Source: Bradyrhizobium commune (GTDB taxonomy: Bacteria > Pseudomonadota > Alphaproteobacteria > Rhizobiales > Xanthobacteraceae). From it: 64,000 nucleotides of DNA. The position numbers and the translations under genes are program-made. Where the stretch lies: NCBI RefSeq assembly GCF_015624505.1, contig NZ_CP061379.1:3658001-3722000 (forward strand). Reading direction: 5' to 3'. The notes beneath the pieces were generated by a model. That model searched no databases, was not told the DNA's origin, and saw only the letters and a list, made by a program, of their open reading frames with translations. Shown one piece after another: positions 1 to 64,000 of this stretch; positions within the stretch are counted from its first letter, which is position 1, and the number at the start of each line of letters is the position of its first letter.

Positions 1-1215
1 TTCGAAGCCGTCGGCAAGCACTCGGTGGGTGCCATGTCGGACGAGGACCTCGACGAGATCGAGCGCGTGGCATGCCCCTCGGCGGGCGCCTGCGGCGCGC
101 AGTTCACCGCCAACACCATGGCGACCGTCTCGGAAGCGATTGGCCTCGCGCTGCCTTACTCGGCCGGTGCCCCGGCACCGTATGAAATCCGCGACGCCTT
201 CTGCATGACCGCAGGCGAGAAGGTCATGGACCTGATCGCGTCCAATCTCCGGCCGCGCGACATCGTCACCCGCAAGGCGCTGGAGAATGCAGCGGCCGTG
301 GTCGCTGCCTCCGGCGGCTCGACCAATGCTGCGCTGCACCTGCCGGCGATCGCGCACGAGGCCGGCATCAAGTTCGATCTGTTCGACGTCGCCGAAATCT
401 TCAAAAAGACACCTTATGTCGCGGATTTGAAGCCGGGTGGCCGTTATGTCGCCAAAGACATGTTTGAAGTTGGCGGCATTCCGCTTCTGATGAAGACGCT
501 GCTCGACAACGGATTTCTCCACGGCGACTGCATTACGGTCACCGGTCGAACGATCGCCGAAAATCTCAAGAGCGTGAAATGGAATCCGCACCAGGACGTG
601 GTGCACCCGGCCGACAAGCCCATCACCGTCACCGGTGGTGTGGTTGGTCTGAAGGGCAATTTGGCGCCAGAAGGTGCGATCGTGAAAGTCGCGGGAATGT
701 CCAACCTGAGGTTCACCGGTCCGGCGCGTTGCTTCGACCGGGAGGAGGACGCGTTCGACGCCGTCCAGAACCGCACCTATCGCGAAGGCGAAGTCATCGT
801 GATCCGCTACGAGGGCCCCAAGGGCGGTCCTGGCATGCGGGAAATGCTCCAGACCACCGCGGCGCTGACCGGGCAGGGCATGGGCGGCAAGATCGCGCTC
901 ATCACCGACGGCCGCTTCTCCGGCGCCACCCGCGGCTTCTGCATCGGCCATGTCGGGCCTGAGGCCGCCATCGGCGGTCCGATCGCACTGTTGCAGGATG
1001 GCGACATCATCGAGATCGATGCCGTCGCCGGAATCCTTAACGTAAAATTGAGCGACGACGAGCTGGCCCAGCGCAAGACCAAATGGAGCCCTCGCGCGAC
1101 GAACCATACGTCGGGTGCGCTCTGGAAATATGCTCAGCAGGTTGGGCCAGCGGTCGATGGGGCAGTGACCCATCCGGGTGGCGCGCACGAGAAACAGTGC
1201 TATGCGGACATCTAA
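1..1215 (+). CDS. ilvD: Dihydroxy-acid dehydratase, C-terminal ~404 residues (5' end outside window)
   Basis: Catalyses dehydration of 2,3-dihydroxy-isovalerate and -methylvalerate, the third common step of valine and isoleucine synthesis, in the cytoplasm. The frame is open from base 1. Members of the family are about 570 residues, so roughly the first 170 are missing. The PSAGACGAQFTANTMA stretch near residue 25 of this fragment carries an Fe-S cluster cysteine. The GRFSGATRGFCIGHV block near residue 305 is the conserved substrate-site region, and the tail AHEKQCYADI is typical of the family. The next gene probably starts at 1202, inside this one, so the two may be translationally coupled. 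Confidence 0.97.
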   Translation, partial: FEAVGKHSVGAMSDEDLDEIERVACPSAGACGAQFTANTMATVSEAIGLALPYSAGAPAPYEIRDAFCMTAGEKVMDLIASNLRPRDIVTRKALENAAAVVAASGGSTNAALHLPAIAHEAGIKFDLFDVAEIFKKTPYVADLKPGGRYVAKDMFEVGGIPLLMKTLLDNGFLHGDCITVTGRTIAENLKSVKWNPHQDVVHPADKPITVTGGVVGLKGNLAPEGAIVKVAGMSNLRFTGPARCFDREEDAFDAVQNRTYREGEVIVIRYEGPKGGPGMREMLQTTAALTGQGMGGKIALITDGRFSGATRGFCIGHVGPEAAIGGPIALLQDGDIIEIDAVAGILNVKLSDDELAQRKTKWSPRATNHTSGALWKYAQQVGPAVDGAVTHPGGAHEKQCYADI

Positions 1216-2032
1216 GGGTACCATAGTTGCGTTTGTGTTGGGGGCAGCTGCGCTGGCCGCGCCGGCGTTCGCCCTCGACGGCTCGCCGGTCAATCCTCGG
1301 GATGCGACCATCCCTGTCGTGACCACCCTGCCGGGCGCTGCGGGCACGGTGCGCAAGAGCGCTCCGCCGGTGGCAGTGGCACCCCAGGAAACCTCGCTCA
1401 GCGCCCTGCAATATGCCGCCGAAGGCGGCCATCCGATCGCGCAGTGGAAGCTCGGCCGCATGTACGCCAATGGCGACGGCGTCGCTCAGGATGACGTGCG
1501 CGCCTTCGAGTATTTCAGCCGGATTGCCAACGCGCATGCCGAGGACAGTCCGTCGGCGCCGCAGGCGCAGGTCGTGGCCAACGCCTTCGTCGCGCTCGGC
1601 CGCTATTATCTGAGCGGCATCCCGAATTCGAAGATCAAGCCGGACCCGGACCGGGCGCGGGAGATGTTCTCCTATGCCGCGTCCTATTTCGGCAATGCGG
1701 ACGCGCAGTACGATCTCGCCCGGCTCTACCTGAAGACGCCGGACGCCTCGCGCGAAGACTTCCGCTACGGCGCGCGCTGGCTCGGCCTTGCCGCCCAGAA
1801 GGGCCAGCACGAGGCCCAGGCGCTGCTGGGACAGATGCTGTTCAACGGCGACCGCGTGCCGCGGCAGGCCGCGCGCGGCCTGATGTGGCTGACGCTTGCG
1901 CGTGACAGCGCCGGCGCCGACGAGACCTGGATCAAGGAAAACTACAACCGCGCTTTCGCCAAGGCGTCGGACGACGACCGCGCCATGTGCCTGCAAATGC
2001 TGGAACAGTGGGTGCAGGGCCGCCGCGAGTAA
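1202..2032 (+). CDS. Secreted Sel1-like repeat (tetratricopeptide) protein, 276 aa
   Basis: Periplasmic or secreted solenoid protein of unknown partner. The first ~25 residues are a signal peptide (VAFVLGAAALAAPAFA followed by LDG). From about residue 65 there are Sel1 repeats with the usual pattern of alanine, glycine and A-x-x-x-Y-x-x-A (ALQYAAEGGHPIAQWKLGRMYANG, AQKGQHEAQALLGQML). I chose the ATG at 1202 because it places the signal peptide at the N-terminus; a GTG at 1178 would add eight residues. The start overlaps the end of ilvD by 14 bases. Sel1 proteins often act as adaptors in envelope signalling; that role here is inference. Confidence 0.85.
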   Translation: MRTSKGTIVAFVLGAAALAAPAFALDGSPVNPRDATIPVVTTLPGAAGTVRKSAPPVAVAPQETSLSALQYAAEGGHPIAQWKLGRMYANGDGVAQDDVRAFEYFSRIANAHAEDSPSAPQAQVVANAFVALGRYYLSGIPNSKIKPDPDRAREMFSYAASYFGNADAQYDLARLYLKTPDASREDFRYGARWLGLAAQKGQHEAQALLGQMLFNGDRVPRQAARGLMWLTLARDSAGADETWIKENYNRAFAKASDDDRAMCLQMLEQWVQGRRE

Positions 2033-2051
2033 TCGCGTAGAGGCGAGCAGG

Positions 2052-2147
2052 TGCCGTAGGGTGGGCAAAGGCGCTTTGGCGCCGTGCCCACCATCTCTCT
2101 CCGCAATTACGAGTCGTGGGCACGCTTCGCTTTGCCCACCTACGGCA
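2052..2147. repeat. Dispersed palindromic repeat, GTAGGGTGGGC family, copy 1
   Basis: An imperfect inverted repeat lies between the converging Sel1 and exonuclease III genes. Its outer ends are TGCCGTAGG and CCTACGGCA, with GTGGGC and GCCCAC inside. Two related copies lie at 51691-51773 and 52716-52829. They share the GTAGG end and the AAGCG/CGCTT core. It may also act as a bidirectional terminator. Confidence 0.7.
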
Positions 2148-2187
2148 GTTGCGACTGCCACTCGCTCCCACCAACTCCGCGTAAGGC

Positions 2188-2985
2188 CTAAGCCGCCTCC
2201 AGATCCAGATCCGCCCATACCGGCACGTGGTCCGACGGCTTCTCCCAGCCGCGCACGTAGCTGTCGATGCCGACATTGGCGAGCCGGTCGCTGGCCTGCG
2301 GCGACAGCAGCAGATGGTCGATCCGCAGGCCGTGGTTCTTCTGCCAGGCGCCCGCCTGATAGTCCCAGAAGGTGTAGAGTCCCGGCTCGTCGGTGACCGC
2401 CCGCAACGCATCGGCGAGGCCGAGGCCGAGCAGGGACTGAAAGCTCTCCCGCGTCTCGGTCTTGAACAGGGCGTCCTCGGTCCAGGCCGCCGGGTTATGC
2501 ACGTCGCGGGCGTGCGGGATGACGTTGAAGTCGCCTGCGAGGATCAGCGGCTCCTCGGTCTGAAGGCGTTCCTTCGAATACTCAAGAAGCCGCGACATCC
2601 ATTTGAGCTTGTAGGGATATTTGTCGGTCCCGACCGGGTTGCCATTGGGCAGATAAAGGCAGGCGATGCGCAGCACCCCGCGCTTGAGCGTGACCACGCC
2701 CTCGAGGAAGCGGGCATGCACATCCTCGTCGTCACCGGCGAGCCCCGACTTGGTCTCGTCGAACTTGAGCTTCGAGAGCAGGGCGACGCCGTTGAAGGTC
2801 TTCTGGCCGTGCGTGACCACGTTGTAGCCGAGCGCCTCGATCTCCAGCCTGGGAAATGCCTCGTCGACGCATTTGATCTCCTGGAGGCAGACGATGTCCG
2901 GCTGGCACTCCCTGAGCCAGGTCAGGAGCAGGTCGATCCGCTGCCGGACCGAATTCACGTTCCATGTGGCTACTCTGATGGTCAT
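2188..2985 (-). CDS. xth: Exodeoxyribonuclease III (AP endonuclease), 265 aa
   Basis: Cleaves DNA at abasic sites and removes 3' blocking groups in base-excision repair. The protein is a full-length endonuclease/exonuclease/phosphatase fold. MTIRVATWNVNSVRQR opens it, the metal-binding glutamate sits in LQEIK (residue 36), AGDFNV carries the catalytic Asp and Asn, and RIDHLL with SDHVPVWADL near the end carries the active-site Asp-His pair. Start is the ATG at 2985. It converges with the Sel1 gene and diverges from the histidine kinase gene. No SOS box was seen upstream. Confidence 0.95.
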   Translation of the reverse strand: MTIRVATWNVNSVRQRIDLLLTWLRECQPDIVCLQEIKCVDEAFPRLEIEALGYNVVTHGQKTFNGVALLSKLKFDETKSGLAGDDEDVHARFLEGVVTLKRGVLRIACLYLPNGNPVGTDKYPYKLKWMSRLLEYSKERLQTEEPLILAGDFNVIPHARDVHNPAAWTEDALFKTETRESFQSLLGLGLADALRAVTDEPGLYTFWDYQAGAWQKNHGLRIDHLLLSPQASDRLANVGIDSYVRGWEKPSDHVPVWADLDLEAA

Positions 2986-3118
2986 TGGTGGGGCTCCGGG
3001 CAGGGGCCATGGTTAGAACAAACTGCAAACACGCCCGTCAAGGACGCCGCAAAATCTCCCACAAAATTAACCCGGCTTAAGCAGGCCGCAGGCCATTGAT
3101 ACGGAAAAGGTTCCACGG

Positions 3119-5398
3119 ATGGGATGGCCGGACAGATCCGCTACATTGATCGAGCCGCGTGACGGCGTGACCGCCGGTCTCGGCGAGCGCGAGCTGCGTC
3201 GTATTCGCGCCAAGCAGATCGAGGCGGTGACGCAGCTGATCCCGGTGACGATGGCCGTCACCATGCTCAACGTCGCCATCGTGCTGATCCTGTTCTGGGG
3301 CCGGGGCTGGAACGACTTCCTCGCGATCTGGGGCCTGACGCTCGCTACCACCGCCTCGCTCGCGGTGCGATCATGGCGACGATCCCATCGGGATCCGCCG
3401 CAGGAAGCCACAAGCCGCGCGATGCGGCAGACGACGCGGCAGGCGTTCTTCATCGCCGCGATCTGGGGCACGCTGCCGCTCGCGCTGTTCAGCCGGGTCG
3501 AGCCGACCGGCCAGCTGATCCTGGCCTGCCTGATGGTCGGCATGATGTCGGGCGGCGCCTTCACGCTCTCGACCTTCCCGCGCGCCGGCCTCGTCTATCT
3601 CGCGACCATGACGATTGCCTGCGCCGACGCGATGCTGTTGTGCGGCACCGGGCCCTATGCCATGACCGCGGTGTTCCTGCTGCTGTTCGCGTTCTTCATG
3701 GCGCGCAACATCGTCTCGCAGGGCAATCTGTTTCTCGGCAATCTCAACGCGCAGCTCGAGCTCGAACGCCAGACCGAAATCATCTCGCTGCTGTTGAAAG
3801 ACTTTCAGGACAACGCCAGCGACTGGCTGTGGCAGACCGACGCCGAAGGCCATCTGGTCGACGTGCCCGAACGCTTCGCCGATGTCGCGCAGCTGCCGCT
3901 TCCGCTTCTGAAGGGATCGCACTTCGCCGACGTGCTCGACATGCTGTGTCCCGAGGACAAGGCGGCCGCCTACAACATCGTCGGCCTGATGGAGCACGCC
4001 GAGCCGCTGCACGAGATGAACCTCAAGGTCGTCGCCGGCGGTGAAGCGCGGCTGTGGTCGCTGACCGCAAAGCCGGCCTACGACCGCGACGGACAATTTC
4101 TGGGCTATCGCGGCTTCGGCCGCGACGTCACCGAGCGCTGGCGCGCGGAGAAGGCCGAAGCCGAGAGCCGCGCCAAGTCGGACTTTCTGGCGGTCATGAG
4201 CCACGAAATCCGCACGCCCATGAACGGCGTGCTCGGCCTTGCCAGCATGCTGCTGGAGACCAAGCTCGACCCGGAGCAGCACGAGGCCGTCACCACGATC
4301 CGCGAATCCGGCGACAATCTCCAGCGCATCCTCAACGACATTCTCGATCTCTCCAAGCTCGAGGCCGGCCGTTTCCAATTCGAGGCGATCGACTTTGCGC
4401 CGCAGACGCTGGTCGAGACGGTCGCGACCGTTGCCCGTGCCAGCGCCAAGAGCAAGGGGCTCACGGTCAAGGTCGAGCTCGATCCGAACCTGCCGCCGAC
4501 GCTGCGCGGCGACGTCGCGCGCATCCGCCAGGTGCTGCTCAACCTCGCATCGAACGCCGTGAAGTTCACCGACCAGGGCGAGGTGACGATAGCGGCGACC
4601 TGCCCGGCGCGGCGCGATCTGCTCGCGACCGTCGAATGGACCGTGACCGACAGCGGTATCGGCATTGCGCCCGAGAAGCTCGGACAGCTCTTCTCGGACT
4701 TCGCCCAGGCCGACGCCTCGATCAGCCGCCGCTTCGGCGGCACTGGCCTGGGGCTTGCGATCTCCCGGCGCATCATCGAGCAGATGGGCGGCACCATCGG
4801 CGTCACGTCGATGCCGGGCGAGGGCTCGACCTTCCGCTTCACGCTGGTGCTGCCCTGGAGCCAGGCCCAGGCCTCCGACCATGACGCGGGTCGCGACGAA
4901 GCCGACGATCTCAAGGCCCGCATCGTGACCCTCGACCGGCCGCTGAAAGTGCTGGTCGCCGAGGACGACGCCGTCAACCGCATGGTCGTGAGCAAGATGC
5001 TCAGCGCCTTCGATGTCGAGCTCAGGGTCGTCACCGACGGTGTCGAGGCTGTGGAGGCCGTGTCCGAAAGCGATTACGACGTCGTGCTGATGGATGTGCG
5101 CATGCCGGAAATGGACGGCCTTGCCGCGACGCGCACAATCCGCGCCGAAGGCGGCCGCTTCGCCGCGTTGCCGATCATCGCGCTGACCGCCAACGCCTTC
5201 CCCGACGATATCAAGGTCTGCCGCGAGGCCGGCATGTCCGACTTTCTGGCCAAACCGCTCCGCAAGCCGGCGCTCGTCGCGGCCCTGCTGTGCGCGCTGG
5301 ACGGACACGTGATGACTGAGGACGCGCTGCTGCAGCCGGAGCTGATGCCTGATGAGTTGGAGTGGACCGACGAGGAAAGGCAGATGACGGGCGCGTAG
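3119..5398 (+). CDS. Hybrid sensor histidine kinase with response-regulator receiver, 759 aa
   Basis: Membrane sensor kinase of unknown signal. Residues ~40-200 hold several hydrophobic segments forming a membrane sensor region. A PAS-like domain follows at ~225-345 ([16 protein letters not shown]). The HisKA box has the phosphoacceptor His362 in [11 protein letters not shown]. The HATPase carries a [19 protein letters not shown] box near residue 545. A C-terminal receiver has Asp659 in [13 protein letters not shown] and a conserved KPL lysine. There is no separate response-regulator gene beside it, so the output may pass by phosphorelay to a distant partner. The receiver lacks an output domain. 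Confidence 0.93.
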
Positions 5399-5445
5399 AC
5401 GGCGGTCGGGCCGTGTCACCGACGCACCGATAGAGGTACTCACCC

Positions 5446-6060
5446 ATGTCTTCGCTGATCGTGATCGGTCGTCTCTTCCTTCCCTACAGGGGGCATATCA
5501 ACGACATCGGCTTTTGCAGCGGCTCAGACCAGACCCTATCACATCGTCCTCCCCGGCCTGAGAGCGTGCCATACGATTTCTGGTGTTCGGACAGGTTCCT
5601 ATCCTTGGGCCGCGACGAAGCGAGCTCTTCAATCGGAAGCGTGGAAGTCAGCGAGGCCTTGGTCTACGACAATCGAATGCATTCGGAGATCGACTTTACC
5701 GGTTTCAGCGTGACGGTGTCTTTGCAAGAACACGCATACGAAGCCTATTTGGACTATATCGGCGAAGTGCGAATTGAGCTTGGCGATCTCGATGCGTGGG
5801 ATGGCCGCATTCTGCTTCGCATTCCTTCGCGGCCGTTCGCATTTCCGCTGCCGCGTGGCAGCACTACCCCGTGGGAGACGAGAAAGCCGGTTGTCGGCCA
5901 ACTGAAGTCGATCAGAGGGTTCGCCTTCGATGAGATCGAAATTCAGGCGCTTCGAGACGAGCAGGGCCGCAAGGTGAAGTTCGACCACGGCACGTGCGAA
6001 GAGCGTGCTGGTTGGCAGCCAGCCTTGTCCCTGCGGGCTCAACGGAGCGCGAGCGCTTGA
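5446..6060 (+). CDS. Unrecognised protein, ~204 aa
   Basis: I do not recognise this protein. It starts at an ATG preceded by a weak GAGGT. It is acidic and mostly soluble, with a plausible beta-rich centre (ALVYDNRMHSEIDFTGFSVT, then VRIELGDLDAWDGRIL). Base composition and codon use look less GC-biased than in the flanking genes. The last ~20 residues (GWQPALSLRAQRSASA) look like read-through into intergenic sequence, which suggests a gene whose 3' end was altered. It lies between the hybrid kinase and the convergent Lrp-type regulator. Coding status is likely but not certain. Confidence 0.5.
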   Translation: MSSLIVIGRLFLPYRGHINDIGFCSGSDQTLSHRPPRPESVPYDFWCSDRFLSLGRDEASSSIGSVEVSEALVYDNRMHSEIDFTGFSVTVSLQEHAYEAYLDYIGEVRIELGDLDAWDGRILLRIPSRPFAFPLPRGSTTPWETRKPVVGQLKSIRGFAFDEIEIQALRDEQGRKVKFDHGTCEERAGWQPALSLRAQRSASA

Positions 6061-6145
6061 CGGCGCCGATGCTGCGCTCCCCTGCGAGCTTGCACTGCGC
6101 CAATGGCAGAACGGGCGTCGGCGACGAAGGACGTATGTTACGCCT

Positions 6146-6619
6146 TCACCCGCGCCGCTCCGGCGCATAGTCGAGCGGCAGCACCGTTGTCGACTTGATC
6201 TCTTGCATGACGAATGACGACGACACGTCTGCGAGCGTGATCCTCCCGATCAGGCGCTGGTACAGCCTGTCATAGGCGGCAACATCCGGAATGACGGCCT
6301 GCAGCAGATAATCGACATCGCCGGTCATTCGATAGACGCCGATGATCTCGGGAATGTCGCGCACGGCATTCGAAAACCGCTCGAGCCAGCTCGCGCTGTG
6401 CTCGGTCGTGCGCAGCGCGATGAACGCGGTCAGGCCGACATTGATGCGGCTTGCGTCGAGCAGCGTCACGCGGCCCTTGATGATGCCCTCATCCTCCAGC
6501 CGCTTGATGCGGCGCCAGCAGGCATTGCGGGAAAGCCCCGCCCGTTCGCTCAGCTCGTCCAGCGACAGGGCGGCATCATGCTGTATCAGGTTGAGGAGCT
6601 TGCAATCTGTTTCATCCAT
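6146..6619 (-). CDS. Lrp/AsnC family transcriptional regulator, 157 aa
   Basis: DNA-binding regulator of amino-acid metabolism type. An N-terminal winged helix-turn-helix (MDETDCKLLNLIQHDAALSL through GLSRNACWRRIKRLEDEGII, residues 1-50) is followed by an alpha-beta RAM ligand domain (residues ~65-150, with GVYRMTGDVDYLLQAV). Length and architecture are full for the family. The DUF6356 gene starts 130 bases away on the opposite strand, so the intergenic region 6620-6748 may hold a shared control region. The ligand cannot be inferred from sequence. Confidence 0.93.
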   Translation of the reverse strand: MDETDCKLLNLIQHDAALSLDELSERAGLSRNACWRRIKRLEDEGIIKGRVTLLDASRINVGLTAFIALRTTEHSASWLERFSNAVRDIPEIIGVYRMTGDVDYLLQAVIPDVAAYDRLYQRLIGRITLADVSSSFVMQEIKSTTVLPLDYAPERRG

Positions 6620-6748
6620 TATCCCAACAATACGCTAAATAATCGTCCAAATTCAACCGATACAGGGCATATCGTGTGATATTTGGGACATCTTCCTGGC
6701 CCGAATCCGCTAGGAATTGCAAGCGAACCGCGCCCCCTGGAGCCTCGC

Positions 6749-6982
6749 ATGCAAACCACTCTGCACCGGCTGTTTCTGTCCCATCCGCACAGTGTCGATG
6801 AATCCTATGGCGAGCATTTCCTGTTCGCGCTCGGCTTCGCGGCGCGCCTGTTCGGCGCCGCATTGGCGGCGCTGGTGCACGCTGTCATTCCCTGCCTGTT
6901 CGAGACCACCGCCAGCCGCATGATCCGGCAGATGCACGAGCGCATCACGCGTCGCGGCCACGCGCTGCAGCCCGCCGAGTAG
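6749..6982 (+). CDS. DUF6356 family small membrane-associated protein, 77 aa
   Basis: Small protein of unknown function. The N-terminus MQTTLHRLFLSHPHSVDESY fits the family signature R-L-F-L-x-H-P-x-S-V-x-E-S-Y, and one hydrophobic helix follows at ~28-50 (ALGFAARLFGAALAALVHAV). I chose the ATG at 6749 because it starts exactly at the conserved N-terminus. A longer in-frame version from 6683 adds residues with no family character. It is divergent from the Lrp-type gene, which could control it. Confidence 0.75.
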   Translation: MQTTLHRLFLSHPHSVDESYGEHFLFALGFAARLFGAALAALVHAVIPCLFETTASRMIRQMHERITRRGHALQPAE

Positions 6983-7154
6983 CCCGCGCCTCGATCCAGA
7001 GCCGGGGGAACAAGCGTGTGTCGATGGTTGGCCTACCTGGGCAAGCCGGTTTTCCTTTGAGGACTAGACTGCGGTGCACGACGCTTCATGAGTGGCGTCT
7101 GCCGGCTGCTGGTTTCAGGGATGATGCCCCGTGAGGCAGGTGGTCCTATTCCCT

Positions 7155-7895
7155 TCAATGAATTTCTTGACTGAGGCTATCCACATACGTCTTGGCTTCC
7201 AGGAGGTCGGCACCCGTTTCCGCCCGGACAAGAGCAATTGCCGCAATGGGGTTGCGGTCGTGCACCAGTCTGTTCACGCGCTCCAGCACATCGTCTGGCA
7301 ACCTGATCCGAGGATTTGGATCAGCCCCACGAGTCTCCGCGCGGATCGCTGAAGCGATTTTGTCGGTCCACTTGACCACGTCCGCATAACGCTCGGCGTA
7401 TCCGCACGCGACGAGCGCGGCAGTCTCGTGCTCGAATTCAGCCGCCGGCTTGAACGGTTCTGAACCTGAACAAAGCTGCGTCCCATCGGGGCCATAGTCG
7501 CATGCAGTTTCGAGATATGCCTCGAGCAGGCGTTCGAATAACGCGTCGGGAAGCTCACCACAGGCAAGCACGCCCGCCCGTGTCTCAGGAGCTGGGAAGA
7601 ACCTATACACAGCGAACGTTTCCTCGCCCGGACGCCGCTTTGCATCAACGTATTGCTGCCGAGTCATGCCTTGGTGGCCACTCCCGGTCGCTACCAAAGC
7701 CAAGGCGACCCCGAGTTCCCAAAGCACGTAGCAGCCGTCCTCGAACGGAGTTTGTGCGTAATGCCAATAGTAGCCCGGCGGGTCGACTGGTTCGAGCGTC
7801 ATCGAAAGGCGACGCGCGAGACCAACGGCAAGTTCCGCAGCCAATCGAAGGCGCATCGACGGCCGATCGATCATTCCGTCATCCTGATCATTCAT
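7155..7895 (-). CDS. Unrecognised protein with ribosomal L7/L12-like C-terminal segment, 246 aa
   Basis: I do not recognise the full protein. The last ~40 residues (NRLVHDRNPIAAIALVRAET then EAKTYVDSL) match the pattern of the L7/L12 C-terminal domain, I-x-A-I-x-L-V-R-x-x-T-G-x-x-L-x-E-A-K-x-x-V. Such segments also occur fused to non-ribosomal bacterial proteins. A WTDKIASAI motif near residue 175 recurs in the protein at 8591-9337. It is the last gene of a three-gene leftward operon, six bases after the preceding stop. No signal peptide or membrane segment was seen. The start could also be an internal Met at residue 8 or 14. Confidence 0.7.
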   Translation of the reverse strand: MNDQDDGMIDRPSMRLRLAAELAVGLARRLSMTLEPVDPPGYYWHYAQTPFEDGCYVLWELGVALALVATGSGHQGMTRQQYVDAKRRPGEETFAVYRFFPAPETRAGVLACGELPDALFERLLEAYLETACDYGPDGTQLCSGSEPFKPAAEFEHETAALVACGYAERYADVVKWTDKIASAIRAETRGADPNPRIRLPDDVLERVNRLVHDRNPIAAIALVRAETGADLLEAKTYVDSLSQEIH

Positions 7896-7901
7896 GATCG
7901 A

Positions 7902-8588
7902 TCAGGTTTCCTTTCGCCAATTTCTGGGATCGTCATAGGGCGAGCCACCCACGTCGGCATAGCGTTCGCGATAATCCTTGGAGTTGCAAAGGTAATTTCG
8001 CAAAAGAAAGATCCGGAAGCGCCTTGCGGCTTCCGCACGTTCGGCCGGAGAGCGATAGCCGGCATCGTCTGCGGCAAGCGCCTCCAATCGTTCCAGACTG
8101 GACACACGGCCGTACAACCACAGGGCATTGTACGCGCCTTGATCCTCCTGAATCATGGCAAATTCGGAGGAAATGCCGATGTCGTTCAATCGACGGACGG
8201 CAGCCTGGAACGCGGGGTCGGCCTCGTAGTATGTACGCGCGGCCTGCATGCTCTCGCCCAACTGAGCTTTTTCTTCCGCAGTGGCGTCACGTCGGTTGAA
8301 CATGATGGTATGGACTTCGGCTCGACCGAACTGAAGTGCGACTGTGGTGTAGAAACGATCATTCAATTTGAAGTGCCGAAAATATCGGTAGTATTTGAGA
8401 AGGCCGCGCCCTCCGGCATCGTGAAGCGGATTGAAGAGCCAGCGCCAGCCATTCTCGATCCCGAAATGCGTTGGCGGATTGTGAGAGGTAAAGCGTTTCA
8501 AACGAGCTGCGACTATGTTGCTCAGTAGCGAGCCCGGTTCGAGGAGGCGCAAGAACAAGTCATCCGGTTGACCGCTCCGCGCGGCCAT
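7902..8588 (-). CDS. Unrecognised protein, 228 aa
   Basis: I do not recognise this protein. It is charged and predicted soluble, rich in aromatic residues (GWRWLFNPLHDAGG, LLKYYRYFRHFKLNDRFY), with a helical second half (AERAEAARRFRIFLLRNYL) and a polar tail ending in Lys-Glu-Thr. It is the middle gene of a tight three-gene operon, starting two bases after the stop of the upstream gene. That spacing suggests co-translation and shared function. The aromatic N-terminal half could bind a partner, but there is no catalytic signature I can name. Confidence 0.65.
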   Translation of the reverse strand: MAARSGQPDDLFLRLLEPGSLLSNIVAARLKRFTSHNPPTHFGIENGWRWLFNPLHDAGGRGLLKYYRYFRHFKLNDRFYTTVALQFGRAEVHTIMFNRRDATAEEKAQLGESMQAARTYYEADPAFQAAVRRLNDIGISSEFAMIQEDQGAYNALWLYGRVSSLERLEALAADDAGYRSPAERAEAARRFRIFLLRNYLCNSKDYRERYADVGGSPYDDPRNWRKET

Positions 8589-8590
8589 GG

Positions 8591-9337
8591 CTAGTTAACC
8601 TCGCGCGTCAGCGGGTCGTCAGCACCCTGGACCAGCTCTACCAATCGCGTTGCTTCATCACCGACCGCGGCGAGGCGCCACCATGGTGCCTCGTCGGCAG
8701 TATCGGGCAGCCACACACCATCGATCCAACGCGCTGCTAACGCTTTGACCACGTCTATTCTGTTACCCTTCAGCGCCGCGAGCCTGACATCCGCGGGAAT
8801 GCCGGCCAGGGCCTTGCGCATGTCCAGATCGACGTCCCGCTCCTCGAGCTCCTGGCGCGACAAATTGGCCCCGTCCCAGCAGCCCGTCATCTGCATCGCG
8901 CGGCCGATCTTGTCCGTCCATATGAAGGCATTGCCGGCTGGCCGGACGTAATCCAGCGCCGCAAGCGCATCCATCGCGGGCCTGATGTCGTCATGCGGGA
9001 CAAAGGGCAGGCGCGTGAGCGACGGATGACCCTCCTGGCCTGCAACCAAGAGCCACGCTTCAAGGACCTCGTCGATCGGCGGCAATTTGACCTGGCTATC
9101 CCGCGATCGCTCCGCAACGAAGTGCGCAATCCGGTCACCATCGATCGCCAGTTTGTTGTCAGGAGTCGCGACTCCCAGCTGATGGAGAATGAGCAACGCG
9201 CCTTCATAGGCAGACAGGCCGCCTGAACCATCGAGCTTGGCGCCAACGCGGGTGCGCGGCTCGCCCGGCTCACAGCGATCCGTGGTGGCGCGCACAAGGG
9301 AGGCGGCAAGCTCGCCGTAAAGTCTGTGATTTCCCAT
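8591..9337 (-). CDS. Unrecognised protein with WTDKI motif, 248 aa
   Basis: First gene of the leftward operon. I do not recognise a family. The segment DYVRPAGNAFIWTDKIGRAM (residues ~145-165) parallels GYAERYADVVKWTDKIASAI in the protein at 7155-7895. This suggests that the two share a small domain, possibly a winged-helix-like module in which the motif forms the last strand and helix. Before it is a helical region that includes VLEAWLLVAGQEGHPSLTRL. The C-terminal part is acidic and rich in Trp (APWWRLAAVGDEATRLVELV). It diverges from the Gly-Gly protein gene across a 293-base region. Confidence 0.65.
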   Translation of the reverse strand: MGNHRLYGELAASLVRATTDRCEPGEPRTRVGAKLDGSGGLSAYEGALLILHQLGVATPDNKLAIDGDRIAHFVAERSRDSQVKLPPIDEVLEAWLLVAGQEGHPSLTRLPFVPHDDIRPAMDALAALDYVRPAGNAFIWTDKIGRAMQMTGCWDGANLSRQELEERDVDLDMRKALAGIPADVRLAALKGNRIDVVKALAARWIDGVWLPDTADEAPWWRLAAVGDEATRLVELVQGADDPLTREVN

Positions 9338-9630
9338 CGCGCGAGCGATAGCATGGGCAATGTGGACGAACCGTAAAACCTGGTGGTGACGGACGACTGG
9401 GATGTGGCGCTACGATAGCGGGGCCTGTGAGGCGGCGGATGACGCTTCGCTCATCCGCGGATGTCGAATGAAGCAATCCAAATTTCTGCAAATCGTCGTG
9501 AAGACATGTGCCGGTATATCAACCATAACGTGGAAAGTAGTATAATACTCCTTCCACAACCACCCTTATTCTTGGAATCGTAATCTCCGCTAGCCATCCT
9601 CCCGGCGCGAACATGCCGGGAGGGCGATGC
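9338..9630. promoter_or_regulatory. Divergent intergenic control region with a consensus -10 box
   Basis: This 293-base gap separates the leftward three-gene operon from the rightward Gly-Gly/DUF4132 pair. It is clearly richer in A and T than the genes. A perfect TATAAT lies at 9541-9546, inside the short dyad AGTATAATACT (9539-9549), about 85 bases before the start at 9631. No convincing -35 was seen. The dyad overlapping the -10 could be an operator. GGGAGGG at 9617-9623 is a good ribosome-binding site for 9631. Confidence 0.4.
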
Positions 9631-10089
9631 ATGAATGCGGTGCTGGACATCTATGACGAGCAGCGGCCGGGCGCCGAACGCCAGTTGCGTCACCGGCTCG
9701 AATTGCCGGCCGAACGGATAACGGCGCGCGACCTGATCCGGAGCCGCATAGAAGCGGACGTGGCCATCCATAATGCCATGGAACGTGCACGCCTTGACGG
9801 GACGATCGCCGCCCAGGACGCCAACCGCGACACGCGCAACGAATGGCTGGTGTTGCCCGGCTGGGTCGAGCGTGCCCTGAACGGCCTGCGCGCATATGGT
9901 CCCGGCCTCGAACGTCTGCACCCGATCAAAAGCGAGCCCTTGGTCGCAGTCGCGCTCGAGGCCTTCGCGAAGAACGGTTTCTTCATGATCTTCGACGGCC
10001 GTCAGATCGTTGATCTCGACGAGGTTCTGACGGTCAAGGAAGACAGCGCCGTGACCTTTCTCCGTCTCGTGCCACTCGTTGGCGGATGA
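9631..10089 (+). CDS. Small protein with MoaD/ubiquitin-like Gly-Gly C-terminus, 152 aa
   Basis: I do not recognise a named family. The protein ends exactly in Gly-Gly. Its last 35 residues (GFFMIFDGRQIVDLDEVL, then AVTFLRLVPLVGG) run like the last strands and tail of MoaD, ThiS or ubiquitin. The N-terminal part (HRLELPAERITARDLIRSRI then EADVAIHNA) reads as a strand followed by an amphipathic helix, as in the first half of a beta-grasp fold. Residues ~50-100 would then be a helical insert. ATG 9631 is preferred over 9613 because GGGAGGG lies 7 bases upstream. It precedes the DUF4132 gene by 60 bases. No E1-like ThiF or JAB protease is nearby. The fold is inference. Confidence 0.7.
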   Translation: MNAVLDIYDEQRPGAERQLRHRLELPAERITARDLIRSRIEADVAIHNAMERARLDGTIAAQDANRDTRNEWLVLPGWVERALNGLRAYGPGLERLHPIKSEPLVAVALEAFAKNGFFMIFDGRQIVDLDEVLTVKEDSAVTFLRLVPLVGG

Positions 10090-10149
10090 GCGGAAGCGCG
10101 AACCGCCACCCTCGCTCACCGCTCGCCGCTTGCTGAAGGATGCTTGTCC

Positions 10150-13100
10150 ATGGCGCTGTTCGACGTGTTCAAATCGAAGGTGCGGACCCTCGAAGATTGG
10201 TCGCCCGACGTTCCGTGGTCCAATGTCGACGTAGCCGCGCTTATCGCGGATATGCGCCGGACTAACGTTCCGGCGCTGGACAAGATCATCATCGACGTCA
10301 TTGACGATCATGGTCGGCACCGCTGGTTGGAGGTGAGAGGCGAGGTGCGTCGGGTTGTCGAGGCATTGTACGAGGCCGAAAAGATGCGACTGCTCGGCCG
10401 GACAACCCTAATCGAGGCTGCATTACAATCCCTGTTTGCTCGCTTTGGCTGCCGCCCGGAACACGGGTCTTTCTTTCACAACATTCATGACTGGGAAGGA
10501 CTCATTCGCGACGCCATCCACGCAAGTGGCGCAATGAACATGAAATTGGATGATCTGGCGACCCTGGACATCGTGCGCGCCGCACGGTGCAGGCTCAGTC
10601 GCGGAGCGAGGCGAGAACTTCGCGACATCGCTCGACTGCTTGTCGAGAAAGTCCCTGAACCGATGAGCGCCGTTCAGCGCCGCTCGCTGGTCGATCTCGC
10701 CGGATTAGTCGACAAGGCGCCGTGGAAGGCCTGGGATTACCGGGAGGTGCTTCAATCTATCGAGCCAATGTTCGCCAAGATCGGCCGTCCACTTGCCGAG
10801 AGCGATGTCTTCGTCAAGGATCAACAGCTGAAGGGGATTGCTGAAGCCGCGTTTGAATATGTTTGCGGAGGAATAAGCCCGCCGCTCAAAACGGTGATCC
10901 GAGGAATATATGAGGACGACAGCGCCCGGGATTTCGAGAAGCGCCCGGGCATTTCCGAGTTGCAGGCGTCGACGCCTGAAGCGAAGGGTGAATTGCTCGC
11001 CCTGATCGTCGACGTTTACCTGCGCGTCGTCGCACTTCGCGATTCAAAGGCTCCCAACTTCCCTGCGTACAACGAGATCAGCGCGCACCTTGCAATCGCA
11101 CGACTTGTTCCCGGCACAAAGCTTGTGACGCACAGAGGGAATTACGCCAGCGGGTTGGGCGAACTCGTTGCAGTCGTGCTCAAGAAAAAGATCATCGCGG
11201 ATGACCGGACGTCGGCGGAACTGCTTGCGACGATGCCAAGGTGGGACGCCCTGCAGGACATGCGTGTCGTGAAAATTATCCTCGCGACGATCGCCGCCGG
11301 GCCCGCGCCGCTCACCCGAAAAGCCGCTCAGGATCTCCTTTCGGATACTTCGGCGACCTTCGATGGAAAGGGACGCGCATCTCGCGTCCAGGCGCTGGAA
11401 GCACTCGGTGCTGCGCTCGAATCCCGCGCGTTCGCCACCGATCCTGGGCAATCGATCGAGCTGCCGCTCCCTCCGCGCCCCGTATTCGAACCCATCACGG
11501 CCAAATCCGTCGTGCTCAGGAGCCTATGGGACTATTACGGCGATCTGTCGGACTTCCGCAAATGCTCGGCGGAGGACCGCGCCTATGTGGAGCAGTGCCT
11601 TCGCAGACCGCCACCTCGCCCGCCGGCCGAAGGAACGCTCTCACTGATCCAAGCGGCAGCGATGGCCCTGCGCGCGCTCAGCACGGCTGATGAGGCCGAC
11701 GTAGACGCCGGACCGTTGCTCGCGCGCATGGGCAAGCTGTCGGAGATTCCGCAGGAGCTGCGCGCGCCGTGGAAGTCGCTGCATATCCGCGCGCTCGAGC
11801 TGGAGGGAAAGAGCAGTCCATCTGGCAAGTGGCTCAAGGCGGCTCACGAGACGCTTTCCGGCCTCTCGCCCCAGCAGAAGATCGCTTTTCTTGGGGCGGT
11901 GCTCGATATGCCGGGGCCCTCCGGGGTTCTTGCCCGAGCGGCGGTCTACCTGGCTGCGGAGTGGTCGCCCGACGCCGTCGGACCCATGCTGGCGCGGCAC
12001 GCTCAGAACGTGTGTTTCCAAAGCATTCCGTCCTGGGGCATGCGCGACGAGCGCCTGGGCAACGCCTGCCTGTGGGCCTTGATCCATTTGCCGCAAGGCG
12101 GCGGCGTGCCCTATCTCGCGCGGCTGCTGTCGCGGGTGAAATATCCGAAGGTGAAAAAGCGCATCGAGGCGGCGCTGAACGAGGCGGCGGCCGAGGCGGG
12201 CATCACCCGCGGCGAGCTCGACGAGCTGTCGGTCCCGACCCATGACCTCGATGCTCACGGCACCGCCGAAATCGCCGTTGGCGAGGGCGCGGCGCTGCTT
12301 GCGATCGCGGGCACGGCCTCGGTCGAGGTGACGTGGCGCGCGGCGAACGGGAAAGTCTCGAAATCTGTCCCGGCCGTCCTCAAGGAGCGCAAGGATGCCA
12401 TCAAGGCGGTCAAGGCGCTCGCCAAGGAGATCGAGGCCGATCTATCCGTCCAGCCGCAACGCCTGCAACGCTTGTGGCTCGATGACCGGCGCTGGGCGGC
12501 GGAGGTCTGGCGGCAACGCTATGCGGAGCATCCGCTGGTTGGCGCGCTGAGCCGCCGGCTGATCTGGAATGTGCATCACGGCGACGATCGGGTCGCTGTC
12601 GCATGGTCGGGTGGCGGCATGACCGACGTGAGCGGCAAGCCGGTCTCGATCGACGGCGCGGAGATCACACTCTGGCACCCGATCGGCTGTACGGTCGGGG
12701 AGGTGATGGCCTGGCGGGAGAGGCTCGGCGCGCTCGATATCACGCAGCCGTTCAAGCAGGCACACCGGGAAGTGTATCTTGTCACCGAGGCCGAACGGCG
12801 CACCGGCGCCTATTCGAATCGTTTTGCCGGGCACATCGTCAAGCAGCACCAGCTCATGGCGCTGGCGCGCCTCAATGGCTGGATGGTGACGCATCGGATC
12901 TGGGCCGACAGGCCCAACGACGAGCCGACGCACATCGTGCTGCCGCGGCAGGGTCTCGTCGCGGAATTCTGGACCGCGGGCGCCGGTGGCGATGATCCCG
13001 AGGTCACCGATGCCCAGGCGTATCTCTATCTGACGACCGACCAGCTCCGCTTCTACCGGATCGCAAATCCTGCCGAGGCCGTCGTCGCATCGGCTCGCGG

Positions 13101-13641
13101 CCCGGAAAGGGGAGCAGCCGCCAACATCGAGGATGTCCCGCCGCTCGCGCTGTCCGAGGTGATGCGCCATTGCGACCTGTTCGTCGGCGTCGCCTCCGTC
13201 GCGAATGACCCCAATTGGGCCGACGGCGGCCGAGACGCTGAACACCCCAACCAGTGGCGCCGTACGATCGGCGCCGATTACTGGCAGGCACGGGCTTTCG
13301 GCGATCTCGGTGCGATGGCCGAGACGCGCCTCGCCCTGTTGACGTCCCTTCTGCCGAGCCTTGCCATCGGCAAGGTCAGCCGTATCGTCGATGGCAAATT
13401 TCTGCGCGTCGAGGGCAAGCGGCACGCCTACAAGATCCACCTTGGCTCCGGCAACATCCTCATGGAGCCTGCCGGCCGGTATCTGTGCATCGTCCCGGCG
13501 ACCGCGAATGTGGCTCGGGCCGACGTGCGCTTGCCGTTCGAGGGCGACAACATGCTCTCGATCATCCTGTCAAAGGCAGCGATGCTTGCCGACGACGACA
13601 AGATCACCGACGCCAGCATCCTGAGCCAGCTCGGACGGTGA
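10150..13641 (+). CDS. DUF4132 domain-containing large protein, 1163 aa
   Basis: Cytoplasmic protein of unknown function, related in its C-terminal half to E. coli YehI. Residues ~1-720 are helical and solenoid-like. The DUF4132 core at ~780-960 shows the family landmarks: HPLVGALSRRLIWN, ITLWHPIGCTVGEVMAWRER, ITQPFKQAHREVYLVTEAE, and YSNRFAGHIVKQHQ. A C-terminal module (~1010-1130, HCDLFVGVASVANDPNW, YWQARAFGDLGAMAETRLAL) resembles the separate domain that follows DUF4132 in related proteins. No WGR domain is visible. ATG 10150 has GAAGGA 9 bases upstream; a TTG at 10144 is less likely. It is probably co-transcribed with the Gly-Gly gene. Confidence 0.85.
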   Translation: MALFDVFKSKVRTLEDWSPDVPWSNVDVAALIADMRRTNVPALDKIIIDVIDDHGRHRWLEVRGEVRRVVEALYEAEKMRLLGRTTLIEAALQSLFARFGCRPEHGSFFHNIHDWEGLIRDAIHASGAMNMKLDDLATLDIVRAARCRLSRGARRELRDIARLLVEKVPEPMSAVQRRSLVDLAGLVDKAPWKAWDYREVLQSIEPMFAKIGRPLAESDVFVKDQQLKGIAEAAFEYVCGGISPPLKTVIRGIYEDDSARDFEKRPGISELQASTPEAKGELLALIVDVYLRVVALRDSKAPNFPAYNEISAHLAIARLVPGTKLVTHRGNYASGLGELVAVVLKKKIIADDRTSAELLATMPRWDALQDMRVVKIILATIAAGPAPLTRKAAQDLLSDTSATFDGKGRASRVQALEALGAALESRAFATDPGQSIELPLPPRPVFEPITAKSVVLRSLWDYYGDLSDFRKCSAEDRAYVEQCLRRPPPRPPAEGTLSLIQAAAMALRALSTADEADVDAGPLLARMGKLSEIPQELRAPWKSLHIRALELEGKSSPSGKWLKAAHETLSGLSPQQKIAFLGAVLDMPGPSGVLARAAVYLAAEWSPDAVGPMLARHAQNVCFQSIPSWGMRDERLGNACLWALIHLPQGGGVPYLARLLSRVKYPKVKKRIEAALNEAAAEAGITRGELDELSVPTHDLDAHGTAEIAVGEGAALLAIAGTASVEVTWRAANGKVSKSVPAVLKERKDAIKAVKALAKEIEADLSVQPQRLQRLWLDDRRWAAEVWRQRYAEHPLVGALSRRLIWNVHHGDDRVAVAWSGGGMTDVSGKPVSIDGAEITLWHPIGCTVGEVMAWRERLGALDITQPFKQAHREVYLVTEAERRTGAYSNRFAGHIVKQHQLMALARLNGWMVTHRIWADRPNDEPTHIVLPRQGLVAEFWTAGAGGDDPEVTDAQAYLYLTTDQLRFYRIANPAEAVVASARGPERGAAANIEDVPPLALSEVMRHCDLFVGVASVANDPNWADGGRDAEHPNQWRRTIGADYWQARAFGDLGAMAETRLALLTSLLPSLAIGKVSRIVDGKFLRVEGKRHAYKIHLGSGNILMEPAGRYLCIVPATANVARADVRLPFEGDNMLSIILSKAAMLADDDKITDASILSQLGR

Positions 13642-13824
13642 ACGCGGACGGCGAGTTTTGACTGACCGGGCGTGTCCCGTCGCACTCCCCGTGAGGATCT
13701 CGCGATGATTACACCTTACCCCTGTTTTGCTCGACGCATCAAGTGATATTCGAAAAAGCAGAAGTGCTCAGTACCGGTGTCCCGGCTACTGTGCATGGGG
13801 TTGTTTTTCAGATTTTGAATCTGA

Positions 13825-14154
13825 TCAGATCGAGAAGCTGGTGCCGCAGCCGCAGGACGCCGTGGCGTTGGGATTGTTGACGCGGAACGAGGCGCCGATC
13901 AGGTCGTCGACGAAATCGACCTGCGAGCCTGCCAGGAACGGCTGCGAGGCGGAATCGACCAGCACCACTGCGTTCTCCTGCTCGATGACAAGATCGTCGT
14001 CGGTGCGGTCGCGGTCGATGTCGAACTTGTACTGGAAGCCGGAGCAGCCGCCGCCCTCGACCGAGATGCGCAGCATCGCGCCTGTGCCTTCGCCCTTGAG
14101 GATCTCCCCAATCCGGCGGGCGGCGCGGTCACTGATGGTCACGGCAGTCGTCAT
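13825..14154 (-). CDS. erpA: Iron-sulfur cluster insertion protein, ErpA/IscA family, 109 aa
   Basis: A-type carrier that delivers Fe-S clusters to target enzymes in the cytoplasm. Three conserved cysteines are present: Cys37 in EGGGCSGFQYKF, and Cys101 and Cys103 in the C-terminal SCGCGTSFSI. The length is that of ErpA/IscA/SufA. Choice of the erpA name over iscA rests on its stand-alone position beside dgt and argS, which I associate with erpA in Bradyrhizobium; it is less certain than the family. It diverges from dgt. Confidence 0.93.
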   Translation of the reverse strand: MTTAVTISDRAARRIGEILKGEGTGAMLRISVEGGGCSGFQYKFDIDRDRTDDDLVIEQENAVVLVDSASQPFLAGSQVDFVDDLIGASFRVNNPNATASCGCGTSFSI

Positions 14155-14264
14155 GGCTCGTCTCCGATAGGCCCGCGGTCATGCCAAGTTCACTTGGTAT
14201 CCCGCGTCCGGCATAGTTAAGTGCAAGGATACGCAGAATCAAATGGATAGGGACTAAATTCGTC

Positions 14265-15473
14265 GTGTCCGTCGGAATGGCAGCCCCTCGCGCGCCCTAT
14301 GCCTGCGACCCTGAGCGCAGCCGTGGCCGGCTGGTCGCGGAGCCCCCGAGCCGGACCCGGAGCCCGTTCCGGCGGGATTGCGACCGGGTGATCCATTCGA
14401 CCGCATTCCGCCGCCTGAAGTACAAGACCCAGGTGTTCGTGTTCCACGAGGGCGACCATTACCGCACCCGGCTGACCCATTCGCTGGAGGTGGCCCAGAT
14501 CGCCCGCGCGCTGGCCCGCCAGCTCGGGCTGGACGAGGACCTCACGGAAACATTGGCGCTCGCCCACGACCTCGGCCATCCGCCGTTCGGCCATGCCGGC
14601 GAGCGGGCGCTGGATGCCTGCCTGAAGGACTTTGGCGGCTTCGACCACAACGCCCAGGCGCTCCGCGTCGTCGGCTCGCTGGAGCACCGCTATCCCGAGT
14701 TCGACGGGCTCAACCTGACCTGGGAGGCGCTGGAGGGCATCGTCAAGCACAACGGCCCGCTGACCGATCGTAGCGGCGCGCCGGTCGGGCGATATCGCGA
14801 GCACGGCATTCCCGTCGGCATCGCCGACTATATCAAGACCTACGATCTCGAACTCTGGAGCTTCGCCTCGCTGGAAGCGCAAGTGGCCGCGATCGCCGAC
14901 GACATCGCTTATGACGCCCATGACATCGACGACGGCCTGCGTGCCGGGCTGTTCCACCTCGACGACCTCAAGGTGATGCCGCTCACCGCCGAGATCATCG
15001 CCGAGACCTCGGCGCATTATCCCGATCTCGAAGACGTCAGGCGCGGCGCGGAACTCGTGCGCGAGCTGATCTCGCATCTGATCGGGGCGGTCTTCGCCGA
15101 GGCCGAGAGGAACTTGGCCGCCGCGAAACCGCAATCGGCCCAGGACGTGCGCCAGCAGAGCCGGGCGCTGATCTCGTTCCCGGCGGCGGTGGCCGAAGAG
15201 GAGGCCGCCATCAAGCGCTTTCTCTATCAGCACATGTACCGCCACAAGCGGGTGATGCGGGTGATGGCGGAGGCGGAACAGATCCTGTTCGACCTGTTCG
15301 CCAAATACCTGACATCGCCGGCCGATCTGCCGCCGGAATGGCTGGTGGGGGCGCAAGGCGACGACGAGGGCGACCGGGCCCGCCGGATTGGCAATTTCAT
15401 TGCCGGAATGACCGACCGTTTCGCTCTGACCGAGCACCAGCGGCTCTTTGACTCGACCCCGGATTTGCGTTAG
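14265..15473 (+). CDS. dgt: Deoxyguanosinetriphosphate triphosphohydrolase-like protein, 402 aa
   Basis: HD-domain phosphohydrolase that splits dNTPs into nucleosides and triphosphate. The metal-binding His-Asp set is visible as [13 protein letters not shown] (His72), [10 protein letters not shown] (His101-Asp102) and a later [16 protein letters not shown] block. [18 protein letters not shown] at ~41-58 is the conserved N-terminal signature of the dGTPase-like type 2 group. The start is GTG 14265, or ATG at 14277. argS starts 10 bases after its stop, so the two are probably co-transcribed. Confidence 0.94.
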
Positions 15474-15482
15474 GCGGCGGCC

Positions 15483-17273
15483 ATGCCCGACACATCCTCA
15501 AGCCCGCATCTGTTCGCCGACGTGCTCGCACGCGTGCACGCCGTCTGCCGCGCGCTCGCCGCGGACGCCAGCTGGCCCGAGGGCATCGATTTCTCGCGCG
15601 TGGTGGTCGAGCCGCCGCGCGATGCCTCTCATGGCGACATGGCGACCAACGCCGCCATGGTGCTTGCGAAAGAGGCAAAGGCAAAGCCCCGCGATCTCGC
15701 CGAGCAGATCGCGGCGCGGCTCCGCGCCGACGCGCTGATCGCCAAGGTCGACGTTGCGGGCCCGGGCTTCATCAACTTGACGCTCAAGCCCGCCGCTTGG
15801 GCCGAGGCACTGCGGACCGTGCTGCGCGAGGGCGCCGATTACGGCCGCGTGCGCGGTGGCTCCAGGGTCAATGTCGAATACGTCTCGGCCAACCCGACCG
15901 GGCCGATGCATGTCGGCCATTGCCGTGGCGCCGTGTTCGGCGACGCGCTCGCAAGCCTGCTCGAGTTCGGCGGCCATGACGTCACGCGCGAATATTACAT
16001 CAACGACGCCGGCGCGCAGGTCGACGTGCTCGCACGCTCCGCGTTCCTCAGGTATCGCGAGGCGCTCGGCGAGGACATCGGCGCGATCCCGGAAGGCCTC
16101 TATCCGGGTGATTATCTGAAGCCGGTCGGCGCGGCGCTCGCGCAGGAGCACGGCGACAAGCTGCTCGCGATGAGCGAAGCGCAATGGCTGCCGACGGTGC
16201 GGGCCAAGGCGATCGCCATGATGATGGACGAGATCAAGGACGATCTCGCGGCCCTCAACATCCGCCACGACGTGTTCTTCTCGGAGCGCTCGCTGATCGA
16301 GACCGGCAACAACAAGGTCGCCGAGACCATCGATTTCCTGAAGGCCAAGGGCGACATCTACGAAGGCCGCCTGCCGCCGCCAAAGGGCGCACCGGTCGAG
16401 GACTGGGAAGACCGCGAGCAGCTGCTGTTCAAGGCGACCGCTTACGGCGACGATGTCGATCGACCGCTGATCAAGTCGGATAATTCCTACACCTACTTCG
16501 CCTCCGACATCGCCTATCACAAGGACAAGTTCGACCGTGGTTTTGCGGAGATGATCGATGTCTGGGGCGCCGACCATGGCGGTTACATCAAGCGCATGCA
16601 GGCGGCCGTGAAGGCCACGACGTCCGGCAAGGGCGCGCTCGACGTCAAGATCGTCCAGCTCGTGAAGTTGCTGCGCAACGGCGAACCGGTGAAAATGTCG
16701 AAGCGGAGCGGGGACTTCGTCACCTTGCGTGAGGTGGTGGATGAGGTCGGCCAGGACGCCGTCCGCTTCATGATGCTATACCGCAAGAACGACGCGGTGC
16801 TCGATTTCGACCTCGCCAAGGTCATGGAACAGTCGCGCGACAATCCGGTGTTCTACGTCCAGTACGGCCACGCCCGCGGCCACTCGATCTTCCGCAATGC
16901 GCGGGTCGAGGTATTCCCCGACCTGCCGGAAGATGCTGGCAAGCGCATCGCCTGGCTCGGTGAGTCGGCGGTGGAGCGGCTCTCGGACCCCGTCGAGCTC
17001 GATCTTCTTAAGCGCCTCGCAATTTATCCGAGGATGCTGGAAGCTGCCGCGGCGGCTCATGAGCCGCACCGAATTGCTTTCTATCTCTATGACTTAGCGA
17101 GCGAATTTCACGCACTTTGGACGAAGGGGCGCGATTTGCCCTATTTACGCTTCATTATCAATAATGATGCAGATCTTACAAAGGCGCGACTGGCCATGGT
17201 CCAGGGCGTCGTCTCGGTCCTGGCATCGGGCCTCGCCATCCTCGGCGTCCATGCCCCGGACGAGATGCGGTAG
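15483..17273 (+). CDS. argS: Arginyl-tRNA synthetase, 596 aa
   Basis: Class I synthetase that charges tRNA-Arg. The arginyl N-terminal domain (residues ~1-120) is followed by the catalytic core with the HIGH variant HVGH in [20 protein letters not shown] and the KMSKR loop in [16 protein letters not shown] (~residue 405). The C-terminal DALR anticodon-binding domain contains [20 protein letters not shown] and ends near HAPDEMR. Full length. It begins the conserved alphaproteobacterial run argS, SPOR protein, nagZ, scpA, scpB, tatABC, serS. Confidence 0.97.
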
Positions 17274-17413
17274 TTTGGGGCGAACTACTTAAGGGGAATT
17301 TTGGGGTAACCGGCAGAAGCCGGATCGCTTAGACTTGGTTGAAAGCCTTGTGGGTCGAAAGCCGCGCCTTGGTCGAGGGGCGCGCGGCTTTCCCGAAGGG
17401 ACGCATCATCACG

Positions 17414-18967
17414 ATGGCCGATCGATATCACGACAGACCGTTTCCCTCCGACGACTATGGTCGCGGCAACGACCAGCATGGGAAGGCGGAAAGCGATCCC
17501 TTGGCCGAACTCGCCCGCCTGATCGGGCAGACCGATCCCTTCGCGGCACAAGGACGGCCGGGCGCGCGGACGCCGGCAGCGCCTGCGCCCACGCAAAGCT
17601 ATCAGGACGACGACTATCAGCAGGACGACTACCAGCAGGACTATGCCGAGCCACCGGCGCCGCCGCCTCAGCCCGGTCCGCCTTCATGGATGCGGCGCGC
17701 CAATGTGCAGCCGCAGCCGGCACCGGCTGCCGAGCCTGACTATCCTGTTGACGTAAACCCGGTTCATCCACTGCATCGCTACTCGGCCCAGCCGGCTGCG
17801 CCCGCGCCTGATTATCATCAGCCGCAGGCCTCGCAGGATCACGGCTATCAGGATCAGGCGTATCAGGACCAAGCCTACCAGCAGGATCAGGCCTATCAGC
17901 AGCCATACGAGCAACCCGATCCGGCGCGCTACGATGATGCGCTCTACGGCCGGCTCGAGTCCGGCGAGCAGGACTTTCAGCGCGATCCGGCCTATCCAGA
18001 CGACCCTTACGCGTTCCAGAGCGACTATCCCGAGGACGATCTTGAGGAGGAGCCGAGGAAGTCGCGCGGCGGCATGATGACGGTGGCGGCGATCCTGGCG
18101 CTGGCCGTGGTCGGAACCGGCGCCGCTTTCGCCTACAAGACCTACATGGGCTCGCCCCGCAGCGGCGAGCCGCCGATCATCAAGGCCGACAACACGCCGA
18201 CCAAGATCATGCCAGCGCCGGGCGACTCCTCGGCCAAGGTGCCGGACCGCATGGTGAGCGGTGACGGTAGCGAGAAGATCGTCCCGCGCGAAGAGGCGCC
18301 CGTCGACGTCAACGCCAAGGCCGCCGGTCCTCGCGTGGTGTTTCCGCCGCTGAACCAGAACGCGAATCCGCCGCCGGTCGCGAGCGTATCGCCGTCCACC
18401 GTTCCGCCGCCGAGCGCCGGTCCGATGCCGAGCAACGGCACGATGCCGAACAACACACCGCGCCCGATCAAGACCGTGCCGGTGAGGGGCGATCAGGCCG
18501 ACGTCACCTCGCCGCAAGCCGCAGCTCCATCGGCCGCCAAGCAGGTGGCTGTGCCGAAGCCGGCTGCTGCGCCGCGGACGCCGCCGACCTCGGCCAATGC
18601 CAGCGCCAACCAGCCGCTCTCGCTGGCGCCGCAGGCCGCGCCCTCCGAGCCGCCGCAGCGGATTGCTGCGACCAATCCGACGCAAACCGCGCCCGCCAGC
18701 AGTGGCGGTGGCGGCTTTGTCGTGCAGGTCTCCTCGCAACAGAGCGAGGAGAGTGCGCAGGCGTCGTACCGGGTGCTCCAGGGCAAATATGGCAGCGTGC
18801 TCGGCTCGCGCTCGCCGGTGGTCAAGCGGGTCGACCTGACCGACAAGGGCAAGGGTATCGTCTACCGCGCCTTCGCCGGGCCCTATGGTTCGGTCGAGGA
18901 AGCGACGCAAGCCTGCAACAATCTGAAGTCTGCTGGCCTGCCGACCTGCTTCGTCCAGAGGAATTAG
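17414..18967 (+). CDS. SPOR domain-containing inner-membrane protein, ~517 aa
   Basis: Bitopic inner-membrane protein expected to bind denuded peptidoglycan at the septum. The cytoplasmic N-terminal ~210 residues are disordered, with Tyr-Gln-Asp repeats (DDYQQDDYQQDY, then YQDQAYQDQAYQQDQAYQQ). One transmembrane helix lies at ~218-242 (GGMMTVAAILALAVVGTGAA), followed by a Pro/Ala-rich periplasmic linker. The C-terminal SPOR domain spans ~435-515 (GGFVVQVSSQQSEESAQASY to GLPTCFVQRN). I chose ATG 17414; an upstream in-frame Met at 17339 adds an atypical leader. Position before nagZ fits a cell-wall role. Confidence 0.85.
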   Translation: MADRYHDRPFPSDDYGRGNDQHGKAESDPLAELARLIGQTDPFAAQGRPGARTPAAPAPTQSYQDDDYQQDDYQQDYAEPPAPPPQPGPPSWMRRANVQPQPAPAAEPDYPVDVNPVHPLHRYSAQPAAPAPDYHQPQASQDHGYQDQAYQDQAYQQDQAYQQPYEQPDPARYDDALYGRLESGEQDFQRDPAYPDDPYAFQSDYPEDDLEEEPRKSRGGMMTVAAILALAVVGTGAAFAYKTYMGSPRSGEPPIIKADNTPTKIMPAPGDSSAKVPDRMVSGDGSEKIVPREEAPVDVNAKAAGPRVVFPPLNQNANPPPVASVSPSTVPPPSAGPMPSNGTMPNNTPRPIKTVPVRGDQADVTSPQAAAPSAAKQVAVPKPAAAPRTPPTSANASANQPLSLAPQAAPSEPPQRIAATNPTQTAPASSGGGGFVVQVSSQQSEESAQASYRVLQGKYGSVLGSRSPVVKRVDLTDKGKGIVYRAFAGPYGSVEEATQACNNLKSAGLPTCFVQRN

Positions 18968-19013
18968 CGGCCGTTTCCTTGACCCCTCAGCGGGGCAGGG
19001 TTAATCGGCCCTT

Positions 19014-20042
19014 ATGACCACGCGGGCCTTCATTACCGGCGTATCCAGAACGGAACTGACCGCCGCCGAGCGGGAGTTTATCCGTGCCGATCGTCCATGG
19101 GGCTTCATCCTCTTCAAACGCAATATCGAAACTCCGGCTCAAGTCACTGCCCTGGTTGCCGAATTGCGCAGCGTCGCTGATGCCCCCGACGCCCCGGTCC
19201 TGATCGACCAGGAGGGCGGACGGGTGCAGCGGCTGGGGCCGCCGCACTGGCCCATCTATCCGCCGGGCGCCGTTTTCGGCGCGTTGTACGACGCTGATTC
19301 GGCCCTCGGGCTGACGGCGGCACGCCTCAGCGCCCGGCTGATTGCCGCCGATCTGGCCGATCTCGGTATTACCGTGGATTGCCTGCCGCTGGCGGACGTG
19401 CCGGTTCTGGGCGCCGACGCCGTGATCGGGAATCGCGCCTATGGCACTGCACCGGACAAGGTCGCTGCGATCGCGCGCGCCGTCACCGACGGGCTGGAGC
19501 AGGGCGGCATCCTGCCGGTCCTGAAACACATTCCCGGGCACGGACGGGCCACCGCCGACACTCATTTCAAGCTGCCGACCGTCGATGCGCCGCGTGACGA
19601 GCTGGAGCGGACCGACTTCGCGGCGTTCAAGCCGTTGGCCGACCTTCCGATGGCCATGACTGCACATGTTGTGTTTAGCGCGGTCGACCCCGCCCATCCG
19701 GCGACGACTTCTGCGACAATGATTGCTCAGGTGATTCGCCACGCAATCGGGTTCCAGGGTTTGTTAATGAGTGATGACGTGTCGATGAACGCGCTGGCGG
19801 GCAATCTTGCCGAGCGCACCCGCGCGATCTTCGCGGCCGGTTGCGACATGGCGCTGCATTGCAACGGCAACATCGAGGAGATGCGCGACGTCGCCAGCCA
19901 GACACCTGAATTGTCGGGCCTGGCGCTTAAGCGCGCAAACACTGCGCTCGCCGCGCGCAAGGCGCCGCAGCCGTTCGATCGCGCAGCCGCGCGCGCCGAA
20001 CTGGACGGATTGATCGCACGGGCAAACACGGCATCCGCATGA
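19014..20042 (+). CDS. nagZ: Beta-N-acetylhexosaminidase, 342 aa
   Basis: Glycoside hydrolase family 3 enzyme that removes N-acetylglucosamine from recycled muropeptides in the cytoplasm. Conserved signatures are VLIDQEGGRVQRL with Asp65, LKHIPGHGRATADTHF with the His-containing catalytic loop, and GLLMSDDVSMNALAG with the nucleophile aspartate. There is no signal peptide, as expected for NagZ. Its stop overlaps the start of scpA by four bases (ATGA), which implies translational coupling. Confidence 0.96.
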   Translation: MTTRAFITGVSRTELTAAEREFIRADRPWGFILFKRNIETPAQVTALVAELRSVADAPDAPVLIDQEGGRVQRLGPPHWPIYPPGAVFGALYDADSALGLTAARLSARLIAADLADLGITVDCLPLADVPVLGADAVIGNRAYGTAPDKVAAIARAVTDGLEQGGILPVLKHIPGHGRATADTHFKLPTVDAPRDELERTDFAAFKPLADLPMAMTAHVVFSAVDPAHPATTSATMIAQVIRHAIGFQGLLMSDDVSMNALAGNLAERTRAIFAAGCDMALHCNGNIEEMRDVASQTPELSGLALKRANTALAARKAPQPFDRAAARAELDGLIARANTASA

Positions 20043-20878
20043 CCGCAGAAATCCTATCGTTCGAAACCGGGCGGCCCGCAGAGCTCGCCGAGGGTGAGCC
20101 GGCATTGGTGGTCGACGTCGAAGGCTATGAAGGCCCGCTCGATCTCTTGCTTGCGCTGGCGCGCCAGCAGAAGGTCGACCTGTCCAAGATCTCGATCCTG
20201 GCGCTGGCCGATCAGTATCTTCACTTCATCGAAGCCGCGCGAAAGATCCGGCTTGAGCTCGCCGCCGACTATCTCGTGATGGCCGCCTGGCTCGCGTTCC
20301 TGAAGTCGCGCCTGCTGTTGCCGGAGCCGCCAAGCGCCGAAGGTCCGAGTGCTGAGGAAATGGCGACCGCGCTCGCCAACCGCCTGCGGCGGCTCGAAGC
20401 CATTCGCGAAGCCGCCAATCGGCTGATGAACCGGCAGCAATTGCTGCGCGATATCTTCCCGCGCGGCGAGCCCGAGCACATCGCCGAGATCAGGCATCCG
20501 AAATATACCGCGACGCTCTACGACCTGCTCACGGCTTACGCGGTGCAGCGTCAGTCGCGCGTGCTGGCGAACGTGCATCTCGCCAAGCGTACGGTGTGGT
20601 CGCTTGCTGAAGCGCGCGCCACGCTGGAGCGGCTGGTCGGCAGCATCACCGAGCAGGACGACTGGGGCGTTCTCGACGATTTCCTGATCCGGCACGTCGC
20701 CGATCCGACGCAACGTGCGACGGTGTTCGCCTCGAGCTTCGCCGCAGCACTCGAGCTGGTGCGCGAAGGCCAGCTCGAGCTGAACCAGAAAGAGGCGTTT
20801 GCGCCGATCTATTTCCGGAAAGGGCGCCATCAACCGGTGCCAGACGCAACTCCTGCGCCTGATGCGCCGGTCGGTTAA
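20039..20878 (+). CDS. scpA: Segregation and condensation protein A, 279 aa
   Basis: Kleisin subunit of the SMC-ScpAB condensin. The N-terminal SMC-binding part has the signature YEGPLDLLLALARQQKVDLS (residues ~31-50), followed by the helical AADYLVMAAWLAFLKSRLLL. The C-terminal winged helix is around 190-255 (EARATLERLVGSITEQDDWG). It overlaps nagZ by four bases, and scpB follows after about 21 bases. The tail after ~260 (PVPDATPAPDAPVG) is low-complexity. Confidence 0.96.
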   Translation: MTAEILSFETGRPAELAEGEPALVVDVEGYEGPLDLLLALARQQKVDLSKISILALADQYLHFIEAARKIRLELAADYLVMAAWLAFLKSRLLLPEPPSAEGPSAEEMATALANRLRRLEAIREAANRLMNRQQLLRDIFPRGEPEHIAEIRHPKYTATLYDLLTAYAVQRQSRVLANVHLAKRTVWSLAEARATLERLVGSITEQDDWGVLDDFLIRHVADPTQRATVFASSFAAALELVREGQLELNQKEAFAPIYFRKGRHQPVPDATPAPDAPVG

Positions 20879-20899
20879 GTGCAAGAAGGAGAAGCTGCC

Positions 20900-21640
20900 A
20901 TGGCAAGCCTGGCTGAAGTGCGGGTAGAAGAGGCCGAGCCGATGGAGAACGAACCCCAGGCACGTCCCGAAGAATTGCGGCTGCTGGAAGCGCTGCTGTT
21001 TGCTTCGAGCGAACCGCTGGACACCGCAACGCTGGCCAAGCGCATGCCGGAGGGCGTCGACGTCAAGGCCGCGCTCGAGCAATTGCAGGCCGAATATGCG
21101 ACGCGTGGTGTGAACCTGGTGCGCGTCGCCAACAAATGGACCTTCCGCACCGCGGGCGATCTCGCCTGGCTGATGACGCGCGAGAGCACCGAGACCCGGC
21201 GCCTGTCGCGTGCGGCGATCGAGGTGCTGGCGATCATCGCCTATCACCAGCCGGTGACGCGTGCCGAGATCGAGGAGATCCGCGGCGTCATCACCTCAAA
21301 AGGCACGCTCGACGTGCTCCTGGAGACCGGCTGGATCAAGCCGCGTGGCCGTCGCAAGACGCCGGGCCGTCCCCTGACCTTCGGAACCACCGAGGACTTC
21401 CTGTCGCAGTTCACGCTGGAACAGCTCGGCGATCTGCCGGGTCTCGAGGAGCTGAAGGGCACGGGCCTGTTGGATTCGCGCCTGCCGACCGGATTCAGCG
21501 TGCCGACGCCGTCAGATGATCCGGCACTGCGCGAGGACGAGGATCCGCTGGAACCGGGCGACGAGCTGGATCTGGCGCTCGCTCCGGCGGTCGAGCCCGA
21601 GGCGCCGGAAGGCGGCGATCAGGGTGACGAAGAAGGCTGA
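20900..21640 (+). CDS. scpB: Segregation and condensation protein B, ~246 aa
   Basis: Regulatory subunit of the SMC-ScpAB complex, with two winged-helix domains. Typical blocks are RLLEALLFASSEPLDTATLA (residues ~24-43), IEVLAIIAYHQPVTRAEIEE (~112-131) and GRRKTPGRPLTFGTTEDFL. The C-terminal ~55 residues are acidic and low-complexity. ATG 20900 follows a good AGAAGGAGAA ribosome-binding site; a GTG at 20879 would add seven residues. It is co-transcribed with scpA. Confidence 0.95.
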   Translation: MASLAEVRVEEAEPMENEPQARPEELRLLEALLFASSEPLDTATLAKRMPEGVDVKAALEQLQAEYATRGVNLVRVANKWTFRTAGDLAWLMTRESTETRRLSRAAIEVLAIIAYHQPVTRAEIEEIRGVITSKGTLDVLLETGWIKPRGRRKTPGRPLTFGTTEDFLSQFTLEQLGDLPGLEELKGTGLLDSRLPTGFSVPTPSDDPALREDEDPLEPGDELDLALAPAVEPEAPEGGDQGDEEG

Positions 21641-21806
21641 TATTCCGGCCTTTTACGGGCGCCCTGCGACCAGTTAACACTAGCAAGATTACGTAGCGCC
21701 AACAGCGAATTGGCGCTGCCTTGGTCCTTGTTTTTGACACCCACGAAGCCTACGTTCCGGTGAAGATCGGCCGGGTCCCGGCCATGCGTGTTTGGAGGGT
21801 TGCAGG

Positions 21807-22040
21807 ATGGGTTCGCTTAGCATTTGGCACTGGATCTTGGTGATCGCAGTGGTCCTGCTGCTGTTCGGCCGCGGCAAGATTTCGGATCTGATGGGCGACG
21901 TGGCGCAGGGCATCAAGGCCTTCAAGAAGGGCATGCAGGACGACGACAAGCCCGCCGAAAAGCCCGAGCCGTCGAAGTCCATCGAGCACAATGCCGCACC
22001 GACCGCGGCGCGATCCGACGTCGGCAGCAAGGCCGTCTGA
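21807..22040 (+). CDS. tatA: Sec-independent protein translocase TatA, 77 aa
   Basis: Pore-forming component of the twin-arginine pathway. A short N-terminal transmembrane helix ([20 protein letters not shown]) carries the typical FG hinge, then an amphipathic helix ([17 protein letters not shown]) and a polar tail. GGAGG lies about 14 bases before the ATG at 21807. An upstream in-frame Met at 21792 would disrupt the usual MGSLSIWHW start. First of tatA-tatB-tatC. Confidence 0.96.
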
Positions 22041-22130
22041 GCCAGAGAGCACGCGAGACGCGGGTAGCCGACCCGATCCTGCGCGTTAGCGGATTGGGCC
22101 GATCGCGCCTTCACGTGAACGGAAGACTTC

Positions 22131-22649
22131 ATGTTCGACATCGGGTGGAGTGAACTGGTCCTCATCGGGGTCGTGGCCCTGGTCGCCATCGGCCCGAAAG
22201 AGCTGCCGGGCGTGCTGCGCATGGTCGGTCAATGGATGGGCAAGGCCCGCAAGATGGCCGCCGAATTCCAGGGCCAATTCCAGGAAGCGATGCGCGAGGC
22301 CGAGATGGCCGACCTCAAGAAGAGCTTTGACGAGGTCAAGGAAGCCGCCTCCGGCTTCACCGGCAACAATCTGATGACCTCGCTCCAGAAGGATGTCAGC
22401 GACGCGTTGCGCGTCGATGCGCTCGACAAGCCGGCCGAGACCGACACGACTGCTGCGATCGAGGCACCGGCGGGCCCGACGACTCCGGAAACGCCAACGC
22501 CCGAAACATTCGTGGAAGCCGAGGCGCATGCAGCGGTGAATGAGCCGCTCGCCGTCACGCGCGAAACCGAGCCGGCGCCGGTTACCGAAGGCCACGTGAC
22601 CCAAGACACCGCGCCATCCGAGGCGATCAAGGACGCCAAAGCGTCATGA
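22131..22649 (+). CDS. tatB: Sec-independent protein translocase TatB, 172 aa
   Basis: Substrate-receptor component that pairs with TatC. The N-terminus [20 protein letters not shown] has the conserved membrane helix with Glu8, followed by [20 protein letters not shown] and an amphipathic helix to ~residue 90. The remaining tail is rich in Ala, Thr and Pro and is likely disordered. Its last four bases overlap the tatC start. Confidence 0.96.
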
Positions 22650-23452
22650 GCGACGCCGATATCGAGGCCAGCAAGGCCCCGCTGATGGACCATCTGATCG
22701 AGCTGCGGTCGCGGCTGATCAAGGCGCTGCTCGGCTTCGGCCTGGCCTTCATCTTCTGCTTCTTCTTCGCCAAGCAGATCTACAACGTGCTGGTCTGGCC
22801 GTTCGTGTGGGTCGCGGGCGCGGATAACTCGAAATTCATCTACACGGCGCTGCTGGAATATTTCATCACGCAGCTCAAGCTCGCACTGTTTGGCGCTGGC
22901 TTCATCTCGTTCCCGATCGTCGCCACCCAGATCTACAAATTCGTCGCGCCCGGCCTCTACAAGCACGAGAAGAACGCGTTCTTGCCGTATCTGGTTGCGA
23001 CCCCGTTCTTCTTCGTGCTGGGCGCGGCGCTGGTCTATTTCGTCGTGCTGCCGATGCTGATCCGCTTCTCGCTTGGCATGCAGCAAACCGGCAGCGAAGA
23101 GACCGCGCAGATCCAGCTTTTGCCCAAGGTCGGCGAATATCTGTCGCTGATGATGTCGCTGATCTTCGCCTTCGGCATCGCCTTCCAGCTTCCGGTGATC
23201 CTGACACTGCTCGGCCGTATCGGCATCATCACGTCGAAGATGCTGCGCGAGAAGCGCCGCTATTTCATCGTGCTCGCCTTCATCATCGCCGCCGTCCTGA
23301 CGCCGCCGGACATCCTGAGCCAATGCTCGCTCGCGATCCCCCTGCTGGCGCTCTACGAGGGCTCGATCATCGCGGTGGCGATGGTGGAGAAGAAGGCGGC
23401 CGCCTCGCAGCCTTCGTCCGGCGCTTCGTCGAGCACCAATCCGGCGGAGTAG
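22646..23452 (+). CDS. tatC: Sec-independent protein translocase TatC, 268 aa
   Basis: Multispanning receptor that recognises twin-arginine signal peptides. Six membrane helices can be traced, starting at [15 protein letters not shown]. The N-terminal signature is [20 protein letters not shown], and later blocks are [18 protein letters not shown] and [20 protein letters not shown]. The C-terminal tail is short and rich in Ser and Ala. It overlaps tatB by four bases (ATGA). Confidence 0.97.
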
Positions 23453-23493
23453 GGCACTTTTCGCTCTATCATATCGCTGCTCAGCCCATGATT

Positions 23494-24922
<1,429 letters not shown>

Positions 24923-25018
24923 AGCCTGATTGCCCGATGTTGCGGCAGAAACGTTTGGTTGCGAAGATCGGGCGGCCGGTTATCTTAACGGCTACCCGCG
25001 AACTCGAAACCTCCGTTC

Positions 25019-25384
25019 ATGGCCTTGCACCGCGACATCTTCTGGGTCGGCAGACAATGGGCGGTGACCGGCGCTGGCATCCAGGCCGTCGACCAGCGTC
25101 TGCGCGGCGTTTTGGACATCGACATCGCCCGGCTCTGGGACGACGCGCATGTGCAGGGCCGGCGAGCCAAACCCGGTGTCAATGTCGAGGATTTTGACAA
25201 GGCGGTGACGATGGCGCGTGCGCGCTATCCGCAAATACCGGTGTCGGCGCCGATCATGGCGCAACTTGAAGCGCTCGGTGCGATCGAGACATCGCCTGCT
25301 GCCAGTTCCGCCGCGCCCGCGATGAAGCTGCGTGCGGAGGGGCGGCTTGCGCGCTTCCTGCCGCAATGGCGGATCCGTCGCTAG
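25019..25384 (+). CDS. Unrecognised protein, 121 aa
   Basis: I recognise no domain. The protein is small, soluble and basic. The ATG start is followed by MALHRDIFWVGRQWAVTGAG, a helical middle (VEDFDKAVTMARARYPQIPV) and a basic end (RLARFLPQWRIRR). It lies downstream of serS in the same direction and overlaps the convergent Cys-rich gene by four bases. Codon use fits the neighbours, so it is likely real. Confidence 0.65.
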   Translation: MALHRDIFWVGRQWAVTGAGIQAVDQRLRGVLDIDIARLWDDAHVQGRRAKPGVNVEDFDKAVTMARARYPQIPVSAPIMAQLEALGAIETSPAASSAAPAMKLRAEGRLARFLPQWRIRR

Positions 25385-26145
25385 TAATGCATCGGGCTTG
25401 GATAGTTCGGCATGGTCCGGAAATACGCACCCGGATCAATCGTCTGCGAGCGGTGCCGTAGTGCCACGCAGCCATAGCGCGTTGCGACCATGCCGCGGCC
25501 GCAAGCGCGATGCGGTTCCGGCTCGCTCGATGACAATGTGGGCGGCGGTGCGCCATCCGGCTTCGCTGCCGCTGTAATGCAGGGGCCGTCGCGCGGACAA
25601 ATTTTGGGGATGCACTTGCCCCGCGCAAATTCGAGATCGTAGACCTGACCAGACATCGTGACCTGGCCGCTGCACAGGCATTCGCCCGTGACCGTCATCT
25701 GGCCGCCCAGGCAATTTTCCGCGTTGATGCGCACGCAGGAGCCGCCCGGATCGGTGCCCGCCGGCATCAACTCGAAGCCGGCCGGGCAGGTGCATTGACC
25801 ATTGCTCGCGGTGCCGCCGTTGCAGGTGATCGTGATCGGCGCGCGCGGCGGCGCGGGGGGCGTATCGGTGATGCAGGCGCCGCCGTCAGCGTGGAAGCTG
25901 GGCGGGCAGACGAGCGGCGGAGTCGTCGCACTGCTCTCTGCCGGGGCGGGGGATAGGCTCGGGGCCTGGGCTGCCGGAAACGGCGGCGGCGCGAGCGGAG
26001 CCGTCTTGGCGACGCAGACGCCGTTGCGGAACTCCTGCCAGGGAAAGCAGCGGTCCGCAGGGGCCAGATCCTGCGTCCGTCCGGCGCCAGCCACGCAGAG
26101 GCCAAGCCCGAGGCCGAAAAGGATAGCGGCGGAAAAGCGGGTCAT
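25381..26145 (-). CDS. Secreted Cys-rich, Pro-rich protein, ~254 aa
   Basis: Exported protein of unknown function. A signal peptide is visible (TRFSAAILFGLGLGLCVAGA). A Pro/Ala linker follows. Several short Cys-x(n)-Cys modules are rich in Gly (CPPSFHADGGACI, CNGGTASNGQCTCPAGFEL, CLGGQMTVTGECLCSG), each resembling one EGF-like or metallothionein-like turn. The modules may bind each other by disulfides in the periplasm or outer surface. The start at 26145 (MTRFSA) places the signal peptide at the N-terminus; a Met at 26169 adds eight residues. Confidence 0.75.
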   Translation of the reverse strand: MTRFSAAILFGLGLGLCVAGAGRTQDLAPADRCFPWQEFRNGVCVAKTAPLAPPPFPAAQAPSLSPAPAESSATTPPLVCPPSFHADGGACITDTPPAPPRAPITITCNGGTASNGQCTCPAGFELMPAGTDPGGSCVRINAENCLGGQMTVTGECLCSGQVTMSGQVYDLEFARGKCIPKICPRDGPCITAAAKPDGAPPPTLSSSEPEPHRACGRGMVATRYGCVALRHRSQTIDPGAYFRTMPNYPSPMHY

Positions 26146-26326
26146 TGTGCCGATCGCCTGAAAATGCACGGGAAAAATTAGGCTCCGGTGTTGCAGCGCC
26201 GCAATGAACTAGATCACAGACGAGACCTGCGTCTGCCCCCGCGAATTCCCGCATTCGGACGGTTTGCTTGATCGGCCGCAGCCGGATAAGACGGCCTGAA
26301 CCGACCTTTAGGAATCGACCTCCGGC

Positions 26327-27094
26327 ATGCGCATTCTCTGCACCAATGACGACGGCATTCATGCTCCCGGCCTCAAGGTCGTGGAGGAGATCGCGGGTGC
26401 GCTGTCCGACGATGTCTGGGTAGTGGCGCCCGAGCTCGATCAGTCCGGCGTATCGCATTCGCTGTCGCTGAATGATCCCCTGCGCCTGCGCGAAGTCGGC
26501 CCGCGGCATTTTGCAGTGCGCGGGACGCCGACGGACTGCGTCATCATGGGGGCGCGCCACATTCTCGGCGCCAAATTGCCCGATGTCGTGCTGTCCGGCG
26601 TCAACAAGGGCCGCAACGTCGCCGAGGATGTGGTCTATTCCGGCACCATTGCCGGCGCGCTGGAAGGCACCATCTTGGGACTGCCGTCCTTCGCGCTGTC
26701 GCAGGAGTTCAGCGTCGAGACCCGCGAGCGGCCGCCGTGGGATACCGCACGCAAATTCGGCCCCGACATCCTGCGCAAGGTCATGGCGGCGGGCATCCCG
26801 AAGGACACCGTCATCAACGTCAATTTTCCGTCCTGCGCTCCGGAAGATGTGCTCGGCATCCGCGTGACGCGGCAGGGCAAGCGCAATCTCGGCTTCTTGC
26901 GGATCGACGAACGCAGGGACGGCCGCGGCAATCCCTATTTCTGGATTGGATTCGAACGCGCGGCGATGCTGGACACGCCGGCCGAAGGCACCGATCTCGC
27001 AGCGCTGCGCGAGCGCTACGTCTCGGTCACGCCGCTCCGGCTCGATCGGACCAATGAAGCGTTTTCCGACGCGCTCAGCGAGACGCTGAAGTAG
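26327..27094 (+). CDS. surE: 5'/3'-nucleotidase SurE, 255 aa
   Basis: Metal-dependent phosphatase acting on nucleoside monophosphates. The N-terminus [20 protein letters not shown] carries the metal ligands Asp8 and Asp9. Further conserved elements are [27 protein letters not shown] and [20 protein letters not shown]. Full length. It heads the usual surE-pcm-nlpD group, which here is interrupted by an oppositely oriented response regulator. Confidence 0.96.
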
Positions 27095-27110
27095 CGGTCG
27101 GGATTAGCGG

Positions 27111-27482
27111 CTAGCCGCCGCGAAGCGCGGCTTCGATGGTCTTGCCGAGCGCGTCGAGCTGAAACGGCTTCTGAAGCGCGGGCCGGTCGCGATACTGCTC
27201 CGGCAGGCCCGACGAGCCATAGCCGGTGGCGAAGATGAAGGGGCAGCCCTTGGCCTGGATGACGTCGGCGACCGGCGAGATGACCTTGCCATTGACGTTG
27301 ACATCGAGGATGGCGATGTCGAACTCGGTGGCCTGGGCCAGCCGCATCGCTTCGGTGATGTCGCCCGCTTCGGCCGCGATCGTGTAGCCGAGCTCCTCCA
27401 GCATATCTGCGACCATCATTCGGATCATGACCTCGTCCTCAACGAGGAATACCGAGCGGCCCGAAAGCCCTGTCGCAGTCAT
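27111..27482 (-). CDS. Single-domain response regulator, ~123 aa
   Basis: CheY-like receiver without an output domain. The acidic pair lies in VFLVEDEVMIRMMV, the phosphoacceptor Asp60 in FDIAILDVNVNGK, and the conserved Lys in ALQKPFQL. ATG 27482 has AAGGA at a good distance; ATG 27500 is an alternative. It lies between surE and pcm on the opposite strand. No kinase gene is adjacent. It could receive phosphate from any soluble HWE or HisKA kinase, but nothing here identifies the partner. Confidence 0.9.
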   Translation of the reverse strand: MTATGLSGRSVFLVEDEVMIRMMVADMLEELGYTIAAEAGDITEAMRLAQATEFDIAILDVNVNGKVISPVADVIQAKGCPFIFATGYGSSGLPEQYRDRPALQKPFQLDALGKTIEAALRGG

Positions 27483-27708
27483 CACCGAGTCCTTGCCCAT
27501 TCTTGAAAACGTTCGCAGATAACGCCAAGCGACGCAATGCGAGTTTCGGCTAACGCAAACTGCAAATAGCCTAATCTGTGCAAGCCGATTGTGGTCAAGT
27601 GCTACGTTGGAAGGCTATCATAGGTTCCAGAGCAGGAACAAGATTCTCGCCTCGGCCGTTGCGACGCAGAGCATCGATCCGACCCCTCCGAGACGAACGC
27701 AGACAGCA

Positions 27709-28359
<651 letters not shown>

Positions 28360-28468
28360 AATTCCGGATCGGCTGTTCGGCCAACACCTTATTGGGAGGG
28401 TTAAGCCGTTATTTACTCGGCGCGTGTTTACTTAAAAGACCAGTTCTGTTGCGTACGAGTGAGTAACC

Positions 28469-29863
28469 ATGTCTGTTGTCGCCGAGTTGCTTTACTCGCG
28501 CCGCGTGCCGCAGGTCGCGGTGCTGGCGCTGATTTCGTTCAGCTTTGCGGGGTGCAGCGCCGACATGTCGTCGCGGCTCTCCCAGTCGAATTTCTCCAAT
28601 CCCTTCTCCTCTGAGCAGACCGGTTCGGTGCAGCAAGCCCCGCCGCCGCAGCGAGAGCTGCCGCAATATGCGCGGCCCCAAACGCAGCCCGGCTCTTATC
28701 AGTCCCAGCCCTTGCCGCCGCCGGCGGTTTCCGCGCCGCAATCCTATCCCGTGGCCGCGGGCGGTGGTGTCTCCGGAGGCGGACGTGGCCTCGGCTCCTA
28801 TGCGCCGCCGGTCCAGCCGCATCTCGAGACCACCGGCACCGTGCCGCCGCGCTCGGTCGCAGCCACCCAGCCGGCCGGCGGAACGAAGATCATCGTCGGC
28901 ACCAGCGACACGCTCGACGTGCTCGCCAGGCGCTATCACGTCACGCCGCAGGCGATCCTGGCCGCCAACGGCTACAAGGGGCCGCGCGCGCTCTCGCCGG
29001 GCCAGCAGCTGGTTATCCCGCATCCGGGGACAAGTGCGGCTGCTCCCGCGCCGGTCATGACTCCCGTTGCCGCGGCTCCCGCGATGGCGCCGAAGCCGGT
29101 TGCGGCCGTTGCGGCGCCGCCCCGCGTCCACTTCGTCAATCGCGGCGACACGCTCGCCAGCATCGCCCGCAAGAACCACATCTCTAGAGCTGAACTTGCC
29201 CATGCCAACGGCCTCGAGCAGTCGGCAAAGCTCAAGCTCGGCACCAAGCTGACCGTGCCCGGTGCCAAGACCGCTGCGCTCGCCGCGCCGGTTGCTCCGG
29301 CGCCTGCCATGGCCGCCCCCGTCGCCTCCACACTGCAACCCGTTGCAGCCGCTCCAGCGCCCGCGACCAAGATGGCTGCTGTCGGGACGCCGACGCAGAG
29401 CGCTCGCCTGGCCCAGGCGACCGGCAATGTTGAAGAGAAGCCCGCCGAAACTCCAGCCAAGGCTGCGGATGCCACCGGCGCGCTGCCGACCTTCCGCTGG
29501 CCGGTGCGCGGCAAGGTGATCACGAGCTATGGCGCCAAGACCAACGGCAAGTCCAATGACGGCATCAACGTCGCGGTGCCCGAGGGTACGCCGGTCAAGG
29601 CGGCAGAAGACGGTGTCGTTGCCTATTCCGGCAACGAGCTGAAGGGCTATGGCAATCTGGTTCTGGTTCGGCACTCCAATGGCTACGTCACCGCATATGC
29701 CCATGCGAGTGAGCTTTTGGTGAAGCGCGGCGATCCCATCAAGCGCGGCCAGGTCATTGCCAAGTCGGGTCAATCCGGGGAGGTGGCGTCGCCGCAGCTC
29801 CACTTCGAGATCCGCAAAGGATCGAGCCCGGTTGACCCGCTTCAATTCCTGAACGGGGCGTGA
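28469..29863 (+). CDS. nlpD: NlpD-like lipoprotein with two LysM and a degenerate LytM domain, 464 aa
   Basis: Envelope lipoprotein likely to activate cell-wall amidases at division. The lipobox is FAGC at Cys29. Two LysM domains bind peptidoglycan (residues ~138-185 with DTLDVLARRYHVTPQAILAA, and ~214-265 with DTLASIARKNHISRAELAHA). The C-terminal M23/LytM domain (~345-460) has NDGINVAV where active enzymes have His and Asp ligands, and QLHFEIRKG instead of HLHFEIR. Two zinc ligands appear missing, as in the E. coli NlpD activator. The name is by architecture and position after surE-pcm. Confidence 0.88.
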   Translation: MSVVAELLYSRRVPQVAVLALISFSFAGCSADMSSRLSQSNFSNPFSSEQTGSVQQAPPPQRELPQYARPQTQPGSYQSQPLPPPAVSAPQSYPVAAGGGVSGGGRGLGSYAPPVQPHLETTGTVPPRSVAATQPAGGTKIIVGTSDTLDVLARRYHVTPQAILAANGYKGPRALSPGQQLVIPHPGTSAAAPAPVMTPVAAAPAMAPKPVAAVAAPPRVHFVNRGDTLASIARKNHISRAELAHANGLEQSAKLKLGTKLTVPGAKTAALAAPVAPAPAMAAPVASTLQPVAAAPAPATKMAAVGTPTQSARLAQATGNVEEKPAETPAKAADATGALPTFRWPVRGKVITSYGAKTNGKSNDGINVAVPEGTPVKAAEDGVVAYSGNELKGYGNLVLVRHSNGYVTAYAHASELLVKRGDPIKRGQVIAKSGQSGEVASPQLHFEIRKGSSPVDPLQFLNGA

Positions 29864-29891
29864 GGCCTACACGATATCCGCAGTGACGGTG

Positions 29892-29918
29892 TCGTCGCCC
29901 GGCTTGACCGGGCGACGA
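29892..29918. terminator. Hairpin between converging nlpD and DUF815 genes
   Basis: Perfect 11-bp stem TCGTCGCCCGG / CCGGGCGACGA with a CTTGA loop, between two convergent stops (29863 and 29920). There is no clear U-run. It may be a bidirectional terminator or a REP-like palindrome; the CGTCGCCCGGCTTGA core is common between Bradyrhizobium genes. Confidence 0.6.
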
Positions 29919-29919
29919 A

Positions 29920-30912
29920 CTATTTGGCCGTCAGCTTCACACCCAGTCGTCCTGCGAGTTCCTGCACGAACTGCCAGGCGACGCGGCCCGAGCGTGAGCC
30001 GCGCGTCGTCGACCATTCCAGCGCCTCGCGCTCCAGCGCTTCGTCGTCGATCCTGACGCCGAAATGACTGCAATAGCCGCGCACCATCGCGAGATATTCG
30101 TCCTGGCTGCAACGGTGGAAGCCGAGCCAGAGGCCGAAGCGATCCGACAGAGAGACTTTTTCCTCGACCGCCTCGCCGGGATTGATCGCGGTCGAGCGCT
30201 CGTTCTCGATCATCTCGCGCGCGAGCAGATGACGGCGGTTGGAGGTGGCGTAGAGGATGACGTTCTCGGGCCGGCCCTCGATGCCGCCTTCGAGCACGGC
30301 CTTAAGCGATTTGTACGAGGCGTCATTGCCGTCGAAGGAGAGGTCGTCGCAGAACACGATGAAGCGGAAGGAGGACGCGCGTAAGCGCTCCATCAACGCC
30401 GGCAGGCTTTCGATGTCCTCGCGATGGATCTCGATCAGCTTCAGCCTGTCGGCGGATTTGCGGTCCGCGTTGATGCTGGCATGCGCCGCCTTCACCAGCG
30501 ACGACTTGCCCATGCCACGCGCGCCCCAGAGCAGCGCGTTGTTGGCGGGAAGGCCGTTGGCGAAGCGCTCGGTGTTCTCCATCAGGATGTCGCGCATCCG
30601 GTCGACGCCCTTGAGCAGGAACAGCTCGACGCGGCTGACCCGCGGCACCGCCGAAAGGCGGCCGTCGGGGTGCCAGACATAGGCGTCCGCGCGCTCGAAC
30701 GACTCGTGTTCGGCGGTCGGCTTCCCCTGCGCGGCAAGGTGCGCCGCGATGGTCTCCAGCGCGCGGACGATGCGCTCCTGGGAGAGGTCTGAGGTTGCCT
30801 TGGGGGCCGCCCTGGAAGCGCCCTTGGGGCGATTTGCCGCGATGCCCGCGGGCTTCCTGGCAGGGGTACGGGGGCCTTTGAGGCCTGAGCTTTTGCTTGG
30901 TTTTTTGGGCAT
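29920..30912 (-). CDS. DUF815 family AAA ATPase, ~330 aa
   Basis: ATPase of the DUF815 group, function not established. A basic Pro/Lys/Ala-rich N-terminus (MPKKPSKSSGLKGPRTPARK) is followed by helices. The Walker A is ALLWGARGMGKSSLVKAA (~residue 132) and the Walker B is FIVFCDDLSFD (~190). The sensor region is NVILYATSNRRHLL, and later WSTTRGSRSGRVAWQFVQE. The basic start could bind nucleic acid, which is inference. ATG 30912 is chosen because upstream codons to 30996 are atypical. Confidence 0.88.
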   Translation of the reverse strand: MPKKPSKSSGLKGPRTPARKPAGIAANRPKGASRAAPKATSDLSQERIVRALETIAAHLAAQGKPTAEHESFERADAYVWHPDGRLSAVPRVSRVELFLLKGVDRMRDILMENTERFANGLPANNALLWGARGMGKSSLVKAAHASINADRKSADRLKLIEIHREDIESLPALMERLRASSFRFIVFCDDLSFDGNDASYKSLKAVLEGGIEGRPENVILYATSNRRHLLAREMIENERSTAINPGEAVEEKVSLSDRFGLWLGFHRCSQDEYLAMVRGYCSHFGVRIDDEALEREALEWSTTRGSRSGRVAWQFVQELAGRLGVKLTAK

Positions 30913-31092
30913 GTCCGAAGTTCCTGAGAATGCAGCCTTATCGGGCCTGAGGGCGCGCCGCAAGGTGGCCAAATCGACGGTCTGGCAGCGTTGCAATTGG
31001 GGCGGTGGCCGCTATAGTCCGCGCGAATTTGACCGAACCGGTCGCTCCAGCGGCCTGACCGGCTTCCCCCGTTCTCTCGAGGATCGTTCCGA

Positions 31093-31461
31093 ATGCTGAT
31101 TACCCCTGCGTATGCCCAGGCCGCGGGCGCCGGCGACACCAACAGCATGTTGATGTCGCTGCTGCCGTTCGCCCTGATCTTCGTGATCATGTACTTTTTG
31201 ATTCTGCGGCCGCAGCAGAAGAAGGTCCGCGACCACGCCGATCTCGTGAAGAACATCCGTCGCGGCGATACGGTGGTCACGTCGGGCGGCCTGGTCGGCA
31301 AGGTCACCAAGGTCGTTGACGACGACCAGATCGAATTCGAGATCGCTGATGGCGTGCGCGTGCGGCAGATGCGCTCGATGGTCTCCGGCGTACGTGCCAA
31401 GGGCGAGCCCGCCAAGGACAGCGCGAAGGATAGCGCCAAGGACGACGCCGCGTCGAAGTGA
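31093..31461 (+). CDS. yajC: Preprotein translocase subunit YajC, 122 aa
   Basis: Accessory inner-membrane subunit of the SecDF-YajC complex. A single transmembrane helix (LLPFALIFVIMYFLILRPQQ) is followed by the YajC signature QKKVRDHADLVKNIRRGDTV and a small cytoplasmic domain. The C-terminal ~20 residues are Lys, Asp and Ala-rich. It immediately precedes secD and secF, the usual order. Confidence 0.96.
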   Translation: MLITPAYAQAAGAGDTNSMLMSLLPFALIFVIMYFLILRPQQKKVRDHADLVKNIRRGDTVVTSGGLVGKVTKVVDDDQIEFEIADGVRVRQMRSMVSGVRAKGEPAKDSAKDSAKDDAASK

Positions 31462-31508
31462 GCGCTTCCGCGAGTCTTTCAAGTCTCCTGATCTGACAGG
31501 TCCAGTCG

Positions 31509-33113
31509 ATGTTGTATTTCACGCGGTGGAGGGCGCTCGGGATTATCCTGACGGCGCTGATCGTGTGCCTCTGCGCGGTCCCGAACTTTTTCCCCGAGGC
31601 CCAGGTCAAGACCTGGCCGGCCTGGGCGCAGCGCCGGCTCGTGCTCGGCCTCGACCTTCAGGGCGGCTCCTCTCTGCAGCTCGAGGTCGATTCCAACTAT
31701 GTGAAGAAGCAGAGGCTTGAACAAGTCCGCAGCGACGCACAGAAGGTGCTGCGCGATGCTCGGATCGGATTTACTGGCGGCGTTGTTGTGCGAAACGATG
31801 CCGTCGAGACCCGCATTACCAAGGAATCCGACCTGCAGACCGCCCTGTCCAAGCTGCGGGAGCTCTCGCAGCCAGTGGGCGGTCTGATGGGCTCCAGCGG
31901 CCAGCGCGATCTTGATGTAACCGACGCTGGGGGCGGGCTTGTCCGCCTGACCATCCCGGAGGCCGCGACACTTGATCGCCTGCGCAAGACCATCGAGCAG
32001 TCGATCCAGATCGTCGAGAAGCGCGTCAACGAGCTCGGCACCGTCGAGCCTATCATCCAGCGTCAGGGCAACGACCGCATCCTGGTGCAGGTACCCGGTT
32101 TACAGGATCCCACCCATTTGAAGGAACTGCTGGGCAAGACCGCGAAGATGGAATTCCGCATGGTCGATCCCTCGGTGCCGCCGGACCAAGCGCAGCAGGG
32201 CGGTTTGCCGCCGGACTCCGAGCTTCTGCCGGCCGCCACGCCGCCGCCGTCAAACTACGTGGTCAAGAAGCAGGTGCTGGTTGCGGGCGGCGACCTGACC
32301 AATGCCCAAGCGACCTTTGACCAGCGTACCAACGAGCCGGTGGTCAGCTTCACGTTCAATACCTCTGGCGCCCGTAAGTTCGCACAGGCCACGCAAGAGA
32401 ATGTCGGCGTGCCCTTCGCGATCATCCTCGATGGCAAGGTGATCTCGGCGCCGGTCATTCGCGAGCCGATCACTGGCGGTCAGGGCCAGATCTCCGGCAG
32501 TTTCACCGTGCAGTCGGCCAACGATCTTGCGATCCTGCTGCGCGCCGGCGCGCTGCCTGCACCGCTCACTGTGGTCGAGGAGCGCACGGTCGGCCCGGGC
32601 CTCGGCCAGGACTCGATCGAGAAGGGCGAGCTTGCGGCCTATGTCGGCTCGATCATGGTCGTCGTCTTCATGCTGTTGACGTACCGGCTGTTCGGCGTGT
32701 TCGCCAACATCGCGGTGACCATCAACGTCGCGATGATCTTCGGCCTGTTATCGCTGCTCAGCGCCACGCTGACGCTGCCCGGCATCGCCGGCATCGTGCT
32801 CACCGTCGGCATCGCGGTCGACTCCAACGTGCTGATCTATGAGCGCATCCGCGAGGAGTTGCGCGGCGGGAGAAGCCCGATTTCGGCGATCGACGCAGGC
32901 TTCAAGCGGGCGCTTGCGACCATTCTCGATTCCAACATCACCACCTTCATTGCCGCTGCCGTGCTGTTCATGATCGGCACCGGACCGGTGCGCGGCTTCG
33001 CTGTAACGCTCGGCATCGGCATCATCACCACTGTGTTCACCGCCTTCACCATGACCCGCCTGATCGTGGCATGGTGGGTACAGTGGAAGCGGCCGAAGAC
33101 TGTGCCGATTTGA
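31509..33113 (+). CDS. secD: Protein translocase subunit SecD, 534 aa
   Basis: Proton-driven RND-type subunit that helps late stages of Sec export. The first membrane helix is at the N-terminus. A large periplasmic head follows, starting with RRLVLGLDLQGGSSLQLEVD. The C-terminal five-helix bundle starts at LAAYVGSIMVVVFMLLTYRL and carries the GIAVDSNVLIYERIREELR motif. The length is full. secF follows after 16 bases. Confidence 0.97.
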   Translation: MLYFTRWRALGIILTALIVCLCAVPNFFPEAQVKTWPAWAQRRLVLGLDLQGGSSLQLEVDSNYVKKQRLEQVRSDAQKVLRDARIGFTGGVVVRNDAVETRITKESDLQTALSKLRELSQPVGGLMGSSGQRDLDVTDAGGGLVRLTIPEAATLDRLRKTIEQSIQIVEKRVNELGTVEPIIQRQGNDRILVQVPGLQDPTHLKELLGKTAKMEFRMVDPSVPPDQAQQGGLPPDSELLPAATPPPSNYVVKKQVLVAGGDLTNAQATFDQRTNEPVVSFTFNTSGARKFAQATQENVGVPFAIILDGKVISAPVIREPITGGQGQISGSFTVQSANDLAILLRAGALPAPLTVVEERTVGPGLGQDSIEKGELAAYVGSIMVVVFMLLTYRLFGVFANIAVTINVAMIFGLLSLLSATLTLPGIAGIVLTVGIAVDSNVLIYERIREELRGGRSPISAIDAGFKRALATILDSNITTFIAAAVLFMIGTGPVRGFAVTLGIGIITTVFTAFTMTRLIVAWWVQWKRPKTVPI

Positions 33114-33129
33114 TCATTCGAGGCCGGCT

Positions 33130-34155
33130 GTGACCACTACTCAACTCGTTCTCATTTCTCTCGGCGTCCTGATTGCCGTGCTGACCGTGGTCAGCGTGCT
33201 CGGCCTCCTGCCGTCGCTGCGCATCGTCCCGGACAACACGCATTTCGACTTCACGCGTTTCCGTCGCATCAGCTTCCCAATCTCGGCCGCGCTGTCGATC
33301 GTCGCCATCACACTGTTCTTCACACATGGCCTAAACTTCGGCATCGACTTCAAGGGCGGCACCTTGATGGAGGTGCGGGCCAAGTCGGGCTCCGCCGATC
33401 TTGCGCAGATGCGCACGACCCTTGGCAGCCTCGGTCTCGGCGAAGTCCAGCTGCAGCAATTCGGCGGCCCCGCCGATGTGCTGCTTCGCGTTGCCGAGCA
33501 GCCGGGCGGCGACAAGGCGCAGCAGGCAGCCGTGGACAAGGTACGCGGCGCCCTCGGCGAGTCCGTGGAGTATCGCCGCGTCGAAGTGGTGGGCCCGCGT
33601 GTCTCCGGCGAGCTGCTGGGTTGGGGCATGGCCGGCCTGATGCTCGCGATCGGCGCGATCCTGATCTATCTCTGGTTCCGGTTCGAATGGCAGTTCGCGC
33701 TCGGCGCCATGATCGCCAACGTGCACGACATCGTGCTCACGATCGGCTTCATGTCGATCAGCCAGGTCGATTTCGACCTGACCAGTATTGCGGCGTTGCT
33801 GACCATTCTCGGCTATTCGCTCAACGACACCGTCGTCATCTACGACCGCATCCGTGAAATGCTGCGGCGCTACAAGAAGATGCCGATGCCGCAGCTGCTC
33901 AACGAGTCCATCAACTCGACGCTGTCACGCTCGATCATCACCCACTTCACCGTGACCTTGGCGCTGCTGGCTCTGCTCTTGTTCGGTGGCCATGCCATCC
34001 ACAGCTTCACGGCCGTGATGATGTTCGGCGTGGTGCTGGTCGGCACCTACACCTCGATCTTCATTGCGGCGCCAATCCTGATCTATCTCGGCGTCGGCGA
34101 GCATCGCGAAGATGCGGTGGAGGCGGCTACGTCGGCGAAGAAAAACAAGGCATGA
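33130..34155 (+). CDS. secF: Protein translocase subunit SecF, 341 aa
   Basis: Partner of SecD in the Sec export motor. The N-terminal helix, periplasmic loop (GLNFGIDFKGGTLMEVRAKS) and C-terminal helices with ILGYSLNDTVVIYDRIREML are typical. The start is a GTG at 33130, close behind secD. The tail is short and charged. The gene is followed by the complex I assembly-factor homologues in the same direction. Confidence 0.97.
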   Translation: MTTTQLVLISLGVLIAVLTVVSVLGLLPSLRIVPDNTHFDFTRFRRISFPISAALSIVAITLFFTHGLNFGIDFKGGTLMEVRAKSGSADLAQMRTTLGSLGLGEVQLQQFGGPADVLLRVAEQPGGDKAQQAAVDKVRGALGESVEYRRVEVVGPRVSGELLGWGMAGLMLAIGAILIYLWFRFEWQFALGAMIANVHDIVLTIGFMSISQVDFDLTSIAALLTILGYSLNDTVVIYDRIREMLRRYKKMPMPQLLNESINSTLSRSIITHFTVTLALLALLLFGGHAIHSFTAVMMFGVVLVGTYTSIFIAAPILIYLGVGEHREDAVEAATSAKKNKA

Positions 34156-34215
34156 TCCGAACCGCATGCCCTCGCATGAGTTTGCGAGGGCGGTAGCCTC
34201 ATTCGGACGAGACTC

Positions 34216-34599
34216 ATGGCCGGCGATCCCAACGCTCCTCATTTTCCGCGCTCGGCGCCGATCGACGCCTATGGCAAGGGCGGCTTTGCCTTTGCCGGCA
34301 TGTCGCATCGGGGCTCGCTGCTGTGCCTGCCCGACGCGATCTGGGCCTGGGATGTGACCGACCCCGCCATGATCGACCGCTATTCGCTCGACCGGGTGTT
34401 TGCGGCCGCCAACGGCATCGACACGCTGCTGATCGGAACCGGAACCGGAATGTGGCTGCCGCCGCCCGAACTGCGCCAGGCGCTGAAGGCAATGAGGGTG
34501 GTGCTGGACACGATGCAGACCGGTCCCGCCGTGCGCACCTACAACATCATGATCGGCGAACGGCGGCGCGTCGCGGCCGCGTTGATCGCCGTCCCATGA
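34216..34599 (+). CDS. Mth938/DUF498 domain protein (NDUFAF3-like), 127 aa
   Basis: Small single-domain protein of the Mth938 group. The features are RSAPIDAYGKGGFAFAGMSH, the conserved DTLLIGTGTGMWLPPPELRQ and the end TYNIMIGERRRVAAALIAVP. The human homologue NDUFAF3 helps assemble respiratory complex I. The next gene overlaps it by four bases and belongs to the family of another assembly factor, NDUFAF6. Role in complex I assembly here is inference from homologues and pairing. Confidence 0.88.
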   Translation: MAGDPNAPHFPRSAPIDAYGKGGFAFAGMSHRGSLLCLPDAIWAWDVTDPAMIDRYSLDRVFAAANGIDTLLIGTGTGMWLPPPELRQALKAMRVVLDTMQTGPAVRTYNIMIGERRRVAAALIAVP

Positions 34600-35459
34600 A
34601 CAGCGCTGCGCCGCCGGTCGATAGTGCAGCCTTCTGCGCCGATCTCGTGCGCAGCCATGACTTTCCGCGCTATGTCGCGACGCTGTTCGCGCCAGCCGTC
34701 GAACGCCGCGCGCTGCTTGCGCTTTACGCCTTCAATGTCGAGATCGTCCGTGTTCGCGACCAGGTGAGCCAGCCCTTGCCCGGCGAAATCCGGCTGCAAT
34801 GGTGGACCGACATGCTCTCGGGCCACGCCCATGGCAGCGTCGAGGGCAACCCTGTGGCAGCCGAGCTGTTGCGCGCGATCCGCGATTTCGCCCTGCCGGT
34901 CGAGCCGTTGTCGCTGCTCATCGACGAGCACCAGTTCGATCTCTACAACGATCCGATGCCGACGATGGCGGCGCTGGAAGGCTATCTGGCCGCAACCTGT
35001 TCGGCGTTGCTTGCGCTGGCCGCGCAGATCATGGCGTCCCCGTCCGATTCAATCGAGCATCTCGCACGCCACGCCGGGCTTGCGCAGGGCATCGTGCAGG
35101 TGATCGCCAACCTGCCGCGCGACGCCGCGCATCGGCAGCTGTTCCTGCCGCAGCAGGTGCTGGCGAGCCATAATTGCAATATGGAGGACGTGTTCGCCGG
35201 CAGGGAGACGCCAAGCCTGCACGCCGTGCTGGACCAGCTCGGGGGCGAGGCCCGTCAGCATCTGGCGACTGCCTCATCGTTGTTGGTGGAGGTACCGGCA
35301 GCGGTTCGGCCGGCGTTCCTGCCGCTCGGGCAGGTGCGGGCCGACCTCAAGCGCCTCTCGCAGGCGGGACGCAATCCGTTTGCGCCGCAGCCGCTGTCGC
35401 GCCTGCGCACGCTGTGGACGCTGTGGCGGGCGTCGCGATCGCGGGAATTTACCAAATAG
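34596..35459 (+). CDS. Squalene/phytoene synthase family protein (NDUFAF6-like), 287 aa
   Basis: All-helical protein of the squalene/phytoene synthase fold. The region FCADLVRSHDFPRYVATLFA to RLQWWTDMLSGHAHG shows the family, but the aspartate-rich motifs needed for prenyl synthesis are incomplete (VEIVRVRDQ in place of a D-x-x-x-D). That points to an NDUFAF6-like assembly factor and not a terpene enzyme. ATG 34596 overlaps the stop of the Mth938 gene (ATGA), so the two are probably co-translated. Confidence 0.88.
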   Translation: MNSAAPPVDSAAFCADLVRSHDFPRYVATLFAPAVERRALLALYAFNVEIVRVRDQVSQPLPGEIRLQWWTDMLSGHAHGSVEGNPVAAELLRAIRDFALPVEPLSLLIDEHQFDLYNDPMPTMAALEGYLAATCSALLALAAQIMASPSDSIEHLARHAGLAQGIVQVIANLPRDAAHRQLFLPQQVLASHNCNMEDVFAGRETPSLHAVLDQLGGEARQHLATASSLLVEVPAAVRPAFLPLGQVRADLKRLSQAGRNPFAPQPLSRLRTLWTLWRASRSREFTK

Positions 35460-35504
35460 CGGTTGGCTTATCGCGTGGACCCGTCAAATGCTCTATGCTG
35501 TCCT

Positions 35505-36749
35505 ATGGCCGACTTGTCCCAAACGATATCCCCCGATCTGAGCGGCTTTCCGGTCGCACCGGCCGACATTCACGCAGCCGCCGAGACGATCCGGGGCGCG
35601 GTCGTCGAGACGCCTTGTGGCTACAGCCGGACGCTGAGCAACATCTACGGCTGTGACCTCTGGCTCAAATTCGAGAACCTCCAGTTCACTTCCTCGTTCA
35701 AGGAGCGCGGCGCGCTCAATCGCCTGACGGCGCTGACGCCGGAGGAACGCGCGCGCGGCGTAGTCGCAATGTCGGCGGGAAACCACGCGCAGGGCGTCGC
35801 CTATCATGCCAAGCGGCTCGGCGTTCCCGCCACCATCGTGATGCCCGTGGGCACGCCGATGGTGAAGGTCGAGAACACCAGGCACCACGGCGCCGAGGTG
35901 GTCGTCACCGGCGCGACGCTGGAGGAGGCCGCCGCGTTTGCGCGCAGCCACGGCGAGGCGCGTGGCATGATCTTCGTCCATCCTTATGACGATCCGCTGG
36001 TCATCGCGGGGCAGGGCACGGTCGGGCTGGAGATGCTCAAGGCGGTGCCGGAGCTCGATACGCTGGTCGTCCCGATCGGCGGCGGCGGCCTGATCAGCGG
36101 TATCGCGATTGCCGCGAAATCGCTGAAGCCGTCCTTGCGGATCCTGGGCGTCGAGGCCTGGCTCTATCCCTCGATGTACAACGCCGTCCATGGCGGCAAT
36201 CTGCCCGCGCGCGGCGACACGCTGGCTGAAGGCATTGCGGTGAAATCGCCGGGCAAGATCACCAGCGACATCGTCCGCCGGCTCGTCGACGACATCGCGC
36301 TCGTCAACGAGGCCGAGCTCGAGCGCGCGGTCGCGACCCTGATCTCGATCGAGAAGACGGTCGTCGAGGGCGCCGGCGCCGCAGGCCTCGCCGCGATCCT
36401 GTCCGATCCCTCCCGCTTTGCTGGCGAAAAGGTCGGGCTGGTGCTGAGCGGCGGTAACATCGACACCAGGCTGATCGCCTCCGTTCTGACGCGCGAGCTT
36501 GCGCGCGAAGGGCGTCTGACCCAATTGTCGCTCGACATTCCTGACCGGCCGGGCCAGTTGGCCGCAGTCGCGGCGCTGCTGGCCGAGGCTGGCGCTAACA
36601 TCATCGAGGTCTCGCATCAGCGAACCTTCTCCGATCTGCCGGCGAAAGCGACGCTGCTGCAACTGGTCATCGAGACCCGCGACAGCGCGCATCTCGACGA
36701 AGTCATGGCCAGGCTCGGTGCATCGGGACTGAGCGCGCGCTGCACGTGA
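35505..36749 (+). CDS. ilvA: Threonine ammonia-lyase with ACT domain, 414 aa
   Basis: PLP enzyme that deaminates threonine to 2-oxobutanoate, feeding isoleucine synthesis or threonine degradation. The PLP lysine is Lys66 in FTSSFKERGALNRL. Further signatures are VVAMSAGNHAQGVAYHA and PIGGGGLISGIAIAAK. One C-terminal ACT-like domain (~335-410, RPGQLAAVAALLAEAGANII) suggests feedback control. The single short ACT resembles the catabolic/biosynthetic hybrid type; which of ilvA or tdcB applies is not clear. ATG 35505 is preferred; no strong ribosome-binding site precedes it. Confidence 0.92.
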   Translation: MADLSQTISPDLSGFPVAPADIHAAAETIRGAVVETPCGYSRTLSNIYGCDLWLKFENLQFTSSFKERGALNRLTALTPEERARGVVAMSAGNHAQGVAYHAKRLGVPATIVMPVGTPMVKVENTRHHGAEVVVTGATLEEAAAFARSHGEARGMIFVHPYDDPLVIAGQGTVGLEMLKAVPELDTLVVPIGGGGLISGIAIAAKSLKPSLRILGVEAWLYPSMYNAVHGGNLPARGDTLAEGIAVKSPGKITSDIVRRLVDDIALVNEAELERAVATLISIEKTVVEGAGAAGLAAILSDPSRFAGEKVGLVLSGGNIDTRLIASVLTRELAREGRLTQLSLDIPDRPGQLAAVAALLAEAGANIIEVSHQRTFSDLPAKATLLQLVIETRDSAHLDEVMARLGASGLSARCT

Positions 36750-36755
36750 GCGGCG

Positions 36756-37946
36756 CTATCGATGCGCCAAGCCCGCCAAGAGGGTGAGCAACCGATCGAT
36801 CTCGGCTTCCGTATTGTAGTAGTGCGGCGACGCCCGTACAACCACCGGGAGCGCGCGGACTTCCGCGTCGATGCGGGTACTCGACGGATCGGATGCGCCG
36901 ATCGTGATGCCGGCCGCGGCAGCGCTGCCGACGATCCTTTCCGCCTCATACCCCTCCATCGTGAAGCTGACGATGGCGCCCGGCGCGCGGCCGAGGTCGC
37001 GAATGGTGACGCCGCGAATGGAGGCGAGGCCACTGCGGAGACGGCCGGCGAGCAGGCGGCAGCGCTGCTCGATCGGATCGAGCCCGATGTCGAGAGCATA
37101 ATCGACGGCCGCGCCAAGTCCGAGCCGGGCTGCGTAGTTGTTCTCCCAGGTCTCGAAGCGGCGCGCGTCGTCGCGGAGCTGGTAAGCATCGCGCGAGACC
37201 CAGGGCGCCGCGAAGTGATCGATCATGAGCGGCTCGAGCTGTCGCAGGAGCGCCCGGCGCACGTACAGGAAGCCCGTCCCCCGCGGGCCGCGCAAAAACT
37301 TGCGGCCGGTCGCCGACAACATGTCACAACCGATCGCCTCCACATCGACTGACATCTGGCCAACCGCCTGGCAGGCGTCGAGGAGATAGGGGATGCCGCG
37401 CGCTCGCGCGATCTTGCCGACGGCGGCTGCCGGATTGACGAGCCCGCCATTGGTCGGGACCCAGGTGATCGCGATCAGCTTCACCCGTTCATCGATCATG
37501 CGTTCGAGCACGTCGACATCGAGCTCGCCGCTGGCATCGCTCGGCACGACGTCAATGATCGCGCCGGTTCGCTTGGCGACCTGAAGAAAGGCGACATAGT
37601 TGGCGGCGTATTCCGCTTCCGCAGTCAGGATGCGATCGCCCGCGCGAAACGGCAGTGCATAGAACGCCATCTGCCAGGCAATGGTCGCATTCTCCATCAG
37701 CGCGATTTCGTCGGGCGCGGCATTGAGCAGGCGGGCAACCGAGCCGTAGACGGCCTCGAGCCGATCGCACTCGCGGTCGGCGGCGGCATAGCCGCCAATC
37801 TCGCTTTCCAGATCGATGTGCCGCTTGATCGCCTCGACGACAGGTACGGGCATGAGCGCCGCACCCGCATTGTGGAGATATGCGAGCCGGGATGTCGCCG
37901 GTGTGTCGGCCCGTATTCGGTCGATGTCGATCAACTCCGCCTCCAC
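36756..37946 (-). CDS. Class V aminotransferase, 396 aa
   Basis: PLP-dependent fold type I enzyme; substrate unknown. PLP-binding Asp190 lies in GIPYLLDACQAVGQ and the Schiff-base Lys216 in SATGRKFLRGPRGTGFLYV. The N-terminus has the loop LAYLHNAGAALMPVPVVEAI. It resembles the isopenicillin-N-epimerase/selenocysteine-lyase-like group and not cysteine desulfurase, because no active-site cysteine loop is seen. The start is GTG 37946. It converges with the threonine dehydratase gene, with only 6 bases between stops. Confidence 0.9.
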   Translation of the reverse strand: MEAELIDIDRIRADTPATSRLAYLHNAGAALMPVPVVEAIKRHIDLESEIGGYAAADRECDRLEAVYGSVARLLNAAPDEIALMENATIAWQMAFYALPFRAGDRILTAEAEYAANYVAFLQVAKRTGAIIDVVPSDASGELDVDVLERMIDERVKLIAITWVPTNGGLVNPAAAVGKIARARGIPYLLDACQAVGQMSVDVEAIGCDMLSATGRKFLRGPRGTGFLYVRRALLRQLEPLMIDHFAAPWVSRDAYQLRDDARRFETWENNYAARLGLGAAVDYALDIGLDPIEQRCRLLAGRLRSGLASIRGVTIRDLGRAPGAIVSFTMEGYEAERIVGSAAAAGITIGASDPSSTRIDAEVRALPVVVRASPHYYNTEAEIDRLLTLLAGLAHR

Positions 37947-38014
37947 TTGCCGCGATCCTTCGACATGAATTAGACGCGCCGAACAGCGCGAGCAAGATGG
38001 CGGTCCGGTCAGGC

Positions 38015-38575
38015 TTAGATGCAGAGGCCGAGCAGCTTGATGTGGCAGTTGCTGGATTTGGGCTTGCTTGCCGGCGCAGTTTCGCGCTTCACGGCAACGA
38101 GCGGCTCGGTGTCCTTCTTGCCCTTGCCCCGTTTCGGCTCATAGTCGCCGGCGATGACCATGGCCCAATAGGTGCGCTTGCCGCTGGCATTCTTGGCGCT
38201 GGCGATCCCGACGCGGGAGGCATCGTGCAGCAATAGGTTCTTGCGGTGCCCGGAGGAGTCGATCCACTGGCCGAGCGTCTTCTCGAAATTGTCGTAGCCG
38301 TAGGCGATGTTCTCGGCGGCGCGTCCTGCGCCGGCCGGCGCGACGCGCTTGTTGAACGGCCCGAGCGCGTCATGGCTGAGGTCGTCCTTCTCCGCCATCG
38401 CGCGGGCCTGGGCCATGGCAATGCGGTCGAGGGTGGCATCGCGAACGACGCGCCCCTCGCCATGCTTGAGCCGGAAGCCGGAGATCTGCTCGGCCGGGGA
38501 TTCAGCTGCCATTGCAAGGGGGGCTGCCAGCAGCAGAAGGCCGGCGATCAGGCCACCAACCACACGATGCATCAT
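38015..38575 (-). CDS. Secreted CAP (SCP/PR1) domain protein, ~186 aa
   Basis: Exported protein of the CAP superfamily. A signal peptide is visible (VVGGLIAGLLLLAAPLAMAA). The CAP domain contains QARAMAEKDDLSHDALG with the metal-site His, and SGHRKNLLLHDASRVGIA, the CAP2 motif. The end GKGKKDTEPLVAVKRETAPA is a linker with a short Cys-containing tail (NCHIKLLGLCI) that may form a disulfide. ATG 38575 is chosen to place the signal peptide first; a Met at 38635 is upstream. Confidence 0.85.
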   Translation of the reverse strand: MMHRVVGGLIAGLLLLAAPLAMAAESPAEQISGFRLKHGEGRVVRDATLDRIAMAQARAMAEKDDLSHDALGPFNKRVAPAGAGRAAENIAYGYDNFEKTLGQWIDSSGHRKNLLLHDASRVGIASAKNASGKRTYWAMVIAGDYEPKRGKGKKDTEPLVAVKRETAPASKPKSSNCHIKLLGLCI

Positions 38576-38662
38576 TGTCCCCGAGTCCCCATGACCGCGC
38601 CAGCCCGAACTATCCGATCGCTTCTCTATCGCCAATATGGACGCATCAAGGCACCGTCCCGG

Positions 38663-39769
38663 TTAGTTCGTCGGCAGGTCCGCCTCGAAATTGAAGCGGT
38701 CGCGCAGGTTCTTGCGCTGCTCCAGGATGTCCTTGAGGAAGGCGCGATCCTGGTCGTTCTTCATCATCGGCTCGATCAGGTCGAGCTGGTTCATGGCGAC
38801 CAGTTGCAGGATCTCGGTGCGCGGCTTGCCGCTGGTATCACGCGGCAGCGCATGCACGACCTGGATGTGTTCCGGCGGCTTTGGGCCCTTGGCGGCTGCG
38901 AGCTCGTTGCGGAGCTCGCCTTCGAGCGCGGCCTGATCGGCCTCCACGAAGGCATAGAGCCCGACGCCAGAGCGACGGTCGGCAAAGGCGACGATAGCGG
39001 TATCGCGCACGGCCGGGTTCTTGCGGATCAGGTCGGCGATGACAGGAGCGTCGTTGACGAGCCGCCGGCCGCCGCCCTCGCGGTCGGTGAAATTGAACAG
39101 GCCGCGCGTGATTGCGCGATAGACCTTCTTGCCGGTTGCCAACCACAGGCTCGCTGCGAATGATTTCTTCGCGAGGATTTTGCGCTCTCGCAGCGTCAAT
39201 GCGTCGGGGGCGTAGGTGCGCTTGTGCTTGAGCAGATGCCGGAGATCTTCATAGGCGAGGACGCGATAGAGCCGGCCGCGCCGCTTGAAGCACGCGGCAA
39301 GCTGGAAGTCGGTCACGTAAGCGCAGCCGTCGCGGCCGACCAGCCAGTTCTGCTCCTTGGCGAGGTCGTTGTGGCAGATCCCGGCGCGGCGCAGACGGCG
39401 CAGTGCCGCCTTGGCCGAACGGAAATAGGCGAGATCACCATGGGGCTTGGCGAGGTGCAGCGCGACGCCGTCGACGAAACCACGCACCAGGGCGCGGCGT
39501 CCGGCCCAGAGCAGTTCGGGGCCGACGTTCAGCCCCTCTGCAAGGGCAAGCGCGTGCTTTTCGCGCGCGAACAGATGGCGCGCCAGCAGGAACGACCACC
39601 ACGGCACCTCGTCGAGCCGGCGCAGCACGGCATCGACCTCGCCGCTGTCAGCGCGGAAGCGGCCGCGCTCGACGGTCGAGAACACGTCGCGCTTGAGCAG
39701 CACGCCTTCGATCCAGCGCGCCGAAAGTTTTGCGGCGTCGTCCTTGGGGAGGCTCATCGACAAACTCAC
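38663..39769 (-). CDS. Kinase-like protein fused to an AMP-binding-C-like domain, 368 aa
   Basis: Unusual fusion. Residues ~30-185 look like an atypical protein/small-molecule kinase: a helix with Glu70 ([12 protein letters not shown]), catalytic-loop [14 protein letters not shown] with Asp135 and Asn141, and YVTDFQLA with Asp154 in place of DFG. Residues ~240-330 look like the C-terminal subdomain of acyl-adenylating enzymes ([19 protein letters not shown], then [18 protein letters not shown] with Lys315 at the catalytic-lysine place). No N-terminal adenylation domain is present. It starts four bases inside the end of trmFO and is probably co-translated with it. Function unknown. Confidence 0.75.
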
Positions 39770-41193
39770 GCGGCGGCGGCAATACGCAGGTGATCGGCGA
39801 TCCAGCGATCGAGATCGGCGAGCGCGCGCACACTCATCGCCTGCTTCTTGGCCACCGTCTTCTCGTTGCCGCGCAGGCGCGTGCCGTCGGGCTTCTTGGT
39901 CGGTACAGTCGCGAGCGGCGGGAACAGACCGAAATTGATATTCATCGGCTGGAACGAGCGCGTGCCCGGCTCGATGGTCTCGATATGGCCACCGGTGATG
40001 TGGCCGAGCAGCGATCCGAGCGCCGTCGTGCCCGGCGGGCTCGCCAGTGTCTCGCCACGCGCATCTGCGGCCGCATAGAGGCCGGCAATCAGGCCGACGC
40101 TGGCGGATTCCACATAGCCCTCGCAGCCCGTCATCTGGCCGGCAAAGCGCAGCCGTGGCTGTGCGCGCAGGCGCAGCTGGGCGTCGAGCAGCTTTGGCGA
40201 GTTCAGAAAAGTGTTGCGATGCAGGCCGCCGAGGCGGGCAAATTCTGCCTTCTCCAGCCCCGGAATGGCGCGGAAGATGCGCTGCTGCTCGCCATATTTC
40301 AGCTTCGTCTGGAAGCCGACGATGTTGTAGAGCGTGCCGAGCTTGTTGTCCTGGCGCAGCTGCACGATCGCGTAGGCCTTCGTCGCGGGATCATGCAGGT
40401 TGGTGAGGCCGACCGGCTTCATCGGGCCGTGACGCAGCGTCTCGGGACCGCGCTCTGCCATCACCTCGATCGGCAGGCAGCCGTCGAAATAGGGCGTGTT
40501 GGTCTCCCACTCCTTGAACTCGGTCTTCTCGCCGGCAATCAGGGCGGCGACGAAGCCGTCATACTGCTCCCTGGTCATCGGGCAGTTGATGTAGTCGGCG
40601 CCATTGCCGCCGGGGCCGACCTTGTCGTAGCGCGACTGGAACCATGCCACCGACATGTCGATGGACTCACGATGCACGATCGGCGCGATCGCATCGAAAA
40701 AGGCGAGCGCGTTCTCGTCGGTCAGCTCGCGGATGGCGTCGGCAAGCGGGGCCGAGGTGAGGGGACCGGTCGCAACGATCACGTTGCTCCAGTCGGCCGG
40801 CGGCAGGCCTGCAACCTCGCCGCGGGCGATCTCGATCCGGGGATGGTCGTTGAGCGCTTTGGTGACGGCGGCCGAGAAGCCGTCGCGATCAACCGCCAGC
40901 GCACCGCCGGCTGGCACCTGATTGGCGTCGGCCGCGCGCATGATCAGCGAGCCGAGGCGGCGCATCTCGGCATGGAGCAGGCCGACGGCGTTGTTGGCGG
41001 CGTCGTCCGAGCGGAACGAGTTGGAGCAAACGAGCTCGGCGAGCCCGTCGGTGCGGTGTGCCTCGGTCATGCGGTCCGGCCGCATCTCATGCAGCACCAC
41101 GGGCACGCCAGACTTCGCCACCTGCCAGGCGGCTTCGGAGCCGGCGAGGCCTGCGCCGACGACGTGCACGGTATTGAACTGGGATCCTGTCAT
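39766..41193 (-). CDS. trmFO: Methylenetetrahydrofolate-tRNA-(uracil-5-)-methyltransferase, 475 aa
   Basis: FAD- and folate-dependent enzyme that makes the m5U54 base in tRNA. The FAD-binding start is [20 protein letters not shown]. Family blocks are [28 protein letters not shown]-like [20 protein letters not shown] and [17 protein letters not shown] 41193 gives the normal length; a Met at 41277 would add ~28 residues before the FAD motif. The downstream kinase-like gene starts at its last bases. Confidence 0.95.
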
Positions 41194-41318
41194 GGGGCGG
41201 ACAGGTAGCGCTTTTCTGCGGCTAGTGGAATCGCCGAGATCGAGTTTTCTGCCACCGAAACGACAACGCCCGCACAAGGCGGGCGCTATCGGTTGGTCCG
41301 GTGAAGGGCTGAACGATA

Positions 41319-41471
41319 TCAGCCCTGATACTGACCGGCAGCAACGCGCGGGATGTCCGAGCGATCGAGGCCGATATCGGCCAGTTCGCGATCGCTGAGC
41401 TGGGACAGCTCGGCAACATTGCGCTGATAGTCCCGGAACGCCTGGATCATACGGATGAGCGAGAGCAGCAT
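41319..41471 (-). CDS. DUF1127 small protein, 50 aa
   Basis: Small basic regulator-like protein. The sequence [20 protein letters not shown] followed by [15 protein letters not shown] is the DUF1127 signature (a YjiS-like domain). Members can act in RNA turnover or phosphate/carbon control in other alphaproteobacteria; no function is shown here. ATG 41471 follows CAGGAGAC at the right distance. An in-frame upstream extension to 41684 lacks coding character. It lies upstream of trmFO, same strand. Confidence 0.85.
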
Positions 41472-42184
41472 TGGTAGTCTCCTGTAGTTCGATTCAGCCC
41501 TTGACCTGGGCGCCATCGTTGAAATGAATATAGATGGGAGTGTTGCAGTGCGGAAGTTCCGATGTTGCGATGCAGCTAAGCCGGGAATGCATGGCATCGG
41601 TAAGAGACGATTAACCTCTCGGCAGTCACGCCCAACAGATAGGCGGAATGCCGCAAAAATCGCGGTAAAGTCCCGTGAAATCACGGCCTTAGTATACGAT
41701 ATGCGGTTCCGGCGGCTGGTAAGGTAGGTTTTGTTCCCGCCGCCTTCAAGGCGCTTTGCCAGCGTGTGGGCCCAAGTCTCTCATGCGCGATTCGCATGAC
41801 CTGAGTTTCATAGAAGTGAAATTAAATTCACATATTGGTGCCGACGGTCTGGATCCGAGTCTCCGTGCGGCGCTGGGATTGCCGGATCGGGGACGCTAAA
41901 TAGATGAGATGGCTCGCGCTCGAGCCCGGTATTCCCCGTTCAGTCCCGGCTCGGCGGCAGTCCCCCGAATGACGCGCTGCACACACGCCCAGCGTGCAAA
42001 GCCTTAATTACAGAGTTGTAATGAAAATCAGAAATTTCGCATGCCGCTCTGCGCGGCGCGCAACATCACGCAATTCTCGCGGGGAATTTATTGCGGCAAG
42101 TTGCCGCGTTGGCAGCAAAGTCGTTTTGCAGATTCCGGCAATGTCGTCGGATCTGTCCAAGAACAAGAGAAGGAAAGTAACATC
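41472..42184. other. 713-base gap without a supported gene
   Basis: It separates the DUF1127 gene from the small secreted protein gene and holds their divergent control regions. The stretch around 41800-41850 is AT-rich, with a small dyad (GTGAAATTAAATTCAC). GCGGCAAGTTGCCGC at about 42093 can form a short hairpin. Short open frames here have no coding character. No tRNA or known ncRNA was recognised. Confidence 0.5.
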
Positions 42185-42448
42185 ATGACGAAGTTACTCG
42201 GGGTTATCGCAATTGCTGCCGTCGCTCTCGCCGTCGCGCCGGCCCAGGCCGCCAAGCATGCCATGGGCGGTTGCAGCGGGTCCAATCTGGAGAAGACGGA
42301 GACCGCGATCGAGAACATGGCCGACGGCGACGGCAAGTGGGTCGCCGAGAAGGAGATCACGGCCGCGCAGGACTCGCTCCTCAACGGCAAAATGGGTGCG
42401 TGCGGCATGCACCTGAACAAGGCGATGCACGCCACCATGGGCAAGTAA
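42185..42448 (+). CDS. Small secreted protein with two cysteines, 87 aa
   Basis: Periplasmic protein of unknown role. A clear signal peptide (TKLLGVIAIAAVALAVAPAQ, cleaved at AQA) precedes a ~65-residue helical domain with Cys30 and Cys73, which could form a disulfide, and a His/Met-rich end (CGMHLNKAMHATMGK) that could bind metal. GAAGGAAAG lies just upstream of ATG 42185. It is followed by a hairpin at 42475-42501. Confidence 0.8.
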   Translation: MTKLLGVIAIAAVALAVAPAQAAKHAMGGCSGSNLEKTETAIENMADGDGKWVAEKEITAAQDSLLNGKMGACGMHLNKAMHATMGK

Positions 42449-42474
42449 GCGGGTAGGTAAACGCGATCCAAGAG

Positions 42475-42501
42475 AGGGCCGGTCGCCGGGCGATCGGCCC
42501 T
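42475..42501 (+). terminator. Rho-independent-like terminator
   Basis: Hairpin with arms AGGGCCGGTCGC and GCGATCGGCCCT (one G-U pair), loop CGG, followed by AACGCTTTT. It sits between the stop of the small secreted protein (42448) and the convergent transglycosylase gene (42522). Confidence 0.6.
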
Positions 42502-42521
42502 AACGCTTTTGAGGGTGTGGC

Positions 42522-43370
42522 TTAAGGCGCGCGGGCCAGCTGGGTGGCGAAATAGGCGACCGTCTTGGCGTAGACCTCGCTCTTGTTCCACTGCTGGAGC
42601 ACCGCGAAGTTCGGACTGCCCGGCTCCCAATCCTTACCCTTCTGCCAGCCATAGCCCGCCAGGTAATTGGCCGTGGAGGCGAGCACGTCGGGCGCGTTGT
42701 GCAGGAGATCGCGCTTGCCGTTGCCGTCGAAATCGACTGCATATTTCATCCAGGACGACGGCATGAACTGGGTCTGGCCGATCTCGCCGGCCCAGGCGCC
42801 CTTCATGTCGGCCGGCGCAAGATCGCCGCGCTGGACGATGCGGAGCGCATCCATCAGCTCGCCGCGAAACTGTTCGGCGCGCCGGCAGTCATAGGCAAGC
42901 GTTGCGAGCGAGCGGATGGTTGCGAACTTGCCCGTGTTGACGCCGAAATCAGTCTCGAGCCCCCAGATCGCGACGAGGACCTCGCCCTGCACGCCATAGG
43001 TCTGCTCGATGCGCGACAGCACCGAACCGTACTGCTTCATCATGTTGGAGCCGCGCGTCATGCGGGGCGGCACCATGCGGCCGGAAAACTCCTCAAACGT
43101 CTGGCTGAAGACCTTTTGCGAGTGGTCGCGGTTGAGCACGCTCTGATCGAGCGTCACGCCGGCAAGCCCTGAGGCGATCGCCTGTTGCGAGATGCCCTTG
43201 GCCGCAGCTTCGGTCTTGAAATCGGCGAGCCAGGCATCGAAATTGCCCGAACCGCAGGCAACCGCAGCGAGCGTGGGCTCGATGGACAGGATTGACGCAG
43301 TGATGGCGAAGGCTGCGAGAGCGAGACGAGAAATCGTCGGGGTCATCAGGCTAAATTGATTCCGTGACAT
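42522..43370 (-). CDS. mltB: Lytic murein transglycosylase (MltB family), ~282 aa
   Basis: Cleaves peptidoglycan glycan strands with anhydro-sugar formation. A signal sequence (SRLALAAFAITASILSIEPT) is followed by the SLT_2 domain. The catalytic Glu139 is in AIWGLETDFG, and EIGQTQFMPSSWMKYAVDF and DVLASTANYLAGYGW follow. No lipobox cysteine at the start, so it is probably soluble periplasmic. The start is either 43370 or 43346; neither has a strong ribosome-binding site. Lies downstream of DUF2189 on the same strand, behind a long hairpin. Confidence 0.92.
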   Translation of the reverse strand: MSRNQFSLMTPTISRLALAAFAITASILSIEPTLAAVACGSGNFDAWLADFKTEAAAKGISQQAIASGLAGVTLDQSVLNRDHSQKVFSQTFEEFSGRMVPPRMTRGSNMMKQYGSVLSRIEQTYGVQGEVLVAIWGLETDFGVNTGKFATIRSLATLAYDCRRAEQFRGELMDALRIVQRGDLAPADMKGAWAGEIGQTQFMPSSWMKYAVDFDGNGKRDLLHNAPDVLASTANYLAGYGWQKGKDWEPGSPNFAVLQQWNKSEVYAKTVAYFATQLARAP

Positions 43371-43433
43371 GGCATGGCCGGCGGCGGCAATGTCGATTGT
43401 AACCGCGGCCAAAGCAAGGCGTGTGACAGCGTC

Positions 43434-43462
43434 TGATCCTGCCCGCGATGCGGGCAGGATCA
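43434..43462. terminator. Long perfect hairpin between DUF2189 and mltB genes
   Basis: A 13-bp perfect stem, TGATCCTGCCCGC / GCGGGCAGGATCA, with a three-base loop. It sits 17 bases beyond the stop of the DUF2189 gene at 43479. No U-run follows on the minus strand, so it may stabilise mRNA ends or act as a Rho-dependent boundary. Confidence 0.55.
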
Positions 43463-43478
43463 GGATGTAACAGAATCG

Positions 43479-44387
43479 TCAAGCGTCCGTCCTATTCCGC
43501 CACGGGAATAGATTGGCAGGAAAATCGGCGGCCGGCTTGCGCGGGCGCTGCGGCGGAGGGGGTACCGGCCGCGCGCCGGGATCGGACACGATCACCTTGC
43601 GATAGAGGTGCCAGGTGGCATGGCCGAGCACGGGTATGACGATGGCAAGACCAAGGAACGCCGGAATCGTTCCGATCGCCAGCAGCACCGCCACGATCAC
43701 GCCCCAGGCCGCCATCGGCACCGGGTTCTTGGCCACGACCCGGAGCGAGGTCACCATCGCCTCGAAGGCGCCGGCATGGCGATCGAGCATCAAGGGGAAT
43801 GACACTGCGCTGATGCAGAGCGCGGCGAGCGCGAACAGGAAGCCCGCGCCGCAGCCGATCACGATCAGCCACCAGCCTTGCGAGGTCGTGAGCACGCGCG
43901 TCACGAAATCCGAGATTCCGCTGACGCCCTCATAGCCGAATGCGGCGATATAAATCGCCTGCGCGGTCGCGACCCAGGTCACGAACAGAGCGAGCAGCAA
44001 TGTGCCGAGGCCGAGCATCGCGCCGAAGGAGGGCGAGCGCAGCACGTCCATGGCATCCCAGGCGCTGGCCTCTTCGCCGCGTTCGCGTCGGCTCGAGAGC
44101 TCATAAAGCCCGAGCGCTGCGAACGGGCCGATCAGGGCAAAGCCAGCGGCCAGCGGAAACAGCAGCGGGAGCACCGAATAGCCCATCGCCGTGCGGGCGA
44201 GCACGAGGCCCAGCACCGGATAGAGGACACAGAGGATGATGGCGTGGCTTGGAACCGCCTTGAAATCCTCCCAGCCGCGCTTGAGCGCGTCGCGCAGGTC
44301 GGACAACTGGATGGTTCGGATCACTGGTCCAGCCGCATCTGCGGTCTGGCCCATCGTGGGGACATTGCCCGGGTAGAGTGTGGCCAT
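43479..44387 (-). CDS. DUF2189 multi-pass membrane protein, ~302 aa
   Basis: Inner-membrane protein of unknown function. After a ~40-residue cytoplasmic start (RTIQLSDLRDALKRGWEDFK, the family signature) at least six helices follow (HAIILCVLYPVLGLVLARTA, LPLLFPLAAGFALIGPFAAL, and so on) and a Pro-rich cytoplasmic tail. GGGAG precedes ATG 44387 at good distance. A Met at 44510 would add residues without family similarity. Confidence 0.9.
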   Translation of the reverse strand: MATLYPGNVPTMGQTADAAGPVIRTIQLSDLRDALKRGWEDFKAVPSHAIILCVLYPVLGLVLARTAMGYSVLPLLFPLAAGFALIGPFAALGLYELSSRRERGEEASAWDAMDVLRSPSFGAMLGLGTLLLALFVTWVATAQAIYIAAFGYEGVSGISDFVTRVLTTSQGWWLIVIGCGAGFLFALAALCISAVSFPLMLDRHAGAFEAMVTSLRVVAKNPVPMAAWGVIVAVLLAIGTIPAFLGLAIVIPVLGHATWHLYRKVIVSDPGARPVPPPPQRPRKPAADFPANLFPWRNRTDA

Positions 44388-44722
44388 GGTCGGTAGCTCC
44401 CTTGCCATGCGGCCGAAACCGGCGCCGGCAACGGCGCAAGCGGCCGCTCTTCTTGGATGATCGCGATTCCGACCAGACGCGAATTCCGGAACGCAATCGC
44501 GAACTGACACGTGAAGCGTACTCTCAATTGCGGGCGCTGTCCCTCACGCTTGGGTGAAATTCGATGTCGCAGTGCAACTTCGTCGATGTCATTCGGTCGT
44601 CATTTCGCCGCAGATAAGCTGATGCTGCGTTTGGTTCGCAGAACATCACGGGTGCGACGTCAAAACTTGGTCTATAAGTGCCACTCAAGGCCCTTCCAAC
44701 GGAACCTTTTCGGGGAGCAGAC
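44388..44722. other. 335-base gap between divergent DUF2189 and DUF3597 genes
   Basis: I see no gene. It should contain the promoters of both flanking genes. A possible -10 (TATAAG at about 44672) lies before the DUF3597 start, but no clear -35 goes with it. Confidence 0.4.
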
Positions 44723-45133
44723 ATGAGCATTTTCGGGAAAATCATGGGCGCGATCTTCGGCAGCCATCCGGCTTCCGCCGCACCCGCCGGCAGCCCAGTT
44801 GGAGGCAGTGCGCCCGCTGGCGCCGCGCCGGGCGCATCGGCGCCGTCGTCTGCGCCTGCTGCCGCGCCGACGGCAACCGTCGACGTTGCCGCGATCGTCG
44901 ACAAGGCGGCCGCCGCGAAGGGCGAGAAGCTGGAATGGCGCACCTCGATCGTCGACCTCATGAAGGCGCTCGACGTCGATTCGAGTCTTGCCGCACGCAA
45001 GGACCTCGCCAAGGAGCTCGGCTACACCGGCGACATGAACGACTCGGCCAGCATGAACGTCTGGCTGCACAAGCAGGTGATGTCCAAGCTCGCCGCCAAT
45101 GGCGGCAAGCTGCCGCCGGAAATCAAGCACTGA
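44723..45133 (+). CDS. DUF3597 protein, 136 aa
   Basis: Small protein of the DUF3597 family, function unknown. The N-terminus MSIFGKIMGAIFG is short and amphipathic, followed by a Ser/Ala/Pro linker (residues ~15-50) and the C-terminal domain with WRTSIVDLMKALDVDSSLAA and LAKELGYTGDMNDSASMNVW. It resembles peptidoglycan-associated, LysM-linked relatives of this family, but there is no signal peptide. It is followed by a strong hairpin. Confidence 0.88.
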   Translation: MSIFGKIMGAIFGSHPASAAPAGSPVGGSAPAGAAPGASAPSSAPAAAPTATVDVAAIVDKAAAAKGEKLEWRTSIVDLMKALDVDSSLAARKDLAKELGYTGDMNDSASMNVWLHKQVMSKLAANGGKLPPEIKH

Positions 45134-45153
45134 CCGATCTCTCGGTCGTCGCA

Positions 45154-45177
45154 AGGGCCCGCCATCGCGCGGGCCCT
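45154..45177 (+). terminator. Rho-independent-like terminator after DUF3597
   Basis: Stem AGGGCCCGC / GCGGGCCCT with a short CATCGC loop, followed by CGTTGTTT. It lies 20 bases beyond the stop codon of the DUF3597 gene. Confidence 0.65.
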
Positions 45178-45186
45178 CGTTGTTTG

Positions 45187-45233
45187 AGCATGATCTTTTC
45201 GGAAAACCGCTTCGCACTTTTCCGGATCATGCT
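45187..45233. repeat. Rhizobial AGCATGATC inverted repeat
   Basis: Outer ends AGCATGATC and GATCATGCT surround inner GGAAAA and TTTTCC. I recognise this as a dispersed palindrome of Hyphomicrobiales genomes. The stop codon of the GNAT gene (45227-45229) is inside its right end. Confidence 0.75.
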
Positions 45234-45508
45234 GAGGCGACGAGATCCGCATCCTCGGGATGCTTGTCGAGATAATCGGCGACGAAGCCACAGCCCGCGA
45301 TCACCTTCCGGCCGTCGCGGCGGATCAGATCCAGCGCGCCCTTGATCAGCTCGGAGGCGACACCGCGGCCGCGCAGCGCACGCGGCGTCTCGGTGTGGGT
45401 GATGATCACCGCCGACGGCGTCAGCCGGTAGTTGGCGAAGGCGAGCTCGCTGCCGACATCGAGCTCGAAGCGGCTTCTGTCCTTGTTGTCGCGTACCTGT
45501 GCCGCCAT
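45227..45508 (-). CDS. GNAT-like N-acetyltransferase (YjdJ type), 93 aa
   Basis: Small single-domain GCN5-related acetyltransferase fold. The pattern ALRGRGVASELIKGALDLIR is the acetyl-CoA pyrophosphate-binding loop (R-G-x-G-x-A). KVIAGCGFVADYLDKHPE matches the YjdJ/NATD1 group end. Substrate unknown. ATG 45508; the stop is contributed by the dispersed repeat at 45187-45233. Confidence 0.88.
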   Translation of the reverse strand: MAAQVRDNKDRSRFELDVGSELAFANYRLTPSAVIITHTETPRALRGRGVASELIKGALDLIRRDGRKVIAGCGFVADYLDKHPEDADLVASA

Positions 45509-45611
45509 ACGAAATCCTTCCGAAGTGATGACTGCCTCTCATGTAGGCGCCTGAACCCGCGCTTGCCAAGTCGCGACCAAGGGAGGTTGCCGCAGGGGAG
45601 ATCTCCGGAAA

Positions 45612-46547
45612 ATGCGTGTCCCACTTGGCTTGATGGCGTTGCTCGCCGCGCTGATCTCGACTGCGCCGGTCCCGGCTTCGGCCGAAGGCGGGCCGGCTTG
45701 GGACGCCTGTGTAGGCCTCGCCAGCACGCCGGACGATCGGGTCAAGGCGTGTTCGACCGTCATTGATACGAAGAGTGAGACCGGCCGCAGGCTCGCCGGC
45801 GTCTATTGCAACCGCGGGCATGGCCTCACCGAGAAGCGCGAGCTCGATGCGGCGCTGTCCGATCTCGACGAGGCGGTCCGGCTCGATCCCACCTATGCCT
45901 GCGCCTTCAACAATCGCGGCCGCGTCTACAGCTTCAAGCGCGACTATGATCGCGCCATCGCCGATTACGATCAGGCCATCAAGCTCGATCCGTCGATGGC
46001 GATGGCCTACAGCAATCGCGGCGAGTCCCGCTTCAACAAGGGTGACATCGACGGCGCCTTCGCCGATTTCGACGCGGCGATCAAGCGAGATCCCAACTAC
46101 GCGACGGCCTATGCCAATCGCGGCCTGGTCTACTATCGCAAACACGACATGGCTCACGCGCTCGCCGACTACACGACGAGGATCAAGCTCGCGCCCGATC
46201 TGCTCGCCTTTATCGACCGCGGCAACGTCTATCGCGACAGCGAGCAGCTCGACCGCGCCGCCGCCGATTATGGCGAGGCGATCCGCGTCGCGCCGACCGA
46301 TGCGCGCGGCTGGCGCAATCGCGGCATGATCCGGCTCTACCAGGGCGACAACAAGGGCGGCCTGTCCGATTATGACAAGGCGCTGCAATACGATCCCGCC
46401 GACGTGTTCTCCTGGAACAATCGCGGCCAAGCCAAGCTGCGGCTCGGCGACAAGCAGGGCGCGATCGCCGATTTCAGGAAGGCGCTGGAATTGAAGCCCG
46501 GCTTGCAGACGGCGCAGGAACAGCTGAAGCGGCTGGGCGCGCTTTAG
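45612..46547 (+). CDS. Secreted tetratricopeptide-repeat protein, 311 aa
   Basis: Exported TPR scaffold of unknown partner. A signal peptide (GLMALLAALISTAPVPASA) is followed by a Cys-containing region and six or seven TPRs with the usual N-R-G spacing (FNNRGRVYSFKRDYDRAIAD, YSNRGESRFNKGDIDGAFAD, WNNRGQAKLRLGDKQGAIAD). The repeats are nearly regular 34-mers. GGAGAT lies upstream of ATG 45612. It diverges from the GNAT gene. Confidence 0.92.
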   Translation: MRVPLGLMALLAALISTAPVPASAEGGPAWDACVGLASTPDDRVKACSTVIDTKSETGRRLAGVYCNRGHGLTEKRELDAALSDLDEAVRLDPTYACAFNNRGRVYSFKRDYDRAIADYDQAIKLDPSMAMAYSNRGESRFNKGDIDGAFADFDAAIKRDPNYATAYANRGLVYYRKHDMAHALADYTTRIKLAPDLLAFIDRGNVYRDSEQLDRAAADYGEAIRVAPTDARGWRNRGMIRLYQGDNKGGLSDYDKALQYDPADVFSWNNRGQAKLRLGDKQGAIADFRKALELKPGLQTAQEQLKRLGAL

Positions 46548-46560
46548 CCACTCGTCATGT

Positions 46561-46875
46561 TCAATCGGCTGCCTTGGCGAGCCGCGAATCTTCCGGCTGA
46601 GGTTTTGGGCGGAGGCAGCCCTGGCAGATGACCAGCGAGCGGTTGACCCTGGCGTCCTGATCGGTGTCGACGCCGTCCGGCGCCGTTCGGGCCGCAACTC
46701 GCGCTGCGCGCGACGGCTCGGAGACGGAACGCGGCAGGTTGGGGTCTTCGCCGGCGCCATCCCAGGCATAGCGTGCGGGCTTGAAGGCGGAATCCGCGGC
46801 CAGATGTGTTTGCGGGGCCATGGCGCAGCCGGCAAGCGCCAGCGACAACAGCAGGAGGGCGGGCGCTTTGACCAT
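46561..46875 (-). CDS. Small lipoprotein, 104 aa
   Basis: Predicted lipoprotein of unknown function. LLLSLALAGC is a clear lipobox with Cys17. The mature part is charged and likely disordered; residues 80-90 contain VICQGCLR, a Cys-x-x-Cys that could bind metal or form a disulfide. It converges with the TPR gene and lies upstream of the acyl-CoA synthetase on the opposite strand. Confidence 0.7.
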   Translation of the reverse strand: MVKAPALLLLSLALAGCAMAPQTHLAADSAFKPARYAWDGAGEDPNLPRSVSEPSRAARVAARTAPDGVDTDQDARVNRSLVICQGCLRPKPQPEDSRLAKAAD

Positions 46876-47054
46876 GATGCAGCACTCTGGACGCGGAGAC
46901 TGACGGAGGTTGCGCTGATCATGTTTAAAATTCCCTGAACGATCGCAGGGCCAGCTGTGCGGCCCGCGGTCTTGCTACGCCGCAAGCGATGGCGATAAAT
47001 GGGCTGCAAAGAGCCGGGCATTTGCACGCTGTCCGCCGTCGAAGAGGAACCCCC

Positions 47055-48662
47055 ATGCAGCCGCTCCGCATGTCCCGCCGCGTCATGAATCTCGCTTACA
47101 TGCTGACCCAGAATGCGCGGCGGCATAGTGCGCGGCCCGGTTTCGTCTGGGGCGACAAATCCTGGACCTGGCGCGAGATCGACGCGCAGGTCTCGGCGCT
47201 GGCTGCGTCGCTCGCGGCGCGCGGCATCGCCCAGGGCGACCGCGTCCTCGTCCATTCCAAGAATGGCAACGAGATGTTTGTCTCGATGTTCGCAGCGTTC
47301 CGGCTCGGCGCGGTCTGGGTGCCCACCAATTTCCGCCTGATGCCGGACGAGGTCGCTTATCTCGCGCAGGCCTCGGGCGCGAAGGCGTTTTTGTGCCACG
47401 TCGATTTTCCAGAGCACGCGGCGGCTGTGAGCGGCGGTCTGCTGGAGTTCACCTGGAGCATCGACGGCAAGGCCGCGTTCGGAGAGCGCTCGGTCGCCGA
47501 CGCCATCTCGGCGCATGCTGGCGCCGTGGTCGAGAACGTCGCGGTCGAGCACGACGATCCCTGCTGGTTCTTCTTCACCTCCGGCACCACCGGCCGCTCC
47601 AAGGCCGCGGTGCTGACTCACGGCCAGATGGGCTTTGTCGTCACCAACCATCTCGCCGATCTCACGCCAGGCGTGACGGAAACGGACGCCTCGCTGGTGG
47701 TGGCGCCGCTGTCGCACGGCGCCGGCGTGCATCAGCTGATGCAGACTGCGCGCGGCGTCTGCACCGTGCTGCTGCCGACCGAGAAATTCGACATCGACGA
47801 GGCGTTCCGCCTGATCGAGGCGCATCGGGTTGCCAATCTCTTCACGGTGCCGACGATCTTGAAGATGATGGTCGAGCACCCCGCCGCGGATAAATACGAC
47901 CACTCCTCGCTGCGTCACGTCATCTATGCCGGCGCGCCGATGTATCGCGAGGACCAGAAGGCTGCGCTGAGGAAGCTCGGCAAGGTCATCGTGCAATATT
48001 TTGGCCTGGGCGAAGTCACCGGCAACATCACGGTGCTGCCGGCGGCGCTGCACGATCCCGAGGACGGCCCGCACGCCAAGATCGGCAGCTGCGGCTTCGA
48101 GCGCACCGGCATGCAGGTCTCGATCCAGGATGACGAGGGCCGCGAGCTTGGGGCGAACCAGAGCGGCGAAATCTGCGTGATTGGACCTGCCGTGCTCGCC
48201 GGCTATTACGACAACCCGGAGGCCAATGCGAAGGCGTTTCGCAACGGCTGGTTCCGCACCGGCGATCTCGGACATATGGACGAGGAGGGCTTTGTCTATA
48301 TCACCGGGCGCGCCTCCGACATGTACATCTCCGGCGGCTCCAACATCTATCCGCGCGAGATCGAGGAGAAGATCTTGACGCATCCCGCGGTCGGCGAGGT
48401 CGCTGTTCTCGGCGTGCCGGATGCGACCTGGGGCGAGGTCGGCGTTGCCGTCTGTGTCGCGCGCGATGGTGCGAAGGCTGTGAGTGAAGCCGAGATGGCG
48501 GCATTCCTGTCGCCAAAAGTGCCGCGCTACAAGATGCCAAAACGGTTCTTCTTCTGGGAGGCGCTGCCGAAATCGGGCTACGGCAAGATCCCGAAGCGCA
48601 TGGTGCGTGACGAGCTCGAGGCACGCGGGTTGCTCGATCTCGACAAGACGAAGGCGGGTTGA
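47055..48662 (+). CDS. AMP-dependent acyl-CoA synthetase, ~535 aa
   Basis: Activates a carboxylic acid as acyl-adenylate and then forms the CoA thioester. The P-loop is CWFFFTSGTTGRSKAAVLTH, followed by YFGLGEVTGN, the NGWFRTGDLGHMDEEGFVYI motif, the hinge GRASDMYISGGSNIYPREIE and the catalytic Lys in PKSGYGKIPKRM. The substrate is not clear; a medium- or aromatic-acid type is possible. ATG 47055 has GAGGAAC upstream. The PPC-domain gene begins 9 bases after its stop, so they are likely one operon. Confidence 0.93.
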   Translation: MQPLRMSRRVMNLAYMLTQNARRHSARPGFVWGDKSWTWREIDAQVSALAASLAARGIAQGDRVLVHSKNGNEMFVSMFAAFRLGAVWVPTNFRLMPDEVAYLAQASGAKAFLCHVDFPEHAAAVSGGLLEFTWSIDGKAAFGERSVADAISAHAGAVVENVAVEHDDPCWFFFTSGTTGRSKAAVLTHGQMGFVVTNHLADLTPGVTETDASLVVAPLSHGAGVHQLMQTARGVCTVLLPTEKFDIDEAFRLIEAHRVANLFTVPTILKMMVEHPAADKYDHSSLRHVIYAGAPMYREDQKAALRKLGKVIVQYFGLGEVTGNITVLPAALHDPEDGPHAKIGSCGFERTGMQVSIQDDEGRELGANQSGEICVIGPAVLAGYYDNPEANAKAFRNGWFRTGDLGHMDEEGFVYITGRASDMYISGGSNIYPREIEEKILTHPAVGEVAVLGVPDATWGEVGVAVCVARDGAKAVSEAEMAAFLSPKVPRYKMPKRFFFWEALPKSGYGKIPKRMVRDELEARGLLDLDKTKAG

Positions 48663-48671
48663 GCGGACGCG

Positions 48672-49532
48672 ATGCGGAGCATCAAGCAGCCGGGCGCAGC
48701 CATCGCCGAGCGCATTCAATGGGTGGAGGCGAGGGGACGCGCCTTCACCTTCACGCTTCAGGCAGGTCTGCCGCTGCTGGAGGCCGCGCGCCGCGGCTTT
48801 GAAGCCGAGGGTTTTGCCGGCGGCGTGCTGAACTTTGGCAGCGGCACACTCGGGCCACTCGGTTACGTGATGCCGGCGCTGTCGAAGACCGGCGAGAATG
48901 CGGCGTTCTACAGCGACACCTATCGGCCCGCGGGCATGACGCGCACCAGGCTCGGCAGCATGACGCTCGGCCAGCGCGATGGCGCGCCGTTCTTTCATTG
49001 CCATGGGCTTTGGATCGAGGCGGATGGCAAGCCGAGCGGAGGGCACATGCTGCCGGACGAGACGATTATCGCCGAGCCTTTCAAGGTCGAGGCCTTTGGT
49101 CTCGATGGCGCGGCGTTCTTGGCCGAGCCTGATCCCGAAACCAACTTCAAGCTGTTCGGCCCGGTCGCGTCGGTGGCGAGCGGCGCGCGCACAACCAGCC
49201 GCGCCTTCGCGCTGCGGCTGCGTCCCAACCAGGATTTCGCCGGCTGCCTCGAAGCCTTTTGCCGCGCGCGCGGCATTGCGCGCGCGAAAATCCATGGCGG
49301 CGTCGGCTCGACCGTCGGCGCGCGCTTCACCCATGGCGGCGTGACCGGGCCGTTTGCGACCGAACTGGCGGTGACGGCCGGTGCGGTCGCGCCGGGCCGG
49401 TCGGGCGCCTTGGAAGCCGCGCTCGACGTCGCCCTGATCGACTACACCGGCGGCATCGCCGAGGGGCGCCTGATCCGCGGCGACAATCCGGTGCTGATGA
49501 CGATGGAGCTGGTGCTCGAAGTGCTTGACTAG
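48672..49532 (+). CDS. Tandem PPC/DUF296-like protein, 286 aa
   Basis: Protein with two PPC-like (DUF296) halves. The first (~20-140) includes FHCHGLWIEADGKPSGGHML, with the metal-binding His-x-His pattern, and the second (~165-285) contains KIHGGVGSTVGARFTHGG. Stand-alone PPC proteins in bacteria bind metal and DNA or small ligands, but no DNA-binding region is seen here. It lies 9 bases behind the acyl-CoA synthetase and may act on the same substrate. Confidence 0.82.
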   Translation: MRSIKQPGAAIAERIQWVEARGRAFTFTLQAGLPLLEAARRGFEAEGFAGGVLNFGSGTLGPLGYVMPALSKTGENAAFYSDTYRPAGMTRTRLGSMTLGQRDGAPFFHCHGLWIEADGKPSGGHMLPDETIIAEPFKVEAFGLDGAAFLAEPDPETNFKLFGPVASVASGARTTSRAFALRLRPNQDFAGCLEAFCRARGIARAKIHGGVGSTVGARFTHGGVTGPFATELAVTAGAVAPGRSGALEAALDVALIDYTGGIAEGRLIRGDNPVLMTMELVLEVLD

Positions 49533-49584
49533 AGCATGACCGGGGCATGCACCCGCTCGTCCATGCCACTTGTGCATCAACATT

Positions 49585-49599
49585 GTTCCCGTTATGTTC
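49585..49599 (+). promoter_or_regulatory. Candidate LexA box upstream of the ATPase gene
   Basis: The sequence GTTCCCGTTATGTTC is an exact GTTC-N7-GTTC, the alphaproteobacterial LexA-binding pattern. It lies 42 bases before the ATPase start at 49641. By chance about one such match is expected per window, so the location upstream of a gene is what supports it. Confidence 0.5.
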
Positions 49600-49640
49600 C
49601 ATCCCATACCTGTTGGGACAAGCTGGGCGCGGAGACTGCT

Positions 49641-50408
49641 ATGGGCCGGAGAGGCAATCGCACGATCAACCTGCCGGCCCCTTATCTGAGACGGGTCTGG
49701 CTTGATCCGTCGCAGGTTCACGATCGGGAGGGCTATCCGTTTTGCTTGCCCATCTTTCCTGATGAATTCGAGCTCAACTTCGATGCCGCCATCACGATCA
49801 TCGTAGGAGAGAATGGCACGGGGAAGTCGACGATCCTCGAGGGCATTGCAGTGCTGGCTGGCTACGATGATGCGGGGGGCGGGAAGGGCTACATGCCCGT
49901 CGATCACTCCGAAGCGCGGGAGAAGATGGGCGGTCAGCTTTCCAAGGCGTTGCGCGCAAGTTGGCTGCCGAAGATCACCAACGGCTGGTTTTTTCGTGCC
50001 GAGAGCTTTTTCTCGGTGGCGCGATATCTGGATAAAGCGGCACGTGATGCCGGCCAGGTTGGCCCTGATTTCCTGTCGCATTCCCATGGCGAGGGCTTCC
50101 TGCGCTTCTTCGAAGAGCGCTGCCAGCGCCAGGGTATCTTCATTTTCGACGAGCCTGAATCGGCGCTGTCGCCCGCGCGCCAGGTCGAATTCCTGAAGCT
50201 GCTGCGGCGCATGGACGAGTCCCGTATTTGCCAGGTGATCATGGCGACCCATGCGCCTCTGCTGATGGCCTATCCCAATGCGCAGCTGCTGCGGCTTGGG
50301 AAGTACGGCCTCGAGCCGACGACGGTGGAGCAGACGGATCATTACCGGTTGATGCGGGATTTCTGCGCCGATCCACGCGGGTTCGTGGAGGCGACGCTGG
50401 AGGAATGA
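49641..50408 (+). CDS. Stand-alone AAA-type ATPase (COG3910-like), 255 aa
   Basis: ATPase of SMC/ABC-like fold, function unknown. The Walker A is IIVGENGTGKSTILEGIAVL (~residue 53), the Walker B is QGIFIFDEPESALSPARQVE (~residue 175), and a sensor His follows in VIMATHAPLLMAYP. An ABC-like signature LSPAR is present but there is no coiled coil, so it resembles predicted ATPases and not an SMC repair motor. A candidate LexA box lies 42 bases before ATG 49641. It is a monocistronic unit; no nuclease partner is adjacent. Confidence 0.85.
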   Translation: MGRRGNRTINLPAPYLRRVWLDPSQVHDREGYPFCLPIFPDEFELNFDAAITIIVGENGTGKSTILEGIAVLAGYDDAGGGKGYMPVDHSEAREKMGGQLSKALRASWLPKITNGWFFRAESFFSVARYLDKAARDAGQVGPDFLSHSHGEGFLRFFEERCQRQGIFIFDEPESALSPARQVEFLKLLRRMDESRICQVIMATHAPLLMAYPNAQLLRLGKYGLEPTTVEQTDHYRLMRDFCADPRGFVEATLEE

Positions 50409-50455
50409 ATCTGCCATCCATTGTCGTTCACCGGTTTCCGTAGTATATTTTTGCC

Positions 50456-50735
50456 ATGATCAGGTCCTGGCGGAATTCGGCGAGCCGCAAGGTCTGGGAT
50501 GGCGAGCGTCCGAGCCAGTTTCGTGGGCTCGATTTCGAGGTGGCGGCTGCGTTGTTGGTCGCGCCGAATGTCGCGAAATCGCTCGGAGACCTGAGTCCGC
50601 TGAAGAGCGTTGGATTGCACAAGTTGAAAGGCGATCGCAAAGGGCAATGACGGTCAACGAGCGTTGGCGCATCTGTTCGAGTTCAACAAGGGCGATGCCT
50701 ACGGGGTAGAAATCGTCGACTATCACAAGGGCTGA
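50456..50735 (+). pseudogene. higB: HigB-family toxin, two single-base frameshifts
   Basis: RelE/HigB-type ribosome-dependent mRNA interferase gene, apparently broken. Frame 1 gives MIRSWRNSASRKVWDG through HKLKGDRKGQ, stopped at TGA (50648-50650). Inserting one base there restores WTVNERWRIC, and one more base near 50680 restores FEFNKGDAYGVEIVDYHKG with a stop at 50733-50735. The reconstructed protein matches HigB (LKGDRKGQW, WRICFEF, VEIVDYH). Both changes are single missing bases. The antitoxin gene follows 5 bases later and is intact. A sequencing error cannot be excluded. Confidence 0.8.
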
Positions 50736-50740
50736 CATCA

Positions 50741-51028
50741 ATGGCTCCGCTCGTTCATCCAGGGCGATTGCTCAAGCGAGAATTGGTTGCGCGTGGGCTT
50801 AGTGCGAACAGGCTCTCGCTCGACATCGGCGTTCCCTCGGGTCGGATCACCGATATTCTGAATGGACGCCGAGGTATCTCGGCGGACACCGCGGTGCGGC
50901 TTGGTCGCTATTTCGGAAATAGCCCGCAATTCTGGCTGGACTTTCAGGGGCAATACGACATTGGCGTTGTCGAGCGGGAGAAGGGCGCGGAAATCGCTCG
51001 ACGGGTGCGGCCCGCCGACGCGGCATGA
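50741..51028 (+). CDS. higA: HigA-family antitoxin, 95 aa
   Basis: XRE-type helix-turn-helix antitoxin of the HigBA type. The typical opening HPGRLLKRELVARGLSANRL leads into the HTH (SLDIGVPSGRITDILNGRRG) and the family end FGNSPQFWLDFQGQYDIGVV. Its toxin gene upstream is frameshifted, so this is an orphaned or decaying antitoxin. Such proteins also repress their own promoter (region 50409-50455). Confidence 0.92.
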   Translation: MAPLVHPGRLLKRELVARGLSANRLSLDIGVPSGRITDILNGRRGISADTAVRLGRYFGNSPQFWLDFQGQYDIGVVEREKGAEIARRVRPADAA

Positions 51029-51690
51029 TGCGGGCTTTGGCCAAAAGCTTCATCGTTCTTCATCCGAGTGGCAAGAGGACGCACCCCGGCGCCCTCGCGG
51101 CACGTCGTGCCCGAGCTTTGCTGCAATCACCGCCCCCAAGAGTGCCGAGGGCGCAGGGAAGGCCGGGTGCCGGCTGGCACCCGCGGTCCGCTGTGCGCAA
51201 GATGCGCTGGAAGTGATGCACAGCGGCATACAGGTGAAGCCAAACATCCGGCCTTCCCTGCGCAGTGGTTTTACGGCTTATGTCGCGCTCTCCCCGGGGA
51301 GCGATGCACTATTGCCCCCGTCGCCTTGCGGATGGCTGACGTGGTCACCCGGTCGGGCGGCACACATCACCACAAGACTTGGCGCACAGACCCCGGGCGC
51401 CAGGACCACACGATTTTGCCGTACGCAGGCTGCACCGGTCGTGTGCGCGTGGCGCTCGCTCACGGTTTCCCGCCCTGCGATGCCCTTCGCGCCAGTGCTG
51501 CCTGCGTCCACCACGTCCCATCCCGCGTGTCGTGACGATCGCGATAGCGCCCCTCGGCCCGGGTTGGGATGCGTGGAAGATGCGGTATTTCAGAATTCGA
51601 GTAAAGCGAATTATTTTGCCTTCGAAGCATTGACCGCGATGTCGCGTGTTTTGCCCGTCGGGCAACGCAAGGGATGGTGGGTGAAGTGCG
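51029..51690. repeat. Long structured dispersed repeat downstream of higA
   Basis: About 600 bases with no supported gene. The stop-free frames translate to Pro/Arg/Ser/Cys-rich strings such as SGIQVKPNIRPSLRSG and GFTAYVALSPG, which I recognise as spurious translations of a repeat common in Bradyrhizobium genomes. It contains a perfect 16-bp inverted repeat (GCGCAGGGAAGGCCGG at 51151-51166 with 51248-51263). Nested inside are GTGCCGGCTGGCAC and CCGCTGTGC (51188-51196) / GCACAGCGG (51218-51226). This points to a folded element. Confidence 0.6.
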
Positions 51691-51773
51691 CGTAGGGCGG
51701 ATTAGCGAAGCGTAATCCGCCATTTCGTCCAGAGGAAAAGACGGCGGATTACGCTTCGCTAATCCGCCCTACG
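51691..51773. repeat. Dispersed palindromic repeat, GTAGGGCGGATT family, copy 2
   Basis: Perfect 31-bp inverted repeat: arms 51691-51721 (starting CGTAGGGCGGATTAGCGAAG) and 51743-51773, with a 21-base spacer. The right arm contains the stop codon of the nucleoside hydrolase gene (51769-51771). Related copies are at 2052-2147 and 52716-52829. Confidence 0.85.
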
Positions 51774-52695
51774 GCACCTTCGATGCGGCGAAGTCCTTCA
51801 GCTTCAGGAAAAAGTCCTTCAGGATCGGGTTGCGATCCACAGAGGTCACGTAGCGGATCGGATGCCGCCTTCGGTCGATGCTCCAGGTCATCTGATCGGT
51901 GAGGACCGGCGCCGGGATGATCACGCTTGGTGCCCATTCGGGGTTCAGCAGCCAGCCGACCGGCGCCATGTCCCAGATCTCCTTGGCCCAGCCCATGTGG
52001 TCGGACGAATAGTCCTTGAACCTCTGAGCGAGGAACGCGCCGATGCTGCCATGCGGCTCGACGTAGCGCTCGATCTCCGGGACCGTCGAATGCAGGCGCG
52101 AGGTGACGCCCATGCAGGGCACCAGCACCAGCGGCACGCCGCTGTCGAGCAGCACCTGCGCGCCGCCGACGTCCTGCTTCAGATTGAACTCGACCGTGTG
52201 CGGCCATTCCAGCGCATGGCCGCCGAGCCAGACCACCACGACGCGGTCGATGATGTCGGGGGCTTTGAGCAGAGCGGATGCGACGTTGCTGATGGCGCCG
52301 ATGGCGATGACGTAGAGCGGACGGTCAGGCGAGCCCGCGCGCGCCCGGGCGATGAGGTCGTCGACAGCGGGGGCCGCCCGCGCCGTCTTGGTTGGGCCGA
52401 CATAGTCAGTGACGCCGCGATGGACCAGGCCTTCGGGCGCGATGTTCAGGCGCTCCAGCAGGCGAAGGATTTCCTGATAGCTCAGCTCCATGCCGTGGCC
52501 GGGACTGTCCGCGCGCGCATTGAAGAACGGCGCGGCATAGATCGCCTCGACGTCAAAACGCTGCGGCGACAACAGCATCTGCACCAGCGCGAACTGGTCG
52601 TCGATTTCGTTATAGGTGTCGGTGTCGAGCACGACACGCACCTTGCCGACCGGCAGCTGGAGGAGCTTGAGGCGGGCCGCGTCCGTGAGTGTCAT
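51769..52695 (-). CDS. Inosine-uridine nucleoside hydrolase family protein, ~308 aa
   Basis: Cleaves nucleosides to base and ribose. The metal-binding start is VVLDTDTYNEIDDQFALVQM, a divergent form of the D-T-D-x-G-x-D-D-A signature. YVIAIGAISNVASALLKAPD and the substrate region VVVVWLGGHALEWPHTVEFN follow. GAGGAGA lies upstream of ATG 52695. Its last residues AASKVP and stop are encoded up to the edge of the dispersed repeat at 51691-51773. The specificity cannot be told from sequence. Confidence 0.88.
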   Translation of the reverse strand: MTLTDAARLKLLQLPVGKVRVVLDTDTYNEIDDQFALVQMLLSPQRFDVEAIYAAPFFNARADSPGHGMELSYQEILRLLERLNIAPEGLVHRGVTDYVGPTKTARAAPAVDDLIARARAGSPDRPLYVIAIGAISNVASALLKAPDIIDRVVVVWLGGHALEWPHTVEFNLKQDVGGAQVLLDSGVPLVLVPCMGVTSRLHSTVPEIERYVEPHGSIGAFLAQRFKDYSSDHMGWAKEIWDMAPVGWLLNPEWAPSVIIPAPVLTDQMTWSIDRRRHPIRYVTSVDRNPILKDFFLKLKDFAASKVP

Positions 52696-52715
52696 CGCCG
52701 TCTCCTCGAACAGTT

Positions 52716-52829
52716 CGTAGGGTGGGTTAGCCTGCGGCCGCGCGAAGCGCAGTCCGCCGGCGTAACCCACCTCTTCTGCCTCTGTGGATGCGAACAGTGG
52801 TGGATTACGCTTCGCTAATCCACCCTACG
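52716..52829. repeat. Dispersed palindromic repeat, GTAGGGTGGGTTAG family, copy 3
   Basis: Ends are CGTAGGGTGGGTTAG and the 31-base right arm 52799-52829 (GGTGGATTACGCTTCGCTAA onward to CACCCTACG). The left arm carries an insertion relative to copies 1 and 2. The right arm encodes the last eight residues and the stop of the HAD gene at 52805-53455. Confidence 0.75.
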
Positions 52830-53455
52830 CTTCCGCACAAGGTATCCGCGATCTCCTCCATCTGCGCGAACATGTGATCGGGCGCAAGCGCCCGCAGCGC
52901 CGCCGGCGCGGCATAGCCCCAGCTGACCGCGCCGCAGGCGATGCCGACGCTGCGCGCCGCCTCGATGTCGCGGACCTCGTCGCCGATCGCGATGACGCGG
53001 TCGAGCGCCACGCCGGCGCGGCGGATGACGCGGCGGAATTTCGCCGGCTTGCCGAACACCGAGGCGGCGCAGTCGAACTGGGCGAACAGCGCGCCGACAT
53101 CGCCGAGCTTCTGCCGCGCATTGGCCTCGTTGTCGGAGGTCACCAGCGCCAGCTGGACACCGTTCTCCGCCAGTGTCCGCAGCATCGCCTCGACGCCCGC
53201 GAACAGCGGAATCTCGGCCGCCGCCTCTCCCTTCAGCCGCCGCGCATGCCGCGCGATCGCCGGCAGCTTCCAAACGGGCAGTTCGAGGCGAGAGAGGATT
53301 TCGCGCGTCGTGGCATGCCGCAGCCCCTCGACATCCTCATCCCGCACGCGGCGAAAGCCGAAGCGATCGGCGACGTCATTGATGGTGCGCAGGAACCAGG
53401 GGAAGCTGTCGACGAGGGTGCCGTCGAGATCGAAGATGGCGAGGGAGTAGGGCAT
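52805..53455 (-). CDS. HAD superfamily phosphatase (phosphoglycolate phosphatase-like), 216 aa
   Basis: Haloacid-dehalogenase-fold phosphatase. The nucleophile motif is IFDLDGTLVDSFPWFLRTIN, the second motif is LALVTSDNEANA, and motif III/IV is VIAIGDEVRDIEAARSVGIA, with the acidic GDE-D pair. The cap domain is around residues 18-85. The C-terminal VGWISEA is translated from a dispersed repeat and is probably not part of the ancestral protein. Substrate unknown. Confidence 0.88.
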   Translation of the reverse strand: MPYSLAIFDLDGTLVDSFPWFLRTINDVADRFGFRRVRDEDVEGLRHATTREILSRLELPVWKLPAIARHARRLKGEAAAEIPLFAGVEAMLRTLAENGVQLALVTSDNEANARQKLGDVGALFAQFDCAASVFGKPAKFRRVIRRAGVALDRVIAIGDEVRDIEAARSVGIACGAVSWGYAAPAALRALAPDHMFAQMEEIADTLCGSVGWISEA

Positions 53456-53551
53456 GGAGGAGGGCGGGCCGGCGGGTCACACACCGCGTCCCCTGGCGAC
53501 GCGCTGACAGATGCAGTTGGAGATGCTATATTGACCGCACAGAGGTGACAG

Positions 53552-53779
53552 ATGTCGGAGCTACTGGCAAGGATTACAGTCGACCCGCAGCGTATGCATG
53601 GACGCCCCTGCATTCGCGACCTGCGCATCACGGTTGCCGACGTTCTGGGGCTGCTGTCCGCCGGCCAGTCGCGCGAGAGTATCCTTGCGGATTATCCGTA
53701 CCTTGAAGAGGCAGATATCGACGCGGTGCTTGCATATGCTGCCCGTCAGGTCGACCATCCGATCATAGCGGCTAAATAG
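53552..53779 (+). CDS. DUF433 antitoxin-like protein, 75 aa
   Basis: Small DUF433 (VapB45-like) protein, usually paired with a DUF5615 PIN-like toxin. The pattern VDPQRMHGRPCIRDLRITVA then VLGLLSAGQSRESILADYPY is the family. The partner gene at 53781 follows its stop by one base, as in intact modules, but is frameshifted. A TATATT at about 53527 may be its -10. Confidence 0.88.
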   Translation: MSELLARITVDPQRMHGRPCIRDLRITVADVLGLLSAGQSRESILADYPYLEEADIDAVLAYAARQVDHPIIAAK

Positions 53780-53780
53780 C

Positions 53781-54117
53781 TTGCTCTACCTGATCGATGC
53801 TCAGCTTCCACCAGCACTCGCGGAAGCCATGCGTCGGGTCGGACATGATGCTGCTCACGTAGCCGAGCTCGGGATGGCAAACGCAGACCGACGGGGTCAT
53901 CTGGAGCGAAGCCATTTCTCGATCGGCCGTTCTTGTGACCAAGGACCGCGACTTCTCACTCTTGCGCGCAGCAAAGCGGCAAGGGCCGATTGTGCTGTGG
54001 GTCCGAGCCGGCAACATCGACAATCGGGCGTTGGTCCGTGATTTTTTAAGTGCCATGCCGCGGATTGTCGAAGCAGTTGCACTGGGCGAGGCCGTCATCG
54101 AATTTGTCGGCAGTTAG
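53781..54117 (+). pseudogene. DUF5615 PIN-like toxin, single frameshift
   Basis: Predicted ribonuclease of the PIN-like DUF5615 group. From the TTG at 53781 the frame gives LLYLIDAQLPPALAEAMRRV and GHDAAHVAELGMANA. One extra base near 53884-53890 then shifts the reading. From there, VIWSEAISRSAVLVTKDRDF to EAVIEFVGS continues in the +1 frame to TAG at 54115. DRDF is the conserved acidic motif. The protein is therefore split after about residue 35. Removing one base would give an intact ~112-residue toxin. The DUF433 partner is intact. Confidence 0.78.
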
Positions 54118-54204
54118 TGTGGCAGGCTGGATCGAACCACTCTCCCGTTGCATGTAGCGCCGTTGGGCGCTTGGATGTACGGAGAGGGCCCCAGAAAGGA
54201 AGCC

Positions 54205-54762
54205 ATGCCGATTGATGACACCCAGCTCAGCAAATTTCTGAGCCTCGTCTTACGCCATAAGCCGGATGTGATCGGACTTGTGCTAGATGCGCAGGGATGG
54301 GCCGGCATCGACGAACTAATCGCCAAAGCAAACGCTGCTGGAACGAAGTTCGGCCGCGATGATCTGTTGCGCGTCGTCGCAGCGAGCGACAAGAAGCGAT
54401 TTTCGTTGTCACCAGGCGCGGATCGCGTCCGCGCCGCGCAAGGGCACTCGGTGCAGGTTGAACTCGGGTTGGCGGCGCAGGAGCCCCCGCCGCTGCTGTA
54501 TCACGGGACGGCGACCCGGTTCGTGGAGGCGATCTTGTCGGAGGGCTTGAAGCCGCAGGCGCGCCAGCAGGTGCACCTGTCAGCCGATGTGGCGACTGCG
54601 GAGCGTGTCGGCCAGCGTCACGGCAAAGCCTACATCTTCACGGTCGATACTGTCGCGATGCGCCGGCACGGATACAAGTTCTATCGCGCAGATAACGGGG
54701 TGTGGTTGACCGACCTGGTGCCGCCGGAGTTCCTGGCACCGATCACCACCGAACGAGCCTAG
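54205..54762 (+). CDS. kptA: RNA 2'-phosphotransferase, Tpt1/KptA family, 185 aa
   Basis: Transfers the 2'-phosphate of RNA to NAD, making ADP-ribose 1'',2''-cyclic phosphate; in bacteria its natural substrate is unclear. The signatures are LSKFLSLVLRHKPDVIGLVL (the R-H-x-P region), LYHGTATRFVEAILSEGLKP, HLSADVATAERVGQRHGK, and YKFYRADNGVWLTDLVPPEF. AGAAAGGAAG lies upstream of ATG 54205. It sits downstream of the broken DUF5615 gene and is the only KptA here; no ligase partner is adjacent. Confidence 0.92.
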   Translation: MPIDDTQLSKFLSLVLRHKPDVIGLVLDAQGWAGIDELIAKANAAGTKFGRDDLLRVVAASDKKRFSLSPGADRVRAAQGHSVQVELGLAAQEPPPLLYHGTATRFVEAILSEGLKPQARQQVHLSADVATAERVGQRHGKAYIFTVDTVAMRRHGYKFYRADNGVWLTDLVPPEFLAPITTERA

Positions 54763-54763
54763 C

Positions 54764-57739
<2,976 letters not shown>

Positions 57740-57836
57740 CCGCTGGTCCTCAAGGAATCCCAAGGGCGCGCGATCGCGCCAATGGTGAAGGCGCGCTTCG
57801 CCCGGAACCGGGAACGGCGCCGATGGGGTTGCCAGC

Positions 57837-57851
57837 GAACGTAGGAAGAAC
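57837..57851 (-). promoter_or_regulatory. LexA (SOS) box upstream of uvrA
   Basis: GTTCTTCCTACGTTC on the minus strand is an exact GTTC-N7-GTTC. It lies 98 bases before the uvrA start. uvrA is an established SOS gene, which makes this the best-supported LexA site in the window. Confidence 0.75.
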
Positions 57852-57938
57852 GGGCGCGGATTTCCAGTGGGACTTGCGAATCGTCAACGGATTGTTGGCG
57901 CGCTGGCGGCATCTGGCAGGAGAGGCGCGCGGAACAGC

Positions 57939-57967
57939 CGAAGGGCCGGCACCAGGCCGGCCCTTCG
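57939..57967 (-). terminator. Hairpin after the 58049 outer-membrane gene
   Basis: Stem CGAAGGGCCGGC / GCCGGCCCTTCG (12 bp) with an ACCAG loop. It lies about 80 bases beyond the stop at 58049. No long U-run follows it, so a Rho-dependent or processing role is possible. Confidence 0.5.
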
Positions 57968-58048
57968 TTCGCTTGTGGATGCGGATCTGGGGGCAATCCG
58001 CACGCGAGCAGGACCTGGAGGAGTCCTTTGGAAACGGTCTTTGGGCGA

Positions 58049-58807
58049 TCAGTATTTGGCGACGACCGGGCCGCCCCAGCGGTAGCTGACGCGGATCAAC
58101 CCGATATCGACGTCCTGGCCGAATTTCTCGGTGCGCACGGGTGGGAGCAGGCTCGGGCTTGCGAGGTCGCCGCCGTGATGTCCGAGGAACAGATGGTCGT
58201 ATTCACCGCCGACCGACCAGTTCTCGGCAAAGGCGTATTCCACGCCGAAGCCGGCGCTGTAGCCCCAGCGGGTCTGGGTGAGATTGTTGGACACCACGCC
58301 AACACCCGGAATGAACTCGTCGTATTTGGCGTGCGCGACGGCCGCGCCCGTCTTGCCGTAGAACAGCAGGCCGTTCACGGTGTAGCCGAGCTGGCCGGTG
58401 AACAGACCGAAGCTGTCGATCTTGGTGCGGTTGTTGATGGGAGGCACAATGAGGCTGACATTGTTGCCCTTGAAGTCGGCCCAGTTGCCCTCGGCCTCCG
58501 CGCCGAGCACCCAGTGTCCCTTCTGCCAGCGATAGCCAAGCTGGGCACCGACCGTGCCGCCGCTCGCGTTGTGACAGCCTTCGCCGACGGGCGGGTCGAT
58601 GGCAACGCCACCGGCAGCTGTGATGCTCCAGCAGGAATGGGCGAGGCCGCCGCCGCCATTGATGCCGGCATAGACGCCGGTCCAGTCGAAGGCGAGCACG
58701 GGCGCCACAACCGGCGCCTTGCCGTAGAGCGGAAGATCGGCGGCATCGGCCGGCGCCGCCGCGCCGAGTGCGAACAAGCCGACCGCGGCCAGCGCCCATC
58801 TCTTCAT
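58049..58807 (-). CDS. Outer-membrane beta-barrel protein (Omp31/RopB-like), ~252 aa
   Basis: Porin-like barrel. Signal peptide KRWALAAVGLFALGAAAPAD is followed by ADLPLYGKAPVVAPVLAFDW and TGVYAGINGGGGLA, typical of the Hyphomicrobiales Omp25/Omp31 group. Strands alternate to the aromatic end VSYRWGGPVVAKY, a phenylalanine/tyrosine C-terminal barrel signal. Two cysteines, in HSCWSITAAGG and GEGCHNASGG, may form a loop disulfide. ATG 58807 gives the signal peptide. It is paralogous to the next gene on the same strand. Confidence 0.9.
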   Translation of the reverse strand: MKRWALAAVGLFALGAAAPADAADLPLYGKAPVVAPVLAFDWTGVYAGINGGGGLAHSCWSITAAGGVAIDPPVGEGCHNASGGTVGAQLGYRWQKGHWVLGAEAEGNWADFKGNNVSLIVPPINNRTKIDSFGLFTGQLGYTVNGLLFYGKTGAAVAHAKYDEFIPGVGVVSNNLTQTRWGYSAGFGVEYAFAENWSVGGEYDHLFLGHHGGDLASPSLLPPVRTEKFGQDVDIGLIRVSYRWGGPVVAKY

Positions 58808-58896
58808 TGCAAATCCCCAACTCGCCGAACCATTGGTGGGCGCGATTCGCGCCTCACGACTCAATGACGGTCCGGCGCAGGCGTCAGCGAAAACAA

Positions 58897-58921
58897 AAAG
58901 GCCGGCGCGAGGCCGGCCTTT
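58897..58921 (-). terminator. Rho-independent terminator after the 58963 outer-membrane gene
   Basis: Read on the minus strand, stem AAAGGCCGGC / GCCGGCCTTT with a short loop is followed by TTTTTGTTTTCG. It lies 42 bases beyond the stop at 58963 and ends the transcript before the paralogous gene. Confidence 0.8.
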
Positions 58922-58962
58922 CGTAACGCGATGGCGTTGGAGACGAAGCTCAGTACTACAGC

Positions 58963-59637
58963 TCAGTACTTGGCAACGATCGGGCCGCCGAAGTGATAGT
59001 TCACGCCGACCTGCACGGTGTGGAAGTTGAGCGTGCCGGACGCCAGGGGAACGCCGAGGTTCGAGAAGTAGTTCTCGCTGCCGAGGCTGCGATAGAGGTA
59101 CTCGCCCTTGATCGACCACTGCGGAGCGATGAACGCTTCGACGCCCGCACCGACGGTCCAGCCGGAGTGCCACTTGGTGTCGGAGACAGTCACGCCGAGC
59201 GCGCTGACGGAGATCTTGTTGTCGACCCAGGCATAACCGCCCGTGCCGTAGAACAGGATCTGGTTGACGGCGTAGCCGATGCGGCCGCGCACGGTGCCCA
59301 TCGCGTCGGTCTTCGAGGAGACAGTGATGCCGAGAGCCGACGCCGAAGCGTTGACGTCAGCCCAGGCGCCATCGGCCTCGAGGCCGAACACGACGTTGCC
59401 GGTCTGCCAGTTGTAACCGGCGGTACCACCGACGAAGCCGCCCTGCATCCGGGGGCTGCTGGAGTCTTCCCAGGCGCCGCCACCGACGATACCGAGATAG
59501 AAGCCGGTCCAGTTGTAGACAGCGGCCATCGGAGCCGGAGCCTTGGTGTAGGGGCGGGCCGCCAGATCGGCAGCCGAGGCGGAAGCGAACGCACCGAATG
59601 CGAGCAAACTGGCCGAAGCCAGCAAAACCTTTTTCAT
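58963..59637 (-). CDS. Outer-membrane beta-barrel protein (Omp31/RopB-like), 224 aa
   Basis: Barrel paralogue of the 58049 protein. The signal peptide KKVLLASASLLAFGAFASAS is cleaved near ASA-ADL; the mature start AARPYTKAPAPMAAVYNWTG and FYLGIVGGGAWED are family-typical. The end VGVNYHFGGPIVAKY parallels the paralogue. ATG 59637 is preferred over TTG 59643. The strong terminator downstream suggests high, single-gene expression. Confidence 0.93.
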   Translation of the reverse strand: MKKVLLASASLLAFGAFASASAADLAARPYTKAPAPMAAVYNWTGFYLGIVGGGAWEDSSSPRMQGGFVGGTAGYNWQTGNVVFGLEADGAWADVNASASALGITVSSKTDAMGTVRGRIGYAVNQILFYGTGGYAWVDNKISVSALGVTVSDTKWHSGWTVGAGVEAFIAPQWSIKGEYLYRSLGSENYFSNLGVPLASGTLNFHTVQVGVNYHFGGPIVAKY

Positions 59638-60129
59638 TTTCAACTAATCCCAGTCCCAGTTTCTGTTGATTGCCTTCTGCGGGCAGAAGGGCATCGGACG
59701 CCGTAGTCCAACTGACGGCGTGCTTACACCATTGAAGCTGCAAGTTGTGTCTCTCAAAAGTCACAACGGCCTGAAAATGGTGCAGTTGCTGACCTATTGT
59801 TCCCATCGGGAACCGGCAACCAGAGGCGGGTCCTCGATTCTCGAGTGACGTCAAATGGATGTCAAGATTTCTTCATGGCTCTGTCGCCCGACGCCGTCGG
59901 CTTCAAATACCCCGGGGTGCGCAATCAAGCGGCATTATTCCTCTTGCTTTTAGCGGGAACAAATCTGGAACAAAGCTGTGGGTGGTGCTATATATGGGGA
60001 TAACCGAAGGCGCGGTGGGCCGATTGGGGTCCGTAAGCGTATACGGTCGCTTCAGCAGGGCGGCAGCACAGCGCGGGCGCGCGGGCCCGCCCTTTTGAAA
60101 TTCAGTGGCATTTGGAGTGGAGAGCGGCG
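59638..60129. other. 492-base control region between an outer-membrane gene and ssb
   Basis: No gene is supported. It holds the promoters of both divergent genes. A candidate LexA box sits at 59957-59971. CTTCTGCGGGCAGAAG at about 59673 could form a hairpin in the porin leader, and GTTCCCATCGGGAAC at 59800 is a palindrome. AT-rich DNA at 59860-59960 fits promoter DNA. Confidence 0.5.
59957..59971 (+). promoter_or_regulatory. LexA (SOS) box upstream of ssb
   Basis: GAACAAATCTGGAAC is an exact GAAC-N7-GAAC, the reverse complement of the GTTC-N7-GTTC box type. It lies 159 bases before the ssb start. ssb is an SOS gene in several bacteria. Confidence 0.65.
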
Positions 60130-60624
60130 ATGGCGGGAAGCGTCAACAAGGTCATTCTGGTTGGAAATCTCGGCAAGGATCCGGAAATCCGCCGCACCCA
60201 GGACGGGCGGCCGATCGCGAATTTGAGCATTGCGACCTCGGAGACCTGGCGCGACAAGAACAGCGGCGAGCGCAAGGAAAAGACCGAGTGGCATCGCGTC
60301 GTGATCTTCAGCGAACCGCTCTGCAAGATCGTCGAGCAGTACTTGAAGAAGGGCGCAAAGGTTTATATCGAGGGCGCGCTCCAGACCCGCAAATGGACCG
60401 ACCAGAGCGGTGTCGAGAAGTACTCCACCGAAGTCGTGCTCCAGGGCTTCAACTCGACGCTGACGATGCTTGACGGCCGCAGCGGCGGGGGAGGTGGCAG
60501 CTTCGGCGACGAGCCGGGCGGCGATTTCGGCTCCTCCGGTCCGGTCAGCAGCGCGCCGCGTCGTCCCGTTGCCGCCGGCGGTGGTGGCGGTCGCAACGAC
60601 ATGGACGACGACATCCCGTTCTGA
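60130..60624 (+). CDS. ssb: Single-stranded DNA-binding protein, 164 aa
   Basis: Coats single-stranded DNA in replication and repair. An OB fold spans ~1-110 ([60 protein letters not shown]). A Gly-rich linker leads to the acidic tip MDDDIPF, the partner-binding peptide. ATG 60130 is preceded by TTGGAGTGGAGAGC; an upstream Met at 60112 is unlikely. A LexA-type box lies upstream. Confidence 0.97.
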
Positions 60625-60732
60625 GACGCGGGTCGTGCTCGCGTAAAGCGGCAGAGTTTCCGACCAATTTGCGGGCTAGACACGGTTTTTCCGGGCTAGC
60701 CTCTTGTGCTGCCTCAAGGCTTTGACGGCAGG

Positions 60733-60775
60733 CCATGTGAATGATATTAACTTTATGTTAATCCTATTCACATGG
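60733..60775. promoter_or_regulatory. 43-bp AT-rich dyad before the 60804 gene
   Basis: Two nested perfect inverted repeats share one centre (60754): outer arms CCATGTGAAT and ATTCACATGG, inner arms ATTAAC and GTTAAT. The 3-base steps between them are not complementary. The two arms total 16 perfect pairs. It ends 28 bases before the start of the DUF2306-like gene, a position expected for an operator; a structured RNA leader is also possible. Confidence 0.7.
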
Positions 60776-60803
60776 TCGGTTTCCCGTCCGGAGGACGCGC
60801 CAC

Positions 60804-61202
60804 ATGAGCCTCGCGCCTCTGCTCAACGCCGCGCCGGCGATCCCACTGCACGCCTTTGCCGCCATGGCGGCGTTCGTGCTCGGCCTCGTCCAGTTCGCTG
60901 CCCCCAAGGGCACGCTGCCGCACCGGACGCTCGGCTGGATCTGGGTGGCGCTGATGGTGGTCGTGGCGTCGTCGTCGTTCTGGATCCACCAGATCCGCCT
61001 GGTCGGGCCATTCAGTCCGATCCATCTGCTGTCGATCTTCACGCTGGTGATGCTGCCGCTCGCGGTGTGGCGGGCGCACACCCATCGCGTTGCCGACCAC
61101 CGACGGATCATGATCTTCATTTTCGCCGGCGCGCTGGTGGTGGCGGGCCTGTTCACGCTGGTGCCCGGACGCATCATGCACCGGGTGATTTTCGGGGCCT
61201 GA
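60804..61202 (+). CDS. DUF2306-like small membrane protein, 132 aa
   Basis: Inner-membrane protein of unknown function with four predicted helices (PLHAFAAMAAFVLGLVQFAA, LGWIWVALMVVVASSSFWIH, PIHLLSIFTLVMLPLAVWRA, IMIFIFAGALVVAGLFTLVP). The pattern PKGTLPHRTLGWIWV and HRVADHRRIMI matches DUF2306-type proteins, which carry a His-rich inter-helix stretch. Two such His groups (HTHRVADHR, HRV) could bind heme or metal. ATG 60804. A strong dyad lies just before it. Confidence 0.8.
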   Translation: MSLAPLLNAAPAIPLHAFAAMAAFVLGLVQFAAPKGTLPHRTLGWIWVALMVVVASSSFWIHQIRLVGPFSPIHLLSIFTLVMLPLAVWRAHTHRVADHRRIMIFIFAGALVVAGLFTLVPGRIMHRVIFGA

Positions 61203-61382
61203 AGCGCGGTTCCGGGCGGGGCGTTCCGGCGCCGCTGGAGACAGGGGTGGGAAGCGCGTAAGTCTCTGGAAAAACAAACGGAAAAACCGCCTCCAAAGAG
61301 CTTGCAAGGGTGGTTACAAGGGTGGTTATCAGGGCCTCGATGCGCTATATGATTCCCAGATAAAACCTCACCGGATTCCCCT

Positions 61383-64000
<2,618 letters not shown>

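Follow-up and report, generated by a model that had tools for sequence, protein, structure and literature searches.

We analyzed a 64,000-nucleotide stretch of the Bradyrhizobium commune genome (contig NZ_CP061379.1, positions 3,658,001 to 3,722,000 of the forward strand), which from here on is referred to as the window and whose own numbering is used throughout. It contains the gene of a small ubiquitin-like (Ubl-like) protein followed on the same strand by that of a large partner, and the features considered below are as follows.

9618..9624, + strand: GGGAGGG, a ribosome-binding-site-like run preceding the ATG at 9631 (read from the sequence).
9631..10089, + strand: Ubl-like protein of 152 amino acids with a free C-terminal Gly-Gly (reading frame translation, homologue searches).
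10066..10086, + strand: conserved C-terminal tail LVPLVGG (columns invariant or nearly so in family alignments).
10150..13641, + strand: partner protein of 1163 amino acids (DUF4132 + DUF7737), with an ATG start 60 nt after the Ubl stop.
12349..12882, + strand: DUF4132 domain (PF13569), residues 734-911 of the partner (E 1.9e-46, 158.7 bits against a cut-off of 27).
13318..13632, + strand: DUF7737 domain (PF24879), residues 1057-1161 (E 7.1e-34, 116.3 bits against a cut-off of 27).
13438..13440, + strand: His1097 of DUF7737, conserved, in the motif YxIHLGSG (partner alignments).
13486..13488, + strand: Cys1113 of DUF7737, conserved, in the motif YLCIVP, lost jointly with the Gly-Gly (partner alignments).

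Translation of the plus-strand frame 9631-10089 ends in VTFLRLVPLVGG, followed by the stop codon, with LRLVPLVGG as the last residues, and the next ATG lies at 10150; this confirms the exact Gly-Gly end and the 60-nt distance to the DUF4132 gene given in a preliminary description of this DNA. An in-frame ATG at 9613, upstream of the start at 9631, would make a protein of 158 amino acids. A sigma-70-like promoter or a terminator was not found when positions 9300-10200 were scanned, and LexA-type boxes (GAACN7GAAC, at most one mismatch) occur 48 times in the window against 43.8 expected, with none in 9480-9630. Upstream of the Ubl gene, three minus-strand genes at 7155-9337 have no family above the cut-off, the product of 7155-7895 showing weak C-terminal matches to the ribosomal L7/L12 C-terminal domain and to CATASP.

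A first protein search returned 116 relatives of the 152-residue protein, with Bradyrhizobium proteins among the closest named ones. Of the 117 sequences that these make together with the window protein, 105 end in Gly-Gly, and the remaining 12 stop before the tail, diverge or are fused. In a second search, a profile built from 23 sequences matched 6470 of the 8000 candidates scored; 120 of these matches were listed, and each of the 118 that had not been listed before ends in Gly-Gly. We conclude that the family is very large and lacks a Pfam model and that its terminal Gly-Gly is conserved across phyla. The preliminary description had raised the question of whether the Gly-Gly is invariant; it is kept in the 105 of 117 and, among the matches listed, in the 118 of 118 sequences, but it has been lost in a Bacteroidota set and in some planctomycete and actinobacterial members. 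Full-length members are mostly about 108-170 amino acids long. None of the 108 members compared with Pfam and NCBIfam models had a match above the cut-off: three matched ThiS (PF02597) weakly (best E 0.019) and one matched the SAMP2 model (E 0.11), all below the cut-off, and weak matches to UvrA_inter (best 8.4e-4) and to PRK00517 (best 1.4e-3) were each seen in 19 members. Among the matches listed, a Pfam domain was absent from all proteins except one fused record (P0093). The scan of species genomes, for its part, used the peptide pattern F[LV]RLVPLVG and yielded 56 loci (L002-L057); tail conservation in these loci is there by construction and is therefore not counted as evidence on the tail. 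Among the pairs analyzed below, the positions before the Gly-Gly vary (LVPLVGG, LTLLVGG, LTALAGG and LTPLKGG, among others).

When the family was aligned by hhalign with MoaD, CysO-type and ThiS alignments of 15, 14 and 3 sequences, respectively (CysO being what we here take as the name for one group of PF02597 matches), the values obtained were 0.9%, 0.3% and 0.2%, no better than those of the reversed control (1.3%, 0.1% and 0.2%), whereas MoaD, CysO and ThiS, as the positive control, detected each other at 94-95%. The Ubl profile gave one weak match to a solved structure, a complex I subunit (E 0.96). The beta-grasp fold proposed in the preliminary description accordingly stands as a putative one, with outside support from the published structure prediction for the D. 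radiodurans homologue DRA0165 described below. The genome, a single contig of 7,622,528 bases, has separate ThiS and MoaD proteins and encodes one clear MoeB/ThiF-type E1 elsewhere, together with one weak partial match. With the genome's own MoeB as the query, a MoeB/ThiF relative was absent from the window, in agreement with the earlier statement that no E1 is encoded here. The preliminary description had also proposed to look for ThiF/E1 genes that co-occur with the pair; a MoeB relative was found in only 1 of the 56 loci (L053), of which 36 span at least 20 kb. In L053, the MoeB relative lies at 5045-5725, about 4 kb upstream of the Ubl gene.

We found the same gene pair widely in other genomes, as the preliminary description had proposed to look for: a DUF4132 protein was detected by tblastn at 49 of the 56 loci. 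Among the seven loci without one (L007, L013, L018, L019, L024, L025 and L038), L018 and L025 have contig-end ORFs that cluster with DUF4132 proteins, the genomes of L007, L013, L019 and L024 carry DUF7737 away from the Ubl gene, and in the genome of L038 DUF7737 was not found. Overall, DUF7737 is present in 19 of the 20 searchable genomes, which were drawn from 22 loci. The two genes lie on the same strand in 77 of 81 partner rows (rows with a Ubl match at E 1e-6 in the region), and in 67 of these 77 the partner start codon nearest the Ubl stop, as chosen by script, falls at -8 to +89 nt. In four Streptomyces loci (L026, L028, L031 and L049), the Ubl gene is encoded on one strand and the DUF4132 gene on the other, with a few kb between them. 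Clustering of ORFs recovered the partner in 46 loci and the Ubl in 32, and every other cluster was confined to 7 loci or fewer out of 56. The resolution of this test is low, as the ORF caller recovered the Ubl itself in only 32 of 56 loci. E2 and JAB genes were looked for by this clustering alone, and no third ORF cluster recurs above 7 of 56 loci. In blastn comparisons with other Bradyrhizobium loci (L002-L004), only the Ubl gene, the partner gene and the directly adjoining bases match the window, and the pair lies at different places in these genomes, which indicates an accessory module. PADLOC returned nothing for the window proteins; on 9 proteins it gave one weak Cas4b match (E 0.035, P0109), and P0109 had no match in the phage collection.

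We then consider whole genomes. DUF7737 was found in 2 of 119 actinobacterial, 6 of 194 cyanobacterial and 3 of 248 window-family genomes, and in the same sets the Ubl profile matched 5, 5 and 2 genomes, respectively, in a first scan that, for some genomes, did not score every candidate and could therefore miss a divergent Ubl. A Ubl ending in Gly-Gly was found in 2, 5 and 2 genomes, and all nine of these lie inside the 11 DUF7737 genomes; three of the nine are the centre genomes, which had been selected for carrying the pair, and without them 6 of 6 Gly-Gly Ubl genomes lie inside the remaining 8. A Ubl was not found in two of the DUF7737 genomes: G241, in which the Cys is lost, and G506, in which the match lies at a contig start.

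The most informative part of the pair is DUF7737 and its Cys, which the preliminary description missed. An alignment of 50 partners, from the tail-selected loci and the window, shows the Cys in 47 sequences and a gap at its position in the other 3. The conserved His stands 16 residues before the Cys in the window partner; in L154 it is replaced by Asn with the Cys and the Gly-Gly kept, and in the fragment L110 the Cys is present and the His replaced, which argues that a strict Cys-His dyad is not needed. Complete partner rows are about 780-1740 amino acids long. Neither the DUF4132+DUF7737 nor the DUF7737 profile matched a solved structure at E up to 10. We dropped an E2-like interpretation of the H...C motif of DUF7737, because the spacing differs and the present data lend it no support. 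The genome that contains the Kiloniellales locus L005 has two adjoining DUF4132-DUF7737 genes (L160).

We compared the state of the Cys with that of the Ubl C terminus in 77 pairs, in each of which partner and Ubl homologue came from one fetched region. Both the Cys and the Gly-Gly are present in 73 pairs, both are lost in four, and no pair is mixed. As 45 of the 77 pairs were found by the tail or are the window (44 from the tail-selected scan plus the window itself), we note that the 32 partner-found pairs, some of which lie in genomes that the tail scan also caught, split into 28 with both and four with neither. In these four, the Cys is replaced by Phe or Ala and the Ubl ends in AGA (L149 and L150), SG (L152) or GRLW (L122). 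The Cys-less partners, which surfaced in searches begun from the partner, carry Phe in L149 and L150 (two loci of one planctomycete), L152 and Acetobacter L124; Ala in Bacteroides finegoldii L122 and, per alignment, L155; Val in L151; and, per alignment, Asp in the cyanobacterium L108. In a broader set of 89, where a Ubl elsewhere in the genome or record was scored as present and none seen as absent, 81 have both, seven have neither and one is mixed. The mixed case, L156, has the Cys, a degenerate DUF4132 with H843 replaced by Arg and no Ubl in the fetched region; for L124, L155 and L156, the absence of a Ubl refers to the fetched region only. Among the open frames listed for L151, L155, L156, L108 and L124 there is no recognizable Ubl, and for L151 Ubl information is absent. 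Of the other rows, L110_1 and L157_1 were unaligned before the 77-pair count; YehI, L005_1, L022_1, L057_1 and L109_1 were dropped as truncated or frame-broken (L109, left out of the count, has both the Cys and the Gly-Gly); the L126-L131 rows were dropped for want of a DUF7737 alignment or of a recognizable DUF7737 (L129 and L130); and L001, L093-L098, L104, L106, L107, L125, L134, L141, L161, L162 and the ThiS/ThiF loci were skipped as duplicate or partnerless.

On a tree of 90 rows, made by a quick search with the Cys column blanked, each trait changes three times in the strict set of pairs and six times in the broad set (with the Cys taken over all 90 rows). The strict-set losses fall on three branches, and three changes placed at random, weighted by branch length, would coincide with those branches with a probability of 3.6e-6. 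Independent-pairs sign tests, which had too few pairs to draw on, gave 2 of 2 in the strict set (p 0.5) and 3.8 of 4 on average in the broader set (median p 0.125). All eight Cys-less rows keep the His and ten DUF4132 invariants (H843, Q866, Q870, R873, E874, Y876, E882, R891, E1003 and R1006 in window numbering); the changes seen in them are Arg for K869 (L124), Ala for T879 (L108 and L155), Ala for D1009 (L108) and a changed W855 (L122 and L155). The Gly-Gly and the partner are conserved, and loss of the Cys goes along with loss of the Gly-Gly but leaves most of the partner unaltered; together, these observations speak for a reaction of the Gly-Gly carboxylate with the Cys. The joint loss suggests ubiquitin-like chemistry without an earlier description, but it could also follow from a lost binding contact and not from catalysis.

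Homologues lacking the Gly-Gly had been named beforehand as the observation that would speak against a role of the tail. Such homologues do occur: a Bacteroidota set, three loci from planctomycetes and three genomes of actinobacteria contain them. In every readable case, however, the DUF7737 there is Cys-less, or no DUF7737 was found. This coincidence of Gly-Gly loss with Cys loss or DUF7737 absence strengthens the role of the tail and does not remove it. The L122 Ubl has 193 relatives, the named ones being Bacteroides; none of the 120 listed (P0236-P0355) ends in Gly-Gly, and in 107 of these an [AT]ML[SA]GR[LM]W end replaces it. The tail-less matches to the Ubl profile in the actinobacterial genomes G130, G154 and G187 end in VLERSVVASGS or VLERSVVASAS, and a genome search did not find DUF7737 in any of the three. 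Among the tail-less actinobacterial homologue loci L096-L098, L096 resembles the other two at 86-95% over the aligned parts, and no other ORFs are common to them.

One member of the family has been studied experimentally. In D. radiodurans (L118), a 134-residue Ubl ending in LRLTALAGG is followed 2 nt later by the gene of a Cys-bearing DUF4132 protein. The L118 record carries other locus tags; this pair is DRA0165-DRA0166, as established by the 412-kb replicon, the order after the thioredoxin gene and the published DdrO box. DRA0165 is matched by the family profile (E 4.6e-11 for 1e6 sequences) and by a cyanobacterial profile (2.8e-31). The available part of one report assigns DRA0165 a DdrO box at position -83 and describes an IrrE-dependent rise of DRA0166-V5 upon mitomycin C treatment (PMC8533742); the available part of another disputes the box upstream of DRA0165 (PMC9650054). 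We found the published 20-mer without a mismatch at 2056-2075 of L118, 82 nt before the start at 2138. Similar upstream sites occur in two other Deinococcus records, departing from the consensus at 2 positions in D. ficus and at 1 in D. psychrotolerans. As far as the accessible text of PMC9650054 goes, DRA0165 rises upon irradiation and H2O2 treatment, its deletion increases survival of H2O2, it binds the thioredoxin DRA0164, its predicted structure resembles MoaD/SAMP-type entries, including MOCS2, SAMP1 and MPT-synthase-related ones, and 157 co-immunoprecipitation partners were obtained with N- and C-terminal tags; such partners do not by themselves argue for covalent attachment. The same text regards DRA0165 as specific to Deinococcus; our survey contradicts this. 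Further, a D. radiodurans JAMM protease cleaves a MoaD-MoaE fusion, according to the part of PMC8832034 available.

We tentatively read the pair as a two-component Ubl system, in which a MoaD/SAMP-like modifier has its Gly-Gly carboxylate handled by the DUF7737 Cys, and we give this reading a little under an even chance. The small protein would be a carrier or modifier of the MoaD/SAMP kind, translated with its Gly-Gly carboxylate already free; a general cellular MoeB/ThiF-family E1 would first adenylate the Gly-Gly end; the DUF7737 Cys would then take it in an E2- or E3-like role, most likely as a thioester, and DUF7737 would pass the Gly-Gly protein on to a target, while DUF4132 may have a separate job that persists after the tail chemistry is lost. 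In this scheme, we infer the fold of the window member, the thioester, the E1 used, the target and the stress role outside Deinococcus. A thioester en route to transfer would be the simplest version of Gly-Gly/Cys chemistry, and it fits because the genome has a MoeB-like E1. The more specific proposal that DUF4132-DUF7737 loads and ligates its own Gly-Gly modifier, alone or with only MoeB/ThiF and without an E1 or E2 of its own, in many phyla and under DNA-damage control in Deinococcus, we regard as fairly unlikely. Against the favored two-component reading itself stand the observation that the pair has no travelling E1, with MoeB relatives at 1 of the 56 loci and none in the window, the non-significant profile comparison with MoaD, CysO and ThiS, and the failure of the DUF4132 and DUF7737 profiles to match a solved structure.

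That same MoeB/MoeZ-like character of the E1 present in the genome would also suit a sulfur carrier, on which MoeB/MoeZ and a sulfurtransferase would make a thiocarboxylate and from which the DUF7737 Cys would accept or relay sulfur for a cofactor or a thiolation, with no protein conjugation. The order and length of the tail resemble those of the genome's own MoaD (FPPMTGG) and of CysO-type proteins (PAIAGG), and the MPT-synthase-related structures listed for DRA0165, its binding to DRA0164 and the raised H2O2 survival of its deletion, all from the accessible text of PMC9650054, are consistent with such a role. We nevertheless find it doubtful, as no fixed sulfur-accepting partner is seen (the non-pair ORF clusters, not individually annotated, reach at most 7 of 56 loci), separate ThiS and MoaD already exist in the genome, and the partner is large and multidomain (about 780-1740 residues in complete rows). 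The close coupling and co-retention of the genes could instead reflect non-covalent regulation, with the Gly-Gly tail plugging a groove by the DUF7737 Cys and gating it without any tail chemistry, so that an unused contact would let both drift jointly. Such a regulator would account for a Bacteroidota pair that is useful without Gly-Gly (the new end in 107 of the 120 listed of 193 found) and for tail-less homologues that persist in three actinobacterial genomes where DUF7737 was not found; yet other tail positions vary, while Gly-Gly and Cys are fixed in 73 of 77 pairs and both lost in 4, and a binding surface leaves the covariation of a nucleophile with a free Gly-Gly carboxylate unexplained, and we judge this explanation unlikely. 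The conserved Cys, with a conserved His 16 residues earlier in the window protein, would further allow DUF7737 to be a deconjugating thiol isopeptidase that frees the small protein from targets, with the conjugation enzymes encoded elsewhere. This we consider improbable, given that L154 has Asn for the His and keeps the Cys and Gly-Gly, that no solved structure is matched at E up to 10 and that the chains end exactly at the Gly-Gly, leaving no precursor to trim.

The two-component Ubl system that we favor shares with MoaD, ThiS, CysO, SAMP and Urm1 a free C-terminal Gly-Gly after a hydrophobic stretch, and the tail order is similar (FPPVSGG in MoaD, PAIAGG in CysO-type proteins and LVPLVGG in the window). 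The present family differs in being longer, in having its own tail signature and a fixed DUF4132-DUF7737 partner, and in lacking a recurring E1 neighbour and a significant profile match to MoaD, CysO and ThiS. Bacterial Ubl conjugation operons include Cap2/Cap3 of type II CBASS, Bil and Bub. A Cys-bearing partner acting on a Gly-Gly carboxylate would follow the same logic, but the present loci are without a recurring E1 or a third recurring gene cluster. Pup, a small bacterial modifier that uses PafA, has a C-terminal Gly-Gly motif followed by a Glu/Gln end, whereas the present chain ends at the Gly-Gly itself. In the open-licence literature, the pair is not described as a Ubl system, nor is a link between the Cys and the tail, and DUF7737 is not named; the available parts of that literature on DUF4132 describe no Ubl there. 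The covariation links a widespread Gly-Gly family that has no Pfam model to a single Cys of DUF7737, and two unknown families thereby become one pair that can be tested biochemically. With the D. radiodurans pair under a DdrO box, and with a DRA0165 deletion strain and a tagged DRA0166 already published, a test could come soon, and the reading, if true, would add a bacterial ubiquitin-like system without a dedicated E1 gene.

DUF4132 is common to the window partner, to E. coli YehI and to the DUF4132 proteins of MoxR/VWA/SWIM loci. DUF7737 is not: YehI lacks it according to Pfam, and the rhizobial MoxR/VWA/SWIM-type proteins lack it in the alignment. A Ubl tail was not found beside YehI or the rhizobial DUF4132 genes, and tblastn of the E. 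coli region gave nothing better than E 0.5. The loci concerned are AAA-DUF5682-DUF4132-VWA-SWIM operons on rhizobial plasmids (L126 and L127) and the E. coli yeh locus (L060), in which DUF4132 occurs without DUF7737 and no Ubl was seen. In the yeh locus, a MoxR ATPase gene and VWA and SWIM genes accompany DUF4132.
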